Positions 1 through 64,000 of a DNA stretch of 64,000 nucleotides are shown here, one piece after another. Both the position numbers and the translations under genes were made by a program. This DNA is from Burkholderiales bacterium (GTDB lineage: Bacteria; Pseudomonadota; Gammaproteobacteria; Burkholderiales; Burkholderiaceae_C). Under the pieces are notes generated by a model that did no database searches, had not been told where the DNA came from, and worked only from the letters and a program-made list of their open reading frames with translations. How positions within the stretch are numbered: position 1 is the first letter of the stretch; each line of letters starts with the position of its first letter. The DNA is taken from the NCBI GenBank assembly GCA_016000265.1, contig JAECRL010000003.1, positions 186,001 to 250,000 on the forward strand. Reading direction: 5' to 3'.

Positions 1-405
1 CAGGTGGTGTCGGGCTGGTCCATGGGCGGCGGTGGCACGCTGGAGGCCGCGGCCTCCACCCCCGGCCTGAAGGCGGCGGTGGCCTATGCGCCGTGGAACC
101 TGTCGTCCACCAAGTACAAGGCCATCACGGTGCCTTCGGCCATCATCGGCGGCACGGCCGACACCGTCGCCTCGGTGTCGGCCCATTCGCAGCCCTTCTA
201 CAACGCCATCCCGGCCACCACGCGCAAGCTGCTGGGTGTGATCCAGGGCGCCGATCACTTCTTCCCCAACAAGGCGGTGGACCCGGCCAGCTACACGAAC
301 ATCGCCTGGGTCAAGCGCTTTGCCGATGGCAACACCGCTTACGCGCCCTTCCTGGCGGGGCAGGACGCCGCCTGGGCGAGCTTCGTGTCGACCGGCCCGT
401 TCTGA
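1..405 (+). CDS. PETase/cutinase-like alpha/beta hydrolase (3' part)
   Basis: The C-terminal 134 residues of a secreted-type polyester or ester hydrolase; the 5' part lies outside the window. The nucleophile elbow reads GWSMGGGG, with Trp before the catalytic Ser as in Ideonella PETase (thermophilic cutinases usually have His there). APW follows at the position of the PETase aromatic-clamp Trp. The catalytic Asp is probably in GGTADTVASV and the His in GADHFFPN, both close to the cutinase/LCC pattern. The visible part contains no cysteine, so the C-terminal disulfide shared by cutinases and PETases, and the second PETase-specific disulfide, are absent. The protein ends in VSTGPF just after the last family helix. 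The next gene starts 20 bases downstream and looks like a lipase foldase. The fold and triad are well supported; polyester activity is inference. Confidence 0.82.
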   Translation, partial: QVVSGWSMGGGGTLEAAASTPGLKAAVAYAPWNLSSTKYKAITVPSAIIGGTADTVASVSAHSQPFYNAIPATTRKLLGVIQGADHFFPNKAVDPASYTNIAWVKRFADGNTAYAPFLAGQDAAWASFVSTGPF

Positions 406-425
406 GGCCGAAACGGGCTGGAGTC

Positions 426-1130
426 GTGCGTCGCGGCCACGTTGCGCTCGCCATCGCCGCCTTGGTGCTGGCGGCTGGCGTCGGGGGGTGGATGCAGGGT
501 CGGCCGTCGGCTGGGCTCAGCCCGGCCGAGGCACCGGTTGCCAGCAGCGCCTCGGGCCTGTCGGCGGCCATGCGCGCCTTGCCTGGGCTGGGGGGCAGCC
601 CGTCGGGCCCGAACCCCTGGGCCACCGTGGCCAGCGCGCCGCCCACCTCTCCCCTGGACCACGTCGCCCCACCCGTGTTCAAAGCCCACGCCCGAGGCGG
701 CCTGCTGGTGGACCCGCAGGCCGGGGTCGACATGGAGCGCTTGAACGCCCTGTACGAGCGCGACCAGGCCTTGCAGAAAATCGCCGAGGCCACCCAGGGC
801 CTGCCGCCCCAGGCGCAGCGCGAGGCCCGTGAACTCTACGAGCAGCACGCGCAGTACAGCCGCGCGTTGAGCCACGCCCTGGGGCCACCGTCGGAGTCCC
901 CCACGCTGGACGAGGCCCGCCAGCAACTCAAGGTGCTCAGGGACCTGCGCGCCCAGTACTTCGGCGAGCGAGCCGAGGCGCTGTTCGGCCCGGAGGAGGC
1001 CTTGCAGCAGCGGCTGCTGGACGACGCCGCCGAGGCGATGCGCACGCAAAAGCTGAGCCTGGAGGAGGCCGTGGGTCAGGCCCAGGCCAAGATGAGCCAG
1101 GAGATGGCGAACACGGCGCCCCGACGTTGA
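426..1130 (+). CDS. small lipase-chaperone-like (Lif-type) membrane-anchored protein
   Basis: A 234-residue protein with a GTG start. Residues 7-22 form one hydrophobic segment (signal anchor) after an RR start, then a Pro/Ala/Ser-rich linker runs to about residue 75. From about residue 95 to the end it is predicted helical and highly charged. The piece LRAQYFGERAEALFGPEE resembles the C-terminal repeat of lipase secretion chaperones, which are inner-membrane-anchored foldases of secreted lipases. Family members are usually about 300-350 residues; this one is shorter and I do not see the RxxFDY motif. It follows the PETase-like hydrolase by 20 bases in the same direction, so a foldase role for that enzyme is an attractive inference. 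No strong ribosome site precedes the GTG, so the start is uncertain. Confidence 0.6.
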   Translation: MRRGHVALAIAALVLAAGVGGWMQGRPSAGLSPAEAPVASSASGLSAAMRALPGLGGSPSGPNPWATVASAPPTSPLDHVAPPVFKAHARGGLLVDPQAGVDMERLNALYERDQALQKIAEATQGLPPQAQREARELYEQHAQYSRALSHALGPPSESPTLDEARQQLKVLRDLRAQYFGERAEALFGPEEALQQRLLDDAAEAMRTQKLSLEEAVGQAQAKMSQEMANTAPRR

Positions 1131-1155
1131 CCGGGCGGGGCATGGCGCGAGGCGA

Positions 1156-1737
1156 TCACGCCAGGCGCGCCGCCAGCATGGCCTTGACCTCGGGCCATTC
1201 CGACGAGGTGATGCCGTGGATCACCGAGTTGCGCACGAAGCCGTCGCGCATGACCATGTGATGGCGCAAGGTGCCTTCCTCGCGCGCCCCGATGCGCCGG
1301 ATGGCGTTGCGCGAGCGGTGGTTGCGCTCGTCGGTCAGCAGCTCCACGCGATGGCAGCCCCACACCTCGAAGGCGTGCTGCAGCATCAACTGCTTGGCCT
1401 CGGTGTTGATGTGCGTGCGCTGCCACGAGGCCGCGATGAAGGTGAAGCCGATCTCCACGCGTCGGTGGGCCGCCTCGATGCAGCGAAAGCGGGTGCTGCC
1501 CACGACCCGCGACGAGGCCACATCGAGGGTGGCGAAGGCGAGCTCCTGGCCTTGCGCCTGCGCCGCGTCCGCGTTGAGCAGGAACTGGGGCAGGTCGCGT
1601 GGGTGGGGGACGAAGGTCAGCGGGATCTCCCACAGCGCCCCGTCGTGGATGGCTTCGGCCAGACCGGGGAGGTGGTGCGCGGCAACGGGCTCCAGGCGCA
1701 CGCGCCGCCCCGTCAGCGTGACTTTGTCGATGTTCAT
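1156..1737 (-). CDS. GNAT-family N-acetyltransferase (RimJ/RimL-like)
   Basis: A 193-residue protein, the normal length of the Acetyltransf_3 group. It opens with a beta strand (VTLTGRRVRLEPVAAHHLP) typical of RimJ/RimL relatives. Other family features are EIGFTFIAASWQRTHINTEAK, followed by HAFEVWGCHRVELLTDERN and NAIRRIGAREEGTLR, the acetyl-CoA binding and C-terminal strands of GNAT enzymes. The ATG at 1737 matches the family start; in-frame codons further upstream extend into sequence without family character. It is convergent with the chaperone-like gene (25-base gap) and divergent from flhB. The acceptor substrate cannot be told from sequence. Confidence 0.85.
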   Translation of the reverse strand: MNIDKVTLTGRRVRLEPVAAHHLPGLAEAIHDGALWEIPLTFVPHPRDLPQFLLNADAAQAQGQELAFATLDVASSRVVGSTRFRCIEAAHRRVEIGFTFIAASWQRTHINTEAKQLMLQHAFEVWGCHRVELLTDERNHRSRNAIRRIGAREEGTLRHHMVMRDGFVRNSVIHGITSSEWPEVKAMLAARLA

Positions 1738-1885
1738 GCCGCGCTTCCCGAGTGGGGGTGGGGCGCGCGAACGCGGATGACTGGGAACATGGCGAGACCC
1801 TGGTTGATTTTGTGGCCTCGATTGTGCGGTTGTTCGCCATCCGAAAAGCACGCTGAACAAGCCCCCGCTGTCCCCCTTTATCCAC

Positions 1886-1916
1886 CCAAGGGCTCAGCCG
1901 GTGGCGGCCAACAATC
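1886..1916 (+). promoter_or_regulatory. putative flagellar promoter of flhB (shared with flhA)
   Basis: This 31-base element aligns without gaps to the one upstream of flhA at 3176-3206, with about three quarters identity and a perfectly shared GGCCAACAATC at its 3' end. It ends 35 bases before the flhB ATG. GCCAACAA is a weak match to a sigma-28 -10 box (GCCGATAA); the -35 part (CAAGGGCT) is weak. The conservation is seen directly; promoter function is inferred. Confidence 0.4.
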
Positions 1917-1950
1917 GAGCCCAGCCCCCTGACCGCCTCCCGCCACCACC

Positions 1951-3114
1951 ATGTCCGACGACGCACAAGACAAGCAGTTACCCGCCACAGGCCGGAAGCT
2001 GGAGAAAGCCCGCGAGGACGGGCAGGTCGTGCGCTCCAAGGACCTGGGGCACTTCCTGGTGCTGCTGGCGGCCACGGGCGCCGTCATCGGCTTCACGCCC
2101 GTGTGGATGGACAAGTTGCAGCGGCTGCTGTCGGCCGGCCTGCGCTTCGACGCTCGCACCGTGGCCAACCCCGACATGATGGCGCAGCGGCTGTCGGAGT
2201 GGGCCATGGAAGCCTTGTTCATCGTGGTGCCCCTGGGCTTGGGCGTGGCCCTGGCCTCGGTCGCCGCGGGGGTGCTGGCCGGTGGCTGGGTGATGTCTTT
2301 CAAGGTCATCGTGCCCAACTTCGGCAAGCTCAACCCGGTCACGGGGTTCGCCAACCTCTTTTCCAAGCAGCAACTGGTCGACGCCCTCAAGGCCTCGGCC
2401 ATGGCCCTGGTGATGGGGGCCGTCGGGGTGATGGTGCTGACCAAGGTCTGGCCCAACATGGTGGACCTGCTTGCCAAACCGCTGCCGGCGGCCATCCACG
2501 AGCTGGGCGTCACGCTGGGTGACGTGCTCGGCACGATGTTGCTGGTGCTGGCTGCTTTTGCCTTGCTGGATTGGCCGCTGCAGAAGTTCCTCTTTGCCGA
2601 GCGCATGAAGATGAGCCACCAGGAGGTCAAGGAAGAATTCAAGCAGCAAGAAGGCAACCAGGAGGTCAAGGCGCGCATGAAGCAGCTGGGCCGCGAGCGC
2701 ACCCGCAAGCGCATGCTGGCGGCCGTGCCCACCGCCGACCTGGTCGTCATGAACCCGACCCACTACGCCGTGGCCCTCAAGTACGACGAAGGCAGCATGG
2801 GCGCCCCCCGCGTGGTGGCCAAGGGCCTGGACCTGCTGGCCTTCAAGATCCGCGACATCGCCACCGAGAACCGGGTGCCGGTGCTGGAAGCGCCGCCCCT
2901 GGCCCGTGCCCTGTACGCCCACACCGAGCTGGATCAGGAGGTGCCCGTGGCCCTCTACAGCGCCGTGGCCCAGGTGCTGGCTTACGTCTACCAGCTCAAG
3001 CAGGCGCTGGTGGGGCAGGGCACCATGCCGGGCAACCTGCCCGACCTGGATGTGCCCGACGAGATGGACCCGTTGCGCTCGGCTGCGGCGCGCGAGCGGG
3101 TCAGGGAAACCTGA
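1951..3114 (+). CDS. flhB: flagellar export apparatus protein FlhB
   Basis: A 387-residue substrate-specificity switch of the flagellar type III export gate in the inner membrane. The N terminus has the hydrophilic family opening (TGRKLEKAREDGQVVRSKDL), then four membrane segments between about residues 30 and 210. The cytoplasmic domain carries the autocleavage site NPTH at residues 268-271 in VVMNPTHYAVALKY, where the protein cuts itself between Asn and Pro. The length is normal. It is the first gene of a flagellar run that continues with flhA 124 bases downstream. A promoter-like element lies just upstream. Confidence 0.97.
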   Translation: MSDDAQDKQLPATGRKLEKAREDGQVVRSKDLGHFLVLLAATGAVIGFTPVWMDKLQRLLSAGLRFDARTVANPDMMAQRLSEWAMEALFIVVPLGLGVALASVAAGVLAGGWVMSFKVIVPNFGKLNPVTGFANLFSKQQLVDALKASAMALVMGAVGVMVLTKVWPNMVDLLAKPLPAAIHELGVTLGDVLGTMLLVLAAFALLDWPLQKFLFAERMKMSHQEVKEEFKQQEGNQEVKARMKQLGRERTRKRMLAAVPTADLVVMNPTHYAVALKYDEGSMGAPRVVAKGLDLLAFKIRDIATENRVPVLEAPPLARALYAHTELDQEVPVALYSAVAQVLAYVYQLKQALVGQGTMPGNLPDLDVPDEMDPLRSAAARERVRET

Positions 3115-3175
3115 TACGGCCTTTCACCCGGCGAAAGCCGTCGGGAATAGCCGCGTGGCGGGGGCGTTTATCTCG

Positions 3176-3206
3176 CTAAAGGTTTCGCTGGTGCCGGCCA
3201 ACAATC
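3176..3206 (+). promoter_or_regulatory. putative sigma-28-like promoter of flhA
   Basis: The -35-like box TAAAGGTT (3177-3184) matches the sigma-28 consensus TAAAGTTT at seven of eight positions and is identical to the -35 box of the chemoreceptor promoter at 10220. Twelve bases later comes GCCAACAA (3197-3204), a partial match to GCCGATAA. The element ends 33 bases before the flhA ATG and is near-identical to one upstream of flhB. No mapped start supports it. Confidence 0.45.
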
Positions 3207-3238
3207 CCTGAAACACCCTCAGAGGATTGGACACCCCC

Positions 3239-5344
3239 ATGAACCCCTGGCTGCAGAAACTCCAGGCCATGACCGGCGGAGACGCCAAGCGCTTCCAGAT
3301 GATGGCCGCGCCCATCGTCGTGGTGTGCGTGCTGGCGCTGATGGTGCTGCCCCTGCCACCGCTGGTGCTGGACCTCTTCTTCACCTTCAACATCGCCATG
3401 TCTCTGATGGTGATGATGGTGGCGGCCACCATGTTGCGCCCGCTGGACTTCGCCGCCTTCCCCGCCGTCTTGCTGCTGACCACCTTGCTGCGCCTGTCGC
3501 TGAACGTGGCCTCGACCCGGGTGGTGCTGCTGGAGGGCCACACCGGCACGGGCGCCGCCGGCCAGGTGATCGAGTCCTTCGGCCACTTCCTGATCGGTGG
3601 CAACTTCGCCGTCGGCCTGATCGTGTTCGCCATCCTGGTGATCATCAACTTCATCGTGATCACCAAGGGCTCGGAGCGCATCGCCGAAGTCAGCGCGCGC
3701 TTCACCCTGGACGCCATGCCCGGCAAGCAGATGGCCATCGACGCCGACCTGAGCGCGGGCCTGATCGAGGAGGCCGAGGCCAAGAAGCGCCGCCGCGAGG
3801 TGGGCGAAGAAGCCGAGTTCCACGGCTCCATGGACGGTGCCTCCAAGTTCGTGCGTGGCGACGCCGTGGCCGGCATCCTGATCCTGTTCATCAACATCAT
3901 CGGCGGCTTCATCATCGGCGTGGTGCAGCACGGCCTGTCGCCCGGCGAGGCCGCCAGCTCCTACATCCTGCTGGCCGTGGGCGACGCCCTGGTGGCCCAG
4001 ATCCCGGCGCTGCTGATCTCGGTGGCCGCCGCCATGGTCGTCTCCCGCGTCGGCAAGGACCAGGACATCGGGCAGCAGATCATCGGCCAGATGTTCGAGA
4101 ACCCCAAGGTCATGGGCGTGGCCGCGGGCATCGTGGGCATGCTGGGCGTGATCCCGGGCATGCCGGCCCTGGTCTTCCTGCCCGTGGCCGGTGGCCTGGG
4201 CTGGTACGCCTGGAAGGTCAGCCAGCAGCAGGCCGCGGCCGCCAAGGCCCCGCCGGCGCCCGAGAAACCCACCCAGGCCGCCAACCCCAACGGCGAAGCC
4301 AGCTGGGAAGACCTGCAGCCCGTCGACACCCTGGGCCTGGAAGTGGGCTACCGCCTGATCCAGCTGGTCGACAAGGAGCGCGGGGGTGACCTGCTCAACC
4401 GCATCAAGGGCGTTCGCCGCAAGTTCGCGCAAGAAGTCGGCTTCTTGCCGCCATCTGTGCACATCAAGGACAACCTGGAGCTCAAGCCCAGCTTCTACCG
4501 CATCACCCTGCGCGGTGCGGTGGTGGGCGAGGGCGAGGTTTTCCCGAACATGCTCATGGCCATCAACCCCGGCCACGTGACCAACCCCATCGCTGGCACC
4601 CAGGCCGTGGACCCCGCTTTCGGCCTGCCCGCCGTGTGGGTGGAAGAACGCCAGCGGGATGCGGCGCAAATGGCCGGGTACACGGTCGTTGATCCCTCGA
4701 CCGTGGTGGCCACCCATCTTTCACACTTGATGCAACTCCATGCAGCCAAGTTGCTGGGCCGGGTCGAGACCCAGCAACTGGTGGAGCATGTGAAGAAGCT
4801 GGCTCCCCAACTCATCGAAGACGTCATCCCCAAAATGGTCGGCATCGCCATCCTGCAGAAAGTGCTTCAGCTGCTCCTCGAAGAGGGCGTGCACATCCGC
4901 GACATGCGCTCGATCATCGAGACGGTGGCCGAGCACGCCGCCGGTCAGCCCCAGGTCGTCAACGACCCCACCGAGCTGGCTCGCCGCATCCGCGTGGGCC
5001 TGGCCCCGGCGATCGTTCAGCAGATCTACGGCCCCGTCAAGGAGCTGGATGTCATCGCCATCGAGCCCGACCTGGAGCGCCTGCTGACCCAGGCCCTGAC
5101 CTCGGCCAACGGCCCGATGCTGGACCCCGGCGTCGCCGACCACCTGACCCGTCAGGCGGCCGAAGCCACCCAGCGCCAGGAAAACATGGGCCAGCCGGCC
5201 TGCCTGCTGGTGCCCGACGTGATCCGTCCGTCGGTTGCCCGCCTGCTCAAGCGCGCCGCACCCCGTCTCAAGGTGCTGGGACACAGCGAGATCCCTGAGA
5301 CCCACTCGATTCGCATCGGTACCCTGATCGGAGGCCACGCATGA
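3239..5344 (+). CDS. flhA: flagellar export apparatus protein FlhA
   Basis: A 701-residue inner-membrane ring component of the flagellar type III secretion gate. The N-terminal half holds about eight membrane helices. The conserved FHIPEP-type loop region is visible as VSARFTLDAMPGKQMAIDADLSAG around residues 150-170 (given here as a span; the key part is DAMPGKQMAID). After a Pro/Ala linker near residue 340, the cytoplasmic substrate-docking domain runs to the end. The ATG at 3239 is preferred over the in-frame TTG at 3227 because AGAGG at 3221 sits directly against the TTG. Its stop overlaps the flhF start (ATGA). Confidence 0.97.
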   Translation: MNPWLQKLQAMTGGDAKRFQMMAAPIVVVCVLALMVLPLPPLVLDLFFTFNIAMSLMVMMVAATMLRPLDFAAFPAVLLLTTLLRLSLNVASTRVVLLEGHTGTGAAGQVIESFGHFLIGGNFAVGLIVFAILVIINFIVITKGSERIAEVSARFTLDAMPGKQMAIDADLSAGLIEEAEAKKRRREVGEEAEFHGSMDGASKFVRGDAVAGILILFINIIGGFIIGVVQHGLSPGEAASSYILLAVGDALVAQIPALLISVAAAMVVSRVGKDQDIGQQIIGQMFENPKVMGVAAGIVGMLGVIPGMPALVFLPVAGGLGWYAWKVSQQQAAAAKAPPAPEKPTQAANPNGEASWEDLQPVDTLGLEVGYRLIQLVDKERGGDLLNRIKGVRRKFAQEVGFLPPSVHIKDNLELKPSFYRITLRGAVVGEGEVFPNMLMAINPGHVTNPIAGTQAVDPAFGLPAVWVEERQRDAAQMAGYTVVDPSTVVATHLSHLMQLHAAKLLGRVETQQLVEHVKKLAPQLIEDVIPKMVGIAILQKVLQLLLEEGVHIRDMRSIIETVAEHAAGQPQVVNDPTELARRIRVGLAPAIVQQIYGPVKELDVIAIEPDLERLLTQALTSANGPMLDPGVADHLTRQAAEATQRQENMGQPACLLVPDVIRPSVARLLKRAAPRLKVLGHSEIPETHSIRIGTLIGGHA

Positions 5345-7104
5345 ACGTCAAACGCTTCATTGGACGCAACAGCCGCGAGGCCATGCAAAAGGTCAAGGCG
5401 GCTTTCGGGGACGAGGCCATCGTCCTGTCCACCAAGCCCGCAGCCGAAGGCGGTATCGAGATCCTGGCCATGGCCGCCGACGGCATGGCGATGGTCGAGT
5501 CCATGTCCAGCAGCCGCGCCCCCGCCGCCGAGCCCCGCCTGGCTCGCGAGGCCCAGGGCCAAGAGCCCCCATCAGCGACCCAGCCAGACGCCCCGCGCGC
5601 CGCCGCCAAGGGCGCCCGCCAGTCGGTGGCCGACCTCGCGCACACGGTCCAGGAAGACGTCAAGCAGCTCGCCATGAGCACGCTGTCCTTCCAGGACTAC
5701 GTGCGTGAGCGCATGCTCAAGCGCCGCCAGGCCGCCATCCAGGCCCGCACCGAGCCGGCCCTGGCCGCGCCCGAAGCGCAGCTGACCCAGCGTTTTGCCG
5801 AACCCAAGCGAGCCGCCCCCATCAGCGCCGCGGTCGACCTCGCCGGTGCGGAGCCGATGCGGGCCGAGCCGATGCGAACCGAAGCGCCCGCCCGCCGCGC
5901 CGCCGAAGCACCGCAGGCCCCCCTGGGCACCAGCCAGGCCGAGACCCTGGTGCGCAACCCGCCTGCCAGCGCCAGCCGCCCAGCCCGCAGCCCGGCCCAC
6001 AGCCCGGCTGAAGAACTGACCCTCGACCGCCTGGTCGCCCGCCAGGACGCCCCGCGCGGCGCCAAGCCCACGGCCCAGGCCAGCCCGCCCGCCAAGCCCG
6101 TCGCCTCCGACGCCGCCACCCTGGAAGCCCTGCGCGTCGCCCAGGAAGCCAACGCCGTCATGCTCGGTGAGTTGCGCGCCATGCGCGCCATGGTGACCGA
6201 GCGCTTCGAGACCATGGCCTTCCTCGACAAGCTGGGGCGCACCCCCGCCCAAGCCAACCTGGCCCAGCGCCTGCTGGACGGCGGCTTCTCCACCGTGCTC
6301 ATCCGCAAGCTGCTCGACGCCATGCCCGCCGAAGTCAACAGCGGCCAGCACGACGAGCTGGAGTGGGCCACCCAGGTGCTGCAGCGCAACCTCAACACCG
6401 CCGACACCGAGCGCGCCATCGAAGACCAGGGCGGCATCTTCGCCCTGGTGGGCTCCACCGGCGTGGGCAAGACCACGTCCACCGCCAAGCTGGCCGCCAC
6501 CTTCGCCGCCAAGCACGGCGCGCAGAACCTGGGCCTCATCACCCTGGACGCCTACCGCGTTGGCGCCCACGAACAGCTGCGCGCTTACGGCCGCATCCTG
6601 GGCGTGCCCGTGCACATGGCCCACGACCGCGCCGCCCTGGAGGACCTGCTGGAGCTGCTGTCGGGCAAAAAACTCATCCTGATCGACACCGCCGGCATGG
6701 CCCAGCGCGACAGCCGCACCAAGGACCTGCTGGACATGCTCTCGCACCCCAGCATCAAGAAGCTGCTGGTCATCAACGCCTCGGCCCAGGGCGACGCCAT
6801 CGAAGACGTCATGCACGCCTACCAGGCCCACCACTGCAGCGGCGTGGTCCTCTCCAAGCTGGACGAAGCCGTCAAGCTCGGCCCGGCCCTGGATGCGTTA
6901 ATTCGTCACAAGCTCAAGGTGCTCGGCGTGGCCAACGGCCAACGCGTGCCCGAAGATTGGCATCGCCTGTCCTCGCAGGCCCTGATCCACCGCGCGCTGC
7001 GGGCCAGCCTGAACCCGGCTTACCGACTCGACCCCAACGAAGTCAGCCTGATCATGGCCACCCCGTCGATGCCCGAGGTGCTGTCGGCCTCGCGTGGCCT
7101 CTGA
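5341..7104 (+). CDS. flhF: flagellar placement SRP-type GTPase FlhF
   Basis: A 587-residue GTPase that sets flagellar position and number at the pole. It starts with the family N terminus (MNVKRFIGRNSREAMQKV). A long Ala/Pro/Arg-rich linker (about residues 60-260) follows, then the NG domain. The P-loop GSTGVGKTT begins at residue 371, LDAYRVGAHEQL is the G2-like region, and DTAGMAQRD is the G3 switch region. Family members are often 400-500 residues; the extra length is in the low-complexity linker. ATGA overlap with flhA implies translational coupling. A degenerate FlhG-like gene follows, so the usual GTPase/activator pair is kept in order. Confidence 0.96.
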   Translation: MNVKRFIGRNSREAMQKVKAAFGDEAIVLSTKPAAEGGIEILAMAADGMAMVESMSSSRAPAAEPRLAREAQGQEPPSATQPDAPRAAAKGARQSVADLAHTVQEDVKQLAMSTLSFQDYVRERMLKRRQAAIQARTEPALAAPEAQLTQRFAEPKRAAPISAAVDLAGAEPMRAEPMRTEAPARRAAEAPQAPLGTSQAETLVRNPPASASRPARSPAHSPAEELTLDRLVARQDAPRGAKPTAQASPPAKPVASDAATLEALRVAQEANAVMLGELRAMRAMVTERFETMAFLDKLGRTPAQANLAQRLLDGGFSTVLIRKLLDAMPAEVNSGQHDELEWATQVLQRNLNTADTERAIEDQGGIFALVGSTGVGKTTSTAKLAATFAAKHGAQNLGLITLDAYRVGAHEQLRAYGRILGVPVHMAHDRAALEDLLELLSGKKLILIDTAGMAQRDSRTKDLLDMLSHPSIKKLLVINASAQGDAIEDVMHAYQAHHCSGVVLSKLDEAVKLGPALDALIRHKLKVLGVANGQRVPEDWHRLSSQALIHRALRASLNPAYRLDPNEVSLIMATPSMPEVLSASRGL

Positions 7105-7135
7105 ACGATTGCACAACCGAGAACCGAGCCCAGAC

Positions 7136-7990
7136 ATGGTCCGAACCGTGCGCCCCTCGTTCAACGCCCCCCCCGCGCGCCCCGCTCAGGGGGCCATCCA
7201 CCCCGTCGACCAGGCGCAGGGCCTGCGGCAGATGTTCGCCGCCCGCGTGCTGCGCTTCATCCCCGTCGTGGCCAACACCCGCTCGGCCGCGGGTGGCCTG
7301 GTGCTCGAGCGCCTGTGCGCGGCCTACGCCGCCTTCAGCCTCAACACCCTGGTGGTGGACGCCAGCGAGCTGGCCCGCCCGCCCAGCGAGCTCGCCGAAT
7401 TCGACCCCTCCGAAGGCGTCGAGCGCCTGTCCGATCAGGTCAGCTACATGGCCGCCCGCGGCCTGCCCCTGAAGTTCGCCGACGCCCGCGGCTCCTGCTC
7501 GACCCTGCTCGACGCCCTGGCCGACGCCTCGCCCCGCAGCGACGTCATCCTCGTGCACGCCTCGGCCAGCGAACTCGTGCGCATCTTCAGCGACCGCGGC
7601 CGCACCCACAACCTGCGGCCCCTCGTTTTCACCAACGACATGGCCGAAGGACTGACCGATGCTTACGCTGCGGTCAAGGTGCTCAGCCAGCGCGGCGGCT
7701 GGATGGCCTACGACCTGCTGATGTGTGCCCCGCGCCGCAGCGAGCAGGCCGAGGAAGTCATCGCCCGCCTGAGCCAGTGCGCCGACCAGTTCCTCGGGGT
7801 GGCCCAGCGCAGCGCCTTGCGACTCGACCCCTTCGAGCCCGCCTCACTCGACCCGGAGCCTCGCTTCATGGAAATGGCCGCCGGCCTGCTGCATTGCGCC
7901 TTGCCCCACACCCTGGGTGACACGGCCTTCGACCACCTCCTGTCGCCCGGTGCAGCCCTGCCTGCCCGCGTGTCAGCTGCCCTCAATTGA
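7136..7990 (+). CDS. degenerate FlhG/FleN (MinD-like) protein without P-loop
   Basis: A 284-residue protein sitting between flhF and fliA, where flhG (MinD-type ATPase and FlhF activator) normally lies. The family opening AQGLRQMFA is present; FlhG orthologues usually continue into a KGGVGKT deviant Walker A. Here the matching stretch is FIPVVANTRSAAGGLVLERL, with no Lys-containing P-loop. The later strand LNTLVVDAS keeps the DAD-like position in weakened form. ATP binding is therefore unlikely. It may retain the FlhF-stimulating or FliA-related role of the family without ATP control; that is inference. ATG 7136 is used; an in-frame GTG at 7094 overlapping the end of flhF is possible. Confidence 0.7.
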   Translation: MVRTVRPSFNAPPARPAQGAIHPVDQAQGLRQMFAARVLRFIPVVANTRSAAGGLVLERLCAAYAAFSLNTLVVDASELARPPSELAEFDPSEGVERLSDQVSYMAARGLPLKFADARGSCSTLLDALADASPRSDVILVHASASELVRIFSDRGRTHNLRPLVFTNDMAEGLTDAYAAVKVLSQRGGWMAYDLLMCAPRRSEQAEEVIARLSQCADQFLGVAQRSALRLDPFEPASLDPEPRFMEMAAGLLHCALPHTLGDTAFDHLLSPGAALPARVSAALN

Positions 7991-8010
7991 CGATGCTCAC
8001 GGAGCCCCGC

Positions 8011-8733
8011 ATGTCCAGCACGTACACCGCCAAAGGTCGCCTCGACATCGACTCGATGCTGCGCCAGTACAGCCCGCTGGTTCGCCGCCTGGCGCATCAG
8101 ATGATCGCCAAGCTGCCGGCCAACGTGGAGATCGACGACCTGATCCAGGTGGGCATGATCGGCCTGACCGACGCACTCAGCCGCTTCGACGCCGGCCAGG
8201 GCGTGCAGTTCGAAACCTTCGCCACCCAGCGCATCCGCGGCGCCATGCTCGACGAACTGCGCGGCGCCGACTGGCTCAGTCGCGGCACCCGCAAACAGCA
8301 GCGCGACATCGAACGCGCCGTGCACAGCCTGGAGCAAAAGCTCGGCCGGGCCCCGCAGGAAAGCGAGATCGCCAAAGAAATGGGCATGGACCTGGGCGAC
8401 TACCAGGAGATGCTCGGCAAGGTGCGCGGCACCCAGCTCATTTACCTCGAGGACATGAGCGGCGAAGACGGTGACAACGACTACCTCGACCGCCACGTCA
8501 CCGCCGAAGGCGAAGACCCGCTGAGCCTGCTGGAAGACCACCGCATGCGCCACGCCCTGGTCGACGCCATCAAGAACCTGCCCGAGCGCGAGCAGTACGT
8601 CATGAGCATGTACTACGAACAGGACATGAACCTCAAGGAAATCGCCGCGGTCCTGGGCGTGACCGAATCACGTGTTTGTCAGCTTCACAGCCAGTCCATC
8701 GCCCGGCTGCGAGTCAAGCTCAGAGAATGGTGA
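8011..8733 (+). CDS. fliA: flagellar sigma-28 factor FliA
   Basis: A 240-residue alternative sigma factor for late flagellar and chemotaxis genes. Region 2 is visible as LVRRLAHQMIAKLPANVEID followed by DDLIQVGMIGL and FETFATQRIRGAMLDELRG. Region 3 holds GRAPQESEIAKEM. Region 4 ends with LPEREQYVMSMYYEQDMNLK and a helix-turn-helix (AAVLGVTESRVCQLHSQSI). ATG 8011 is chosen because GGAG lies six bases upstream at 8001; earlier in-frame codons at 7987 and 7993 lack a site and overlap the previous gene. Candidate target promoters are seen at 10220 and, more weakly, before flhA and flhB. Confidence 0.97.
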   Translation: MSSTYTAKGRLDIDSMLRQYSPLVRRLAHQMIAKLPANVEIDDLIQVGMIGLTDALSRFDAGQGVQFETFATQRIRGAMLDELRGADWLSRGTRKQQRDIERAVHSLEQKLGRAPQESEIAKEMGMDLGDYQEMLGKVRGTQLIYLEDMSGEDGDNDYLDRHVTAEGEDPLSLLEDHRMRHALVDAIKNLPEREQYVMSMYYEQDMNLKEIAAVLGVTESRVCQLHSQSIARLRVKLREW

Positions 8734-8792
8734 GTTGAGGTCCCGCCAGACCCCACTCACAGGGTGATGGCCGCCTCTCACAGGGGACGTCC

Positions 8793-10187
8793 ATGTTGGC
8801 CTGGTTCAAAAAGCACGAACCCGCTGCGGCGGATTCGCACGTTGCGGCGCCTGCAGCCTCCACGGGAGAGGGCGCCGGCTCCGTTCACGCGCTCGCCAGC
8901 CTGCTGCAGCGCGACAGCAGCGGCCTGGGCCGCGAAGCCGCCGAGTTGCGCGGCACGCTGGAAGACTCCACCACCGTCGCCACCCGCCAGGCCGAAACCC
9001 TGGGCGAGCTGATCAGCCAGGCCCAGCAGATCGGGCAGGCGCAAGACCACATCCACCGCGAGACGCAGCACAGCCAGCAGGCCATGCAGCGCGCGCGCGA
9101 GACGGTCGAGCAAGTCGGCCACGAGGTGGCGGGCGTCGTCAGCACCCTGCACCAGGTCTCGGACGCCGCACGCCAGATCACCCAAGTCGCCCTGCAGACC
9201 CGGCTGGTCGCCTTCAACGCCTCGGTCGAAGCCAAGCGCGCGGGTGAAGCCGGCCTGGGTTTTTCGGTCGTTGCCGACGCCGTCAAGGACCTCTCCACCC
9301 AGGTCGAGTCCATCTCCAAAGCCATCATGTCCACGGTCTCCACCCTGGACCAGCGCATCCAGTCCCTCTCCAACGACCTGCGGGTGGATGAACAAGCCAT
9401 CGCCAAGGCCGCGGACAAGGACCACGGCCAGCCCAACCGCCAGGTGCACCAGGCCCTGCTGGGCGCCGAGGCCGCGGTGCAGCGCATCGTCGACGCCGCC
9501 GGCATCAGCGCCGAGCTGTGTCGCGGCATCCAGGACCAGGTCACGCGCATGGGCCAGGAGGTCAGCCAGACCCGAGACGCGCTGACCACGGCCACGCGCC
9601 GCAGCGAGTCGGTGCTGGGCGTCTCCGAGCGCCTCATGGAGCTGATCGCCACCAGCGGCGTGCAGACCGCCGACACCCCCTACATCGAGCTGGCCCAACG
9701 CGTGGCCGCCCAGGTCGCCGAGGCGCTGGAGCAGGCCATTGCCCGCCACCGCATCGCCCCGGAGCAGCTCTTCGATGAGCGCTACGTGCCCCTGCAGGGC
9801 AGCCAGCCCCAGCAGCACAGCACCGCCTTCAACGCCCTGACCGACGAACTGTTCCCCGCCCTGCAAGAGGGCGCGCTCAAGGCCCTGCCGCAGGTCGTGT
9901 TCTGCATCGCGGCCGACCGCAACGGCTACATCTCCACCCACAACCGCGCCTACTGCCAAATGCAGCGCCCCGGCGACGTGACGTGGAACACCGCGAACTC
10001 GCGCTGGCGGCGCATCTTCAACGACCGCACCGGACTGGCATCGGCGCGCAACACACGCCCCTTCTTGCTGCAGACCTACCGACGCGACATGGGCGGTGGC
10101 ACCTTCGTGCTGCTCAAAGAGGCATCCGCCCCCATCACGGTGGCCGGGCGCCACTGGGGCGGATTGAGGCTGGCGTATCGGTTTTGA
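8793..10187 (+). CDS. cytoplasmic methyl-accepting-type chemoreceptor with C-terminal sensor domain
   Basis: A 464-residue protein with no membrane segment. Residues about 40-330 form long coiled-coil helices. The hairpin tip is recognisable but altered: LQTRLVAFNASVEAKRAGEA replaces the usual [20 protein letters not shown], with Lys in place of the second Ala-Ala position. The C-terminal ~130 residues form a separate domain containing NDRTG, ARNTRPFLLQTYRRDMGGG and GRHWGGLRLAYRF, a PAS/Cache-like module that recurs at the C terminus of soluble betaproteobacterial receptors. It lies 59 bases after fliA and probably shares its transcript. Binding of CheA/CheW by the altered tip is uncertain. 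Confidence 0.85.
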   Translation: MLAWFKKHEPAAADSHVAAPAASTGEGAGSVHALASLLQRDSSGLGREAAELRGTLEDSTTVATRQAETLGELISQAQQIGQAQDHIHRETQHSQQAMQRARETVEQVGHEVAGVVSTLHQVSDAARQITQVALQTRLVAFNASVEAKRAGEAGLGFSVVADAVKDLSTQVESISKAIMSTVSTLDQRIQSLSNDLRVDEQAIAKAADKDHGQPNRQVHQALLGAEAAVQRIVDAAGISAELCRGIQDQVTRMGQEVSQTRDALTTATRRSESVLGVSERLMELIATSGVQTADTPYIELAQRVAAQVAEALEQAIARHRIAPEQLFDERYVPLQGSQPQQHSTAFNALTDELFPALQEGALKALPQVVFCIAADRNGYISTHNRAYCQMQRPGDVTWNTANSRWRRIFNDRTGLASARNTRPFLLQTYRRDMGGGTFVLLKEASAPITVAGRHWGGLRLAYRF

Positions 10188-10219
10188 CGAGCTTTACATT
10201 CCCATGCTGGGATGAGGGC

Positions 10220-10246
10220 TAAAGGTTGGGCGTGACCCAGCGATAA
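10220..10246 (+). promoter_or_regulatory. sigma-28 (FliA) promoter of chemoreceptor gene
   Basis: TAAAGGTT (10220-10227), an 11-base spacer, then AGCGATAA (10239-10246). The consensus is TAAAGTTT-N11-GCCGATAA, so 13 of 16 positions match with exact spacing. It lies 45 bases before the receptor ATG. Between it and the ribosome site (GAGGA, 10278) is a small hairpin, GGCCGC/GCGGCC with a six-base loop (10255-10272). Confidence 0.7.
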
Positions 10247-10291
10247 CCCCAGGAGGCCGCAACCAGGCGGCCCTGCTGAGGATCGCTTTTC

Positions 10292-11713
10292 ATGTCAAAC
10301 AACCCCCCTTCTTCCCCCGCCCTGCACCGCAACGACACGGTGGTGCTGGTCGCCATCTCCACCGTCTACCTGGGTGCGCTCATCTACGGGGGCATCTACG
10401 GCTCCTTCGGCCTGGGCCTGCTGGTCGGGGCGGTGCTGCTGGGCCTGAGCCTGGCGCTGGCCTTCACCTCCCAGGGCGGCGTGGGCGCCCGACTGGGCCT
10501 GCCCGTGCTGGGCATGGGCATGGTCGGCCTGATGATCCACGTCTCGCGGGGCCACAACGAGGCCCACTTCGCCGTCTTCGCCTTCCTGGCCTGCCTGGTC
10601 GTCTACCGCCGCGCCGCGCCCATCCTCATGGGGGCGGTCGCCATCGCCGTGCACCACCTCAGCTTCAACCAGTTCCAGGCCTGGGGCTGGGGGCCCATGT
10701 GTTTCAGCGAGGCCAGCTTCATGCGCGTCGTCGAGCACGCCTTGTTCGTGGTGGCCGAAACGGGCGTGCTGCTGTTCCTGGCGGCGCGCGCCAAGGCGGA
10801 GTTCGACGCCGCCGAGGAGCTCGCCGACCTCGCCGAGCACCTGCTCTGCGACGATGGCTCGGTCGACCTGCGCCTGCCGTCGGCCCGCTCTCACAGCCGC
10901 GCCAACGTCAAACTGCGGGAGGCCGTGGCCCACATCGCCGCCTCCATGCAGCAGGTGCGCCAGGCGGCCGAGGCCATCCGCCACGCCTCGTCTGACATCG
11001 CCTCCGGCAACCAGGCCCTGAGCGCCCGCACCGAGCTGGCCGCCTCCAGCATCCAGGAGACCGCTTCCTCGGTCGAGCAGATCGCCGCGACCATCCGCAA
11101 CAGCACCGAGCACGCTCACCAGGCCAACGGCCTGGCTGGCCAGGCCTCGCGCGTCGCCGTCGAAGGCGGTGAGGCCGTGGGGCGCGTCGTCCAGACCATG
11201 ACCGGCATCCAGCACTCCAGCCGCAAGATCACCGACATCATCGGCGTGATCGACGGCATCGCCTTCCAGACCAACATCCTGGCGCTCAACGCCGCGGTGG
11301 AAGCCGCGCGCGCCGGCGAACAGGGGCGGGGTTTCGCGGTGGTCGCCGGCGAGGTTCGCACCCTGGCGCAACGCAGCGCCGAAGCCGCCAAGGAAATCAA
11401 GCAGCTCATCACCAGCAGCGTCGAACAAGTCGAGTCGGGCAGCTCCCTGGTGGGCAACGCCGGCGACACCATCGGCCTCGTCGTCGATCAGGTGCGCCGC
11501 GTGACCGAACTCGTCGGCCAGATCAGCAACTCCAGCTCCGAGCAGAACCACGGCATCGTGCAGATCAACACCGCCATCAGCCACCTGGACCAGGCCACGC
11601 AACAAAACGCCGCCCTGGTCGAACAAACCGCCGCAGCCGCGCAAAGCCTGTCACACCAGGCTCAGACCCTCTCGCAGGCGGTCGAGGTGTTCAGGCTGGA
11701 GGGCGCCGCGTGA
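10292..11713 (+). CDS. methyl-accepting chemotaxis protein with His-rich polytopic membrane sensor domain
   Basis: A 473-residue receptor. Instead of a periplasmic sensor flanked by two helices, residues 15-170 contain five or six closely packed membrane helices with polar histidines in [13 protein letters not shown] and AVHHLSFN plus VVEHALFVV. No HAMP domain is obvious. The signalling domain follows from about residue 200, with a canonical tip ([20 protein letters not shown]) and flanking methylation helices rich in Glu/Gln/Ala. It has its own sigma-28 promoter and a good ribosome site, and is convergent with argF. The membrane domain may sense a redox, metal or intramembrane signal; that is inference from the buried histidines. 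Confidence 0.92.
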
Positions 11714-11739
11714 CGCTGTCGTGATTCGAGGCCTCGGCC

Positions 11740-12678
11740 TCAGCCGATCCGACCCAGCAACAGGTACTCCATGAGCACCTTCTGGACGTGCAGCCGGTTC
11801 TCGGCCTCGTCCCACACCACGGACTGAGGCCCGTCGATCACCTCGGCCTCGACTTCCTCGCCGCGGTGAGCGGGCAGGCAGTGCATGAACAGCGCATCGG
11901 GGGCGGCCACGGCCATCATCTCGGCGTCCACGCACCAGTCGGCGAAAGCCTTCTTGCGCTCTTCGTTCTCGGCCTCGAAGCCCATGCTGGTCCACACGTC
12001 GGTGGTCACCAGGTGCGCGCCGCGGCAGGCGTCCATCGGGTCCTTGAAGACCTTGTAGCAGGTGGTGTCGCTGATGCCGGCCACCTCGGGGTCGATCTCG
12101 TAGCCGCTGGGCGTGCTCACGTGCACCGTGAAGCCCAGCAGCTCGGCCGCCTGCAGCCAGGTGTTGGCCATGTTGTTGCCATCGCCCACCCAGGCCACCA
12201 CCTTGCCCTGAATCGAGCCGCGGTGCTCGATGTAGGTGAAGATGTCAGCCAGGATCTGACACGGGTGGTACTCGTTGGTCAGCCCGTTGATGACGGGCAC
12301 GCGCGAGTTGGCTGCGAACTTCGTCAGCTTGGCCTGCTCGTAGGTGCGGATCATCACGATGTCGACCATGCGCGAGATGACCTTGGCGCTGTCCTCGATC
12401 GGCTCGCTGCGGCCCAACTGGCTGCCATCCGTGGTCAGGTGCACCACCGAGCCGCCCATCTGGTACATGCCGGCTTCGAAGCTCACGCGGGTGCGCGTCG
12501 AGGCCTTCTCGAAGATCATGGCCAGCGTGCGGTCCACCAGGGGCGTGTACTTCTCGTAGTTCTTGAAGCGCTGCTTGATGAGGGCCGCGCGCTGGAACAG
12601 GTACTCGTATTCCGGTGCACGCAGGTCCTTGAACTGCAGGTAGTGCTTGATCAGGCTGTTTCCGGGCTTCATGGGCAT
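11740..12678 (-). CDS. argF: ornithine carbamoyltransferase
   Basis: A 312-residue cytoplasmic enzyme that makes citrulline from ornithine and carbamoyl phosphate in arginine synthesis. The carbamoyl phosphate loop reads EKASTRTRVSFE, and the ornithine/active-site signature HCLPAHRGEEV lies near the C terminus with the preceding TDVWTSMGFEAE segment. The length is normal. It lies 24 bases downstream of argD on the same strand, so the two form an argD-argF unit. A GC-rich dyad at 11728-11741 overlaps its stop codon in the convergent junction with the receptor gene, but no T tract follows. Confidence 0.97.
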   Translation of the reverse strand: MPMKPGNSLIKHYLQFKDLRAPEYEYLFQRAALIKQRFKNYEKYTPLVDRTLAMIFEKASTRTRVSFEAGMYQMGGSVVHLTTDGSQLGRSEPIEDSAKVISRMVDIVMIRTYEQAKLTKFAANSRVPVINGLTNEYHPCQILADIFTYIEHRGSIQGKVVAWVGDGNNMANTWLQAAELLGFTVHVSTPSGYEIDPEVAGISDTTCYKVFKDPMDACRGAHLVTTDVWTSMGFEAENEERKKAFADWCVDAEMMAVAAPDALFMHCLPAHRGEEVEAEVIDGPQSVVWDEAENRLHVQKVLMEYLLLGRIG

Positions 12679-12702
12679 GTCGTCTCGTGGGTCGACCTGG
12701 GC

Positions 12703-13917
12703 TCAGGCGGGCTGGGGCTCAGACAGGAACTGGCGCACGATCGGGGCCAGGATGGACACCAGCTCGTCGGCCTGGGCCTGGGTGAAGATCAGCGGCGGCA
12801 GCAGGCGCACGACCTTGTCGGCCGTCACGCTCAGCAGCAGGCCGGCGTCGAGCGCGCGGTTGAGGATCACGCCGCAGGGGCGATCCAGCTCGATGCCGAT
12901 CATCAGGCCTTGCCCGCGGATGTCGACGACACCGGGCAGCGTGCCCAGCTCGCGGCGCAGCAGCCCGGTGAGGTGTTCGCCCACGTGATGGGCGTTGGCC
13001 ATCAACTCGTCGGCCTCCATGATCTTGAGCGTCTCCACGCCCGCGCGCATGGCCAGCGGGTTGCCGCCGAAGGTGGTGCCGTGGTTGCCGGGCTTGAGCA
13101 CGTCGGCGGCCTTGGGGCCACACACCACCGCACCGATCGGCACGCCCGAACCCAGGCCCTTGGCCAGGGGCATCACGTCGGGCTGGATGCCGGCCCATTG
13201 GTGAGCAAACCACTTGCCGGTGCGACCGATGCCGCACTGCACCTCGTCGAGCATCAGCAGCCAGCCTTGCTGGTCGCACAGGGCGCGCACATCGCGCAGG
13301 TACTGCAGGCCCGAGGGGTTGACGCCCCCTTCACCCTGGATGACCTCCAGGAACACCGCCGTCACGTTGGGGTGCGTGCGCGCGACCTCCTCGAGCGCCG
13401 CGATGTCGTTGAGCGGCACGCGCACGAAGCCCTCGACCAGCGGCTCGAAGCCGGCGTGCACCTTGGGGTTGCCGGTGGCCGACAGCGTGGCGATGGAGCG
13501 GCCGTGGAAGGCCTTCTCGTAGACCACCACCTCGGCGCGGTCGATGCCCTTGTCATGGCCGAACTTGCGCGCGATCTTCAGCGCCGCTTCGTTGGCCTCC
13601 AGGCCCGAGTTGCAGAAGAACACGTTGGTCAGGCCCGAGCGCTCGACCAGCATGCGCGCAAGTTCCTCCTGCAGCGGTACCTGGTAGTAGTTGCAGCAGT
13701 GGATCATCTTGGCGACCTGATCCTGCAGCGCCGCCACGAAGCGGGCGTGGTTGTGGCCCAGTGTGTTGACCGCGATGCCCGACAGCCCGTCCAGGTAGCG
13801 TCGGCCCTCGGTGTCCCAGACCTCGGCGCCCTGGCCGTGCGACAAAGCGACGGGGAGGCGGCCGTAGGTGGGCATGACGTGGGGCATCGCGTTGGCGGGG
13901 GAGGCGGGGGCGGTCAT
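12703..13917 (-). CDS. argD: acetylornithine/succinyldiaminopimelate-type aminotransferase
   Basis: A 404-residue class III PLP-dependent aminotransferase. Family marks in order are CNYYQVPLQEELA, NSGLEANEAALKIAR with the PLP-phosphate loop, the substrate segment VYEKAFHGRS, the Asp of LMLDEVQCGIGRTGK, and the PLP lysine in MPLAKGLGSGVPIGA. In arginine synthesis it converts N-acetylglutamate semialdehyde to N-acetylornithine, and it often doubles in lysine synthesis. Pairing with argF supports argD over related GABA-type enzymes. The ATG at 13917 gives a slightly long N terminus; Met 11 or Met 15 are alternatives. Confidence 0.95.
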   Translation of the reverse strand: MTAPASPANAMPHVMPTYGRLPVALSHGQGAEVWDTEGRRYLDGLSGIAVNTLGHNHARFVAALQDQVAKMIHCCNYYQVPLQEELARMLVERSGLTNVFFCNSGLEANEAALKIARKFGHDKGIDRAEVVVYEKAFHGRSIATLSATGNPKVHAGFEPLVEGFVRVPLNDIAALEEVARTHPNVTAVFLEVIQGEGGVNPSGLQYLRDVRALCDQQGWLLMLDEVQCGIGRTGKWFAHQWAGIQPDVMPLAKGLGSGVPIGAVVCGPKAADVLKPGNHGTTFGGNPLAMRAGVETLKIMEADELMANAHHVGEHLTGLLRRELGTLPGVVDIRGQGLMIGIELDRPCGVILNRALDAGLLLSVTADKVVRLLPPLIFTQAQADELVSILAPIVRQFLSEPQPA

Positions 13918-13999
13918 GGACGGGGTCTCGTGGTTGAGAGAGGAGGGCGGCTGGACGAATCAGCCGGGAGGAAAACAGAAAACGGCGGCAAAACAAAAT

Positions 14000-14032
14000 G
14001 GCGCAGCCCGGACTGCGCCCGCACCCATTCTA
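14000..14032 (-). promoter_or_regulatory. argD leader: -10 box and 5' hairpin followed by T-rich tract
   Basis: Read on the minus strand, a -10-like TAGAAT (14027-14032) is followed by a perfect 7-bp hairpin, GGCGCAG/CTGCGCC with a six-base loop (14000-14019), and then ATTTTGTTTTG. The arrangement looks like an intrinsic terminator or a 5'-end stabilising stem about 80 bases before argD. The -35 position has no good match. The hairpin is seen directly; its role is inference. Confidence 0.4.
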
Positions 14033-14139
14033 TGCAAAACGACCTGCGCCCCTGGTGCCAACCCTGATGGGGCGCACACGAAAACCCGCCGGGGTGTGGC
14101 GCGTGCCCCAGGTCCGTGGCGGGATTGCTGGCATCCAAG

Positions 14140-14211
14140 TTGCAGCGTCACCGGGCATCCGCGACAATACGTCCTTGTCTCGCATGGAATCGCTGCTTCA
14201 GCGGCTTCCAT
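14140..14211 (+). promoter_or_regulatory. putative promoter and leader hairpin of the DUF3579 gene
   Basis: TTGCAG (14140-14145), 17 bases, then GACAAT (14163-14168) form a moderate sigma-70 promoter. About 16 bases later a stem-loop starts at 14184: ATGGAA pairs with TTCCAT, and inside it CGCTG pairs with CAGCG around a CTT loop, ending at 14211. A second hairpin (GCCAGA/TCTGGC) lies at 14269-14285. The 5' leader would be about 160 bases. Apart from these elements and the argD leader, the 415-base gap from argD to this gene shows no coding region I can support. Confidence 0.35.
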
Positions 14212-14332
14212 CACCCAAGGTTCGGTCATCGGTTTACCCACCGTTGGCCGCCCTGGTTCCCCGCAGCAGCCAGACACAATCTGGCACTGCGCCTGTCAAT
14301 CACCCATTGCACAGCCCGTCGGAAGCGCCACC

Positions 14333-14680
14333 GTGTCGACGACCTCATCCTCTGCCCGCCCCCATCCCCCCCGCGAAGTCTTCATCCAGGGCGTGACCCG
14401 AGAGGGCCGCACCTTCCGCCCCAGTGACTGGGCCGAGCGCCTCGCCGGTGCCATGTCCAGCTTCCGCCCCGGTGGCATGGGCTCGGGCCCCCTGGCACAC
14501 ATCGGCTACTCCCCGTACTGCGTGCCCACCAGCCTGGGCGATGTCAAGTGCGTGGTGGTCAACGAGGCCCTGCGCGACCTGGAGCCCATGGCCTGGGATT
14601 TCGTCATGAACTTCGCCCGCGACAACGACCTGCAAGTGGTCGACGCCTGCCTGCTGCCCGACGCGCCTCGATCGACCTGA
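14333..14680 (+). CDS. DUF3579 family protein
   Basis: A 115-residue protein of unknown function found across Betaproteobacteria, typically next to argF/argD and rpsT as here. Family features are the opening VFIQGVTREGRTFRPSDWAE, the central GYSPYCVPTSLGDVKCV, and the end segment MNFARDNDLQVVDACLLPD. No signal peptide or membrane segment is visible, so it should be cytoplasmic. The GTG start at 14333 gives the family length, with GGAA about nine bases upstream; longer in-frame extensions run into the leader region and look non-coding. It ends at a bidirectional terminator shared with rpsT. Confidence 0.85.
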   Translation: MSTTSSSARPHPPREVFIQGVTREGRTFRPSDWAERLAGAMSSFRPGGMGSGPLAHIGYSPYCVPTSLGDVKCVVVNEALRDLEPMAWDFVMNFARDNDLQVVDACLLPDAPRST

Positions 14681-14725
14681 GTCGGGTCCGAGTTGGGCCT
14701 GAATTGAGCTGACCGATCGCCCATG

Positions 14726-14755
14726 AAAAAAGCCCGCTGAAGCGGGCTTTTCGAC
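14726..14755. terminator. bidirectional intrinsic terminator between the DUF3579 gene and rpsT
   Basis: A perfect 11-bp inverted repeat, AAAAGCCCGCT (14728-14738) and AGCGGGCTTTT (14741-14751), with A and T tracts on both sides. It serves the plus-strand DUF3579 gene and the minus-strand rpsT gene that converge on it. Confidence 0.92.
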
Positions 14756-14788
14756 GTGTGGCGCACGAGGCGCCAGGGGTCTGCGAGA

Positions 14789-15088
14789 TCAAGCGGCGAC
14801 GGCCATGGCCTTGATCTTGGCCGACAGGCGGCTCTTGTGGCGAGCGGCCTTGTTCTTGTGGAAGATGCCCTTGTCGGCGATCGAGTCGATCACGGATTGA
14901 GCGGTCTTGAAGGCGTCGGCGGCGTTGGCCTTGTCGCCTGCCTTGACGGCCTTGAGCACGCCCTTGATGGCGGTGCGGAACTTCGAGCGCAGGGCCGAGT
15001 TGGCGGCGTTCAGCTTGACGTCCTGGCGGACGCGCTTGCGACCGGAGGCGATGCGGACGGTCTTCTTGACTTTGGATGCAGATGCCAT
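14789..15088 (-). CDS. rpsT: 30S ribosomal protein S20
   Basis: A 99-residue basic helical protein that binds 16S rRNA early in 30S assembly. The family signature is visible: [19 protein letters not shown], then [14 protein letters not shown], and the C-terminal [20 protein letters not shown]. It is about ten residues longer than the E. coli protein, mostly in the loop AGDKANAAD and at the end. It is transcribed away from murJ and ends at a strong terminator. A plausible promoter lies about 100 bases upstream. Confidence 0.97.
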
Positions 15089-15190
15089 GGTGAGCAGCTT
15101 TCATCACCCTCTGCAGATGCCTGAGCCCGGCTGAACAACCAGCCGCACCCAATTCGCACCCCGCAGAAAGCGCAGGTTGGAAAACCGAAG

Positions 15191-15219
15191 AGTCTAGCAC
15201 GGCGCGCTGCCTTCGTAAA
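15191..15219 (-). promoter_or_regulatory. rpsT promoter
   Basis: On the minus strand, TTTACG (15214-15219) and TAGACT (15191-15196) are separated by exactly 17 bases, giving a moderate sigma-70 promoter about 100 bases upstream of the rpsT ATG. Confidence 0.5.
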
Positions 15220-15250
15220 GCCAGCTCGGGGCGCCTTCCTATAATGGGCC

Positions 15251-16813
15251 ATGAGCCTGTTGAAATCCGCCTCCGTCGTCTCCCTGCTGACCCTGGCCTC
15301 GCGCATCACCGGCCTGGTCCGCGAGCAGCTGTTCGCGTCCGCTTTCGGCGCCAGCGCCACCACGGACGCCTTCCAGGTCGCCTTTCGCATCCCCAACCTC
15401 CTGCGCCGCCTGTTTGCCGAGGGTGCGTTCTCGCAGGCCTTCGTGCCCATCCTGGGCGAGACCCGCGTCAAGCAGGGCGACGAGGCCACGCACAGCCTCA
15501 TCAACGCGGTGGCCACGGTGTTGTTCTGGGTGCTGCTGGTCGTCTCGGCGCTCGGGGTCATCGGCGCGCCGGCCCTGGTCTGGCTGATGGCTTCGGGTCT
15601 GCAGGAAAGCGGCGGCTTCGACACCGCCGTGCTCATGACGCGCTGGATGTTCCCCTACATCGGCTTCATGTCGCTGGTGGCGCTGAGCGCCGGCATCCTC
15701 AACACCTGGGGGCACTTCGCCGTGCCGGCTGCCACGCCCGTGCTGCTCAACCTCAGCGTCATCACCGCCACGGTGTTGATGGCGCCGCTGTTCCAGCGCT
15801 GGGGGTTCGACCCGGTCCTCGCCGTGGCCATCGGGGTGCTGATCGGCGGGGTGCTGCAGCTGGCCATCCAGGTGCCGGCCTTGCGGCGGCGTGGGGTGCT
15901 GCCGCGCATCGGCTTCGGCTGGGGTGCCCTGGTCGCGGCCTGGCACCACGATGGCGTGCGCCGCATCCTGCGGCAGATGGCGCCGGCGCTGCTGGGGGTG
16001 TCGGTGGCGCAGGTTTCCTTGCTGGTCAACACGCAGATCGCCTCGCACCTGGGCGCCGGCGCCGTGTCGTGGCTGACGTTCGCTGACCGCCTCATGGAGT
16101 TCCCCACGGCCATGCTGGGCGTGGCCCTGGGGGTGGTGTTGCTGCCGCAGCTCTCCAAGGCGCAGGCCAGTGGCGACGTCCAGCGGTTCTCCAGCCTGCT
16201 GGACTGGGGCCTGCGGCTGGTGGTCCTGCTGGCCTTGCCCAGTGCGCTGGCCTTGCTGCTGTTTGCCAAACCGCTGGTGGCGGTGCTGTATCACTACGGC
16301 GCCTTCACCGACGCCGATGTGGCGCAGACCGTGCGTGCCTTGATGGGCTACGGCGTGGGCCTGCTGGGGCTGGTGTCCATCAAGATCCTGGCGCCCGGCT
16401 TCTACGCGGCGCAGGACATCCGCACGCCGGTGCGCATCGGCATCGCCGTGCTGGTGCTCACGCAGGTGCTCAACGTCTTTTTCGTGCCGATGTTCCAGCA
16501 AGCCGGGCTGGCGCTGTCCATCGGGCTGGCCTCCCTGGTCAACGCGCTGTGGCTGCTGCGTGGCCTCAAGAAGGCGGGGCGGTACGCGCCCGAACCGGGG
16601 TGGTGGCTGTTCGGCGCGCGCGTGGTGCTGGCCACCGCGATCCTGGGGGCGGGCATGGCGTGGGCCAACGCGCATTTCGACTGGCTGGCGTTGCGCGCCG
16701 AACCCTTCTTGCGCATCGGCTTGCTGGCGGGCTGCCTGGTGGCGGCGGCCGTCGCCTACTTCGGCGTGCTGGCGCTCACGGGGCTCAAGCTGCGGCAGAT
16801 GTTGCGTCGCTGA
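15251..16813 (+). CDS. murJ: lipid II flippase MurJ (MviN)
   Basis: A 520-residue inner-membrane protein of the MOP superfamily with about 14 membrane helices; it flips lipid II to the periplasm for peptidoglycan synthesis. The opening is characteristic: SASVVSLLTLASRITGLVRE, then FGASATTDAFQVAFRIPNLL and RRLFAEGAFSQAFVP, including conserved Arg residues and the Asp of TDAF. TRWMFPYIGFMSLVAL is the helix-5 region. The ATG at 15251 is the family start. TATAAT lies only five bases before it and there is no ribosome site, so the transcript may be leaderless. Confidence 0.97.
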   Translation: MSLLKSASVVSLLTLASRITGLVREQLFASAFGASATTDAFQVAFRIPNLLRRLFAEGAFSQAFVPILGETRVKQGDEATHSLINAVATVLFWVLLVVSALGVIGAPALVWLMASGLQESGGFDTAVLMTRWMFPYIGFMSLVALSAGILNTWGHFAVPAATPVLLNLSVITATVLMAPLFQRWGFDPVLAVAIGVLIGGVLQLAIQVPALRRRGVLPRIGFGWGALVAAWHHDGVRRILRQMAPALLGVSVAQVSLLVNTQIASHLGAGAVSWLTFADRLMEFPTAMLGVALGVVLLPQLSKAQASGDVQRFSSLLDWGLRLVVLLALPSALALLLFAKPLVAVLYHYGAFTDADVAQTVRALMGYGVGLLGLVSIKILAPGFYAAQDIRTPVRIGIAVLVLTQVLNVFFVPMFQQAGLALSIGLASLVNALWLLRGLKKAGRYAPEPGWWLFGARVVLATAILGAGMAWANAHFDWLALRAEPFLRIGLLAGCLVAAAVAYFGVLALTGLKLRQMLRR

Positions 16814-17028
16814 GCGGGGCCCCGGCTGCGGTCAAGCCTGGGGCTGAGGTGTGTGTGGTCGTGACAGTTGTCAGGCCGCGTGGCCGCAGCCCCTGGGAGC
16901 GGCCGTGCCGCATCGCGGCAAGGCGCAGCAAGTCGTTACACCCCTTCGGGTGAGGTTCATAGGATCGCGGCCTTGCCTTGATCCAACAGCACCGGCTCGG
17001 CCGGTCACCCTCACTCAGGAGAGACCCC

Positions 17029-18081
17029 ATGAACGCTCAACGCTTCGCCCTTCACGCTGGCGCCGCCCTGGCCCTGGCCGCTTTCACCCTGTCGGCCCAG
17101 ACCGCCCACGCTGCCCAGAAGGTCTGCGTCTTTGACATCGTTGGCGCCACCGGTGACGCCTACAACATGGCCAAGGACTACGCCCTGGCCATGCAAAAGG
17201 ACGGCGCCACGCTGGAGCTGAAGGTCTACACGAACGAGGCCGCTGCCGCCTCGGACTTCCGCTCGGGCCAGTGCGACGCGCTGCTGGCCACGGCCTTCCG
17301 CACCCGCGAGTTCAACGGGGTGGCCGCCTCCATCGACACCCTGGGCGCCACCACCGTCATCAAGGACGGCAAGATCGACATGGCTGGCAGCTACGAGGTC
17401 GTGCGCAAGGTGGTGCAGACCTTCGCCTCGCCGCAAGCCGCCGGCCTGATGACGGCGGGTGGCCACGAAGTCGGCGGCATCTTCCCGTTCGGTGCGGCCT
17501 ACCCGATGGTCAAGGACCGCAGCAACAACACCGTGGAAGCCCTGGCCGGCAAGAAGATCGCGGCCTTCGACCACGACAAGGCCCAGTCGATGATGATCCA
17601 GCGCATCAAGGCGCTGCCCGTGTCGGCCGACATCAACAACTTCGCCACCCAGTTCAACGCTGGCAGCATCGACATGATTGCGGCGCCCACGCTGGCCTAC
17701 AAGCCGCTGGAGCTCAACAAGGGCCTGGGCGCCAAGGGCGGCATCTCGCGCTTCCCGTTGATGATCCTGACCTACCAGGTCGTGCTCAGCCCGAGCAAGT
17801 TCCCTGCGGGCTTCGGCGAGAAGTCGCGCAGCTACTGGGCCGGGCAGTTCGACCGCGCCATGGCGCTGATCAACAACGCCGACGCCGGCATCCCCGCTGG
17901 CGCCTGGATCGACCTGAGCGCCGACCAGGCCCGCCAGTACAACACCATGCTGCAGGAGTCGCGCCTGGCCATCCTCAACCAGGGCGTGTACGACAAGGCC
18001 GGCTTGAAGGTCATCAAGAAGGTGCGCTGCTCGGTCAACCCGGCTGAAGCCGAGTGCAAGTCGGCCAACGAAGAAGGTTGA
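17029..18081 (+). CDS. putative periplasmic solute-binding protein (DUF6091-type)
   Basis: A 350-residue protein with a signal peptide (residues 1-26, cleavage after AQTAHA). The mature part reads like a TRAP- or TctC-type ligand-binding protein: KVCVFDIVGATGDAYNMAKD opens the first lobe, and DYALAMQKDGATLELKVYTN follows. FGAAYPMVKDRSNNT and KKIAAFDHDKAQSMMIQRI resemble the hinge and second lobe. A Cys pair is possible between Cys in KVCVF and GQCDAL. No permease genes are adjacent, so the ligand and transporter are unknown. ATG 17029 is preceded by AGGAGAG at 17017; longer in-frame starts lack a signal peptide. It is convergent with radA. Confidence 0.8.
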   Translation: MNAQRFALHAGAALALAAFTLSAQTAHAAQKVCVFDIVGATGDAYNMAKDYALAMQKDGATLELKVYTNEAAAASDFRSGQCDALLATAFRTREFNGVAASIDTLGATTVIKDGKIDMAGSYEVVRKVVQTFASPQAAGLMTAGGHEVGGIFPFGAAYPMVKDRSNNTVEALAGKKIAAFDHDKAQSMMIQRIKALPVSADINNFATQFNAGSIDMIAAPTLAYKPLELNKGLGAKGGISRFPLMILTYQVVLSPSKFPAGFGEKSRSYWAGQFDRAMALINNADAGIPAGAWIDLSADQARQYNTMLQESRLAILNQGVYDKAGLKVIKKVRCSVNPAEAECKSANEEG

Positions 18082-18102
18082 TGCGACCCGGGTGTGCGGG
18101 CC

Positions 18103-19476
18103 TCAGAGTTCGCGCACCAGGTTGATCGCCTCTTCGATGCGGTCGACCGCGTGGATGGTCAGCCCCTCGATGGGCTTCTTGGGCGCATTGGCCTTGGGGA
18201 CCACGGCCACCGAGAAGCCCAGCTTGGCGGCTTCCTTCAGGCGCTCCTGCCCGCGCGGGGCGGGGCGCACCTCGCCGGCCAGGCCGACTTCGCCGAAAGC
18301 GATGAAGCCTTTGGGCAGGGCGCGTGCGCGCAGGCTGCTCTGGATGGCCAGCAGCACCGCGAGGTCGGCCGCCGGCTCGCTGATGCGCACACCGCCCACG
18401 GCGTTGACGAACACGTCCTGATCGAAGCAGGCCATGCCCGCGTGCCGATGCAGCACGGCCAGCAGCATGGCCAGGCGGTCGCGCTCCAGGCCCACGCTCA
18501 GGCGGCGCGGGCTGGGGCCGCCCGAGTCCACCAGCGCCTGGATTTCAACCAGCATGGGCCGCGTGCCCTCCAGCGTCACCAGCACGCAGGAGCCGGGCAC
18601 GGGTTCGCTGTGCGTGGACAGGAAGATGGCGCTGGGGTTGCTGACCCCCTTGAGCCCCTTGTCCGTCATGGCGAACACGCCGATCTCGTTGACCGCGCCA
18701 AAGCGGTTCTTGATGGCGCGCACCAGGCGGAAGCTGCTGTGCGTGTCACCCTCGAAGTACAGCACCGTGTCCACGATGTGCTCCAGCACGCGCGGGCCGG
18801 CCAGTGCGCCTTCCTTGGTCACGTGGCCCACCAGCACCATGGTGCAGCCGCTGGACTTGGCCACCCGCGTGAGGTGGGCCGCGCACTCACGCACCTGCGC
18901 CACCGAGCCCGGTGCCGAGCTGAGCTGGTCGGAGAACACGGTCTGGATGGAGTCGATGACGCAGAAGGCGGGTTGTTCGGCCTCCAGCGTGGCGACGATG
19001 TTCTCCAGCTGGATCTCGGCCTGCACGCGCACCTGCGAGCCGTCGAGGCCCAGGCGATGGGCCCGCAGGGCGACCTGCGCGCCGCTTTCTTCGCCGGTCA
19101 CGTACAGCACCTTCATCTGGCGCGACAGCGCATCCAGCGCCTGCAGCAGCAAGGTGGACTTGCCGATGCCCGGGTCGCCCCCGATCAGCACGACGCCGCC
19201 AGAGACGATGCCGCCACCCAGCACCCGGTCCAGCTCTTCGAGGCCGGTGGGTGTGCGCGCCACGTCGCCCGCTTCGATGTCGGCCAGCGTGGTGACGGGC
19301 TGGGCGGCGTTGAGTCCGCGCGCCAGCGCCTGCATGCGGTTCTTGCTGGCGCCGGCGGGCTCGACCCGGGTCTCGTCCAGCGTGTTCCAGGCGTTGCAGT
19401 GCGGGCACTTGCCCAGCCACTTGGGGCTGATGCCGCCGCATTCGCGGCAGGTGTAGGCGGTTTTTTCCTTGGCCAT
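18103..19476 (-). CDS. radA: DNA repair protein RadA (Sms)
   Basis: A 457-residue RecA-related helicase that drives branch migration in recombination. Domains in order: a zinc finger, C-x2-C-x10-C-x2-C, at residues 10-28 (CRECGG and CPHCNAW); a RecA-like core with Walker A GGDPGIGKSTLL; the RadA-specific motif KNRFG; and a C-terminal Lon-protease-like domain (SGGPSPRRLSVGLERDRLAM). The length is normal. The thioesterase gene precedes it by four bases on the same strand, and alr precedes that, so alr-thioesterase-radA is probably one unit. Confidence 0.97.
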   Translation of the reverse strand: MAKEKTAYTCRECGGISPKWLGKCPHCNAWNTLDETRVEPAGASKNRMQALARGLNAAQPVTTLADIEAGDVARTPTGLEELDRVLGGGIVSGGVVLIGGDPGIGKSTLLLQALDALSRQMKVLYVTGEESGAQVALRAHRLGLDGSQVRVQAEIQLENIVATLEAEQPAFCVIDSIQTVFSDQLSSAPGSVAQVRECAAHLTRVAKSSGCTMVLVGHVTKEGALAGPRVLEHIVDTVLYFEGDTHSSFRLVRAIKNRFGAVNEIGVFAMTDKGLKGVSNPSAIFLSTHSEPVPGSCVLVTLEGTRPMLVEIQALVDSGGPSPRRLSVGLERDRLAMLLAVLHRHAGMACFDQDVFVNAVGGVRISEPAADLAVLLAIQSSLRARALPKGFIAFGEVGLAGEVRPAPRGQERLKEAAKLGFSVAVVPKANAPKKPIEGLTIHAVDRIEEAINLVREL

Positions 19477-19480
19477 GTCG

Positions 19481-19993
19481 TCAGCCGGCCGCCGGAGCGG
19501 GGGCGTCTTGTCCGGACTGGATGGCGCGGAAGCGGCGCTCCAGCTCCTGGCGCAGCTGCCGGCGCACCTTGGCCGCGTCGAAGCGGCGCACCTCGTCGGG
19601 CGTGGTCGGGCTCAGGGGCGTGACGGCCTGGGGCTTGGCCTGGTCGTCCACCGCCACCATGGTGAAAAAGCAGCTGTTGGCGTGGCGCACGACCTGGGTG
19701 CGGATGTTCTCGGCGATCACCTTGATGCCGATCTCCATGGAGGAGGTGCCGGTGTAGTTGACCGACGCGAGGAAGGTCACCAGCTCGCCGACGTGGATGG
19801 GCTGGCGGAAGGTGACCTGGTCAACCGACAGCGTCACGACGTAGCAGCCAGCGTAGCGGCTGGCGCAAGCGTAAGCCACTTGGTCGAGCAGCTTGAGGAT
19901 GGTGCCGCCATGCACGTTGCCGGAGAAGTTGGCCATGTCCGGCGTCATGAGCACGGTCATGTTGAGCTGGTGGCGTTGGTGATCGGTGTCCAT
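19481..19993 (-). CDS. acyl-CoA thioesterase, hotdog fold (YciA-like)
   Basis: A 170-residue single-hotdog thioesterase. The BFIT/YciA-type pattern is visible: LMTPDMANFSGNVHGGTILK, with the catalytic Asp region in LLDQVAYACASRYAG. SVDQVTFRQPIHVGELV and SMEIGIKVIAENI complete the sheet. The C-terminal extension (about 40 residues) is helical and charged. ATG 19993 is used; an upstream in-frame start would add 14 residues without family character. It lies between alr and radA. The acyl chain preference is not visible. Confidence 0.9.
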   Translation of the reverse strand: MDTDHQRHQLNMTVLMTPDMANFSGNVHGGTILKLLDQVAYACASRYAGCYVVTLSVDQVTFRQPIHVGELVTFLASVNYTGTSSMEIGIKVIAENIRTQVVRHANSCFFTMVAVDDQAKPQAVTPLSPTTPDEVRRFDAAKVRRQLRQELERRFRAIQSGQDAPAPAAG

Positions 19994-20038
19994 TTGCGGG
20001 GGTCTTGTTTTGTGAAAAGCCGCCGGAGCGTGCAAGGT

Positions 20039-21151
20039 TCAGGCCAGGCCGTGCGGCTCGACCACCTGCACGGGCACGCGCGGTGAGAGGGCGCACATCA
20101 GCTCGTAGCCGATGGTGCCCGCGTGTTGGGCCACTTCGTCGATGGACAGCGTGCTGCCATGGGGCCCTTGCCCCCACAGCGTGACGGCGCTGCCGATGTG
20201 CGCGTCGGGCAGGTCGCTGAGGTCCACGGTCAGCATGTCCATGGACACGCGCCCGACCAGGCGGGTCCGGGCCCCCTCCACCAGCACGGGGGTGCCATCC
20301 GGGGCGTGGCGGGGGTAGCCGTCGGCGTACCCGCAGGCCACCACCCCGATGCGCATGGCCCGCTCGGCGGTGAAGCGGCTGCCGTAGCCCACCGTGTCGC
20401 CGGGCTGCAGGTGCTGCACCCCGATGATCCGGCTTTGCAGGGTCATGGCCGGCTTCAGCCCCCAGTGGTTCGCGTCGTGCTCAGGGTGGTCGGGGGACGC
20501 GCCGTAGAGCATCACTCCCGGGCGAACCCAGTCGCCGCGGATGCGCGCGTCGTGCGCGTGGCGCAGCGTGGCCGCGCTGTTGCACAGGCTGCGCTCGCCG
20601 CTCAGGTCGGCGGTGTGCTCCAGGAAGACCTCGGCCTGGTGGGCGATGCCGCGGGCGCCATCGGCGTCGGAGAAGTGGGTGATGAACGAGACCTCGTCGA
20701 CCTGGGGCAGGGCGCTCAGGCGCAGCCAGGCGTTGCGGAACGCCTGCGGCGTGAAGCCCAGCCGATTCATGCCGGTGTTCATCTTGAGGAAGACGCGCTG
20801 CGGCCACTCCGTCTTGTGCTGGGCCAGCCAGTCGATCTGCCGCTCGTGGTGCACGACGTGCCACAGACCCAGGCGGGAGCACCACTCCAGGTCCCGGGCG
20901 TCGAACACACCCTCGAGCAGCAGGATCGGGCCGCGCCAGTCCATCTCGCGCAACTTGCGCGCTTCGGCGATGTCGAGCAGCGCGAACCCGTCGGCGGCGC
21001 GCAGCCCCTCGAATGCCCGCTCCAGGCCGTGGCCGTAGGCGTTGGCCTTGACCACCGCCCAGACCTGCGCGTCGGGGGCGCACTCGCGCGCCCGGGTCAG
21101 GTTGTGGTGGAGGGCGTCGAGGTGGATCAGGGCTTCAAGGGGGCGCGGCAT
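20039..21151 (-). CDS. alr: alanine racemase
   Basis: A 370-residue PLP enzyme that makes D-alanine for peptidoglycan. The PLP lysine is Lys35 in [11 protein letters not shown]. Catalytic Tyr is in [13 protein letters not shown], followed by [12 protein letters not shown] and the conserved [13 protein letters not shown]. The length is normal for the family. The open frame runs far upstream of 21151, but sequence there has no homology character, so ATG 21151 (MPRPLEALI) is chosen. It is divergent from lplT, an arrangement common in Burkholderiales. Confidence 0.96.
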
Positions 21152-21200
21152 GGCGTCATTTTGCCAGCCTGCTTCTGGGCGCTGCTTTTGTTCCCCCTTT

Positions 21201-21223
21201 GTGCCGTGACGTGCCGTGACGTG
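21201..21223. repeat. short tandem repeat in the alr-lplT divergent region
   Basis: GTGCCGTGAC occurs twice back to back (21201-21220), followed by a third partial unit GTG. It lies between the divergent starts of alr and lplT, upstream of a -10-like TATAAC at 21305-21310. The remaining 252-base gap holds no gene. Confidence 0.6.
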
Positions 21224-21403
21224 AGGTACCGAGATGCGCCAGTTGGTGCCAAGTGGTGTCGAGCTGTGTCGGGTTGTCCCGCCGATGGGCCCGGGGCGCC
21301 GTGCTATAACCTGCGGCCGTTGAGGCATCTGGGTGCGTGGCACCAGGTCCTGGATATCGGCAGTACCCATTCGACTGGAACCACGTAAACCCACGGCGCG
21401 CGC

Positions 21404-22684
21404 ATGAAAAAAGGCTTTTACACGATCATGTCGGCGCAGTTCTTCAGCTCGCTGGCGGACAACGCGTTGTTCGTGGCCGCGGTCGAGTTGCTGAGGCACG
21501 GTGGGGCGCCCGAGTGGCAGCGCGCGGCGCTCGTGCCGATGTTTGCATTGTTTTACGTGGTCCTCGCGCCCTTCGTGGGGGCCTTCGCCGACGCCATGCC
21601 CAAGGGCAAGGTGATGTTCGTCTCCAACAGCATCAAGGTCATCGGCTGCCTGCTGATGCTGTTTGGCACCCACCCCTTGCTCGCCTATGCCGTGGTCGGC
21701 CTGGGCGCGGCGGCCTACTCGCCCGCCAAGTACGGCATCCTCACCGAACTGCTGCCGCCGTCCCAACTGGTCAAGGCCAATGGCTGGATCGAGGGGCTGA
21801 CCATCTCGTCCATCATCCTGGGCGTTGTGCTCGGGGGGCAGCTCATGGGCCAGCACATCGCGCCGCACCTGCTCGCCATCGACCTGCCGGGCTTGTCGCT
21901 GGGCATCGACTCTCCGGCCGAGGCGGCCATCGCCACGCTGGTGTCTCTCTACGTGGTGGCCGCGGCGTTCAACCTGCGCATCCCGCGCACCGACACGCCG
22001 CTGCAGTCCCTGGCGTCCAACCCGCTGGTGCTGGTGCGCGACTTCAAGGAATGCAACAGCCGCCTGTGGCAAGACAAACTCGGCCAGATTTCCCTGGCCA
22101 CCACCACCTTGTTCTGGGGCGTCTCGGGCAACCTGCGCTACATCGTGCTGGCCTGGGCCGCCGTGGCCCTGGGCTACGACACGACCAAGGCATCGGCCCT
22201 GGTGGGCGTGGTGGCCATCGGCACCGCCGTGGGCGCGGTCGTGGCCTCCATGAAGATGAAGCTCGATCGCGCCACCGCCGTCATCCCGCTGGGGGTGGCC
22301 ATGGGCGTGCTGGTGCTGGGCATGAACGTGCTGACCGACATCTGGGTCGCCGTGCCCTTCCTGATCCTGCTGGGTGGCCTGGGTGGCTTCCTGGTCGTGC
22401 CCATGAACGCGCTGCTGCAGCACCGCGGCCACAACCTGATGGGCGCCGGGCGCTCCATCGCGGTGCAGAACTTCAATGAACAGGCGTGCATCCTGTTGCT
22501 GGGCTTCCTCTACAGCGCCTTGACCAGCTCGGGCCTGTCGGCTTACGGCGCCATCTCGGCTTTCGGCCTGGTGGTGGCCTTGACCATGCTCGCCATCGGC
22601 CAGTGGCACCGGCGCAACGTGCGGGTTCACGCCGACGAGGTCAATCGCCTGCTGGCCATCGCGCGCAGCGACCACCACCACTGA
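21404..22684 (+). CDS. lplT: lysophospholipid transporter LplT (MFS)
   Basis: A 426-residue major-facilitator protein with about 12 membrane helices, opening [20 protein letters not shown] as in LplT, which moves lysophosphatidylethanolamine inward across the inner membrane for reacylation. [17 protein letters not shown] is the MFS loop 2-3 signature and [16 protein letters not shown] is a family-specific segment. In enterics lplT is joined to aas (acyltransferase); no aas is adjacent here. It is divergent from alr. No convincing ribosome site precedes the ATG, but the N terminus matches the family. Confidence 0.94.
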
Positions 22685-22813
22685 CTTGGGTGAGCCGCCC
22701 CGGTGGCCTGAGCTCGCCCTGTCACCGCTGATCACAGTTGGGCTACACAGATTTACACGGCGCTGTCAGCCAGCCGCACGCCCAGGCCGTTGTGTGAGCA
22801 CAGGAGAGCTGAC

Positions 22814-23248
22814 ATGCACACAACCCTCACCCGAATCGTTCAACGCGTGGCCGCCGTCGCCACCCTGGCCGCAGGCGCGGCAAGCGCTCAGGCGGGCCAG
22901 GGCGTTTACTGGGCGGTCAACATCGATGCGCCTTCGCACGGCGGTGGCCGCGTCGGCACCGTCGTGTCGAACACCCCGCGTGGCGTGTACGGGCACGCGC
23001 CGGTGGTGATCGCCCCGCCGGTGGTTTATGCGCCGCAGCCGGTTTATCACCGCCCGCCCGCGTTTCATGCCGCGCCGCGCTGGCACGGTGGGCACGGCTG
23101 GTGGCGCCATCGCCACCATGGCTATCACCGCGGGTACGACCGCGGCTACCGGGAAGGCCACCGAGATGGCCGCGATGACGGCTGGGACGATGACCGGGGT
23201 GGCCGCGATGGTCACCACGATCACGGTGGGCGCTGGGGCGGCCGCTGA
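22814..23248 (+). CDS. secreted His/Gly/Asp/Arg-rich hypothetical protein
   Basis: A 144-residue protein. A signal peptide spans residues 1-27 (RIVQRVAAVATLAAGAASAQ is its core). The middle is rich in Pro, Val and Tyr (VIAPPVVYAPQPVYHRPP), and from about residue 85 onward it is a low-complexity tail of His, Gly, Arg, Asp and Trp with repeats of YHRGYDRGYREGH type. Such tails can bind metal or act as an acidic/basic surface segment; no fold is recognised. ATG 22814 is preceded by AGGAG at 22802. Genes of this composition are common in Burkholderiales, with no known function. Confidence 0.7.
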   Translation: MHTTLTRIVQRVAAVATLAAGAASAQAGQGVYWAVNIDAPSHGGGRVGTVVSNTPRGVYGHAPVVIAPPVVYAPQPVYHRPPAFHAAPRWHGGHGWWRHRHHGYHRGYDRGYREGHRDGRDDGWDDDRGGRDGHHDHGGRWGGR

Positions 23249-23285
23249 ACGGTTCGCGTCCTGGGCGGCGCCGACCTGGCTGGAT

Positions 23286-24854
23286 TCAGCGGCGGCGCCC
23301 GCCGCCCCCCAGCAGCGAGCCGAGCACGCCGCGGATGATTTCGCGGCCCACCGATGATCCGATGGTGCGCGCCGCTGACTTGGCCACGGTCTCCAGGATG
23401 GAGTCCTTGCGGCCGCTGCCCTTGAGCAGGCCGCCGGCCACGTCACCCAACCAGCCTCCGCCTGCGGAGGGAGGGGCCTCTTGGGGTGCTTCGCGGGTGC
23501 GCTCAGGGGCGTTGCCTCGCAGCACATCAGCCGCTTCATCGCGCATGCTGCGCTCCGGGCGGGCCTGGGTGGGCGCCGCCGCGGCGCGGCCCTTGATTTT
23601 TTCGTAGGCCGACTCCCGGTCCACCGCCTTTTCGTACACCCCCGCCACCAGCGAGCCCTGCAGGAGCTGCTGGCGCTGCGGGGCGCCGATCGGGCCGATC
23701 TGGCTGCCCGGTGGCACCACGAAAACGCGCTGCGTGACCGAGGGGCGCCCCTTTTCGTCCAGCAGGCTGACCAGGGCCTCGCCCACCGCGAGTTCGGTGA
23801 TGGCCGTGGCGATGTCCAGTCCGGGGTTGGCGCGCATGGTTTCGGCCGCGCTCTTGACGGCCTTCTGGTCGCGCGGGGTGAAGGCGCGCAGGGCGTGCTG
23901 CACGCGGTTGCCCAGCTGGCCCAGGACGGTGTCGGGCACGTCCAGCGGGTTCTGGGTCACGAAGTACACGCCCACGCCTTTGGAGCGCACCAGCCGGACC
24001 ACCAGCTCGATGCGCTCGATCAGGGCGGTGGGCGCGTCCTTGAACAGCAGGTGGGCCTCGTCGAAGAAGAACACCAGCTTGGGCTTGTCCAGGTCGCCCA
24101 CCTCGGGCAGGGTCTCGAACAGTTCCGAGAGCATCCACAGCAGGAAGGTGGCATACAGGCGCGGCGCGTTCATCAGCTTGTCGGCCGCCAGGATGTTGAT
24201 GACCCCCTTGCCACCCACGGTCTGCATGAAGTCGGCGATGTCGAGCATGGGCTCGCCAAAGAAGCGATCGCCGCCTTGTTCGTCGACCTGCAGCAAGCCA
24301 CGCTGGATGGCGCCCACGCTGGCGGCGCTGATGTTGCCGTACTCGGTGGTGAACTGGCTGGCGTTGTCGCCCACGTGCTGGAGCATGGCGCGCAGGTCCT
24401 TGAGGTCCAGCAGCAGCAGGCCGTTGTCGTCGGCGATCTTGAAGACCAGTTGCAGCACGCCTTGTTGCGTGTCGTTGAGGTCCAGCATGCGGCTGAGCAG
24501 CAGCGGGCCCATGTCCGAGACGGTGGCGCGCACCGGGTGGCCTTGCTCGCCGAAGACGTCCCACAGCGTGGTGGGACAGGCCACTGGCGTCGGGGCCTCC
24601 AGGCCGCGCTCCTGGAGGATGCCTGCCACCTTGGTGCTGAGCTGGCCGGTCTGCGAAATGCCGGTCAGGTCGCCCTTGATGTCGGCCATGAACACGGGCA
24701 CGCCGATGGCGCTGAAGCCCTCGGCGAGCTTTTGCAAGGTGATGGTCTTGCCCGTGCCGGTGGCCCCGGTGATCAGGCCGTGGCGGTTGGCCAGGGCGGG
24801 CAGCAAGTGGCAGTGGGTTTCGCCGTGGGCGGCGAGCAAGATGGGGTCGGTCAT
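23286..24854 (-). CDS. HerA/FtsK-like ATPase (DUF853 family)
   Basis: A 522-residue P-loop NTPase of the helicase HerA-like group. Walker A is GATGTGKT at about residues 29-36, and the Walker B region is [31 protein letters not shown] is a sensor-like segment characteristic of DUF853. The C terminus after residue 470 is low complexity and ends [12 protein letters not shown]. Relatives are annotated as DUF853/YjgR; their role is unclear but a nucleic-acid or protein translocase is expected. ATG 24854 ([11 protein letters not shown]) matches the family start. It is divergent from yebC. Confidence 0.92.
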
Positions 24855-25059
24855 GGCTACTCCGGGCTCACAAACTCGGGCGGAGGCGCGCGGCTGCGCT
24901 GGCGGCTCGCCTCGAAGGTAAAATCGCAGTATCTCCCAGGAAGCGACCGGCTTTTCCCGCGGCTTTCTGGCGTTCTCAGGCATTTTCGCGCGCGCCGGCA
25001 CACCGCTGCGTGCGCCTTGCCATTGACATCCGCACACCTCATTCCCGGAGCACCTCACC

Positions 25060-25782
25060 ATGGCCGGTCATTCCAAATGGGCCAACATCCAGCATCGCAA
25101 AGGCCGTCAGGACGAAAAGCGCGGCAAGATCTGGACCCGCATCACCCGTGAAATCATCGTGGCGGCCCGCGCCGGGGGCGCCGACATCAACATGAACCCG
25201 CGCCTGCGCCTGGCCATCGAGAAGGCCAAGGCAGCGAACATGCCGGCCGACAACATCAAGCGCAACGTGGACAAGGCCACGGGCAACCTCGATGGCGTCA
25301 CTTACGAAGAAATCCGCTACGAAGGCTACGGCATCGGCGGCGCGGCCATCATGGTCGACACCATGACCGACAACCGCGTGCGCACCGTGGCCGAGGTGCG
25401 CCACGCCTTCAGCAAGTACGGCGGCAACCTGGGCACCGACGGCTCGGTGTCCTTCCAGTTCAAGCACTGCGGCCAGTTCCTGTTCGCCCCGGGTGCCAGC
25501 GAAGACAAGGTCATGGAAGTGGCCCTGGAGGCGGGCGCCGAAGACGTGGTCACGCACGATGACGGCTCCATCGAGGTTTTGAGCGCACCGACCGACTTCG
25601 AGGCCGTGCAAAAGGCCCTGCAAGGCGCCGGCCTCCAGCCCGAACTGGCCGAAGTGACCATGCGCGCCGACACGCCCGTCTCGCTCAGTGGTGACGACGC
25701 CGCGCGCATGCAAAAGCTGCTGGATGTGCTGGAAGACCTGGACGACGTCCAGGAGGTCTACCACAACGCCGAACTGAACTGA
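25060..25782 (+). CDS. yebC: YebC/PmpR-type regulator (TACO1 family)
   Basis: A 240-residue protein with the invariant opening [20 protein letters not shown]. The internal signatures [20 protein letters not shown] and [13 protein letters not shown], and the C-terminal [20 protein letters not shown], complete three TACO1 domains. Members act as DNA-binding regulators in some bacteria and relieve ribosome stalling at proline runs in others. The length is typical. TAAAAT at 24919-24924 is a possible -10 box about 135 bases upstream. purD follows 36 bases downstream. Confidence 0.96.
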
Positions 25783-25818
25783 CCCCCCGATCTCCGATCC
25801 CTCGACCCAGACATCACC

Positions 25819-27105
25819 ATGAACATCCTCGTCATCGGCTCCGGCGGCCGCGAACACGCCCTGGCCTGGAAGCTGGCCCAGTCCCCCAAGGCCCAGAAGG
25901 TCTACGTGGCGCCGGGCAACGGTGGCACGGCGCGCGATGCCCGCCTGGTCAACCTGCCGATCACCGACGTCAAGGCCCTGGCCGATTTCGCCGAGTCCAA
26001 CAAGATCACCCTGACCGTGGTGGGCCCCGAAGCCCCCCTGGCGGCGGGCGTCGTCGACGAGTTCCGCGCCCGCGGCCTGCGCATCTTCGGGCCCACGCAG
26101 AAGGCCGCGCAACTGGAGAGCTCCAAGGCCTTCGCCAAGGACTTCATGAAGCGTCACGGCATCCCCACGGCCTTCTACGAAACCTTCACCGACGCCACCG
26201 CCGCCCACGCCTACGTGGAGCAGCACGGCGCGCCCATCGTCATCAAGGCCGATGGCCTGGCGGCGGGCAAGGGCGTGGTCGTGGCCACGACGCTGGCCGA
26301 GGCCCACGAAGCCATCGACTTCATGTTGCTGGACAACAAGCTGGGCGTGCAGCACAACTCGGGCGGTGCCCGCGTGGTCATCGAAGAGTTCCTGGCTGGT
26401 GAAGAAGCCAGCTTCATCGTGCTGGCCGATGGCAAGAACGTGGCCGTGATGGCCACCAGTCAGGACCACAAGCGCCTGCTCGACGCCGACGAAGGGCCCA
26501 ACACCGGCGGCATGGGGGCCTACTCGCCCGCCCCGGTGGTCACGCCCAACGTGTACGCCAAGGCCATGCAGGACATCATCCAGCCGACGCTGGACGGCAT
26601 GGCCAAGGACGGCATCCCCTTCACCGGCTTCCTGTACGCCGGCCTGATGATCGACGCGCAAGGCAACCCCAAGACGCTGGAGTTCAACTGCCGCATGGGT
26701 GACCCCGAGACCCAGCCGATCATGATGCGCCTCAAGAGCGACCTCATCGACGTCTTCCTGCACGCCACCGATGGCACGCTGGACCAGGTCGAGCTGCAAT
26801 GGGATCGCCGCTTCGCCCTGGGCGTCGTGGTGGCCGCAGGCGGCTACCCCCTGAACCCCGAGAAGGGCCAGGCCATCACCGGCTTGCCCGCGGACGCCGA
26901 TGACGCCATGGTCTTCCACGCCGGCACCACCTTGGACGACGCCGGCGTGCTGCGCACCAGCGGGGGCCGCGTGCTGTGCGTGACCGCGCTGGGCGATTCG
27001 GCCAAGCTGGCGCAGCAGCGCGCCTACGAGTACCTGCGCGGCATCCAGTTCGATGGCATGCAGTTCCGCTCGGACATCGGCTGGCGCGCCATCAAGGCCC
27101 GTTGA
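25819..27105 (+). CDS. purD: phosphoribosylamine-glycine ligase
   Basis: A 428-residue ATP-grasp enzyme that joins glycine to phosphoribosylamine in purine synthesis. The family opening is MNILVIGSGGREHALAWKLA. ATP-grasp marks are IVIKADGLAAGKGVVVA and VIEEFLAGEEASFIVLADG; GGMGAYSPAPVVT and FNCRMGDPETQP are the metal and catalytic loops. The length is normal. It sits between yebC and hemF with short gaps and probably shares their transcript. Confidence 0.98.
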   Translation: MNILVIGSGGREHALAWKLAQSPKAQKVYVAPGNGGTARDARLVNLPITDVKALADFAESNKITLTVVGPEAPLAAGVVDEFRARGLRIFGPTQKAAQLESSKAFAKDFMKRHGIPTAFYETFTDATAAHAYVEQHGAPIVIKADGLAAGKGVVVATTLAEAHEAIDFMLLDNKLGVQHNSGGARVVIEEFLAGEEASFIVLADGKNVAVMATSQDHKRLLDADEGPNTGGMGAYSPAPVVTPNVYAKAMQDIIQPTLDGMAKDGIPFTGFLYAGLMIDAQGNPKTLEFNCRMGDPETQPIMMRLKSDLIDVFLHATDGTLDQVELQWDRRFALGVVVAAGGYPLNPEKGQAITGLPADADDAMVFHAGTTLDDAGVLRTSGGRVLCVTALGDSAKLAQQRAYEYLRGIQFDGMQFRSDIGWRAIKAR

Positions 27106-27129
27106 CCGCCCCCACGCAGGACACACGCC

Positions 27130-28047
27130 ATGAGCCAGTCCCACACCGACGCCGTCCGCCAGTACCTGCTTGACCTGCAGGACCGCATCATCTCCGCCTT
27201 CGAGGCGGAAGACGGCCGGCCTTTCGTCCGGGACGCCTGGGTGCGAGGCGCCCACGAGCGCCTGCAAGGCGATGGCTGCTCACGCCTGGTCGAAGAGGGC
27301 AACGTGCTGGAGCGGGGTGGCTGCAATTTTTCGCACGTCAAGGGCCCGAGCCTGCCGCCGTCGGCCACGCAGCACCGGCCCGAGCTGGCGGGTTGCCCCT
27401 TCGAGGCCATGGGCGTGTCCCTGGTCTTCCACCCGCGCAGCCCGCACGTGCCCACCGTGCACATGAACGTGCGCATGCTGGCGGCCCACCGGCCCGACGG
27501 CAGCGTGGTGGCCTGGTATGGCGGCGGCATGGACCTCACGCCTTATTACGGCCGTGAAGAAGACGCTCGCCACTTCCACCAGGCCTGCAAGGATGCCCTG
27601 GCGCCTTTCGGGCCCGAACTGCACCCGCGCTACAAAAAGTGGTGCGACGAGTATTTCTTCCTCAAACACCGCAACGAGGCCCGCGGCGTGGGCGGCATCT
27701 TCTTCGATGACGTCTCCGAGCTGGGCGAGCAGGGCGGCTTCGAGCTGATCCGCTCGGTGGGCGACGCCTTCACCCAGGCCTACCTGCCCATCCTGCAGCG
27801 CCGCCGCAACGAGCCTTACACCGAGGCCGAACGCGACTTCCAGGCCTACCGGCGCGGCCGCTACGTCGAGTTCAACCTGGTCTGGGACCGCGGCACGCTG
27901 TTTGGCCTGCAGTCCGGTGGCCGCACCGAAAGCATCCTGATGTCGATGCCGCCGGTGGTGAACTGGCGCTACAACTGGCACCCCGAGCCCGGCACGCCCG
28001 AAGCCCGCCTCTACACCGACTTCCTGCCCCCGCGGGACTGGGTCTGA
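27130..28047 (+). CDS. hemF: oxygen-dependent coproporphyrinogen III oxidase
   Basis: A 305-residue cytosolic enzyme of heme synthesis that turns coproporphyrinogen III into protoporphyrinogen IX using oxygen. Family marks are [20 protein letters not shown] with metal-binding His, [18 protein letters not shown], and the C-terminal [20 protein letters not shown] followed by [12 protein letters not shown]. The length is normal. An oxygen-requiring enzyme fits an aerobic organism. nadD starts four bases after its stop. Confidence 0.98.
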
Positions 28048-28051
28048 GCGG

Positions 28052-28669
28052 GTGAGTCGGCGCGTCGGCCTGATGGGGGGCAGCTTCGACCCGGTTCACG
28101 CGGCCCACGTCGCGCTGGCCGAGTCGGCCCTGAGGCACCTGACGCTCGACGAGGTGCGCTGGATCCCGGTCGGGCAGGCCTGGCAGAAGAGTCGCCAACT
28201 CGCCGCGCCCGAGCACCGCGTGGCCATGGTGCAGGCCGCCATCGCGCACGAGCTGCGTTTCGTGCTGGACCGCATCGAGGTCGACCGGCCCGGGCCATCG
28301 TTCACCCTGGAGACCGTGCGCACCCTGCAAGCCCGCCACCCCGAGGTCGCCGAGTGGGTGCTGATCATCGGGTTGGATCAATTCGCCAACCTGCCGACCT
28401 GGCAGGGGTGGGCCGAGTTGCTGCAGCGCGTCACGCTGGCCGTGGCCACGCGAGGCGCCGGCCCCCTTGAGCCGCCTGAAGCGCTGCGCCAGCACCCGCA
28501 TCGGCGGGTGACGCTGCCCATGGCCCCCCTGGCCGTTTCATCCACCGACATCCGGGCGAGCCTGCTGCGTGGTGACCCCCCTGAATCTCTGGTGCCCAGC
28601 CCCCTTCCCGAGGGCGTGGCGCGCTATATTGCAACCCATCAACTCTACGCCCCTGGCGACCCCCGCTGA
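28052..28669 (+). CDS. nadD: nicotinate-nucleotide adenylyltransferase
   Basis: A 205-residue nucleotidyltransferase that adenylates nicotinate mononucleotide in NAD synthesis. The HxGH-type phosphate loop is MGGSFDPVHAAHVALAESAL, and the C-terminal nucleotide motif is VSSTDIRASLLRG. The GTG start at 28052 gives the usual short leader before the first strand. rsfS follows immediately (TGAATG), the order seen in most bacteria. Confidence 0.95.
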   Translation: MSRRVGLMGGSFDPVHAAHVALAESALRHLTLDEVRWIPVGQAWQKSRQLAAPEHRVAMVQAAIAHELRFVLDRIEVDRPGPSFTLETVRTLQARHPEVAEWVLIIGLDQFANLPTWQGWAELLQRVTLAVATRGAGPLEPPEALRQHPHRRVTLPMAPLAVSSTDIRASLLRGDPPESLVPSPLPEGVARYIATHQLYAPGDPR

Positions 28670-29524
28670 ATGGACATCCGCAAACTGCAACGCGTCATCG
28701 TCGATGGCCTGGAAGACGTCAAGGCGCAAGACATCGTCGTCTTCAACACCGAGCACCTCTCGCCCCTGTTCGAGCGCGTGATCATCGCCACCGGGTCGAC
28801 GAACCGGCAGACCAAGGCACTGGCCTCCAGCGTGCGCGTCGCGGTCAAGGCCGCGGGCCTCCAGGTGATGCGCACCGAGGGGGAAGACAACGGCGAGTGG
28901 ATCATCGTTGACTGCGCCGCCGCCGTCGTGCACATCATGCAGCCGGCCATCCGCCAGTACTACCAGCTCGAAGAGATCTGGGGCGACAAGCCCGTGGCCA
29001 TCAAGCTCAAGGCCCAGCGCGTGGGCCTGGTCAAGGCGTCCGAGCCGGACGAAGACGACGAGCCCGTGGCGCCCAAGAAGGCGGCCGGCAAGACCACCGC
29101 CGCCCGCAAGGCCGCGGTGACCAAGCCCGCTTCCAAGCCTGTTGCCAAGCCGGTCGCCAAGAAGGCCGCAGCCAAGAAGGTCGCCACGAAGAAGGCAGCC
29201 GGCAAGCCGGCCGATCAGTTTGAAGACGTCAAGCCGGCGCCCAAGAAGCTGACGGTCAAGAAGGTCGCCTCCAAGAAGGTGGCGGCCAAGGGCGTCAGCC
29301 CGAAGGCCGTGCAGAAGGTCGTTGTCAACTCGCCTGAGGCCAAGAAGCAGCCCGCCCGCAAGGTCGCGGTCAAGAAGGTCGCCGCCAAGAAGGTGTCGGC
29401 TCGCAGCGCGGGCGCCACCAAGCCGGCGACCAAGAAAGTGGCCGTCAAGAAGGTGGCTGCCAAAAAGGTCGCCGTCAAGAAGGTTGCAGCCAAGAAGGCA
29501 CCGGCCCGCAAGGCCGCTCGCTGA
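28670..29524 (+). CDS. rsfS: ribosomal silencing factor RsfS with long Lys/Ala-rich tail
   Basis: A 284-residue protein. Residues 1-115 are a normal RsfS domain: GLEDVKAQDIVVFNTEHLSP, ATGSTNRQTKALASSVRV, GEWIIVDCAAAVVHIMQP and YYQLEEIWGDKP. This domain binds uL14 on the 50S subunit and blocks subunit joining in starvation. Typical RsfS ends near residue 110-130; here another ~160 residues follow, built from repeats such as KKVAVKKVAAKKV, highly basic and resembling bacterial histone-H1-like tails. No frameshift is seen between the two parts. The tail may bind rRNA, DNA or polyphosphate; that is inference. Its gene lies between nadD and rlmH as is usual. Confidence 0.93.
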   Translation: MDIRKLQRVIVDGLEDVKAQDIVVFNTEHLSPLFERVIIATGSTNRQTKALASSVRVAVKAAGLQVMRTEGEDNGEWIIVDCAAAVVHIMQPAIRQYYQLEEIWGDKPVAIKLKAQRVGLVKASEPDEDDEPVAPKKAAGKTTAARKAAVTKPASKPVAKPVAKKAAAKKVATKKAAGKPADQFEDVKPAPKKLTVKKVASKKVAAKGVSPKAVQKVVVNSPEAKKQPARKVAVKKVAAKKVSARSAGATKPATKKVAVKKVAAKKVAVKKVAAKKAPARKAAR

Positions 29525-29550
29525 GCTGAGCCGTCAGGTCGACCGCGTCC

Positions 29551-30018
29551 ATGAAGTGCACCGTGCTGACCATCGGCCAGCGCCTGCCCGATTGGGCGCA
29601 GGAGGCTTGCGAGGACTACCTCAAGCGCTTCCCGCCCGACTGGCGAGTCGAGGTCAAGGCCGTCAAGGCCGAGCCCCGCGAAGGCAAGCCGGTGGCGGCC
29701 ATCATGCAGGCCGAAGCCGCTCGCATGGAGGCCGCTTTGCCCAAGGGCACGCGCCGCGTCATCCTCGATGAGCGTGGCACGCGCCTGACCAGCGTGCAAC
29801 TGGCCCAGCGCACCGAGGCCTGGGAGCACGACGGCCGCGATGTGGCCCTCATCATCGGTGGCGCCGATGGCATCGACCCCGCCTTCAAGCAAACCGCCGA
29901 CGAGGCCATCCGGCTGTCGGACATGACCTTGCCGCACGCCCTGGCGCGCGTGCTCCTGCTCGAGCAGGTCTACCGCGCCTGGTCACTGCGCCACAACCAC
30001 CCTTATCACCGGGCCTGA
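29551..30018 (+). CDS. rlmH: 23S rRNA pseudouridine-1915 N3-methyltransferase RlmH
   Basis: A 155-residue SPOUT methyltransferase acting on the assembled 70S ribosome. The trefoil-knot motifs are [15 protein letters not shown] and [20 protein letters not shown], followed by the invariant C-terminal [14 protein letters not shown]. The length is normal. It lies 26 bases after rsfS and five bases before the maf-like gene. Confidence 0.98.
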
Positions 30019-30023
30019 GCGTC

Positions 30024-30674
30024 ATGTCCGTGTCTTGCGCGTCACCCACCGAACTGGCGCACAGCCCAGGCCCCTGGCTCTACCTGGCCTCGCAAAGCCC
30101 GCGCCGCCGCCAGCTGCTGGACCAGCTGGGTGTGCGTCACGCCCTGCTGTTGCCGGACGCCGATGAAGACGCCGAGGCGCTGGAGGCCGAGCGCGCGGGC
30201 GAGTCCCCCGAGGACTACGTTCAGCGCGTGACGCGCGCCAAGTGGCAGGCATCCATCGAACGCTTGCAGGCGCGCGCTTTCCGCGACCCCCAAGCCTGGC
30301 CCATGGGTCCCATCCTGTGCGCCGACACCACCGTGGCCCTGGGCGACACCATCCTGGGCAAACCCACCGACGCGGCCGATGCGGCTCGCATCCTGCGGAC
30401 GCTCTCGGGACGCTCGCACCGCGTGCTGACGGCCGTGTGCGTGCACGGTCGCCTCAGCGTGAGCACCTCGCATGTGCAGTGGCGCGAGCTCGACGGCGAT
30501 GAAATCGAGCGCTACGTCGCCAGCGGCGAGCCCTTCGGCAAGGCCGGTGCTTACGCCATCCAGGGGCGATCGGGTGCGTGGACGCGTCGCATCGACGGCA
30601 GCCACAGCGGCATCATGGGCCTGCCCTTGTTCGAGACCGCCGAGCTGCTCAAGCCGATGGGGTGGGCCTTCTGA
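30024..30674 (+). CDS. Maf-like nucleoside triphosphate pyrophosphatase
   Basis: A 216-residue Maf/Ham1-superfamily protein that hydrolyses dTTP/UTP or modified nucleotides to monophosphates. The opening [17 protein letters not shown] is the Maf signature. [20 protein letters not shown] carries the catalytic Asp, followed by [12 protein letters not shown] and [15 protein letters not shown]. The position after rlmH suggests the YhdE-type member. The stop codon overlaps the next gene's ATG (TGATG). Confidence 0.94.
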
Positions 30675-31381
30675 TGGACGGCGATGAGCTGGGTGTGGTC
30701 CTCATCGTGGGCGCCAGCGGGCTGGTGGGACGCGAGGCCGTGCGCCTGTGCCTGCAGGATGCGACGGTGCGCGAGGTGAGGGCGCTGTTGCGTCGCGACG
30801 TGGGGCTCGACGACCTGCTGGGGCCGGGCGAGCCCCTCACCGACGCGCAGCGCAGCAAGTTCCGGCCCTGCGTGGTCGACTTCGACCGACTGGAGCGCCA
30901 CACCGGCTTGTTCGACGTCGACACCGTCTTTTGCGCATTGGGCACGACCCTCCGCCAGGCTGGCTCTCAGGCGGCTTTCCGCCGGGTGGACTTCGAGTGG
31001 CCCCTGCAGGTGGCCCGATTGGCCCATGTCCACGGGGCCCGGCGCTTCTTGCTGGTCAGCGCCTTGGGTGCGTCTTCGCGCTCACGCGTGTTCTACAACC
31101 GAGTCAAGGGCGAACTGGAAGACGCGGTGCGCGACATCGGCTTCCAGCGGCTGTGCGTCGCTCGCCCGTCCTTGCTGCAAGGCGAGCGCGGCGAGTTTCG
31201 CCCGGGTGAGCGACTGGGCTTGTGCCTGAGCCGCTGGTTCTTCGCGCTGATCCCCGACAGCCACCGACCCGTGCACGTGCGGCAGGTGGCGGCCGCTTTG
31301 TTGGCCGCCTGCTGCGCCGATCAGCCCGGCGGGCCCGCTCGCCGGGTGCTGACCAACGCCGAGCTGCGGGCCATGCTGTAA
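30674..31381 (+). CDS. NAD(P)-binding atypical short-chain dehydrogenase (TIP30-like)
   Basis: A 235-residue Rossmann protein. The dinucleotide loop is LIVGASGLVGREAVRLCL. VDTVFCALGTTLRQAGSQ and FLLVSALGASSRSRVFYNRV follow, giving a YNxxK active-site-like pair. It resembles the HTATIP2/TIP30 branch of atypical SDR proteins, a set of predicted oxidoreductases without defined substrates. The ATG at 30674 overlaps the maf-like stop, so translation is probably coupled. The gene rng starts 10 bases after its stop. Confidence 0.85.
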   Translation: MDGDELGVVLIVGASGLVGREAVRLCLQDATVREVRALLRRDVGLDDLLGPGEPLTDAQRSKFRPCVVDFDRLERHTGLFDVDTVFCALGTTLRQAGSQAAFRRVDFEWPLQVARLAHVHGARRFLLVSALGASSRSRVFYNRVKGELEDAVRDIGFQRLCVARPSLLQGERGEFRPGERLGLCLSRWFFALIPDSHRPVHVRQVAAALLAACCADQPGGPARRVLTNAELRAML

Positions 31382-31391
31382 ATTGCGTCGC

Positions 31392-32894
<1,503 letters not shown>

Positions 32895-33020
32895 GCCGCG
32901 GCGGGGTTGATTTACACAAGTTGACCCGATCGCAGAGGCGAAGGCGGCCCCGGCGGAAAAAGTGCGGGCGAACCCGCGGCACAATCGGGGTTGGTACACG
33001 AACTGACCTCAGACCGATCC

Positions 33021-34337
33021 ATGTCGTTCTCCGATTCGCGCCGCTCGGCTTGTCGTCACCTGCTGGCCGGCGCCGCCTTGTTCGCCGTCGGCACCTCCTT
33101 GCCCGTGACGGGGGCCCTGGCGCAGTTCCGCGTTGAAATCTCCGGCGTCGGCGCCACGCAGATTCCGATCGCCATCGCGCGTTTCCGCAACGAGTCGGGC
33201 TCGCCCGCGGCCATCTCCGCCATCGTGCAAGCCGACCTGGAGCGCAGCGGCCTGTTTCGCGGCCTCGACGCCAGCGCCGACCGCCTCGACGAAACCAGCC
33301 GCCCGCCTTTGTCCGACTGGAAGACCAAGGGCGCCGACGCGCTGCTGGCCGGCTCCGTCACCCGCCTGGCCGACGGCCAGTACGACGTCCGCTACCACGT
33401 CTGGGACGTCCTCAAGGCCCGCGACCTGGGCGGCCTGAGCATCGTGGTGCCGGCCGCCGACCTGCGCCTGGCCGCCCACCGCATCGCCGACGACATCTTC
33501 GAGAAACTCACCGGCGACCGTGGTGCCTTCGCCACCCGCATCGCCTACGTCAGCAAGGTGGGCAGCCGCCACACCCTCATCGTTGCCGACGCCGACGGGG
33601 AGGGCGCCCAGACCCCCCTGACCAGCGCTCAGCCCATCATCTCGCCGGCCTGGGCGCCGGATGGCCGCCAGCTGGCCTACGTGTCCTTCGAGACCGGCAA
33701 GCCCGTGGTCGTGGTCCAGGACGTCTCCACCGGTCGCCGCCGCGTGGTCGCCAGCTTCAAGGGCAGCAACAGCGCCCCGGCCTGGTCGCCCGACGGACGC
33801 CAGCTCGCCGTCACGCTCAGCCGCGAAGGCGGCTCGCAGATCTACGTCATGGGCGTCGACGGGCAGGATGTGCGGCGCCTGACGCAAAGCGCGGCCATCG
33901 ACACCGAGGCCACCTGGTCGCCCGATGGCGCCAGCCTGTACTTCGTCAGCGACCGCGGCGGCAGCCCCCAGATCTACCGGGTGTCCGCGTCCGGCGGGCC
34001 TGCGCAGCGCGTCACGTTCTCGGGCTCGTACAACATCAGCCCGGCCATCAGCCCCGACGGGCGCTGGCTGGCCTACGTCAGCCAGGTCGAGCGGGGCTAC
34101 CGCGTCCACCTCATGGAGCTGGCCTCGGGCCAGGTCCGCGCCCTGAGCGACACCCGCGACGACGAAAGCCCCAGCTTCGCACCCAACAGCCGCCAGGTCA
34201 TCTACGCCACCCGCCTGCAAGGCCGCGAGGTGCTGGTGACCTCGTCGCTGGACGGCCGCATCAAGGCCCGGCTGACCACCCAGGTCGCCGACGTGCGCGA
34301 GCCCGTCTGGGGCCCCTTCCTCACGCCGCGGCGCTGA
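33021..34337 (+). CDS. tolB: Tol-Pal system beta-propeller protein TolB
   Basis: A 438-residue periplasmic protein with a signal peptide ending at VTGALA. The N-terminal domain (about residues 36-165) is followed by a six-bladed propeller. Blade repeats such as SPAWAPDGRQLAYVSFETGK, APAWSPDGRQLAVTLSREGG and ISPAISPDGRWLAYVSQVER are visible. It links Pal to the inner-membrane TolQRA complex during outer-membrane constriction. tolB-pal-cpoB are together here, but tolQRA, usually just upstream, are replaced by rng. A GC-rich hairpin sits in the upstream gap at about 32962-32982. Confidence 0.97.
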   Translation: MSFSDSRRSACRHLLAGAALFAVGTSLPVTGALAQFRVEISGVGATQIPIAIARFRNESGSPAAISAIVQADLERSGLFRGLDASADRLDETSRPPLSDWKTKGADALLAGSVTRLADGQYDVRYHVWDVLKARDLGGLSIVVPAADLRLAAHRIADDIFEKLTGDRGAFATRIAYVSKVGSRHTLIVADADGEGAQTPLTSAQPIISPAWAPDGRQLAYVSFETGKPVVVVQDVSTGRRRVVASFKGSNSAPAWSPDGRQLAVTLSREGGSQIYVMGVDGQDVRRLTQSAAIDTEATWSPDGASLYFVSDRGGSPQIYRVSASGGPAQRVTFSGSYNISPAISPDGRWLAYVSQVERGYRVHLMELASGQVRALSDTRDDESPSFAPNSRQVIYATRLQGREVLVTSSLDGRIKARLTTQVADVREPVWGPFLTPRR

Positions 34338-34385
34338 CCCCGCCTTGGCCGAATCCACCTTCTTTTCCTGCACAGGAGCATCCAC

Positions 34386-34976
34386 ATGCCATCCCAATCG
34401 CCCACGTCCTCGCGCCCTGCCGCTTCCTCGACCCGCCTGAGCCTGCTGGCCTCCGCCCTGGCCGCTGCCGCCCTGCTGGGCGCATGCGGCTCCAGCGTCA
34501 AGCTCGACGAAAACGCCGGCAAGCCCGCCCCCATCACCGACGCCAGCCAGAACCGCAGCGGCATGGGTGACGGCAGCGCCGCACCCGCCAGCAACGTCGC
34601 CCAGGTCAACCTGGACGCCAACAAGGCGGGCGACGCCGCTTTTGGCAACCTGCCCAAGGTCGTGTACTTCGACTTCGACAGCTTCGTCGTCAAGGATGAG
34701 TTCCGCGACGGCATCAGCGGCCACGCCAAGCGCCTGAACGCGGCCAAGGCCAAGAAGATCCTCATCGAAGGCCACACCGACGAGCGCGGCGGCCGCGAGT
34801 ACAACCTGGCCCTGGGCCAAAAGCGCGCCGAAGCCGTGCAGAAGTCCCTGACCCTGCTGGGCGTGTCGGCCGATCAGGTCGAGGCCGTCAGCTACGGTGA
34901 AGAGCGCCCCGCCGCCTCGGGCAGCACCGAAGAGGCCTGGGCCCAGAACCGCCGCGCCGAACTCAAGGACCGTTGA
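34386..34976 (+). CDS. pal: peptidoglycan-associated lipoprotein Pal
   Basis: A 196-residue outer-membrane lipoprotein. The lipobox LLGAC places the lipidated Cys at residue 34. A flexible linker leads to an OmpA-like peptidoglycan-binding domain: VVYFDFDSFVVKDEF, the diaminopimelate-binding ILIEGHTDERGGREYNLALG, and RAEAVQKSLTLLGV. The Asp and Arg that grip diaminopimelate are present. The stop overlaps the cpoB start (TGATG). Confidence 0.97.
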   Translation: MPSQSPTSSRPAASSTRLSLLASALAAAALLGACGSSVKLDENAGKPAPITDASQNRSGMGDGSAAPASNVAQVNLDANKAGDAAFGNLPKVVYFDFDSFVVKDEFRDGISGHAKRLNAAKAKKILIEGHTDERGGREYNLALGQKRAEAVQKSLTLLGVSADQVEAVSYGEERPAASGSTEEAWAQNRRAELKDR

Positions 34977-35827
34977 TGAGCCGCCACCTGCCTGCATGGG
35001 CCGCGGGTTGCGGCACGGGTCTGGGCATGGGCCTCGGCCTGTGGCGCTCGCTCGCCCTGAGCGTGGCCGTGGTGCTCAGCCCCACGGCGAGCAGCGCCGG
35101 GATCTTCGATGACGACGAAGCCCGTCGCGCCATCCTGGAGTTGCGCCAGCAGCGCACCCAGGACGCCGAGTCGGCCAACGCCCGCCTGACGGCCCTGAGC
35201 GGACAGGTGGACCAGCTCAAGCGCAGCCTGCTGGACATGAATGCGCTGATCGAGCAGTTGCGCAGCGAGATCGCCGGCCAGCGCGGCCAGGTCGAGCTGC
35301 TGCAGCGCGACGTCTCCGAGCTGCAGCGCAAGCAAAAGGACGCCCAAAGCGCCCTCGACGAGCGCGTCCGCAAGCTGGAGCCGCAGACCCTGACGGTTGA
35401 CGGCAAGACCTTCCAGGCCGATGCCGACGAGAAACGCGAGTTCGAAGAGGCCATCGCGCGACTGCGCGCCGCCGACTTCGCCGGGGGCGCGGCCAGCCTC
35501 AACGGCTTCCTCAAGCGCCACCCGCAGACGGGCTACTTCGAGTCGGCGCAGTACTGGCTGGGCAACGCCCAGTACGGCCTGCGCGATTACAAGGAAGCCA
35601 TCAAGGCCTTCCGCGCCCTGGTCGAGCGCGCGCCGGACCACCTGCGCACACCCGAGGCCTTGCTGTCCATCGCCAACTGCCAGACCGAGCTCAAGGACAA
35701 CGACGCGGCGCGCCGCACCCTCGAGCAACTGGTCAAACAGCACCCGCAGACCGAAGCGGCCCAGGCTGCGCGCGACCGGCTCCTGCTGCTGTCGACCCCG
35801 AAGCCCGCTGCCCGCAAGGGCAAGTGA
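34976..35827 (+). CDS. cpoB: cell division coordinator CpoB (YbgF)
   Basis: A 283-residue periplasmic protein. A signal peptide ends near TASSAG. Residues about 45-125 form a coiled coil that mediates trimerisation (QLKRSLLDMNALIEQLRSE is part of it). The C-terminal TPR domain has three repeats, with family phrases such as HPQTGYFESAQYWLGNAQYG and RAPDHLRTPEALLSIANCQ. It tunes PBP1B activity and the Tol system during division. The ATG at 34976 overlaps the pal stop; a TTG three bases earlier is less likely. Confidence 0.95.
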   Translation: MSRHLPAWAAGCGTGLGMGLGLWRSLALSVAVVLSPTASSAGIFDDDEARRAILELRQQRTQDAESANARLTALSGQVDQLKRSLLDMNALIEQLRSEIAGQRGQVELLQRDVSELQRKQKDAQSALDERVRKLEPQTLTVDGKTFQADADEKREFEEAIARLRAADFAGGAASLNGFLKRHPQTGYFESAQYWLGNAQYGLRDYKEAIKAFRALVERAPDHLRTPEALLSIANCQTELKDNDAARRTLEQLVKQHPQTEAAQAARDRLLLLSTPKPAARKGK

Positions 35828-35834
35828 GCGGCGC

Positions 35835-36644
35835 ATGACCGAGCGAGACTTGCTGGCCGAAGCCAGCCGAGCCGACCCCGAGCGCCGCTTCGGCGGCCTG
35901 CGTCGGCTGCATGGTGAAGCCGGGTACACGCGCCTGCGTGCCGCCCGCATCGCCATCGTCGGTGTCGGGGGCGTGGGCTCGTGGACGGCGGAGGCCCTGG
36001 CGCGCAGCGGCGTCGCCGAGCTCACCCTGATCGACCTCGACCACATCGCCGAGTCCAACATCAACCGGCAGGTTCATGCCCTGGAGACCACGCTGGGCCA
36101 GGCGAAGGTGCAGGCGCTCAAAGACCGCATCGCCCTGATTCACCCAGGTGGCGTCGTGCACACCGTGGAGGAATTCGTCGACGAGGCCAACGTGAGCACG
36201 CTGTTGCAGGCCTCGGCGCTCGATGGCGTGATCGACTGCTGCGATCAGGTGCGTGCCAAGGCGGCGCTGGCGGCCTTGGCCTTGCAGCACCAGCTGCCCC
36301 TGGTGTGCGTGGGCGCCGCGGGCGGCAAGGTTCAGCCGCATCGCGTCGAGGTGGCGGACCTGTCGGAGGTCACGCACGACCCTTTGCTGGCCAGCTTGCG
36401 TCAGCGCCTGAGGCAGCGCCATGGTGGTGTGCGCCGAGGCGCCATGGGCGTGTCGTGCGTGTTCTCGCGCGAGGCCGTTCGCCCGCCGCAAGACCGCTGC
36501 GACGTGCCCGAGCCCGGCTCCGGTGAGGGCGGCCAGGGGGACGGCAGCCTGAACTGCGCGGGCTACGGCTCCAGCGTCACGGTCACGGCCACCTTCGGCA
36601 TGGTGGCCGCCGCCAGCTTGCTTGAACAGGTGTTGCGTGCGTGA
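35835..36644 (+). CDS. tcdA: tRNA threonylcarbamoyladenosine dehydratase TcdA
   Basis: A 269-residue E1-like protein that cyclises t6A37 of tRNA to ct6A in an ATP-dependent way. The nucleotide loop is VGVGGVGSWTAEALARSG, followed by LIDLDHIAESNINRQ and the Cys-rich VIDCCDQVRAK. A late NCAGYGSSV segment is typical of TcdA. It sits seven bases after cpoB and just before two tRNA-Lys genes; the tRNA proximity is probably incidental. Confidence 0.95.
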   Translation: MTERDLLAEASRADPERRFGGLRRLHGEAGYTRLRAARIAIVGVGGVGSWTAEALARSGVAELTLIDLDHIAESNINRQVHALETTLGQAKVQALKDRIALIHPGGVVHTVEEFVDEANVSTLLQASALDGVIDCCDQVRAKAALAALALQHQLPLVCVGAAGGKVQPHRVEVADLSEVTHDPLLASLRQRLRQRHGGVRRGAMGVSCVFSREAVRPPQDRCDVPEPGSGEGGQGDGSLNCAGYGSSVTVTATFGMVAAASLLEQVLRA

Positions 36645-36685
36645 CAGTTCGCCGCGCTTTCGTGCGCACAGTTTGAATCCTGCGC

Positions 36686-36691
36686 TATAAT
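36686..36691 (+). promoter_or_regulatory. -10 box of tRNA-Lys(UUU)
   Basis: A perfect TATAAT lies 15 bases before the tRNA 5' end. No clear -35 hexamer is at the right distance. Confidence 0.5.
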
Positions 36692-36706
36692 CGCAGGCTT
36701 TGCTGG

Positions 36707-36782
36707 GGGTCGATAGCTCAGTCGGTAGAGCAGCGGACTTTTAATCCGTTGGTCGCGAGTTCGAGTCTCGCTCGACCCACCA
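36707..36782 (+). tRNA. tRNA-Lys (anticodon UUU)
   Basis: A 76-base cloverleaf with CCA encoded. The acceptor pair is GGGTCGA/TCGACCC, the D arm is GCTC/GAGC, the anticodon arm is GCGGA/TCCGT with loop CTTTTAA (anticodon TTT), and the T arm is GCGAG/CTCGC around TTCGAGT. Confidence 0.97.
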
Positions 36783-36831
36783 AGGCTTCCTTCGTTCGCG
36801 AAGGGCGCATGTTGCAGGAAGGTGAAACTTC

Positions 36832-36861
36832 TGGACAACATCAAAAATATCGGTATATAAT
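36832..36861 (+). promoter_or_regulatory. promoter of tRNA-Lys(CUU)
   Basis: TGGACA (36832-36837) and TATAAT (36856-36861) are separated by 18 bases, and the -10 ends 48 bases before the tRNA. It lies in the 127-base space between the two tRNA genes, so the second gene has its own promoter. Confidence 0.65.
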
Positions 36862-36909
36862 CGAATTCTTCGCTGTTGATCGGTTCGCTGAGAGGCAAAA
36901 GAAGAAATC

Positions 36910-36985
36910 GGGCTCTTAGCTCAGTTGGTAGAGCAGCGGACTCTTAATCCGTTGGTCGAGTGTTCGAGTCACTCAGGGCCCACCA
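36910..36985 (+). tRNA. tRNA-Lys (anticodon CUU)
   Basis: A 76-base cloverleaf with CCA encoded. The acceptor pair is GGGCTCT/AGGGCCC with one G-T pair, the anticodon loop is CTCTTAA (anticodon CTT), and the T arm is GAGTG/CACTC. The D and anticodon arms are almost identical to the UUU gene 200 bases upstream, while acceptor and T arms differ. Confidence 0.97.
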
Positions 36986-37015
36986 AAACAAAGCGAGGTG
37001 CTTTCAGCACCCAGC

Positions 37016-37044
37016 AAAAAAGCCACCCAGCCGGGTGGCTTTTT
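37016..37044 (+). terminator. intrinsic terminator after tRNA-Lys(CUU)
   Basis: An 8-bp stem, AGCCACCC (37021-37028) and GGGTGGCT (37033-37040), with loop AGCC, preceded by an A tract and followed by TTTT. The rest of the gap to 37262 (about 220 bases) shows no gene I can support. Confidence 0.92.
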
Positions 37045-37262
37045 CATTTTCTGCGCGCCAACTGCGAAGCCCCTCTCGATCCGCCTCTTGGAGTCCCTGC
37101 CTGTGAAGGCCGTGACCCAGATCACGCAAAAACCGCAACAGCACGACGGATCGGGTGTTTCTTCGCCCTCAGGTCGGCGGCGGTGTGGACGATATTCAGT
37201 CAACCCAGGTGGCCATTCGGCCCATCCGGTTGTGTCAAATCCATTTCCCCGAAAGGATCCCC

Positions 37263-37733
37263 ATGACTGCTGTGACCCGTCGCTTCGCGCTCGCCGCCCT
37301 CACCACCTTGGCCGCCGTGGCCTGGTCCCCCGCTGCCCTTGCTTCGGGCAACGCCACCAAGGAAGAGGCCATCGCGATGGTCAAGAAGGCCGTGGCCGCC
37401 TACAAGTCGCAGGGCAAGGACAAGTTGCTGGCCGACGTCAACAGCAAGAATGCAGCCTTCTTCGATCGCGACCTCTACGTCTACGTGGCCACGCTCGACG
37501 GCGTGGCCGTGGCCCATGCGGCCAACCCCAAGATGGTCGGCAAGAACCTGCTGGCCCTCAAGGACGCCGATGGCGTGCCCTTCGTTGAGTCGATCGTGTC
37601 GATCGGCAAGTCGGGCAAAACGGGCTGGGTCGACTACAAGTGGCCCAACCCCGTGACCAAGCAGATCGATGAGAAGACCACCTACGTCGAAGCCCACGAT
37701 GGCCTGGTGTTCTGCGCGGGCGTCTACCGCTGA
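37263..37733 (+). CDS. secreted stand-alone Cache-domain protein
   Basis: A 156-residue protein with a signal peptide ending at PAALAS. The rest is one small Cache domain (sCache_2-like): RDLYVYVATLDGVAVAHAAN, then GKNLLALKDADGVPFVESIV and GWVDYKWPNPVTKQIDEKTT. Cache domains usually form the periplasmic sensor of receptors and kinases; here the domain is alone and exported, with no anchor. The chemoreceptor gene follows 79 bases downstream, with a long dyad between them (arms CCCCGGC/GCCGGGG, 37756-37784). The protein may hand a small-molecule signal to a receptor; that is inference. ATG 37263 has GAAAGGAT just upstream. Confidence 0.88.
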   Translation: MTAVTRRFALAALTTLAAVAWSPAALASGNATKEEAIAMVKKAVAAYKSQGKDKLLADVNSKNAAFFDRDLYVYVATLDGVAVAHAANPKMVGKNLLALKDADGVPFVESIVSIGKSGKTGWVDYKWPNPVTKQIDEKTTYVEAHDGLVFCAGVYR

Positions 37734-37812
37734 CCCTGCGGTTTACGCCGTGATTCCCCGGCTGGTCGGGCCCGATGGCCGGGGCTCCCCTTGGGTTGTT
37801 TGAGGTTGCGAC

Positions 37813-39366
37813 ATGAACGTCCTATCGAACCTGCGCGTGGCGCAGCGCCTTGGCATCGGCTTCGGCCTGATGGCCGTCATCCTGCTGATTCTCTCGGGGG
37901 TGGGGCTCTACAACGCGCGTCACGTCAAGACCGTCCTGCAAGACGACTTGCTGACCGCGCAGGCGCGCCAGGACGTCATCGCGGAGATGACGGCCCTGAT
38001 GGCGCAGCAGGACATCTCGGTGCGCAACATCGGGCTGCTGGTGGATCCGGTGCTCATGCAGGCCTCTGCCAAGGAGGCGCGTGAAGCCGACAAGGCCCTC
38101 GACAAGGCGCTGGGCACCCTGCGCGCGATGGCGCTGGATGCCTTGGAGTCCGACCTGGTCGGGCAAATCGAGGCCCTGAACAAGCAGTCGCGTCCGCACA
38201 TGGAAGAGGCCATCGGCCTGGCCGTGTCTTTCCAGCCGGACGAAGCCGTGGGCGTGCTCAACAGCAAGCTGGAGGGGCCGTCCAAGCAACGCCGTGCGTT
38301 GCTGCGCCAACTCTCCGGTCACGCCCACGAGCGCCTGGCGGGGGCCTCGGCCGATCTCATGCGCGGCTCGGATCAGTCCAGTCAGCTGATGGTGGGCGCC
38401 ACGGCGCTGGGCCTGATGCTGGCCGTGGCCGCGGCCTGGGTGGTTTCTCGCTCCATCGTCGGCCCCTTGAAGTCCGTGGTGCAACTGGCCAATCGCGTGG
38501 CCGAGGGTGACTTGAGCACCCGCATCCAGACGCGCCGCAACGATGAGCTCGGTGAACTCGAGACGGCCATGGGCCGCATGGCCGACAGCCTGCGTTCGGT
38601 GATCGGCACCATGCGCAGCTCGGCCGAGTCGATCTTCACCGCGTCCACCGAGATCGCAGCGGGCAACCACGACCTCTCCAACCGAACCGAACAACAGGCC
38701 GCCTCGCTGCAGGAGACGGTCTCCACCGTGGCGACGATGACCGAGACCATCCGGCGCAACGCCGAGTCCGCGCGTCAGGCCAGCCAGCTGGCCGTGCAGG
38801 CCTCCACCATCGCCACGACGGGCGGGGCGCGGGTGTCGCAGGTGGTCAGCACCATGAACGACATCTCCCAGTCGTCGCGCAAGATCTCCGACATCGTCGG
38901 GGTCATCGATGGCATCGCCTTCCAGACCAACATCCTGGCCTTGAACGCCGCGGTGGAAGCCGCCCGCGCGGGTGAGCAGGGGCGTGGTTTCGCCGTCGTC
39001 GCCTCGGAGGTGCGCAGCCTGGCTCAGCGCTCGGCCACAGCGGCCCGCGAGATCAAGACGCTGATCATGTCCAACGTGGACAAGGTCGAGGCGGGCTCGC
39101 GCCTGGTCGATGACGCGGGCACCACCATGTCCGAGATCGTCGAGTCCAGCCAGCGCGTGGCGACCATCGTCTCCGAGATCACGCAGGCCACGGATGAGCA
39201 GGCGCATGGCCTGGAGCGCGTGAATCAGACCATCGGCAGCATCGACCACGTGACGCAGCAGAACGCGGCCCTGGTCGAGCAGGCGGCGGCGGCAGCCGGC
39301 AGCCTGCAGGAGCAAACGCGCAGCCTCAACGACGCGGTCAGCATCTTCAAGGTGCAGCCAGCTTGA
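37813..39366 (+). CDS. methyl-accepting chemotaxis protein (4HB-HAMP-MA)
   Basis: A 517-residue receptor of classical layout. Membrane helix 1 lies at residues about 12-32, a periplasmic four-helix-bundle sensor at 33-190, membrane helix 2 at about 192-212, and a HAMP domain (SRSIVGPLKSVVQLANRVAE) follows. The methyl-accepting domain has the canonical tip [20 protein letters not shown]. The C terminus lacks a CheR/CheB-docking pentapeptide. It is downstream of the secreted Cache gene. Confidence 0.96.
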   Translation: MNVLSNLRVAQRLGIGFGLMAVILLILSGVGLYNARHVKTVLQDDLLTAQARQDVIAEMTALMAQQDISVRNIGLLVDPVLMQASAKEAREADKALDKALGTLRAMALDALESDLVGQIEALNKQSRPHMEEAIGLAVSFQPDEAVGVLNSKLEGPSKQRRALLRQLSGHAHERLAGASADLMRGSDQSSQLMVGATALGLMLAVAAAWVVSRSIVGPLKSVVQLANRVAEGDLSTRIQTRRNDELGELETAMGRMADSLRSVIGTMRSSAESIFTASTEIAAGNHDLSNRTEQQAASLQETVSTVATMTETIRRNAESARQASQLAVQASTIATTGGARVSQVVSTMNDISQSSRKISDIVGVIDGIAFQTNILALNAAVEAARAGEQGRGFAVVASEVRSLAQRSATAAREIKTLIMSNVDKVEAGSRLVDDAGTTMSEIVESSQRVATIVSEITQATDEQAHGLERVNQTIGSIDHVTQQNAALVEQAAAAAGSLQEQTRSLNDAVSIFKVQPA

Positions 39367-39530
39367 CGTGAAGTCATCCGTTGGGCGCGTCATTTTTGGC
39401 CGCAAAACCGGGCAACAGCCGATGAACACGGGCTTGTGAGCCGTTTGCTTGATGCAAATGCGTGCCAAGTGCCTCGCCAGGCTGCACAATACGTTGCCCG
39501 AGATTTGCGGGTGCTTCCAGAAACTCATTC

Positions 39531-39887
39531 ATGAACAAGACTGATCTCATCCAGCGTTTGGCTGACCAGCATCAACTGTCCAAGGCCGAGGCTGGCCGCA
39601 TTCTGGACACGCTGCTCGACACCGTGGTGACCGCCGTCAAGAAGGGTGACTCCGTCACGGTGCCGGGCTTCGGTACCTTCAAGCAGCACGCGCGTGCCGC
39701 CCGCAATGGCGTGAACCCCAGCACCGGCGACAAGATCAAGATCCCCGCCGCCAAGCTGCCGAAGTTCACCCCCGGCGCCACGTTCAAAGCCGCGGTGGAC
39801 CCCAAGGCCGCTGCCCGCAAGGCTGGCAAGGCTGCTGCCGCCCCCGCCAAGAAAGCCGCCCCCGCCAAGAAGGCCAAGAAGGGCTGA
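39531..39887 (+). CDS. HU-family DNA-binding protein with basic C-terminal tail
   Basis: A 118-residue histone-like protein. Residues 1-92 are a normal HU fold: MNKTDLIQRLADQHQLSKAE, VTVPGFGTFKQHARAARNG with the DNA-binding arm, and NPSTGDKIKIPAAKLPKFTP. The final ~25 residues are an Ala/Lys/Pro tail of AAPAKKA type that ordinary HU (about 90 residues) lacks. Tails of this sort are frequent in Burkholderiales HU proteins and are expected to add non-specific DNA contacts. The ATG at 39531 gives the family N terminus. A strong terminator follows. Confidence 0.95.
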   Translation: MNKTDLIQRLADQHQLSKAEAGRILDTLLDTVVTAVKKGDSVTVPGFGTFKQHARAARNGVNPSTGDKIKIPAAKLPKFTPGATFKAAVDPKAAARKAGKAAAAPAKKAAPAKKAKKG

Positions 39888-39935
39888 GCCGGGTTGCCTG
39901 GCTTCAAGCCAGGTGCCCCTTGGGGCAAATCGCCA

Positions 39936-39972
39936 CGCGCAGTCGCCATGCAGGCGCTGCGCGTTTTCTTTT
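39936..39972 (+). terminator. intrinsic terminator of the HU gene
   Basis: The outer stem CGCGCAG/CTGCGCG and inner stem CGCC/GGCG have an ATGCA loop and one bulged T (39936-39963), followed by TTTTCTTTT. Two smaller dyads without T tracts precede it (39897-39913 and 39914-39927). Confidence 0.85.
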
Positions 39973-39984
39973 GCGGGCGCGATT

Positions 39985-40569
39985 TCAGGCCGCGGCTCGG
40001 TCGGCCTGATCGGGGTTCAGCCCGCGTCGCTTGCGTCGCTGCGCCATCTCGCGGCCCATGCCATGCAGGTCCCATTCGGCGATGCGGGCCTTGGCTTGGG
40101 GGTAAATCATCGACTCCTCCAGCGCGATGTGGTCCTGGTAGAGCGCCTGAAACACGGGCACCGCCAGGCGCAGGTGCTCCAGGTTGAACCAGTGGTAGCC
40201 CGCCGCGATGGACTCGAATTGCGGGGCCAGCTCCAGCCAGTCTTCCTCGATCCAGCCGTGGTCTTGCTGCAGTCGCAGCGTCAGCTCCATCAACTGCGCA
40301 TCGCCGCTGTTGATCATGGTCGGGAAAATGTGCCGCTCTTCATCGAGGTGGTGCTCGCGCGCCGTGCCCATGAAGAAGGAGAAGATGTTTCGCGCGGTCT
40401 CTTGCGCCTGGCCGTCGACGCCGTGCTGCTCCAGGTGGTCGAGCAGGTGCACCATCTGATGGAGTGCGGTGACGATCTGCTGGTGGCAGGCGTCCATCAC
40501 GTCGAAGGGCTGCAGCGGGCGCCCGCGGGGCGTCGGGAGGGCGTCGTTCGAGGGCTGTGGGGTGGTCAT
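39985..40569 (-). CDS. hemerythrin-like domain protein
   Basis: A 194-residue four-helix protein. Hemerythrin-type metal ligands are visible: the His of DVMDACHQQIV, the AREHHLDEERHIFP cluster (HHxxxExxH), the His of LQQDHGWIEE, and a final QDHIALEESMIYP. It probably binds a di-iron centre for oxygen, NO or iron handling. The C terminus (REMAQRRKRRG) is basic and specific to a betaproteobacterial subgroup. ATG 40569 is used. No operon partner is obvious; the next gene upstream starts 99 bases away on the same strand. Confidence 0.92.
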   Translation of the reverse strand: MTTPQPSNDALPTPRGRPLQPFDVMDACHQQIVTALHQMVHLLDHLEQHGVDGQAQETARNIFSFFMGTAREHHLDEERHIFPTMINSGDAQLMELTLRLQQDHGWIEEDWLELAPQFESIAAGYHWFNLEHLRLAVPVFQALYQDHIALEESMIYPQAKARIAEWDLHGMGREMAQRRKRRGLNPDQADRAAA

Positions 40570-40667
40570 GGCAGGCTCCAGTTCGCTCCGATGGAGCCGA
40601 TTCTGGACGCCTGCATCTGGCGTGACTTGCGCCACATCAAGGGCGATCTCGACGCGGCTGGCGCCGC

Positions 40668-41360
40668 TCAGGGGGCCGGCACGTAGGGGCGCGTCGAGAC
40701 CGGCTTGCTGCGAGGCTTGACCGCCACGTCGACGGTGATGGTGCCGAAGTCCAGCACGTTGAGCACCTCTTCGACGAAGTCGGGCAACTCCAGCCCGGTC
40801 ATGAACACGGCCTTGGCCTCGGGGGTCAGGAACAGCTTGTCCAGCACCTGCTTGGCCGTGATGCTCAAGGGGAAGCGGTACTTCAAGGCCAGGGCGGTTT
40901 GTTCGTTGAAGTCGAAGATGGGGGTTTTGGCGCGGCTGGCCTGGCCGGCTGGCTCGGCGTCGGCCAGCACCTTCTTGGTGTTGAAGTCGATGCGGAAGTT
41001 CGACAGGGTCAGGCGCTTCTTCTGCAGCGTGTCCTCGTTGACGCGGGTGAACTCGAGTGCGGAGCCGATGGCCGCCCCGCCCGAGATCTTGACCAGCTGC
41101 AGCGAGATGCTGGTCACGGGCAGGTTGAATGCGCCGTTGGTTTGCGCGACCGCGGTGGCGTTGCCCAGGGGCTTGACCTGGATGCCCACCAGCTCGAACG
41201 CGCCGAGGGCGTCCTCGGAGAAGGCTTGCACGGCGTTGGCTTGCAGCGCGTTGGTGGGGATGTTCAGCGTCAGCGACGCTTGAGCCGCCAGGGGGGCGGT
41301 CAGCACGACGGCACTCAGGGCCAGGGCACGGAAGGCGGGGAGCTGGAAAGGCTTCGTCAT
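40668..41360 (-). CDS. secreted hypothetical protein
   Basis: A 230-residue protein with a clear signal peptide (residues 1-28, cleavage near AAQA-SL). The mature part is rich in beta-strand patterns (LTLNIPTNALQANAVQAFSE, FELVGIQVKPLGNATAVA) and has no cysteine, no membrane anchor and no sorting signal. No family recognised. It stands alone behind a 355-base upstream region holding two direct repeats and a perfect dyad. Confidence 0.7.
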   Translation of the reverse strand: MTKPFQLPAFRALALSAVVLTAPLAAQASLTLNIPTNALQANAVQAFSEDALGAFELVGIQVKPLGNATAVAQTNGAFNLPVTSISLQLVKISGGAAIGSALEFTRVNEDTLQKKRLTLSNFRIDFNTKKVLADAEPAGQASRAKTPIFDFNEQTALALKYRFPLSITAKQVLDKLFLTPEAKAVFMTGLELPDFVEEVLNVLDFGTITVDVAVKPRSKPVSTRPYVPAP

Positions 41361-41715
41361 CTCGGGTCTCCTTGGTGGGTGGGGACGTGTCGTGCGCCGG
41401 ACATGGCGTGCGACCGAGATCAGCGTAGAGGGCGGCTGGAAATCAACCGAAAGGGGTTAACGCCAGCTTGTTTGCTCACGGGGAGGCAAAGCAAGGGAAA
41501 ACCTGATGAAGGCCGCTGGAAAGCGTGACAGGGTTAACGCGAAAAGCCGGGTTTCGCACGATCGTTCGATCGCTTTGCGGCAATGAAGCCGAGTGATGGC
41601 TTTATTTTTGACGCGGATGGCGGATTTTGACGGGAGTTGACGTCTTTGCCTCTCGCGTCAGGTGTGCGTCCTGCGCGTCGATCGGGGCAGCGGGTACCAC
41701 CCCTTTCGGGCTAGG
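41361..41715. other. intergenic region with repeated motif and palindrome
   Basis: There is no gene in these 355 bases. GGGTTAACGC occurs twice in the same orientation, at 41454-41463 and 41531-41540 (77 bases apart). A perfect dyad CGATCG-TT-CGATCG lies at 41559-41572. The region is upstream of the secreted hypothetical protein and downstream of the DUF1854 gene, so these could be regulatory sites for the former. AT content is higher than in neighbouring genes. Confidence 0.5.
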
Positions 41716-42180
41716 TCAGAGGAAGCGTTCGAGCAGCTTGCGCGAGTGGCGGTCCAGCGCCGCGACCTGCTGGATGCCGAACTGAAGGCCCTGCGCTGTG
41801 GCGATCAGCAGCCGGCCGTCGCCCAGGCGCCGGATGTCGTCTTCGGTTTTGAGCACGAAGGTGGTGGCGCCCCGGTCGGTGTCGACCGTCCAGGTGCTGG
41901 GTGTCGAGAAGGTGGAGACGTCGACGATGCGCAGCACCTGCGGCGTGAATTCGCGCACCGCCAGGTCCGCTTCGATCAGGCTGCGTTGCGTGTCGGGCAG
42001 GGCGCTCAGGCGCTCGATCCAGTGCAGTTCGTGGCCGTCGGCGCTGACCAGGGAGACGCCGTGATCGGGGGCGGCGATGGGGAAGGCGCGCACGGGCACC
42101 ACGCCCTCGTGCGTCACGCCGTCGGGAGTGGTCAGCACGAGGCGGCCGTGCGGGTCGCGGTGGAGTGGGAGGGGCGGCAT
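41716..42180 (-). CDS. cyanophycin-associated DUF1854 protein
   Basis: A 154-residue protein of the DUF1854 family, which in betaproteobacteria occurs next to cyanophycin synthetase genes and an ABC transporter. Family phrases are VVPVRAFPIAAPDHGVSLVS, GHELHWIERLSALPDTQRSL and EADLAVREFTPQVLRI. No signal peptide or membrane helix is visible. It starts 16 bases after the transporter gene on the same strand, so they are one operon. The function is unknown; a cytoplasmic partner of the transporter is the simplest idea. Confidence 0.85.
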   Translation of the reverse strand: MPPLPLHRDPHGRLVLTTPDGVTHEGVVPVRAFPIAAPDHGVSLVSADGHELHWIERLSALPDTQRSLIEADLAVREFTPQVLRIVDVSTFSTPSTWTVDTDRGATTFVLKTEDDIRRLGDGRLLIATAQGLQFGIQQVAALDRHSRKLLERFL

Positions 42181-42196
42181 GGTCGGGGCTCGGTGC

Positions 42197-44473
42197 TCAG
42201 GATGAGGCTGGGGGTTCGGCGTCCAGCAGGGCGTCCTGCTCGGCTTTGCGGGCCTGGGCTTCGTACAGGCGCCAGTACGCGCCCTGGCGGGCCATGAGCT
42301 CGTCGTGCGGGCCCACTTCCACGACCTGGCCCTTGTCCATCACCACCAGGCGGTCGGCCTTGCGCAAGGTGGACAGGCGGTGGGCGATGGCGATCGTGGT
42401 GCGGCCTTGCACGAGGTTGTCCAGCGCCTTCTGGATTTCCTTCTCCGTCTCGGTGTCCACGGCCGAGGTGGCCTCGTCCATGATCAGGATGCGGGGGTTG
42501 ATGAGCAGGGCGCGCGCGATGCTGATGCGCTGGCGCTCGCCGCCTGAGAGGCCCTGGCCTCGCTCGCCGACCAGCGAGTCGTAGCCGTGCGGCAGGCGCA
42601 GGATGAAGTCGTGCGCGTGGGCGGCGCGGGCGGCGGCGACGATCTCTTCGCGCGTGGCCTCGGGCTTGCCGTAGGCGATGTTCTCGGCAATCGTCCCGAA
42701 GAACAGGAAGGGCTCTTGCAGCACCAGGCCGATGTGGCGGCGGAAGTCCGCCACGGCGATGCGGCGGATGTCGACGCCGTCGACCCGGATGGCGCCGTCG
42801 GAGACGTCGTAGAAGCGGCAGATCAGGTTGACCAGCGTTGACTTGCCCGAGCCGGAATGGCCCACCAGGCCGATCATCTCGCCGGGGCGGATGTCCAGGC
42901 TCAGGCCGCGGATGACGGAGCGGCTGCCGTATCGGAAGCCGATGCCATCCATCTCGATGCGGCCTTCGAGTTGTGGCATGCGAACCGGGTTGACCGGGTC
43001 GGGCACGTTGGAGACGTGGTCGAGGATGTCGAAGATGCGCTTGGCGCCCGCCGCGGCCTTTTGCGTGACCGAGACGATGCGACTCATGGAGTCGAGTCTG
43101 CCGTAGAAGCGCCCGATGTAGGCGATGAAAGCGGTCAGCACGCCCACGGTGATGTCGTGGTGCGAGACCAGCCAGATGCCGAAGGCCCAGACCACCAGCA
43201 GGCCGATTTCGGTCAGCAGCGAAACGGTGGGCGTGAACAGCGACCAGGTCTTGTTGAGCTTGTCGTTGACCTCGAGGTTGTACTGGTTGGCCGCGCGAAA
43301 GCGGTTGGCCTCGCGCTGCTCCTGCGCGAAAGCCTTGACCACGCGGATGCCCGGGATGGTGTCGGCCAGCACGTTGGTGACCTCGCCCCAGACGCGGTCG
43401 ATCTTCTCGAAGCCGGTGCGCAGGCGGTCGCGCACGAGGTGGATCAGCCAGGCGATGAAGGGCAGGGGGATGAGCGTGACGGCGGCCAGCCAGGGGTTGA
43501 TGGACACGAGGATGACGGCCGTCATGGCGATCATCAGCACGTCGGTGGCGAAGTCGAGCGCGTGCAGCGACAGGAAGACGTTGATGCGGTCGGTCTCCGA
43601 GCCCACCCGGGTCATGAGGTCGCCGGTGCGCTTGGAGCCGAAGTAGTCCAGCGACAGGCGCATCAGGTGCTCGAAGGTGGTGGTGCGCAGGTCGGCGCCC
43701 ATGCGCTCGGAGACCAGGGCGAGCAGGTAGGTGCGTGCCCAGCCCAGCGCCCAGGCCAGCAGGGCGGAGGCCAGCAGCCCGCCCAGCAGCAGGTAGACCT
43801 TGTCGGTGTCGATGGCCTGGCCATTCTGGAAGGGGATCAGCACCTCGTCCATGAGCGGCATGGTGAGGTAGGGCGGCACCAGCGTGGCGGCGGTGGACGC
43901 CAGGGTCAGCGCGAAGCCGGCGGCCAAGCGGCCCTGGTAAGGACGGGCGAAGCGCCACAGGCGCAGCAGCACCCAGGTCGACGGCGGGGCCTGGCTTTCT
44001 CGGTGGCAGACGGGGCAGTCTTCGGCGTCGGGCGGCAGTTGTGCCTTGCAGGTGGGGCAGCGCGTGCTGTCGTCTTCGGGCTCGACCTCGCCCGTCGCCA
44101 GGGCGCGCTGGCGGGCTTCGAATTGCCCGACCAGGCGCAGCACTGGCGCGTGCAGGGCCAGGGTGAAGCGCCAGACGGCGAGCTGATTTTGCGCATCGTG
44201 CAAGCTCAGGGTGCCGATGCCGGCGTGATCGTGGTGCCTCAGCGTCAACGCGGCGCCAATGGGCCAGTGCCGCCACTCGCCCGAGCGGGCGTCGCGGGTC
44301 ATCAAGCGGCGGTCCGTGAGCACCAGCGGGGCGCTGGCGAAACGAAGTTGGGCGTCGAGGTCAACCTCCAGCCGACCCAGAACGTTCTCTCCTGCAACCA
44401 GCGGCAAATCGGCGCTGGCCTTGTCTTGTTCGGCCTGATGCCCGGTGGCATGGGCGGGATGATGATGGTGCAT
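42197..44473 (-). CDS. cyanophycin-associated ABC transporter (fused membrane and ATPase domains)
   Basis: A 758-residue half-transporter with an unusual N terminus. Residues 1-135 are a soluble domain resembling a PH-like DUF ([20 protein letters not shown]); a zinc ribbon C-x2-C-x10-C-x2-C follows at about residues 138-155. Six membrane helices lie at about 170-450, then the ATPase: Walker [11 protein letters not shown], signature LSGGERQR, Walker [13 protein letters not shown]. It is an exporter-type (ABCB/MsbA-like) protein and probably dimerises. The His-rich start [12 protein letters not shown] is notable. The gene diverges from the synthetase genes across two dyads. Confidence 0.92.
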
Positions 44474-44491
44474 GGTGTGTCTGAGCCCGAC

Positions 44492-44534
44492 AGGGTCGTC
44501 GAAATTCGACAACCCTCGATGCGAGAAGTCGCAT
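44492..44534. promoter_or_regulatory. two dyads between divergent cyanophycin genes (operator candidates)
   Basis: Dyad 1: AGGGTCGTCGAA (44492-44503) and TTCGACAACCCT (44505-44516), 11 of 12 arm positions complementary with one central base. Dyad 2: ATGCGA-GAAG-TCGCAT (44519-44534), perfect. They lie 19 to 61 bases upstream of the transporter ATG and about 90 bases before the first synthetase ATG, so one regulator could control both arms. CACAAT at 44553-44558 is a possible -10 box for the plus strand. Confidence 0.6.
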
Positions 44535-44623
44535 TCTCCCCCAGTCGAGGCGCACAATCCGGGGATTGATTCAGAGCATCTGGCACTGTCGAGCAAGAGC
44601 AGGACGCAACACCGCTGGTGGAC

Positions 44624-46837
44624 ATGAGCAAGAAGAACGACCTGAAACTGCTGCGCATCAATTACCTGCGTGGCCCCAACATCTGGACCTACCGACCCGT
44701 CATGGAGGTCTGGCTGGACCTCGGCGAGCTGGAGGACTGCCCGTCCAACACGCTGCCGGGCTTCACCGAGCGGCTCACCACCTGGCTGCCGGCGCTCATC
44801 GAGCACCACTGCGGGGTCGGTGAACGCGGGGGTTTCATCCAGCGGCTGCAGGAAGGCACCTGGGCCGGGCACATCCTGGAGCACGTCGTCATCGAGTTGC
44901 TGAACCTGGCGGGCATGCCCACCGGCTTCGGCCAGACGCGCAGCACCTCCCGCCCGGGCGTCTACCGCATGGTGTTCCGCGCCCGCGACGAGCAGGTGGC
45001 GCGCTCCGCCCTGGAGCAAGGCCATCGCCTGCTGATGGCGGCCATCAACGACGAGCCCTTCGACGTCAAGGCCGCGGCCGAGGCCGTGCGCACCCAGATC
45101 GACGACTGCTACCTCGGCCCCTCGACCGCCGCCATCGTCGGCGCGGCCACGGACCGCGGCATCCCCCACATCCGCCTCAACGACGGCAACCTGGTCCAGC
45201 TGGGCTATGGCGCCGCGCAGCGCCGCATCTGGACGGCCGAGACGGACAAGACCAGCGCCATCGCCGAAGGCATCGCCGGCAACAAGGACCTGACCAAGAC
45301 GCTGCTGAAGTCCTGCGGCGTGCCGGTGCCCGAAGGCGAGGTGGTCGACGGCCCCGAGGCGGCCTGGGAGGTCGCGCAAGACATCGGCCTGCCGGTGGTG
45401 GTCAAGCCGCTGGACGGCAACCACGGCCGGGGCGTGTCGCTGGAATTGACCGAGCGCGCCGATGTGGAGGCCGCCTTCAAGGTGGCCGAGACCGAAGGCA
45501 GCGAGGTCATCGTCGAGAGCTTCATCCCCGGTGAAGAGCACCGCCTGCTGGTGGTGGGCGGCAAGGTCGTGGCCGCGGCGCGCGGCGAAAGCCTCTGGAT
45601 CGTCGGCAACGGCCGCAGCACCGTGGTGCAGCTGATCGACGAGCAGCTCAACAGCGACCCCCGTCGCGGCGAAGCCGAAGAGTTCCCGCTGGAGACCATC
45701 ATCCTGGACCGCGAGCCGGCCATGCGCCTGCTGCTGGAGCGCCAGGGCCTGAGTGGTGACTCCGTGCCGGCCGACGGCCTGCGCGTGCTGGTGCAGCGCA
45801 ACGGCAACGTCGCCATCGACTGCACCGACGACGTGCACCCGGACGTGGCGCACGCCGCCAGCCTGGCCGCCCGCGTGGTGGGCCTGGACATCGCCGGCAT
45901 CGACCTGGTCGTGACCGACGTCTCCAAACCGCTGGCCCCGCAACGCGGCGCCGTGGTGGAGGTCAACGCCGGGCCGGGTCTGCTGATGCACCTCAAGCCC
46001 GCCGAGGGCCTGCCCCGCCCGGTGGGCAAGGCCATCGCCGACCACCTGTTTGACGAAGACGAGTCGGGCCGCGTGCCCATCGTCGGGGTGGCCGGCTCGG
46101 CTGGCACCACCCAGATCGCGCGCCTGGTGGCCTGGCTGCTGCACCTCAGCGGCAAGCACGTGGGCCTGGCCTGCCGCGACGGCCTGTTCCTGGGCAGCCG
46201 CCGCGTCGAAGGCGGCGACCGCGCCAATTTCGCTTCGGGTCAGCGCCTGCTGATGAACCGAGAGGTCGAGGCCATCGTGCTGGAAAACGGTGCGGCCACC
46301 ATCCTCAACGACGGCCTGGCCTATGACCGCTGCGCGGTGGGCGTGGTCACCGACCTGCGCGGCGCCGAGGCCCCGGTGGCGCCGGCCCTGGCCGAGCACG
46401 ACATCCACGAGACCGAGCAGGTCTTCAAGGTGCTGCGCACCCAGGTCGACGTGGTGCTGCCCGATGGCGTGGCGGTGCTCAACGCCTCCGACGCGCGCCT
46501 GCTGGAGATGGCCGAGCTCTGCGATGGCGACGTCATCCTCTATGACATCGACCACCACAACCCCGCCCTGGTGGCGCACCGCGCACAAGGCGGGCGCACC
46601 GTGTCGGTCGACGGCCACCACGTGCTGCTGACGCACAACGGCCACGCGCCGGTGCGCTGCGCCGACCTCGACAGCGCGGCCGCCCGGCGCATGACCGCCG
46701 GCGTGGCCGACCAGCCGGTGCCGGGCACCAGCGTGCGTTGCCTGCTGGCCGCCGCCGCCGTGGCCTGGTCTCTGGGCATCTCGCCCGAGCTGATCTCAGC
46801 CGGGCTGGAAACCTTCGACCCCTCGAACAAGAAGTAA
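44624..46837 (+). CDS. cyanophycin synthetase-like protein with degenerate ligase P-loop
   Basis: A 737-residue CphA-family protein. The opening LLRINYLRGPNIWTYRPVME matches CphA. The ATP-grasp domain is intact in outline (VVVKPLDGNHGRGVSLEL, VIVESFIPGEEHRLLVV and VVEVNAGPGLLMHL). The Mur-ligase-like part begins near residue 480, but its P-loop reads VAGSAGTTQIARL instead of VTGTNGKTTTARL, so the Lys and Asn are gone. The protein also stops about 120 residues before the end of the full CphA downstream. This is the layout of secondary (CphA2/CphA'-type) synthetases. Cyanophycin is a multi-Arg-poly-Asp storage polymer. The ATG at 44624 is used; GTG 44618 is possible. Confidence 0.93.
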   Translation: MSKKNDLKLLRINYLRGPNIWTYRPVMEVWLDLGELEDCPSNTLPGFTERLTTWLPALIEHHCGVGERGGFIQRLQEGTWAGHILEHVVIELLNLAGMPTGFGQTRSTSRPGVYRMVFRARDEQVARSALEQGHRLLMAAINDEPFDVKAAAEAVRTQIDDCYLGPSTAAIVGAATDRGIPHIRLNDGNLVQLGYGAAQRRIWTAETDKTSAIAEGIAGNKDLTKTLLKSCGVPVPEGEVVDGPEAAWEVAQDIGLPVVVKPLDGNHGRGVSLELTERADVEAAFKVAETEGSEVIVESFIPGEEHRLLVVGGKVVAAARGESLWIVGNGRSTVVQLIDEQLNSDPRRGEAEEFPLETIILDREPAMRLLLERQGLSGDSVPADGLRVLVQRNGNVAIDCTDDVHPDVAHAASLAARVVGLDIAGIDLVVTDVSKPLAPQRGAVVEVNAGPGLLMHLKPAEGLPRPVGKAIADHLFDEDESGRVPIVGVAGSAGTTQIARLVAWLLHLSGKHVGLACRDGLFLGSRRVEGGDRANFASGQRLLMNREVEAIVLENGAATILNDGLAYDRCAVGVVTDLRGAEAPVAPALAEHDIHETEQVFKVLRTQVDVVLPDGVAVLNASDARLLEMAELCDGDVILYDIDHHNPALVAHRAQGGRTVSVDGHHVLLTHNGHAPVRCADLDSAAARRMTAGVADQPVPGTSVRCLLAAAAVAWSLGISPELISAGLETFDPSNKK

Positions 46838-46873
46838 GCCCGCGTTGTCCTGACGCGCACACGAGAGACCGAC

Positions 46874-49453
46874 ATGGACGTTTCCCGCATCCGGGCCCTG
46901 CGTGGCCCCAACCTCTGGAGTCGCCACACCGCCATCGAGGCGGTCGTGCGCTGCGAACCCCAGGAGCGTCAACTGGACCTGCTTGATGGCTTCGAAGGCC
47001 GGGTCCGACAGCTCTTCCCCGGCATGGGCCCCTTGCGCCCCGACGGGCGCCCGGGCCAGATCAGTGTGGCCCACGTGCTGGAGACGGTGGCCCTGGCGCT
47101 GCAGGCGCAAGCCGGGTGCCCCGTCACCTTCAGCCGCACGGCTCAGACCGTGGAAGAGGGCGTCTACCAGGTCGTCGTGGAGTACAGCGAAGAGGCCGTC
47201 GGCAAGAAGGCCTTCGACCACGCCGTGGCGCTGGTGGACGCGGCCCTCGCGGCCGGTGCCTTTGACATCGAGGCCGCGCTGGCCGAGTTGCGCGAACTCG
47301 ACGAGGACGTGCGCCTGGGCCCCAGCACCGGCTCCATCGTGGACGCCGCCGTCGTGCGCGGCATCCCCTATCGCCGCCTGACGCAGGGCTCGCTGGTCCA
47401 GTTCGGCTGGGGCAGCAAGCAGCGCCGCATCTGGGCGGCCGAGGTGGACAACACCTCCGCCGTGGCCGAGTCCATCGCGCAGGACAAGGACCTGACCAAG
47501 CGCCTGCTGGCCTCCGCCGGCGTGCCGGTGCCCACGGGCCGCCCCGTGGCCGACTTCGCCGATGCCCTGGTGGTGGCCGAAGAAATCGGCTGGCCGGTCG
47601 TGGTCAAGCCGCGTGACGGCAACCAGGGCAAGGGCGTGACGGTCAACATCGTCAGCCCCGGCCACCTGGAGGTGGCCTACAAGGCGGCGTTCGAGCACGG
47701 CGAGGTCATGGTCGAGCGCTACCTGCCGGGCAACGATTTCCGCCTGCTGGTGGTCGGTGACCGACTGGTGGCCGCCGCCCGGCGCGACCCGCCCCACGTC
47801 ATCGGCGACGGTGTGCACACCGTGCAGCAGCTGGTCGACAAGGTCAACGAAGACCCGCGCCGAGGCGAGGGCCACGCCACCTCGCTGACCAAGATCCGCA
47901 TCGACGACATCGCGATCGCGCGCCTGAACGTGCAAGGCCTCAAGGCCGATGACGTGCCCGAGAAGGGCCGCCGCGTGATCATGCGCAACAACGCCAACCT
48001 GTCCACTGGCGGCACCGCCACGGACGTCACGGACGACGTGCACCCCGAGGTGGCCGCGCGCGCCATCGCCGCAGCCCAGACCATCGGCCTGGAGATCTGC
48101 GGCGTGGACGTCCTGGCCGAAAGCGTGCACCGCCCGCTGGAAGAGCAAAACGGCGGCATCGTCGAGGTCAACGCCGCACCGGGCCTGCGCATGCACCTGT
48201 CGCCGTCTTACGGCAAGGGTCGCAACGTGGGCGAGGCCGTCATCAACAACCTGTACCGATCGGGTGACGACGGCCGCATCCCCATCGTGGCCGTGACCGG
48301 CACCAACGGCAAGACCACGACCGCTCGGCTCACCGCGCACCTCCTGGCCACCTCCGGTCGGTGCGTGGGCATGACCAACACCGATGGCGTCTACGTCAAC
48401 GGGCGCCAGATCGACAGCGGCGACTGCTCCGGCCCCAAGAGCGCGCGCAACGTGCTGATGCACCCCGACGTGGATGCGGCGGTGTTCGAGACGGCGCGCG
48501 GTGGCATCCTGCGCGAGGGCCTGGGCTTCGACCGCTGCGGCACCGCCGTGGTCACCAACATGGGCGCCGGCGACCACCTCGGGCTGAACTACATCACCAC
48601 GGTGGAAGACCTGGCCGTGCTCAAGCGCGTCATCGTCATGAACGTCTCGACGGACGGATACGCCGTGCTCAACGCGGCCGACCCCATCGTCGCGGCCATG
48701 GCGCCGAAGTGCCCGGGCGGCGTCATCTTCTTCGCGATGGACCCGCACAACCCCGTGCTGACCGCGCACCGCGCGCAGGGCAAGCGAACCCTGTGTGTGG
48801 ACGGCGACGCCATCGTGGTGGCCGAGGGCAGCTGGCGCGAGCACCTGCTGCTGCGCGACATCCCCCTGACGCGCAATGGCACCATCGGCTTCCAGGTCGA
48901 GAACGTGATGGCTTCGGTCGGGGCGGCCTGGAGCGCCGGCCTGGGCTGGGACGTGATCCGCAACGGCCTGGCCAGCTTCGTGAGCGACTCGGACAACGCC
49001 CCGGGCCGCTTCAATGTGATGACCTACAAAGGCGCCACGGTGATCGCCGACTACGGCCACAACCCGGACGCCATGCGCGCCCTGGTCAACGCCGTCAACG
49101 GCATGCCGGCCAAGCGCCGCTCGGTGGTCATCAGCGGGGCGGGCGACCGCCGCGACGAAGACATCCGCGAGCAGACGGCCATCCTGGGCGACGCCTTCGA
49201 TGACCTCATCCTCTACCAGGACGCCTGCCAGCGCGGGCGAGAGGACGGCGAGGTGCTGCGCCTGCTGCGCGAAGGCCTGGGCAAGGCCCAGCGCGCCCAG
49301 CGCGTCGACGACATCCACGGCGAGTTCGTCGCCATCGACACCGCGCTGGCGCGCCTGCAGCCGGGCGACCTTTGCCTGGTGCTGGTCGACCAGGTCGAAG
49401 AAGCCCTGGCGCACCTGGCGCGGCGCTGCGCCGAGGAGTCGGCCTCGGCTTGA
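46874..49453 (+). CDS. cphA: cyanophycin synthetase
   Basis: An 859-residue enzyme that builds cyanophycin by alternately adding Asp to the backbone and Arg to the side chain. It opens RIRALRGPNLWSRHTAIEAV. The ATP-grasp domain at about residues 210-470 contains VVVKPRDGNQGKGVTVNIV and ends with VEVNAAPGLRMHLSP. The Mur ligase domain has a complete P-loop (TGTNGKTTTARLTAHLL, near residue 476) and FETARGGILREGLGFDRC, followed by the C-terminal domain with PGRFNVMTYKGATVIADYGH. The length is typical. The gap after the CphA-like gene is 36 bases; they are cotranscribed. Confidence 0.97.
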   Translation: MDVSRIRALRGPNLWSRHTAIEAVVRCEPQERQLDLLDGFEGRVRQLFPGMGPLRPDGRPGQISVAHVLETVALALQAQAGCPVTFSRTAQTVEEGVYQVVVEYSEEAVGKKAFDHAVALVDAALAAGAFDIEAALAELRELDEDVRLGPSTGSIVDAAVVRGIPYRRLTQGSLVQFGWGSKQRRIWAAEVDNTSAVAESIAQDKDLTKRLLASAGVPVPTGRPVADFADALVVAEEIGWPVVVKPRDGNQGKGVTVNIVSPGHLEVAYKAAFEHGEVMVERYLPGNDFRLLVVGDRLVAAARRDPPHVIGDGVHTVQQLVDKVNEDPRRGEGHATSLTKIRIDDIAIARLNVQGLKADDVPEKGRRVIMRNNANLSTGGTATDVTDDVHPEVAARAIAAAQTIGLEICGVDVLAESVHRPLEEQNGGIVEVNAAPGLRMHLSPSYGKGRNVGEAVINNLYRSGDDGRIPIVAVTGTNGKTTTARLTAHLLATSGRCVGMTNTDGVYVNGRQIDSGDCSGPKSARNVLMHPDVDAAVFETARGGILREGLGFDRCGTAVVTNMGAGDHLGLNYITTVEDLAVLKRVIVMNVSTDGYAVLNAADPIVAAMAPKCPGGVIFFAMDPHNPVLTAHRAQGKRTLCVDGDAIVVAEGSWREHLLLRDIPLTRNGTIGFQVENVMASVGAAWSAGLGWDVIRNGLASFVSDSDNAPGRFNVMTYKGATVIADYGHNPDAMRALVNAVNGMPAKRRSVVISGAGDRRDEDIREQTAILGDAFDDLILYQDACQRGREDGEVLRLLREGLGKAQRAQRVDDIHGEFVAIDTALARLQPGDLCLVLVDQVEEALAHLARRCAEESASA

Positions 49454-49487
49454 GGTGAGGTGACCCTGAAGGGGCTGCCGCGCGGCG

Positions 49488-50189
49488 TCAGTAGCTGACG
49501 CTGTAGCGGTGCCCCTTGTAGCGAAACACCGCGGACTTCAGCTTGATTTCCTCCAGCATCACGCCGGGGGCGGGTTGGTCGCCTTCGCGGAACACGCCCC
49601 CGTTGAGGATCAGCATGCGGTTGGCGGCGACGTCGGAGTGCATGGCGCCGCCCACGCTCAAGGCGGGCAACTCGCGTCGGATGTCGTCCGGCAGGCGGTC
49701 GATGGAGACCACCGGTGCGGGGGCGTCCCGCAGGGCGGGGTCGACGCTCAGTGAGGACGGCGGGGGGCGGTTCTGCGCAGCGGCTTCAGGGGGCGGCTTC
49801 CGGTTCGTGGCGCTCTCCACGGGGGCCGGGCGGGCGCTGGCCACCCGAGGGGCCACCGGAAGGGGCGGTGACGGGGCGGGCGGAGCAAGCGGCACGACGC
49901 GCGCCGTCTGCGGTGGCGGCTCCTGCGGTGGCTGCGCGGCCGGCGCCTGGCTGAGGGGGGCCGCCGCGGGCATCGGCTCAGGCTGCATCCACCAGGCCAT
50001 CGAGGCGGCCAGGACCACCCCGCCCAGCACGCCACCCAGCGCCCAGGTGGCCTTGGGCGACAGGCCCTGCGTGTCTTCGTCTTCGGCTGCGGATCCGGGA
50101 GCGGGGTCGTGTCGGCTGTGCAGGCCGGGCACGGACTCGCGTTCGCGCGCCGCATCGGCTTTTTTCAGGGCATCGAGGATGTAGGACAT
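49488..50189 (-). CDS. gspB: general secretion pathway protein GspB
   Basis: A 233-residue membrane protein with the family opening MSYILDALKKADAARERESV. One membrane helix lies at about residues 50-68 (GGVLGGVVLAASMAWW), a Pro/Ala-rich periplasmic linker follows to about residue 150, and a conserved C-terminal domain has LPALSVGGAMHSDVAANRML and MLEEIKLKSAVFRYKGHRYS. With GspA it helps place the type II secretin in the outer membrane. Its gene follows gspA by 17 bases. No other type II secretion genes are in the window. Confidence 0.93.
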   Translation of the reverse strand: MSYILDALKKADAARERESVPGLHSRHDPAPGSAAEDEDTQGLSPKATWALGGVLGGVVLAASMAWWMQPEPMPAAAPLSQAPAAQPPQEPPPQTARVVPLAPPAPSPPLPVAPRVASARPAPVESATNRKPPPEAAAQNRPPPSSLSVDPALRDAPAPVVSIDRLPDDIRRELPALSVGGAMHSDVAANRMLILNGGVFREGDQPAPGVMLEEIKLKSAVFRYKGHRYSVSY

Positions 50190-50206
50190 GGCGTGCCTCG
50201 GGGCGT

Positions 50207-52015
50207 TCAGGGCTTGGCAGCAGGGGGCATCAGCCGAGGCTCGTCGACCTCCGTGGCCCGGTTGATCAGCATGAAGGTGGTGGCGCCGGCGACACCATCC
50301 GGCTTGAGGCCTTGAGACAGCTGAAAGGCCTGCAGCCGGCGCAGCAACTCGGCGTCAAAGCGCCCTGGCGTGGTGCTCGGTGTGTCGCTCGGTGCGCCGG
50401 TCTCCAGGCGCTCCCCCGCCAGGCCGGCGAGCTTGCCCGCCAGCCAGTCCACCACCGGGCCGCTCTGGCCTTGCTGGACCTTGGCCTTGTAGCCGGGAGG
50501 GGCCAGCCACAGGGTGGCGAAGTCACCTCGCCACAGCCCCGAGAGCACCGACAGGGGCACGCGCAAGCGGGTCTCGCCCATTTTCAGCCAGGCGTGCGCA
50601 CCTTGCACGCGGGTCAGCACGGCGTGGCGGGGCGCACCACTGCCGTCCTGCAGCACCAGCAGGGCCGGGCGATCCAGCTGCGTCAGCAGGCTCAGGCCCC
50701 CGCTGTTGCGAAAGCAGATCAGGTCCACGCGACGGGCCTGGGCGCAGGGCTCACCCGCGGCCAGCTCCTTGCCCTGGGGCCACAAGCTCGCCAGGTCATG
50801 CCAGGCTTGGGCCTCGTCGCGCGTGGCGGCCCGCATGACGCCCACGGCGTCGCTCAAGGACGGCTCGGCGACCTCGTCGGGGGCGACCGCGCGCGCGGCT
50901 TTCGCTGCGGCGGCTGCGACATCGCTCGCCGATGGCGCCGAGGCGGCCAGGGCCGGCGCGGCCACCTGACGGGCCAGGTCGCGCGCCGCCACCGCTTCGG
51001 GTGACCAGCGGCTCCAGGCGGCCAGTCCCAAGCCGCTCACGCTGATCGCGGTGCCCAGGCCGAACAGGGCCCAGGCCCAGCGCGGCCAGGATCGTGCCCC
51101 CGCCCATGAGCCGGTGTTGGCGAGCCAGCCGGTGTCGCCTGGCCTGGGCGGAGGTGACGCTTCGGTGCGTTTGTCAGCCAGGGGCATGCCGGCCTGGCCT
51201 TCGAAGACCTCGGCCGCGGCTTTGTCCACGATGCGTTTGTCGACCTTGGGCTTGCCCTCGGCGTACGCGCCCAGCAGGGCCCGATCACACAGCAGGTTGA
51301 TGCGGCGGGGCACGCCCTTGCTGAGCAGGTGCACGCGCTTGACCGCCGCCGAGTCGAACAAGGTGCCGCGTCGCAAGCCCGCTGTGTTCAGGCGGTGCTG
51401 GATGTATTGCGCGGTCTCGGCCTCGGTGAGCGCGTCCAGGTGAAAGCGCGCGATCACGCGTTGCGCCATCTGCTCCAGCTCGGGGCGCGCCAGCACCTGA
51501 CGCAGCTCCGGCTGCCCGATCAGCATGATCTGAAGCAGCTTGCGCTCGCTGGTCTCCAGGTTGGTCAGCAGCCGCAGCTGCTCCAGCACCTCCGCCGAGA
51601 GGTTCTGTGCCTCGTCGATGATGAGCACGTTGTTCTGCCCGACGGCGTGCGTCTTGAGCAGGTACTCGTTGAGCGCGTCCACGTGTGCCTTCAGCGAGGG
51701 CGCTTCACCAGGTGCGTGGGGCACCGGGATGCGGAACTCGTCGCAGATGGCCTGCAGCAGCTCGTGCGTGCTGAGCTTGGGGTTGAAGATGTAGGCGACG
51801 TTGCAGCGCCGCGGGATCTGCTCGAGGAAGCAGCGGCACACCGTGGTCTTGCCCGCGCCGATCTCGCCGGTCAACAGCACGAAGCCACCGCCCCCGCCCA
51901 CGCCGTAAAGCAAGTGGGCCAGCGCTTCGCGATGGCGCTCGCTCATGAAGAGGTAGCGCGGATCGGGCGCGATGGAGAAGGGCGCCTGTTTGAGTCCGAA
52001 ATACGCGGCGTACAT
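50207..52015 (-). CDS. gspA: general secretion pathway ATPase GspA (ExeA-like)
   Basis: A 602-residue protein. The opening MYAAYFGLKQAPFSIAPDPR and ATPase motifs GEIGAGKTTVCR and LIIDEAQNLSAEVLE mark the ExeA AAA domain (residues 1-270). One membrane helix lies at about 330-350. The periplasmic part ends in a peptidoglycan-binding domain (LLRRLQAFQLSQGLKPDGVA) at about 545-595. The GspA/GspB complex remodels peptidoglycan for type II secretin assembly. ATG 52015 is used; an in-frame start 14 codons upstream has no family character. It is divergent from the PIN-like gene. Confidence 0.95.
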   Translation of the reverse strand: MYAAYFGLKQAPFSIAPDPRYLFMSERHREALAHLLYGVGGGGGFVLLTGEIGAGKTTVCRCFLEQIPRRCNVAYIFNPKLSTHELLQAICDEFRIPVPHAPGEAPSLKAHVDALNEYLLKTHAVGQNNVLIIDEAQNLSAEVLEQLRLLTNLETSERKLLQIMLIGQPELRQVLARPELEQMAQRVIARFHLDALTEAETAQYIQHRLNTAGLRRGTLFDSAAVKRVHLLSKGVPRRINLLCDRALLGAYAEGKPKVDKRIVDKAAAEVFEGQAGMPLADKRTEASPPPRPGDTGWLANTGSWAGARSWPRWAWALFGLGTAISVSGLGLAAWSRWSPEAVAARDLARQVAAPALAASAPSASDVAAAAAKAARAVAPDEVAEPSLSDAVGVMRAATRDEAQAWHDLASLWPQGKELAAGEPCAQARRVDLICFRNSGGLSLLTQLDRPALLVLQDGSGAPRHAVLTRVQGAHAWLKMGETRLRVPLSVLSGLWRGDFATLWLAPPGYKAKVQQGQSGPVVDWLAGKLAGLAGERLETGAPSDTPSTTPGRFDAELLRRLQAFQLSQGLKPDGVAGATTFMLINRATEVDEPRLMPPAAKP

Positions 52016-52055
52016 GCCGCCAAGGATACCCCGCGGCACGAGGCAGAATCGGGGC

Positions 52056-52595
52056 ATGAAGGCGCCTTCTCAGTCCCCTGTCTTCGCTTCGCCCTGCGTG
52101 GTCGACACCAACGTCATCCTCGTGGCCAATGGCCAGCACCCGGGGGTCTCCGAGGCCTGCGTTCAGGCCTGCCGAGAGCGCCTGGCGCGGCTCATGTCGG
52201 GGGGGCGCATCGTGCTTGACGACGCCTTCGAGATCCTCCACGAATACCGCCACAAGACCGACCCGGAGCACGGGCGGGGGCCAGGCGACGCGTTCGTGCG
52301 CTGGGTGTTGCACCACGTCGACGACCCCAGCCGCGTGGAGCGCATCCACCTGGAGCCCGACCCGGTCTGGGGCTACGCCAGCTTTCCCCGCCAGGAGGCC
52401 CTGTGGTCGTTTGACGCCGCCGACCGCAAGTTCGTGGCCGTGGCCCGCGCTCACCCTGCGCACCCACCCATCCTGCAGGCGGCCGACTCGAAGTGGCTGG
52501 ACTGGTCCGCAGGCCTGGCCGCCGCGGGCGTCAGCGTGTGCTTCCTGTGCGAAGGCGAGGTCCGCGCTTTTCACCGCCACAAGTTCGGGCATTGA
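52056..52595 (+). CDS. PIN-like domain protein (putative ribonuclease)
   Basis: A 179-residue protein with the PIN opening CVVDTNVILVANG: the first acidic residue is Asp17 and the Thr/Asn pair follows. Further acidic positions expected in PIN nucleases are in DDAFEILHEYRH (Glu or Asp), SFDAADRKFVAVA and LQAADSKWLDW. It ends with EGEVRAFHRHKFGH. The pattern is VapC-like in outline but longer, and no VapB-type antitoxin gene precedes it. The next gene, an RNA ligase, starts 12 bases after its stop, so the two are almost certainly one transcript. Nuclease activity is inference from the acidic residues. The ATG at 52056 begins just before the PIN strand. Confidence 0.72.
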   Translation: MKAPSQSPVFASPCVVDTNVILVANGQHPGVSEACVQACRERLARLMSGGRIVLDDAFEILHEYRHKTDPEHGRGPGDAFVRWVLHHVDDPSRVERIHLEPDPVWGYASFPRQEALWSFDAADRKFVAVARAHPAHPPILQAADSKWLDWSAGLAAAGVSVCFLCEGEVRAFHRHKFGH

Positions 52596-52607
52596 CCCCT
52601 TCACCCC

Positions 52608-53291
52608 ATGCACGACTTCTTTCGTTTCCCCCACACGCCCCACCTGGCCTGGCTGGCCGCGGGCGCGCCGCGCGACGACAAGGTGCTGTCGCCCGACGAA
52701 GCACGGGCCCTGCTGGCTCACCCCGTCGTGGTCGAAGAAAAGCTCGACGGCGCGAACATGGGCATCTCGTTTTCAGCCGAGGGCGTGCTGCACGTGCAGA
52801 ACCGCGGGCAGTACCTCAACCGACCCCATGGCGGGCAGTTCGCGCGGCTTGACGAGTGGCTGGCCATCCGGGAAGACGACCTCCGCGACGCCCTGGGCGA
52901 GCGGCTCATGCTGTTCGGGGAGTGGTGCGCCGCTCAGCACTCGCTGGACTACGCGAGCTTGCCGGACTGGTTCCTCGCCTTCGACGTCTACGACCGCGTC
53001 GAGCGGCGTTTCTGGAGCACGCGGCGTCGCAACGAACTCGCCGAGCTCATCGGCCTGCGCCAGGTGCCGCGCGTGAGCTCGGGCCTGACCACCCTGGCCG
53101 AGCTGACCGCCTGGGTGCAGTCCCACCGCAGCCACTACCGTGAAGGCGCGCTCGAAGGCGTCGTGGTGCGGCACGAAGACGCCGACTGGCTGCTGCAGCG
53201 AGCCAAGCTGGTGCGCGCCGACTTCGTCCAAAGCATCGAGGAGCATTGGCGCAGCCGCGCCCTTCAGTGGAATCGCATCGCCTGGGACTGA
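52608..53291 (+). CDS. RNA ligase (Rnl2-like nucleotidyltransferase domain)
   Basis: A 227-residue minimal nucleic-acid ligase. Motif I is EEKLDGANMGI with the adenylated Lys at residue 45; motif Ia is around QNRGQYLNRP; motif III is LMLFGEWCAAQHS; motif IV is EGVVVRHE; motif V is RAKLVRADF. This set matches the RNA_ligase (T4 Rnl2-like) family. Rnl2 has an extra C-terminal domain for nick recognition; here only about 30 residues follow motif V. It lies 12 bases after a PIN-like gene, suggesting a cut-and-seal RNA repair or editing function. The substrate is unknown. It is convergent with an M20 hydrolase gene. Confidence 0.85.
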   Translation: MHDFFRFPHTPHLAWLAAGAPRDDKVLSPDEARALLAHPVVVEEKLDGANMGISFSAEGVLHVQNRGQYLNRPHGGQFARLDEWLAIREDDLRDALGERLMLFGEWCAAQHSLDYASLPDWFLAFDVYDRVERRFWSTRRRNELAELIGLRQVPRVSSGLTTLAELTAWVQSHRSHYREGALEGVVVRHEDADWLLQRAKLVRADFVQSIEEHWRSRALQWNRIAWD

Positions 53292-53309
53292 TCCGGGCGC
53301 GGGCGGGGC

Positions 53310-54524
53310 TCAGGGCTGCGCCAGCCAGCGCCGCGCCAGCTTGACCCACAGCGTCGCGCCCAGCGGGATGAGCTGGTCGTTGAAGTCGTAGCTGGGGTTG
53401 TGCAGCGTGCACGGGCCCAGGCCGTGGCCGCCTTCGCGGTGCGTGCCGTCGCCGTTGCCGATCACGAAGTACGCGCCCGGCTTGCCTTGCAGGAAGAAGC
53501 TGAAGTCCTCGGCGCCCATGGTGGGTTCGAACTCCTGCACCCGCTCGGTGCCCACCAGCTCGGCCATCACCTCGCGCACGAAGGCGGCCTCGGCGGCGTG
53601 GTTGACGGTGGGCGGGTAGTTGCGGCTGAACTCGAAGTCCGCCTGCGCGCCGTGGGCCGCACACAGGTGCTGCGTCATCTCGCGCATGCGTTGCTCGATG
53701 AGGTCGAGCGTGTCGGTCGTGAAGGTGCGCACCGTGCCTTGCATCACCACCGACTCGGGGATGACGTTGGTGGCCTCGCCGGCCTGGATCATCGTCACCG
53801 AGATCACCCCGGTCTCCACCGGGCGCATGTTGCGCGTCAGGATGGTCTGGAAGCCCTGCACCAGCTGGCAGGCCACGGGCACCGGGTCGATGCCCATGTG
53901 CGGCATGGCCCCGTGGCAGCCCTTGCCGCGGATGGTGATGTGGAACTCGTTGCTGGAGGCGAAGCACGGGCCGTTGCGCACGGCGAAGGTGCCCATCGGC
54001 ATGCCCGGCCAGTTGTGCATGCCGAAGATCGCGTCCATGGGGAAGCGCTCGAACAGGCCGTCCTTCATCATCTCGCGCGCGCCGCCACCGCCTTCCTCGG
54101 CGGGCTGGAACACCAGGTAGACGGTGCCGTCGAAGTCCCGCTGGGCGGCCAGCGACTGCGCGGCGGCCAGCAGCATGGCGACGTGGCCATCGTGGCCGCA
54201 GGCGTGCATCTTGCCGTGGTGCCGGCTGGCGTGCGCGAAGGTGTTGTGCTCGGTCATGGGCAGGGCGTCCATGTCGGCGCGCAGGCCGATGGCGCGTGCG
54301 CCGGGCCGCCCCTGGATCACGCCCACCACGCCCGTGCGACCCAAGCCGCGGTGCACCTCGATGCCCCAGCTCGTCAGCGTGCGTGCCACCAGTTCGGCCG
54401 TGCGCTCTTCCTGGAAGCACAGCTCGGGGTGCGCGTGGATGTCGCGTCGGATGGCGCGAATCGCCTCGGCCTCATCCAGCAAATCAGGCAGGACGATGCT
54501 GGGCAGGGCGAAGGAAGCGGTCAT
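53310..54524 (-). CDS. M20-family amidohydrolase (hippurate hydrolase/aminoacylase type)
   Basis: A 404-residue metallo-amidohydrolase. Marks of the M20D group in order: IRRDIHAHPELCFQEERTAE, GLRADMDALPM, the metal site MHACGHDGHVAMLLAAA, YLVFQPAEEGGGGA, then the dimerisation domain and GAEDFSFFLQGKPGAYFVIG. All expected ligands (Cys, His, Glu, His, His) seem present. It would cleave an N-acyl amino acid. It is next to amt, on the opposite strand, which hints at nitrogen scavenging. No signal peptide is evident. Confidence 0.93.
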   Translation of the reverse strand: MTASFALPSIVLPDLLDEAEAIRAIRRDIHAHPELCFQEERTAELVARTLTSWGIEVHRGLGRTGVVGVIQGRPGARAIGLRADMDALPMTEHNTFAHASRHHGKMHACGHDGHVAMLLAAAQSLAAQRDFDGTVYLVFQPAEEGGGGAREMMKDGLFERFPMDAIFGMHNWPGMPMGTFAVRNGPCFASSNEFHITIRGKGCHGAMPHMGIDPVPVACQLVQGFQTILTRNMRPVETGVISVTMIQAGEATNVIPESVVMQGTVRTFTTDTLDLIEQRMREMTQHLCAAHGAQADFEFSRNYPPTVNHAAEAAFVREVMAELVGTERVQEFEPTMGAEDFSFFLQGKPGAYFVIGNGDGTHREGGHGLGPCTLHNPSYDFNDQLIPLGATLWVKLARRWLAQP

Positions 54525-54596
54525 GGGCGCACTCGGTCGTTGGGTGTCGATGCGATCTTACTGCGGGCTGGTACGGGGCTTGCAAGAACGCCGCCC

Positions 54597-55853
54597 ATGC
54601 TTGAATCTGTTGTGCTGAATGAGGGCCTGTCGGACGCCGTCGACATGCTTTGGTTGGTGGTCGCTGGGGCGCTGGTGTTCTTCATGCAGGCGGGGTTCGC
54701 CTTCCTGGAGTCGGGCATGACCCGCGCCAAGAACACCGTCAACGTGATCATGAAGAATTACTGCGACATGTGCTTTGGCGCGATCGCATTCTGGGTGCTG
54801 GGCTACGGCCTGATGTTCGGCGCCAACCACACGGGCTGGCTGGGCACCTCGGCCTTCGCGTTGCATGGCGTGCCCGAGTCCCAGTACGGGCACCTGTTCT
54901 TCCAGATGATGTTCGCGGCCACCTCGGCGACCATCGTCAGCGGCGCCATCGCGGAGCGCACGCGCTTTTCGGCCTACATCGTGGGCTCGGTGGGCATCAC
55001 CGCGGTCATCTACCCGGTGTTTGGCGCCTGGGCCTGGGGCGGGCTGCAGGGCGGCCAGGGCTGGCTCAAGCAGATGGGTTTCATCGACTTCGCAGGCTCC
55101 ACGGTGGTGCACGCCATCGGCGGTTGGGCGGCGCTGGCGGCCTTGCTGTCGGTCGGTCCCCGCCTGGGGCGTTTCGGCCCGGACGGCCAGCCGCGGCAGA
55201 TCCTGGGCCACAACCTCACGCTGGTTGCCATGGGCGCGTTCATCTTGTGGATCGGGTGGTTCGGCTTCAACGCGGGCAGCACGCTGTCGGCGTCCGTCTC
55301 GCTGGGCAAGGTCGCGCTCAACACCCACCTGGGTGGCGCCGCCGGGGCGCTGGGTGCTTTGGGCGCGATGGCCATGATGCGTCGCAAGCGGATGATGACC
55401 TCCACGCTCAACGGCTCCATCGCGGGGCTGGTGTCGGTGACGGCGGGCTGCCACGTGATGGAGCCGGCGTTCGCCATCCTCGCGGGCCTGGTTGGCGGGG
55501 CGCTGAGCGTGTTCGCCGCGCCCCTGCTGGAGCGCTGGCGCATCGACGACGTCGTCGGGGCCGTCTCGGTGCACGTGGTGGGTGGGGTGTGGGGCACCCT
55601 GGCTGCGGGCCTGTTTCGCAGCGGCGACCTCTTCAACCTGAACCAGCTCGGGGTGCAGGCGCTGGGCAGCCTGGTTGCTTTCGTGTGGGGTTTCGGGGCG
55701 TCGATGCTGATGTACTGGGTCATCAACCGGGTGGTGCCGCTGCGGGCTTCCACGCTCGATGAGCAGCGCGGGCTGGACTTCTCCGAGCACCACGAACTGG
55801 GCTACCCCGAGTTCCAGCACGACGCGGTTCACCGGGGCAAGCGCCATGGGTGA
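54597..55853 (+). CDS. amt: ammonium transporter (Amt/Rh family)
   Basis: A 418-residue inner-membrane channel with 11 membrane helices. The opening AVDMLWLVVAGALVFFMQAG and FAFLESGMTRAKNTVNVIMK match Amt proteins. DFAGSTVVHAIGGWAALAAL carries the first pore His, and VGGVWGTLAAGLF marks the later pore region. The C terminus (LDEQRGLDFSEHHELGYPEF) is of the non-enteric type. No glnK gene is adjacent. Its end overlaps the next gene by eight bases. Confidence 0.95.
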   Translation: MLESVVLNEGLSDAVDMLWLVVAGALVFFMQAGFAFLESGMTRAKNTVNVIMKNYCDMCFGAIAFWVLGYGLMFGANHTGWLGTSAFALHGVPESQYGHLFFQMMFAATSATIVSGAIAERTRFSAYIVGSVGITAVIYPVFGAWAWGGLQGGQGWLKQMGFIDFAGSTVVHAIGGWAALAALLSVGPRLGRFGPDGQPRQILGHNLTLVAMGAFILWIGWFGFNAGSTLSASVSLGKVALNTHLGGAAGALGALGAMAMMRRKRMMTSTLNGSIAGLVSVTAGCHVMEPAFAILAGLVGGALSVFAAPLLERWRIDDVVGAVSVHVVGGVWGTLAAGLFRSGDLFNLNQLGVQALGSLVAFVWGFGASMLMYWVINRVVPLRASTLDEQRGLDFSEHHELGYPEFQHDAVHRGKRHG

Positions 55854-56496
55854 GTCGGTCGTGGCACAGGAGGCCTTGTTGTGTGCCTTGGGCGCTTACC
55901 TGGAGCCGGGGCTGGCGCGTCAGGCTGCAGATCTCTGGCAGCCCCTCGGGGCGGGGCAGTCGGCCTTGTCGGGCCTGAGTCGGTATTGTCGGCAGGTGGC
56001 CCAGCAGTTCAACCTGCAGGGGCGCGAGGCGGAGATCCACTTGCACATCATCCGCGCCATGCAAGGCCGCGCCCCGTCGTCCGAGCCGCTCACGCAGGTC
56101 GCGCCGGCGTCGGCATCGGGCCCCGCGGCAGACGACGCCCGCGTGGTGCAAGCCATTTTGCGCGCCATGGAGCGCCACGTCGGGCAGAGCCTGGGCCCCG
56201 CCTTCGTGGCGGTGCGCTGGCGCCAGTCGCTGGCACGGCAGGTGCAACGCGTGCGCCTGAGCGACCTGGCTCGGCGCCACGCGGCTGACTGGCTGGCCAA
56301 CCCGTCCCATCACGCGGTCCCCTTGCCCGGCTTGTGGCCCGCCCGGGGCGATGGCACCCACCTCATCAACGCGGCCTACGTGGCCCTGGCCGAGTGGCTG
56401 GGGCCCGTTCAGGCGGACGCCTGCCTCACCCGCATCGTGCGCGAATGCGAGCAGGGCAGCGACGCGGCGCTGCATCGGGCGCGGAGTTACTTATAG
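55846..56496 (+). CDS. hypothetical protein coupled to amt
   Basis: A 216-residue protein I do not recognise. It is mostly helical and soluble, with two parts joined by an Ala/Pro/Ser linker near residues 75-90 (QVAPASASGPAADDA). No signal peptide, membrane segment or metal site is visible; one Cys lies early and two near residue 195-205. Its ATG overlaps the amt stop by eight bases, suggesting translational coupling. It might be a cytoplasmic partner or may simply be cotranscribed. Confidence 0.65.
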   Translation: MGESVVAQEALLCALGAYLEPGLARQAADLWQPLGAGQSALSGLSRYCRQVAQQFNLQGREAEIHLHIIRAMQGRAPSSEPLTQVAPASASGPAADDARVVQAILRAMERHVGQSLGPAFVAVRWRQSLARQVQRVRLSDLARRHAADWLANPSHHAVPLPGLWPARGDGTHLINAAYVALAEWLGPVQADACLTRIVRECEQGSDAALHRARSYL

Positions 56497-56530
56497 TTCG
56501 GGCTGTTTCCGGATCACCGAGGAGTCCGCC

Positions 56531-56836
56531 ATGAGCGACGTCAACTATCAGCAATCTCACAACCTGGGCCTGGAGAAGGCCCGCGAACTGGCCAAGCAGT
56601 GGGTCGAGGGCGCCGCAGGCAAGATGGGCCTGAGCTGCGATTACCAGGAAGGCCCTGAGCAGGACCAGATCACCTTCGAGCGCATGGGCGTCAAGGGCAC
56701 CATGAAGGTGACGGGCACCGAGTTCGACCTGCAGGTCAAGCTCGGCATGATGATGGCGGCCTTCAAGCCCATGATCGAGGCCGAGGTGAGCAAGAGCCTG
56801 GGCCGCATCATCGACAAGGCGTCGGGCCAGGCCTGA
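56531..56836 (+). CDS. polyhydroxyalkanoic acid system family protein
   Basis: A 101-residue protein of the PHA_gran_rgn group (PF09650). Family pattern: NYQQSHNLGLEKARELAKQW, then DQITFERMGVKGTMKVTGTE and FDLQVKLGMMMAAFKPMIEA. Its relatives lie in loci of polyester granule metabolism, but the exact role is unknown. AGGAG is eight bases before the ATG. It is convergent with an acyl-CoA-binding protein gene. Confidence 0.88.
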   Translation: MSDVNYQQSHNLGLEKARELAKQWVEGAAGKMGLSCDYQEGPEQDQITFERMGVKGTMKVTGTEFDLQVKLGMMMAAFKPMIEAEVSKSLGRIIDKASGQA

Positions 56837-56872
56837 TGCCGCAGGGGCGGGCCGCGAGCCGACGCCCGTGAA

Positions 56873-57130
56873 TCACTTCTTCAGCGATTCGATCAGGTCG
56901 ATGTAGGCCTGCTTGGCGGCGTCCTGGGTCTTGCCCTTGAGGCCAGCCCAGGCGTCGTACTTGGCGCGGCCCACGAAGTCCATCATGCCGGGGCGGTCGC
57001 CCTGCACGTCGCCCACGCTGCCTTGCTTGAACAGCGAGTAGATTTGCAGCAGGGTGTTGTTGTCGGGCTTGGCCGGCAGCAGTTTGGAGTCGGCCAGGGC
57101 CTGCTCGAAGCGGGCTTGCAGATCGGACAT
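56873..57130 (-). CDS. acyl-CoA-binding protein
   Basis: An 85-residue protein of the eukaryote-type ACBP family, with the family's usual length. The four-helix pattern is clear: LQARFEQALADSKLLPAKPD, LLQIYSLFKQGSVGDVQGDR, and KYDAWAGLKGKTQDAAKQAY. It binds and buffers long-chain acyl-CoA esters in the cytosol. It lies beside a PHA-system gene, consistent with acyl-CoA metabolism. Confidence 0.96.
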   Translation of the reverse strand: MSDLQARFEQALADSKLLPAKPDNNTLLQIYSLFKQGSVGDVQGDRPGMMDFVGRAKYDAWAGLKGKTQDAAKQAYIDLIESLKK

Positions 57131-57343
57131 GTGAGTCTCCTGAATCGGGGGCAGCCGCGTCCGTTGCGACCACCCGGTTGATACGCCGGCGCATGTTACT
57201 ACCCGTTAGATGCGCGGAAGGGGCGCGCACGCGCTCATGCCCCCTCAATGCAGGGCCTGAAAAACCTGGGGTCGGGCTCGTTTTCCCGCGGTCCGTACAA
57301 TCCACGGCTCCACACCCAAGGGCTTCGCACACCGAGCCGCCCC

Positions 57344-58291
57344 ATGAACGCCGTTTCCTTCCAGCAGGTCACCAAGGCCTTTTCGTCCGGCGGCCGCGAG
57401 ATCCAGGCCCTCCAGGGCGTCAGCTTCGACATCCAGCCGGGCGAGTTCTTCGGCCTGCTCGGCCCCAATGGCGCGGGCAAGACCACGCTCATCAGCATCC
57501 TGGCCGGCCTCAGCCGCGCCACGACCGGGCGCGTGCAGGTGCAGGGGCACGACGTGGTCTCCGACTACGCCGCCGCCCGCCGCGCGCTCGGCGTGGTCCC
57601 GCAGGAGCTGGTGTTCGACCCTTTCTTTTCGGTGCGCGAGACCCTGCGCATCCAGGGCGCCTACTTCGGGCTGCGCCGCAACGACGACTGGGTCGATGAG
57701 TTGCTGGCCAACCTGGGCCTGAGCGACAAGGCCGACGCCAACATGCGCCAGCTCTCCGGCGGCATGAAGCGCCGCGTGCTGGTCGCCCAGGCCCTGGTGC
57801 ACCGCCCACCGGTCATCGTGCTGGACGAGCCCACCGCCGGCGTGGACGTCGAGCTGCGCCAGACCCTGTGGCAATTCATCGCTCGCCTCAACAAGGCGGG
57901 TCACACGGTGCTGCTGACCACCCACTACCTGGAAGAGGCCGAGGCGCTGTGCCACCGCATCGGCATGCTCAAACAAGGCGAGCTGGTGGCGCTGGACCGG
58001 ACGTCGGCCCTGCTGGCCGGCACCGCCTCGACCATGCTGCGCTTCAAGACCGACGCCGCCTTGCCGCCTGAGCTGGCGGCGCGCGCCCGCGTGACGGGGC
58101 GCATCGTTCAACTGCCCGCGCACGACGCCGCCGAGGTCGAGCGGACCCTGGCCGCGTTGCGCCACGCTGGCTGCGCCATCGAGGACCTGGAGATGGGCCG
58201 CGCCGACCTGGAAGACGTCTTCCTGGCCATCATGCAAGGCCGCCTGACGCCTCCGCCTCCGCCAGCACACCCCGCCGGGGGCACCCCATGA
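57344..58291 (+). CDS. ABC exporter ATP-binding subunit (YadG-like)
   Basis: A 315-residue ATPase. Walker A is GLLGPNGAGKTTLI, the signature is LSGGMKRRVLVA, and Walker B is IVLDEPTAGVDVELR, followed by the H-loop TTHYLEEAEALCH. The C-terminal ~85 residues are a family-typical extension. The membrane subunit follows with a 4-base ATGA overlap. The gene order exporter-bolA-murA-hisG is shared across Burkholderiales. The substrate is unknown. ATG 57344 is used; upstream in-frame sequence is non-family. Confidence 0.94.
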   Translation: MNAVSFQQVTKAFSSGGREIQALQGVSFDIQPGEFFGLLGPNGAGKTTLISILAGLSRATTGRVQVQGHDVVSDYAAARRALGVVPQELVFDPFFSVRETLRIQGAYFGLRRNDDWVDELLANLGLSDKADANMRQLSGGMKRRVLVAQALVHRPPVIVLDEPTAGVDVELRQTLWQFIARLNKAGHTVLLTTHYLEEAEALCHRIGMLKQGELVALDRTSALLAGTASTMLRFKTDAALPPELAARARVTGRIVQLPAHDAAEVERTLAALRHAGCAIEDLEMGRADLEDVFLAIMQGRLTPPPPPAHPAGGTP

Positions 58292-59061
58292 GCTTGTTGT
58301 CTTCGCTGCAAGGCGCGCGCCCGCTGTTCACCAAAGAGGTGCTGCGTTTCTGGAAGGTCAGCTTCCAGACCGTGGGCGCCCCGGTGCTCACCGCCGTGCT
58401 CTACCTGCTCATCTTCGGCCACGTGCTCGAAGACCACGTCCAGGTCTACAAAGGCGTGGGCTACACCCAGTTCCTGGTGCCCGGCCTGGTGATGATGTCG
58501 TTGCTGCAGAACGCCTTCGCCAACAGCTCGTCGTCCCTCATCCAGAGCAAGATCACGGGCAACCTGGTGTTCGTGCTGCTGACGCCGCTGTCGCACCGCG
58601 CCTGGTTCCTGGCCTACGTGGGCGCCTCGCTGGTGCGTGGCCTGATGGTGGGTGCGGGCGTCTGGCTGGCCACGACCTGGTTTGCGCCGCCGCAGATGGC
58701 CGAGCCCCTGTGGGCGCTGGTCTTCGGGCTGCTGGGCGGCTGCCTGCTGGGCTCGCTGGGCCTGATCGCCGGGCTGTGGGCCGACAAGTTCGACCAGATG
58801 GCCGCCTTCCAGAACTTCGTCATCCTGCCCATGACCTTCCTGTCGGGCGTGTTCTATTCGGTGCACTCCCTGCCGGCGTTCTGGCACGGTGTCTCCCGCC
58901 TCAACCCCTTTTTCTACCTGATCGACGGCTTCCGCCGCGGCTTCTTCGGCCAAAGCGACGTCAGCCCCTGGCTCAGCCTGGGCGTGGTCGCCAGCGTCAC
59001 CGTGGCCGTGGCCGCGCTGGCCTTGCACCTGCTCAAGACCGGCTACAAGATCCGGCACTGA
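58288..59061 (+). CDS. ABC-2 type exporter membrane subunit (YadH-like)
   Basis: A 257-residue membrane protein with six helices. The family phrases are LFTKEVLRFWKVSFQTVGAP and VPGLVMMSLLQNAFANSSSS, then DKFDQMAAFQNFVILPMTFL and LSGVFYSVHSLPAFW with the ABC-2 signature, and NPFFYLIDGFRRGFFG. It forms a dimeric channel with the preceding ATPase. bolA follows 31 bases downstream. Confidence 0.95.
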   Translation: MSLLSSLQGARPLFTKEVLRFWKVSFQTVGAPVLTAVLYLLIFGHVLEDHVQVYKGVGYTQFLVPGLVMMSLLQNAFANSSSSLIQSKITGNLVFVLLTPLSHRAWFLAYVGASLVRGLMVGAGVWLATTWFAPPQMAEPLWALVFGLLGGCLLGSLGLIAGLWADKFDQMAAFQNFVILPMTFLSGVFYSVHSLPAFWHGVSRLNPFFYLIDGFRRGFFGQSDVSPWLSLGVVASVTVAVAALALHLLKTGYKIRH

Positions 59062-59092
59062 CCTCCCATCCTCATCCGAGACGACCCCGCCC

Positions 59093-59347
59093 ATGGCCAA
59101 CCCCACCCCCGCTGAAGTCCAGCAATACATCGCCGCCGGCCTGCCCTGCACCCACCTCGAAGTCGAGGGCGACGGCCAGCACTTCTTTGCCACCATCGTC
59201 TCCGCCGAGTTCGAGGGCAAGAACCGGGTGGCGCGTCACCAGCGCGTCTACCAGGCCCTGGGCGATAGAATGCGAGCCGAGATCCATGCCCTGTCGATGA
59301 AGACGCTGACGCCCACCGAATGGACGCAGCAGCCCAAGCAGGCCTGA
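59093..59347 (+). CDS. BolA/IbaG family protein
   Basis: An 84-residue protein of the BolA superfamily with a KH-like fold. It has the conserved GDGQHFFATIVSAEFEGKNR and VARHQRVYQALGDRMRAEIH segments, including the His used for 2Fe-2S cluster binding with monothiol glutaredoxin. Its place directly before murA is the usual position of ibaG (yrbA). Confidence 0.94.
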   Translation: MANPTPAEVQQYIAAGLPCTHLEVEGDGQHFFATIVSAEFEGKNRVARHQRVYQALGDRMRAEIHALSMKTLTPTEWTQQPKQA

Positions 59348-59425
59348 TTTCTCACCCCAGACTCACCCTTTTCATCTGGCGCATGCGTCACCCGCTCTGT
59401 GGTGGCGGTGCGCCCTTCGTGCTTC

Positions 59426-60730
<1,305 letters not shown>

Positions 60731-60732
60731 AC

Positions 60733-61386
60733 ATGATCACCCTCGCACTCTCCAAGGGCCGCATCTTCGAAGAGACCCTGCCGCTGCTGGCCGCCGCCGG
60801 CATCCAGGTGCTCGAAGACCCTGAAAAGTCCCGCAAGCTGATCCTGCCCACCAACCGCGACGACGTGCGCGTGGTGCTGGTGCGCGCCACCGACGTGCCC
60901 ACCTACGTGCAGCACGGCGGCGCCGACATCGGCGTGGCCGGCAAGGACATCCTCATCGAGCACGCGGGCAGCCAGGACGGCAGCGACGGCCTGTACCAGC
61001 CGCTCGACCTGAACATCGCCAAGTGCCGCATGAGCGTGGCCGTGCGCGCCGATTTCGACTACGCTGCCGCCGTCAAGCAGGGCGCCCGCATCCGCGTGGC
61101 CACCAAGTACACGAGCATCGCCCGCGAGCACTTCGCCAACAAAGGCGTGCACGTCGACCTCATCAAGCTGTACGGCTCGATGGAGCTGGCCCCGCTGACC
61201 GGTCTGGCCGACGCCATCGTCGACCTGGTCTCCACCGGCAACACGCTCAAGGCCAACAAGTTGGTCGAGGTCGAAGAGATCATGCAGATCAGCTCGCGCC
61301 TGGTGGTCAACCAGGCTTCGCTGAAGCTCAAGCGCGAACCCATTCGCGCCCTGATCCAGGCCTTCGAGTCCGCCATCCCGGCCTGA
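60733..61386 (+). CDS. hisG: ATP phosphoribosyltransferase, short form
   Basis: A 217-residue catalytic subunit for the first step of histidine synthesis. The opening [19 protein letters not shown] is characteristic. [31 protein letters not shown] and the P-loop-like [14 protein letters not shown] follow. It lacks the C-terminal regulatory domain of long forms (about 290 residues), so it should need HisZ as partner; no hisZ gene is in the window. The ATG at 60733 is used; the in-frame TTG at 60727 overlaps the murA stop. Confidence 0.97.
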
Positions 61387-61488
61387 ACGGGCCTGCCCTC
61401 GTCTTGTCCGCGGTCGCTATCGAGCCCATCACCAGATCCGATCAGCCCGCCTGAGCCGCGGGCCATGAAATCTGAGATCCTCACCACC

Positions 61489-62811
61489 ATGACTGTCGCC
61501 ATCCGCCACCTCGCCACCGCTCAGCCTGATTTCGAAACCGCCTTCCAGCGGGTTCTGCATTGGTCTGCCGAGACGGACTCGGCCATCGAGCAGCGCGTGG
61601 CCGACATCCTGGCCGACGTGCGCACCCGCGGCGACGCCGCTGTGCTCGAGTACACCGCCCGCTTTGACCACCTCACGGTGGGCGGCATGGCGGCGCTGGA
61701 GCTCGGCCAGGCCGAACTCCAGGCCGCGTTCGACAGCCTGCCCGCCATGCAGCGCGAGGCGCTCGAATCCGCCGCCCGCCGGGTTCGTTCGTACCACGAG
61801 CGCCAGAAGCAGGCCACCGGCGTGAGCTGGCAGTACCGCGACGAAGACGGCACCTTGCTGGGCCAGAAGGTCACGCCGCTGGATCGCGTGGGCATCTACG
61901 TGCCCGGCGGCAAGGCCGCCTACCCCTCGTCCGTGCTGATGAACGCCATCCCCGCCCACGTGGCCGGCGTGGCCGAGATCATCATGGTCGTGCCGACGCC
62001 CAAGGGCGAGAAGAACCCGCTGGTGCTGGCCGCCGCGCACGTGGCTGGCGTCAGCCGCGCCTTCACCATCGGGGGGGCGCAGGCCGTGGCGGCCCTGGCT
62101 TACGGCACCGCCACCGTCCCGAAGGTCGACAAAATCACCGGGCCCGGCAACGCCTACGTGGCCAGCGCCAAGAAGCACGTCTTCGGCACCGTCGGCATCG
62201 ACATGATCGCCGGCCCCAGCGAGATCCTCGTCCTGGCCGACGGCTCCACGCCGCCCGACTGGGTCGCCATGGACCTGTTCAGCCAGGCCGAGCACGACGA
62301 ACTGGCTCAGAGCATCCTGCTGTGCCCGGACGCCGCCTACATCGAGAAGGTCCAGGCCGAAATCGACCGCCTGCTGCCCACCATGCCGCGCGCCGACATC
62401 ATCCGCGCCTCCCTGGAAGGGCGGGGCGCGCTGATCCTCACGCGCAGCATGGAAGAGGCGTGCGACATCTCCAACCGCATCGCGCCCGAGCACCTCGAGG
62501 TCAGCAGCCACGAGCCGCACCGCTGGGAGCCCCTGCTCAAGCACGCCGGCGCCATCTTCCTGGGCGCCTACACATCCGAGTCGCTGGGCGACTACTGCGC
62601 CGGCCCCAACCACGTGCTGCCCACTTCGGGCACGGCGCGTTTCAGCTCACCGCTGGGCGTGTACGACTTCCAAAAGCGCAGCAGCCTCATCGAGGTCAGC
62701 GAAGCCGGTGCCCAGGTTCTCGGTAAGACGGCCTCGGTGCTGGCCCGTGGCGAGGGGCTGCAAGCCCACGCTCAGGCCGCAGAGTTCCGATTGAAGGATG
62801 CAGCCTCGTGA
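61489..62811 (+). CDS. hisD: histidinol dehydrogenase
   Basis: A 440-residue zinc enzyme that oxidises histidinol to histidine in two steps. Family marks are [20 protein letters not shown] and [20 protein letters not shown], then [15 protein letters not shown]. The zinc and catalytic residues lie in [15 protein letters not shown], and [19 protein letters not shown] carries the general-acid pair. ATG 61489 (MTVAIRHL) matches the family N terminus; ATG 61465 would add eight residues. Its stop overlaps the hisC GTG. Confidence 0.98.
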
Positions 62812-64000
62812 GCACCAGCACCAGCACCAGCAGCACCAGCAGCATGCACCCCGACACCCCCGTGAGCCCCAACGCACTGCAATCGGTGTTCCGTGCCGAC
62901 GTTCGCGCCATGCACGCTTACCACGTGCAGGACGCCGCCGGCTTCGTCAAGCTCGACGCCATGGAGAACCCGTTCACCCTGTCGCCCGAGCTGCAGGCCG
63001 AACTGGGGCGCCGCCTGGGTGCCGTTGCGCTCAACCGCTACCCCGGCACCCGCATCAACGACCTGCATGCGGCCTTGCGCGAGCACGCCGGCATCGCCGC
63101 CGACATGGGCCTGGTGCTGGGCAATGGCTCCGACGAGCTCATCAGCCTGCTGTGCACCGCCTGCGCTCAGCAAGGCCTTCAACCTGGTGACCGCCCCGCC
63201 ACCGTGATCGCGCCGCTGCCCGGCTTCGTCATGTACGCCCTGTCGGCCCAACTCGCCGGCTTGAAGTTCGTGGGCGTGCCGCTGACGACCGACTTCGAGC
63301 TCGACGCCGCCGCCATGGTCGCCGCCGTGGTCGAGCACCGCCCGGCCCTCACTTGGATCGCCTACCCCAACAACCCCACGGCCAACCTGTGGGACGACGA
63401 CGCCATCGAGCAAGTCGTGCAGGCCGTCGCGGCGAACGTGGCGGCGGGGCACCCCGGCCTGGTCGTCATCGACGAGGCCTACCAGCCCTTCGCCAGCCGG
63501 TCCTACCTGTCGCGGCTGGCTTCGCACCCGCACGTGCTGCTCATGCGCACGCTCTCCAAGTTCGGCCTGGCTGGTGTGCGCCTGGGCTACATGCTGGGCC
63601 GAGCCGACCTCATCGAGCAGGTCGACAAGGTCCGCCCGCCTTACAACATCAGCGTGCTCAACACCGAAGCCGCCCTGTTCGCCCTCGAACACGCCGACGA
63701 GTTCGAGCGCCAGGCCGTCACCATCAAGGCCGAACGCGAGCGCCTGATGGCCGCCCTGGCTGGCATGCCCGGCGCGCGCGCCTACCCCAGCCAGGCCAAC
63801 ATGATCCTGGTGCGCGTCAACGACTCGGCGGCGGCTTTTCAGGCCCTCAAGGCCCGGGGCATCCTGATCAAAAATGTCGCAGGCCTGCACCAATTGCTGG
63901 CAAACTGCATCCGACTGACCGTTGGACTCCCCTCGGAAAATGACGCGCTCATCGCGGCCTTGTCCGACATCCTGCGCGAACCCCTGAATTCCCCTCAAGC
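62808..64000 (+). CDS. hisC: histidinol-phosphate aminotransferase (3' end beyond window)
   Basis: The frame is open to the window end, giving 397 residues so far. It is a class I/II PLP aminotransferase: [12 protein letters not shown] opens the fold, [16 protein letters not shown] binds the PLP phosphate, [13 protein letters not shown] follows, and the PLP lysine is in [17 protein letters not shown]. The GTG start at 62808 overlaps the hisD stop and has AAGGA nine bases upstream. ATG 62844 is an alternative that would remove an N-terminal Ser-Thr run, but it has no ribosome site. Confidence 0.96.
62811..62843 (+). repeat. AGCACC hexanucleotide repeat at the 5' end of hisC
   Basis: Eleven codons alternating AGC and ACC (with two AGC-AGC steps) encode a Ser-Thr run directly after the hisC GTG. 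The units are in phase, so gain or loss of a hexamer would not shift the frame. Confidence 0.75.

Follow-up and report, generated by a model that had tools for sequence, protein, structure and literature searches.

HEC-03 (Hma-embedded candidate 3, PADLOC-DB 2.0.0) is a candidate anti-phage system that is modelled as a PIN protein, HEC-03A, with an ATPase, HEC-03B. The same pairing theme, an OLD-ABC ATPase with a PIN endoribonuclease, is already in print from the surroundings of BREX (PMC12839542); the term 'RNA ligase' does not occur in the available part of that text. PARIS combines an OLD-ABC ATPase, AriA, with a TOPRIM nuclease, AriB, and VapBC has a PIN toxin. Rnl2-type ligases, such as T4 Rnl2, the Naegleria ligase and TbREL1, have a nucleotidyltransferase domain with a KxDG motif. 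RtcB2-PrfH and Pnkp1-Rnl-Hen1 deal with a foreign cutter and rely on end-healing enzymes or RtcB. Both are bacterial, ligase-based rescues of toxin-cut RNA according to the available parts of two reports (PMC9223846, PMC4411300), as in the reading that we propose below.

The window, by which we mean the whole 64,000-nucleotide stretch of DNA analysed, holds a PIN-like gene followed by a minimal RNA ligase gene (Table 1). Its PIN protein matches HEC-03A, but no HEC-03B ATPase was found in the window by tblastn with three such ATPases at 1e-4, and the rest of the genome gave only a weak hit. In contrast to PARIS, the locus has a PIN instead of a TOPRIM protein, an added ligase gene and no AriA-type ATPase found. 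In contrast to RtcB2-PrfH and Pnkp1-Rnl-Hen1, the cutter is encoded beside the ligase.

The PIN and ligase proteins

The upstream gene of the pair encodes a predicted PIN-fold nuclease, and the model of this protein is confident. Structure comparison of this model, which has the PIN fold, identified VapC toxins as the closest solved structures; a Foldseek search found no PDB match with E under 0.001. The protein matches HEC-03A with E = 3.2e-18 (residues 14-166 on 3-152 of 159 positions) and scored 17.6 bits against Pfam PIN_3, short of the gathering score of 27. Residues E63, D120, D123 and D144 are present in 88/88 aligned rows and D17 in 87/88; we take these five to be putative metal ligands of the PIN fold. 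The fold and the acidic residues are thus common to VapC and the window's protein, but the latter is 179 aa long, has a ligase as its partner and has no VapBC-type antitoxin gene directly upstream among the listed ORFs of at least 60 aa, the divergent gspA gene lying there instead. The co-directed ORF at 51329-52219, which lies antisense to gspA and extends into the PIN gene, is taken as spurious. In its longest reading frame, gspA has a start codon that overlaps the one of PIN (window 52013-52058). The true gspA start is likely shorter, which would leave ~40 bases between the two divergent genes.

Table 1. Features of the PIN-ligase cassette and its boundaries, in window positions
Feature	Position	Strand	Remarks
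gspA-like gene (AAA_22; Pfam), left boundary, outside the cassette	50207..52057	-	on that side in 13/14 named two-gene loci
PIN-like nuclease gene (HEC-03A-like)	52056..52595	+	179 aa; start codon uncertain
Asp17 of DTNV in PIN protein	52104..52106	+	D in 15/15 two-gene rows and 72/73 others, one gap
Glu63 of PIN protein	52242..52244	+	E in 88/88 rows
Asp120 to Asp123 (DxxD) of PIN protein	52413..52424	+	D120 and D123 in 88/88 rows
Asp144 (D-S-K-W) of PIN protein	52485..52487	+	D in 88/88 rows
Minimal RNA ligase gene (PF09414)	52608..53291	+	227 aa, nucleotidyltransferase domain only
Lys45 of KLDG in ligase	52740..52742	+	K in 82/82 rows
Glu183-Gly184 of ligase	53154..53159	+	kept in 81/82 rows, remaining row gapped
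Lys200 of ligase	53205..53207	+	kept in 81/82 rows, remaining row gapped
M20 peptidase gene (Pfam), right boundary, outside the cassette	53310..54524	-	on that side in 13/14 named two-gene loci

The second protein matched Pfam PF09414 with 118.6 bits, above the gathering score of 27. Residues K45, D47, G48 and E105 are present in 82/82 rows, and E183 and K200 in all but the one gapped row. We take these six to be nucleotidyltransferase motif residues, with Lys45 as the predicted covalent AMP site, Glu183-Gly184 as motif IV-like and Lys200 as motif V-like. In structural alignments, the protein has 14-21% identity to Rnl2-type ligases. Its model aligns to T4 Rnl2 no further than residue 233, the C-terminal domain of T4 Rnl2 being absent, and its residues 207-227 have pLDDT under 50. 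Truncated T4 Rnl2 seals 5'-phosphate ends poorly. Since the window's ligase also lacks the Rnl2 C-terminal domain, full ligation may need a partner. The truncated T4 enzyme is used with pre-adenylated ends (available part of PMC12409363). The ligase family is wider than the PIN family. In our sample of the class, 11 genomes had a ligase match, of which seven had no PIN match, and these seven were all weaker (best 1.2e-56, partial). Distant relatives of the minimal ligase, at 25-36% identity, are also carried by phage contigs (L167-L180, records H33-H40), and no PIN match was found in these loci and records. An earlier note on this DNA, made from the window alone, had described a PIN-like protein without an antitoxin gene, next to a ligase that has the nucleotidyltransferase motifs and almost no C-terminal domain; both descriptions hold, the first with a PIN-like fold and acidic residues kept across homologues.

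The three-gene unit and HEC-03

To place the pair among its relatives, one genome per species was scanned, and the best 80 of the 156 loci with a PIN relative, those close to the query, were examined. A ligase gene lies directly downstream of the PIN gene in 76 of these 80 loci, with a median gap of 36 nt, and an OLD/AriA-like ATPase gene (HEC-03B) lies upstream in 65. The combinations among the best 80 of 156 are ATPase-PIN-ligase in 61 loci, PIN-ligase in 15, ATPase-PIN in 4 and PIN alone in none. One locus counted as PIN-ligase (L105) has a contig end 229 bases upstream and was omitted from the two-gene set, one counted as ATPase-PIN (L069) has a contig end 579 bases downstream, the ATPase match of L074 lies 1.4 kb upstream, and the ATPase of L063 is cut by a contig end. 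The pair proposed in the earlier note is real, and adjacency in relatives is common, not rare. The pair stands as a conserved two-gene unit but not as a whole system, since it is mostly the downstream part of a three-gene unit led by the ATPase. At least six loci have the ATPase and PIN genes and no ligase (L081, L086, L101, L036, L004 and L162), so a ligase is not essential to the three-gene form.

Records labelled Pseudomonadota, Verrucomicrobiota, Myxococcota, Acidobacteriota, Planctomycetota, Nitrospirota and Thermodesulfobacteriota show the three-gene form; a large share of these records are metagenome bins. A Rhodococcus plasmid carries it as well. Against PADLOC models, the Azotobacter ATPase was best matched by HEC-03B (E = 2.7e-132) and is also related to AriA (E = 4.3e-24); HEC-03B was the top match of all four ATPases scanned, followed by NsnB, PDC-M55A and AriA. 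No PADLOC model covers the ligase, and the window's and Azotobacter ligases gave no match to PADLOC models. The ligase appears to be a third component of HEC-03 that has gone unnoticed.

Mobile elements were also searched. A PIN relative was detected in 12 of 72,556 plasmid records, with a ligase match following within 50 bases in 8 of the 12. A DUF3696-type ATPase gene was directly upstream of PIN in 5/5 plasmid regions examined, as two overlapping pieces in L004. Three Acinetobacter soli plasmids with PIN had no ligase match, and in the one of them examined an HNH gene occupies the ligase position; at this locus (L004:5998-7293) the HNH endonuclease gene comes after ATPase and PIN, beside a DISARM-like methylase gene. 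In NZ_AP022111, another of the 12, the ligase match is split over two places further off. In this Aeromonas caviae plasmid (NZ_AP022111.1, 67773-70366) the ligase looks interrupted, its listed piece lying 1.6 kb from PIN. The ligase itself was matched in 25 plasmid records, nine of them with PIN; among the 20 records listed, the ligases of those without PIN have at most 36% identity. Both PIN loci in the viral collection carry all three genes.

In the even class sample, which was scored with up to nine PIN and seven ligase candidates per genome, the PIN gene was present in 5/370 genomes including the window's own, making the system rare (about 1% of the sample). The ligase was adjacent in four of the five. 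The four genomes other than the window's all have the ATPase, and one of them (G311) has ATPase and PIN and no ligase.

The flanks of the three-gene loci were compared with PADLOC models using 138 ORFs, called by a simple rule, from 23 of the 61 loci; 58 of these were hand-picked, leaning towards near and long ones. These 58 ORFs, for which there was no matched control, matched 107 PADLOC families at 1e-20. Among the families listed (first 25 of 107), DISARM DrmMI and type IIG models accounted for three proteins and a type III methylase for two, while a type I methylase, PsyrT and PDC-S28 were each matched by a single protein. Methylases may match defence models outside complete systems.

The two-gene form in the window's genus

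Within the window's genus, PIN and ligase are present and always adjacent in 22/42 genomes, and neither gene is present in the other 20. No ATPase lies within 1.5 kb upstream in 17 of the 22 pair-bearing genomes. Searches of these 17 whole genomes gave no HEC-03B match in 13 and weak ones in four (best 1.2e-11). The 14 named two-gene loci (L040-L053) come from 14 of the same 17 genomes, and these counts must not be read as independent. In the five other pair-bearing genomes the ATPase gene is full in G004 and shortened in G007, G013, G038 and G041. The shortened HEC-03B-like ATPase lies upstream of PIN and ligase (L032:668-1504 in G013, 278 aa; also L033, L034 and L035) and keeps the N-terminal P-loop and the C-terminal parts, the middle being missing. 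The sensor-less derivative is seen only in this genus.

In the named two-gene loci, the site between gspA and M20 is shared by all except L048, which is elsewhere; gspB follows beyond in 13/13 same-site loci and cphA in 11/13. Several same-site loci have other DNA between ligase and M20, and L043 has a gene between gspA and PIN. The site is empty, with gspA directly beside M20 and no PIN or ligase, in 6/30 M20 loci (G001, G017, G025, G029, G030 and G034); in other pair-less M20 loci the 1.5-kb flanks are not decisive.

Both genes of the two-gene form are under purifying selection between close pairs, with dN/dS of 0.03-0.38 for PIN and 0.04-0.19 for the ligase in seven pairs that share members. 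All 15 two-gene rows, the window included, retain both the acidic PIN residues and the ligase's nucleotidyltransferase residues. In both quick trees, whose rooting is provisional, one branch separates the two-gene rows from the others, with SH-aLRT of 97 for the ligase and 40 for PIN; at a support of 40, the PIN tree does not back a single origin of these rows. As the three-gene form is so widespread, loss of the ATPase is the simpler reading. PIN evolves faster, its median tree distance being 1.3x that of the ligase. The PIN and ligase distances are moderately correlated (Spearman 0.43 over 81 loci, the Rhodococcus row omitted; 0/2000 permutations as high), and the correlation is 0.62 over 66 loci when the two-gene rows are removed.

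Could the pair have been domesticated to process or repair one cellular RNA (tRNA, rRNA or stress-cut RNA), with no defence role left? Its fixed chromosomal site between housekeeping genes, the purifying selection on both genes and the scarcity of HEC-03B matches in the two-gene genomes all favour such a role, as does the lack of any match to PADLOC models at 1e-6 among the five genes beside the window's pair. However, a pair that is missing from 20 of 42 genomes, and from six of the 30 sites fetched, is dispensable, and we regard a pure housekeeping role as rather unlikely.

A cut-and-reseal reading of the pair

The reading that we prefer, and that we judge to be evenly balanced between right and wrong, is that one and the same cellular RNA is cut by the predicted PIN ribonuclease and resealed by the RNA-ligase-family protein, and that the two-gene unit derives from HEC-03 by loss of the ATPase. 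PIN and ligase genes stand side by side in nearly all relatives examined, suggesting that the same RNA is likely cut and resealed. In the three-gene form, the ATPase would hold the PIN protein and free or activate it upon infection. RNA hydrolysis by PIN nucleases is metal-dependent and yields 3'-OH and 5'-phosphate ends, as known for VapC, and ATP-dependent Rnl2-type ligases join 3'-OH to 5'-phosphate. The same ends are left by AriB of PARIS, according to the available part of PMC12409363. By such metal-dependent hydrolysis, the window's PIN protein may cleave a structured RNA, for which tRNA is our best guess, taken from PARIS and PrrC, and the ligase would rejoin exactly these ends. Since the presumed PIN ends are the substrate of this ligase class, the cut could be reversed without end repair, and the pair would be chemically self-consistent without a kinase or phosphatase. 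Stray cuts would then be undone at once and cells could recover.

The ligase is probably a built-in antidote to PIN. Among the best 80 of 156 loci, PIN never occurs without ATPase or ligase, a pattern of few evolutionary events that fits two layers of restraint. In the window's genus, where only cutter and sealer remain, the ligase is the likely restraint. More tentatively, and with considerable doubt, we propose that the RNA ligase serves as an antitoxin that undoes the damage and does not block the toxin, an arrangement that may go back to a three-gene anti-phage system which lost its sensor ATPase and persisted as a chromosomal unit. The direction of change, the RNA target, the end chemistry, the ligase activity and the defence role are all inferred. 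Both PARIS and PrrC are known to target tRNA-Lys. The window carries two genes for this tRNA (anticodons ttt and ctt) at 36707-36985, 15 kb from the pair, and no link to the pair was seen.

The ligase could also be an offensive or shaping partner, joining PIN-cut pieces into something else, such as circles, wrong joins or edited RNA; what matters would then be the product and not repair. We consider this improbable, as the loci that keep ATPase and PIN without the ligase are easier to square with an accessory or antidote than with an effector, and nothing ties an RNA substrate to the locus. It is very improbable that HEC-03 is split, with PIN working in trans with an ATPase such as the AAA_15/AAA_21 protein on contig 9 of the window's genome (G000, C9:63086-64693), since this protein, although it matches HEC-03B (3.4e-28), fits NsnB better (1.6e-39) and has its own downstream gene, and the next best HEC-03B match in a two-gene genome is 3.5e-7 (G005). 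In that contig-9 locus (L158:3039-5816; contig 9, 63038-65815), the NsnB-like ATPase gene is followed after 3 bases by a gene of 371 aa, which had no Pfam or PADLOC match at 1e-6.

Our literature search found no text joining PIN, RNA ligase and a HEC-03-type ATPase, although the HEC preprint (10.1101/2024.01.29.577857) or the ABC-ATPase survey (which we take to be 10.1093/nar/gkaa726) may describe the triad. We found no description of the ligase as a regular third gene, of the sensor-less chromosomal derivative at a fixed site or of the shortened-ATPase form. Returning to the cut-and-reseal reading, what it would mean for defence is as follows. To our knowledge, RNA cut by tRNA-targeting defences is repaired, if ever, by phage or unlinked host enzymes. 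If the reading is true, a defence operon would carry its own ligase and need no healing step, and abortive defence would become reversible. From the sensor-less form one could learn how an effector persists without its ATPase, and it offers a small, testable two-protein system.
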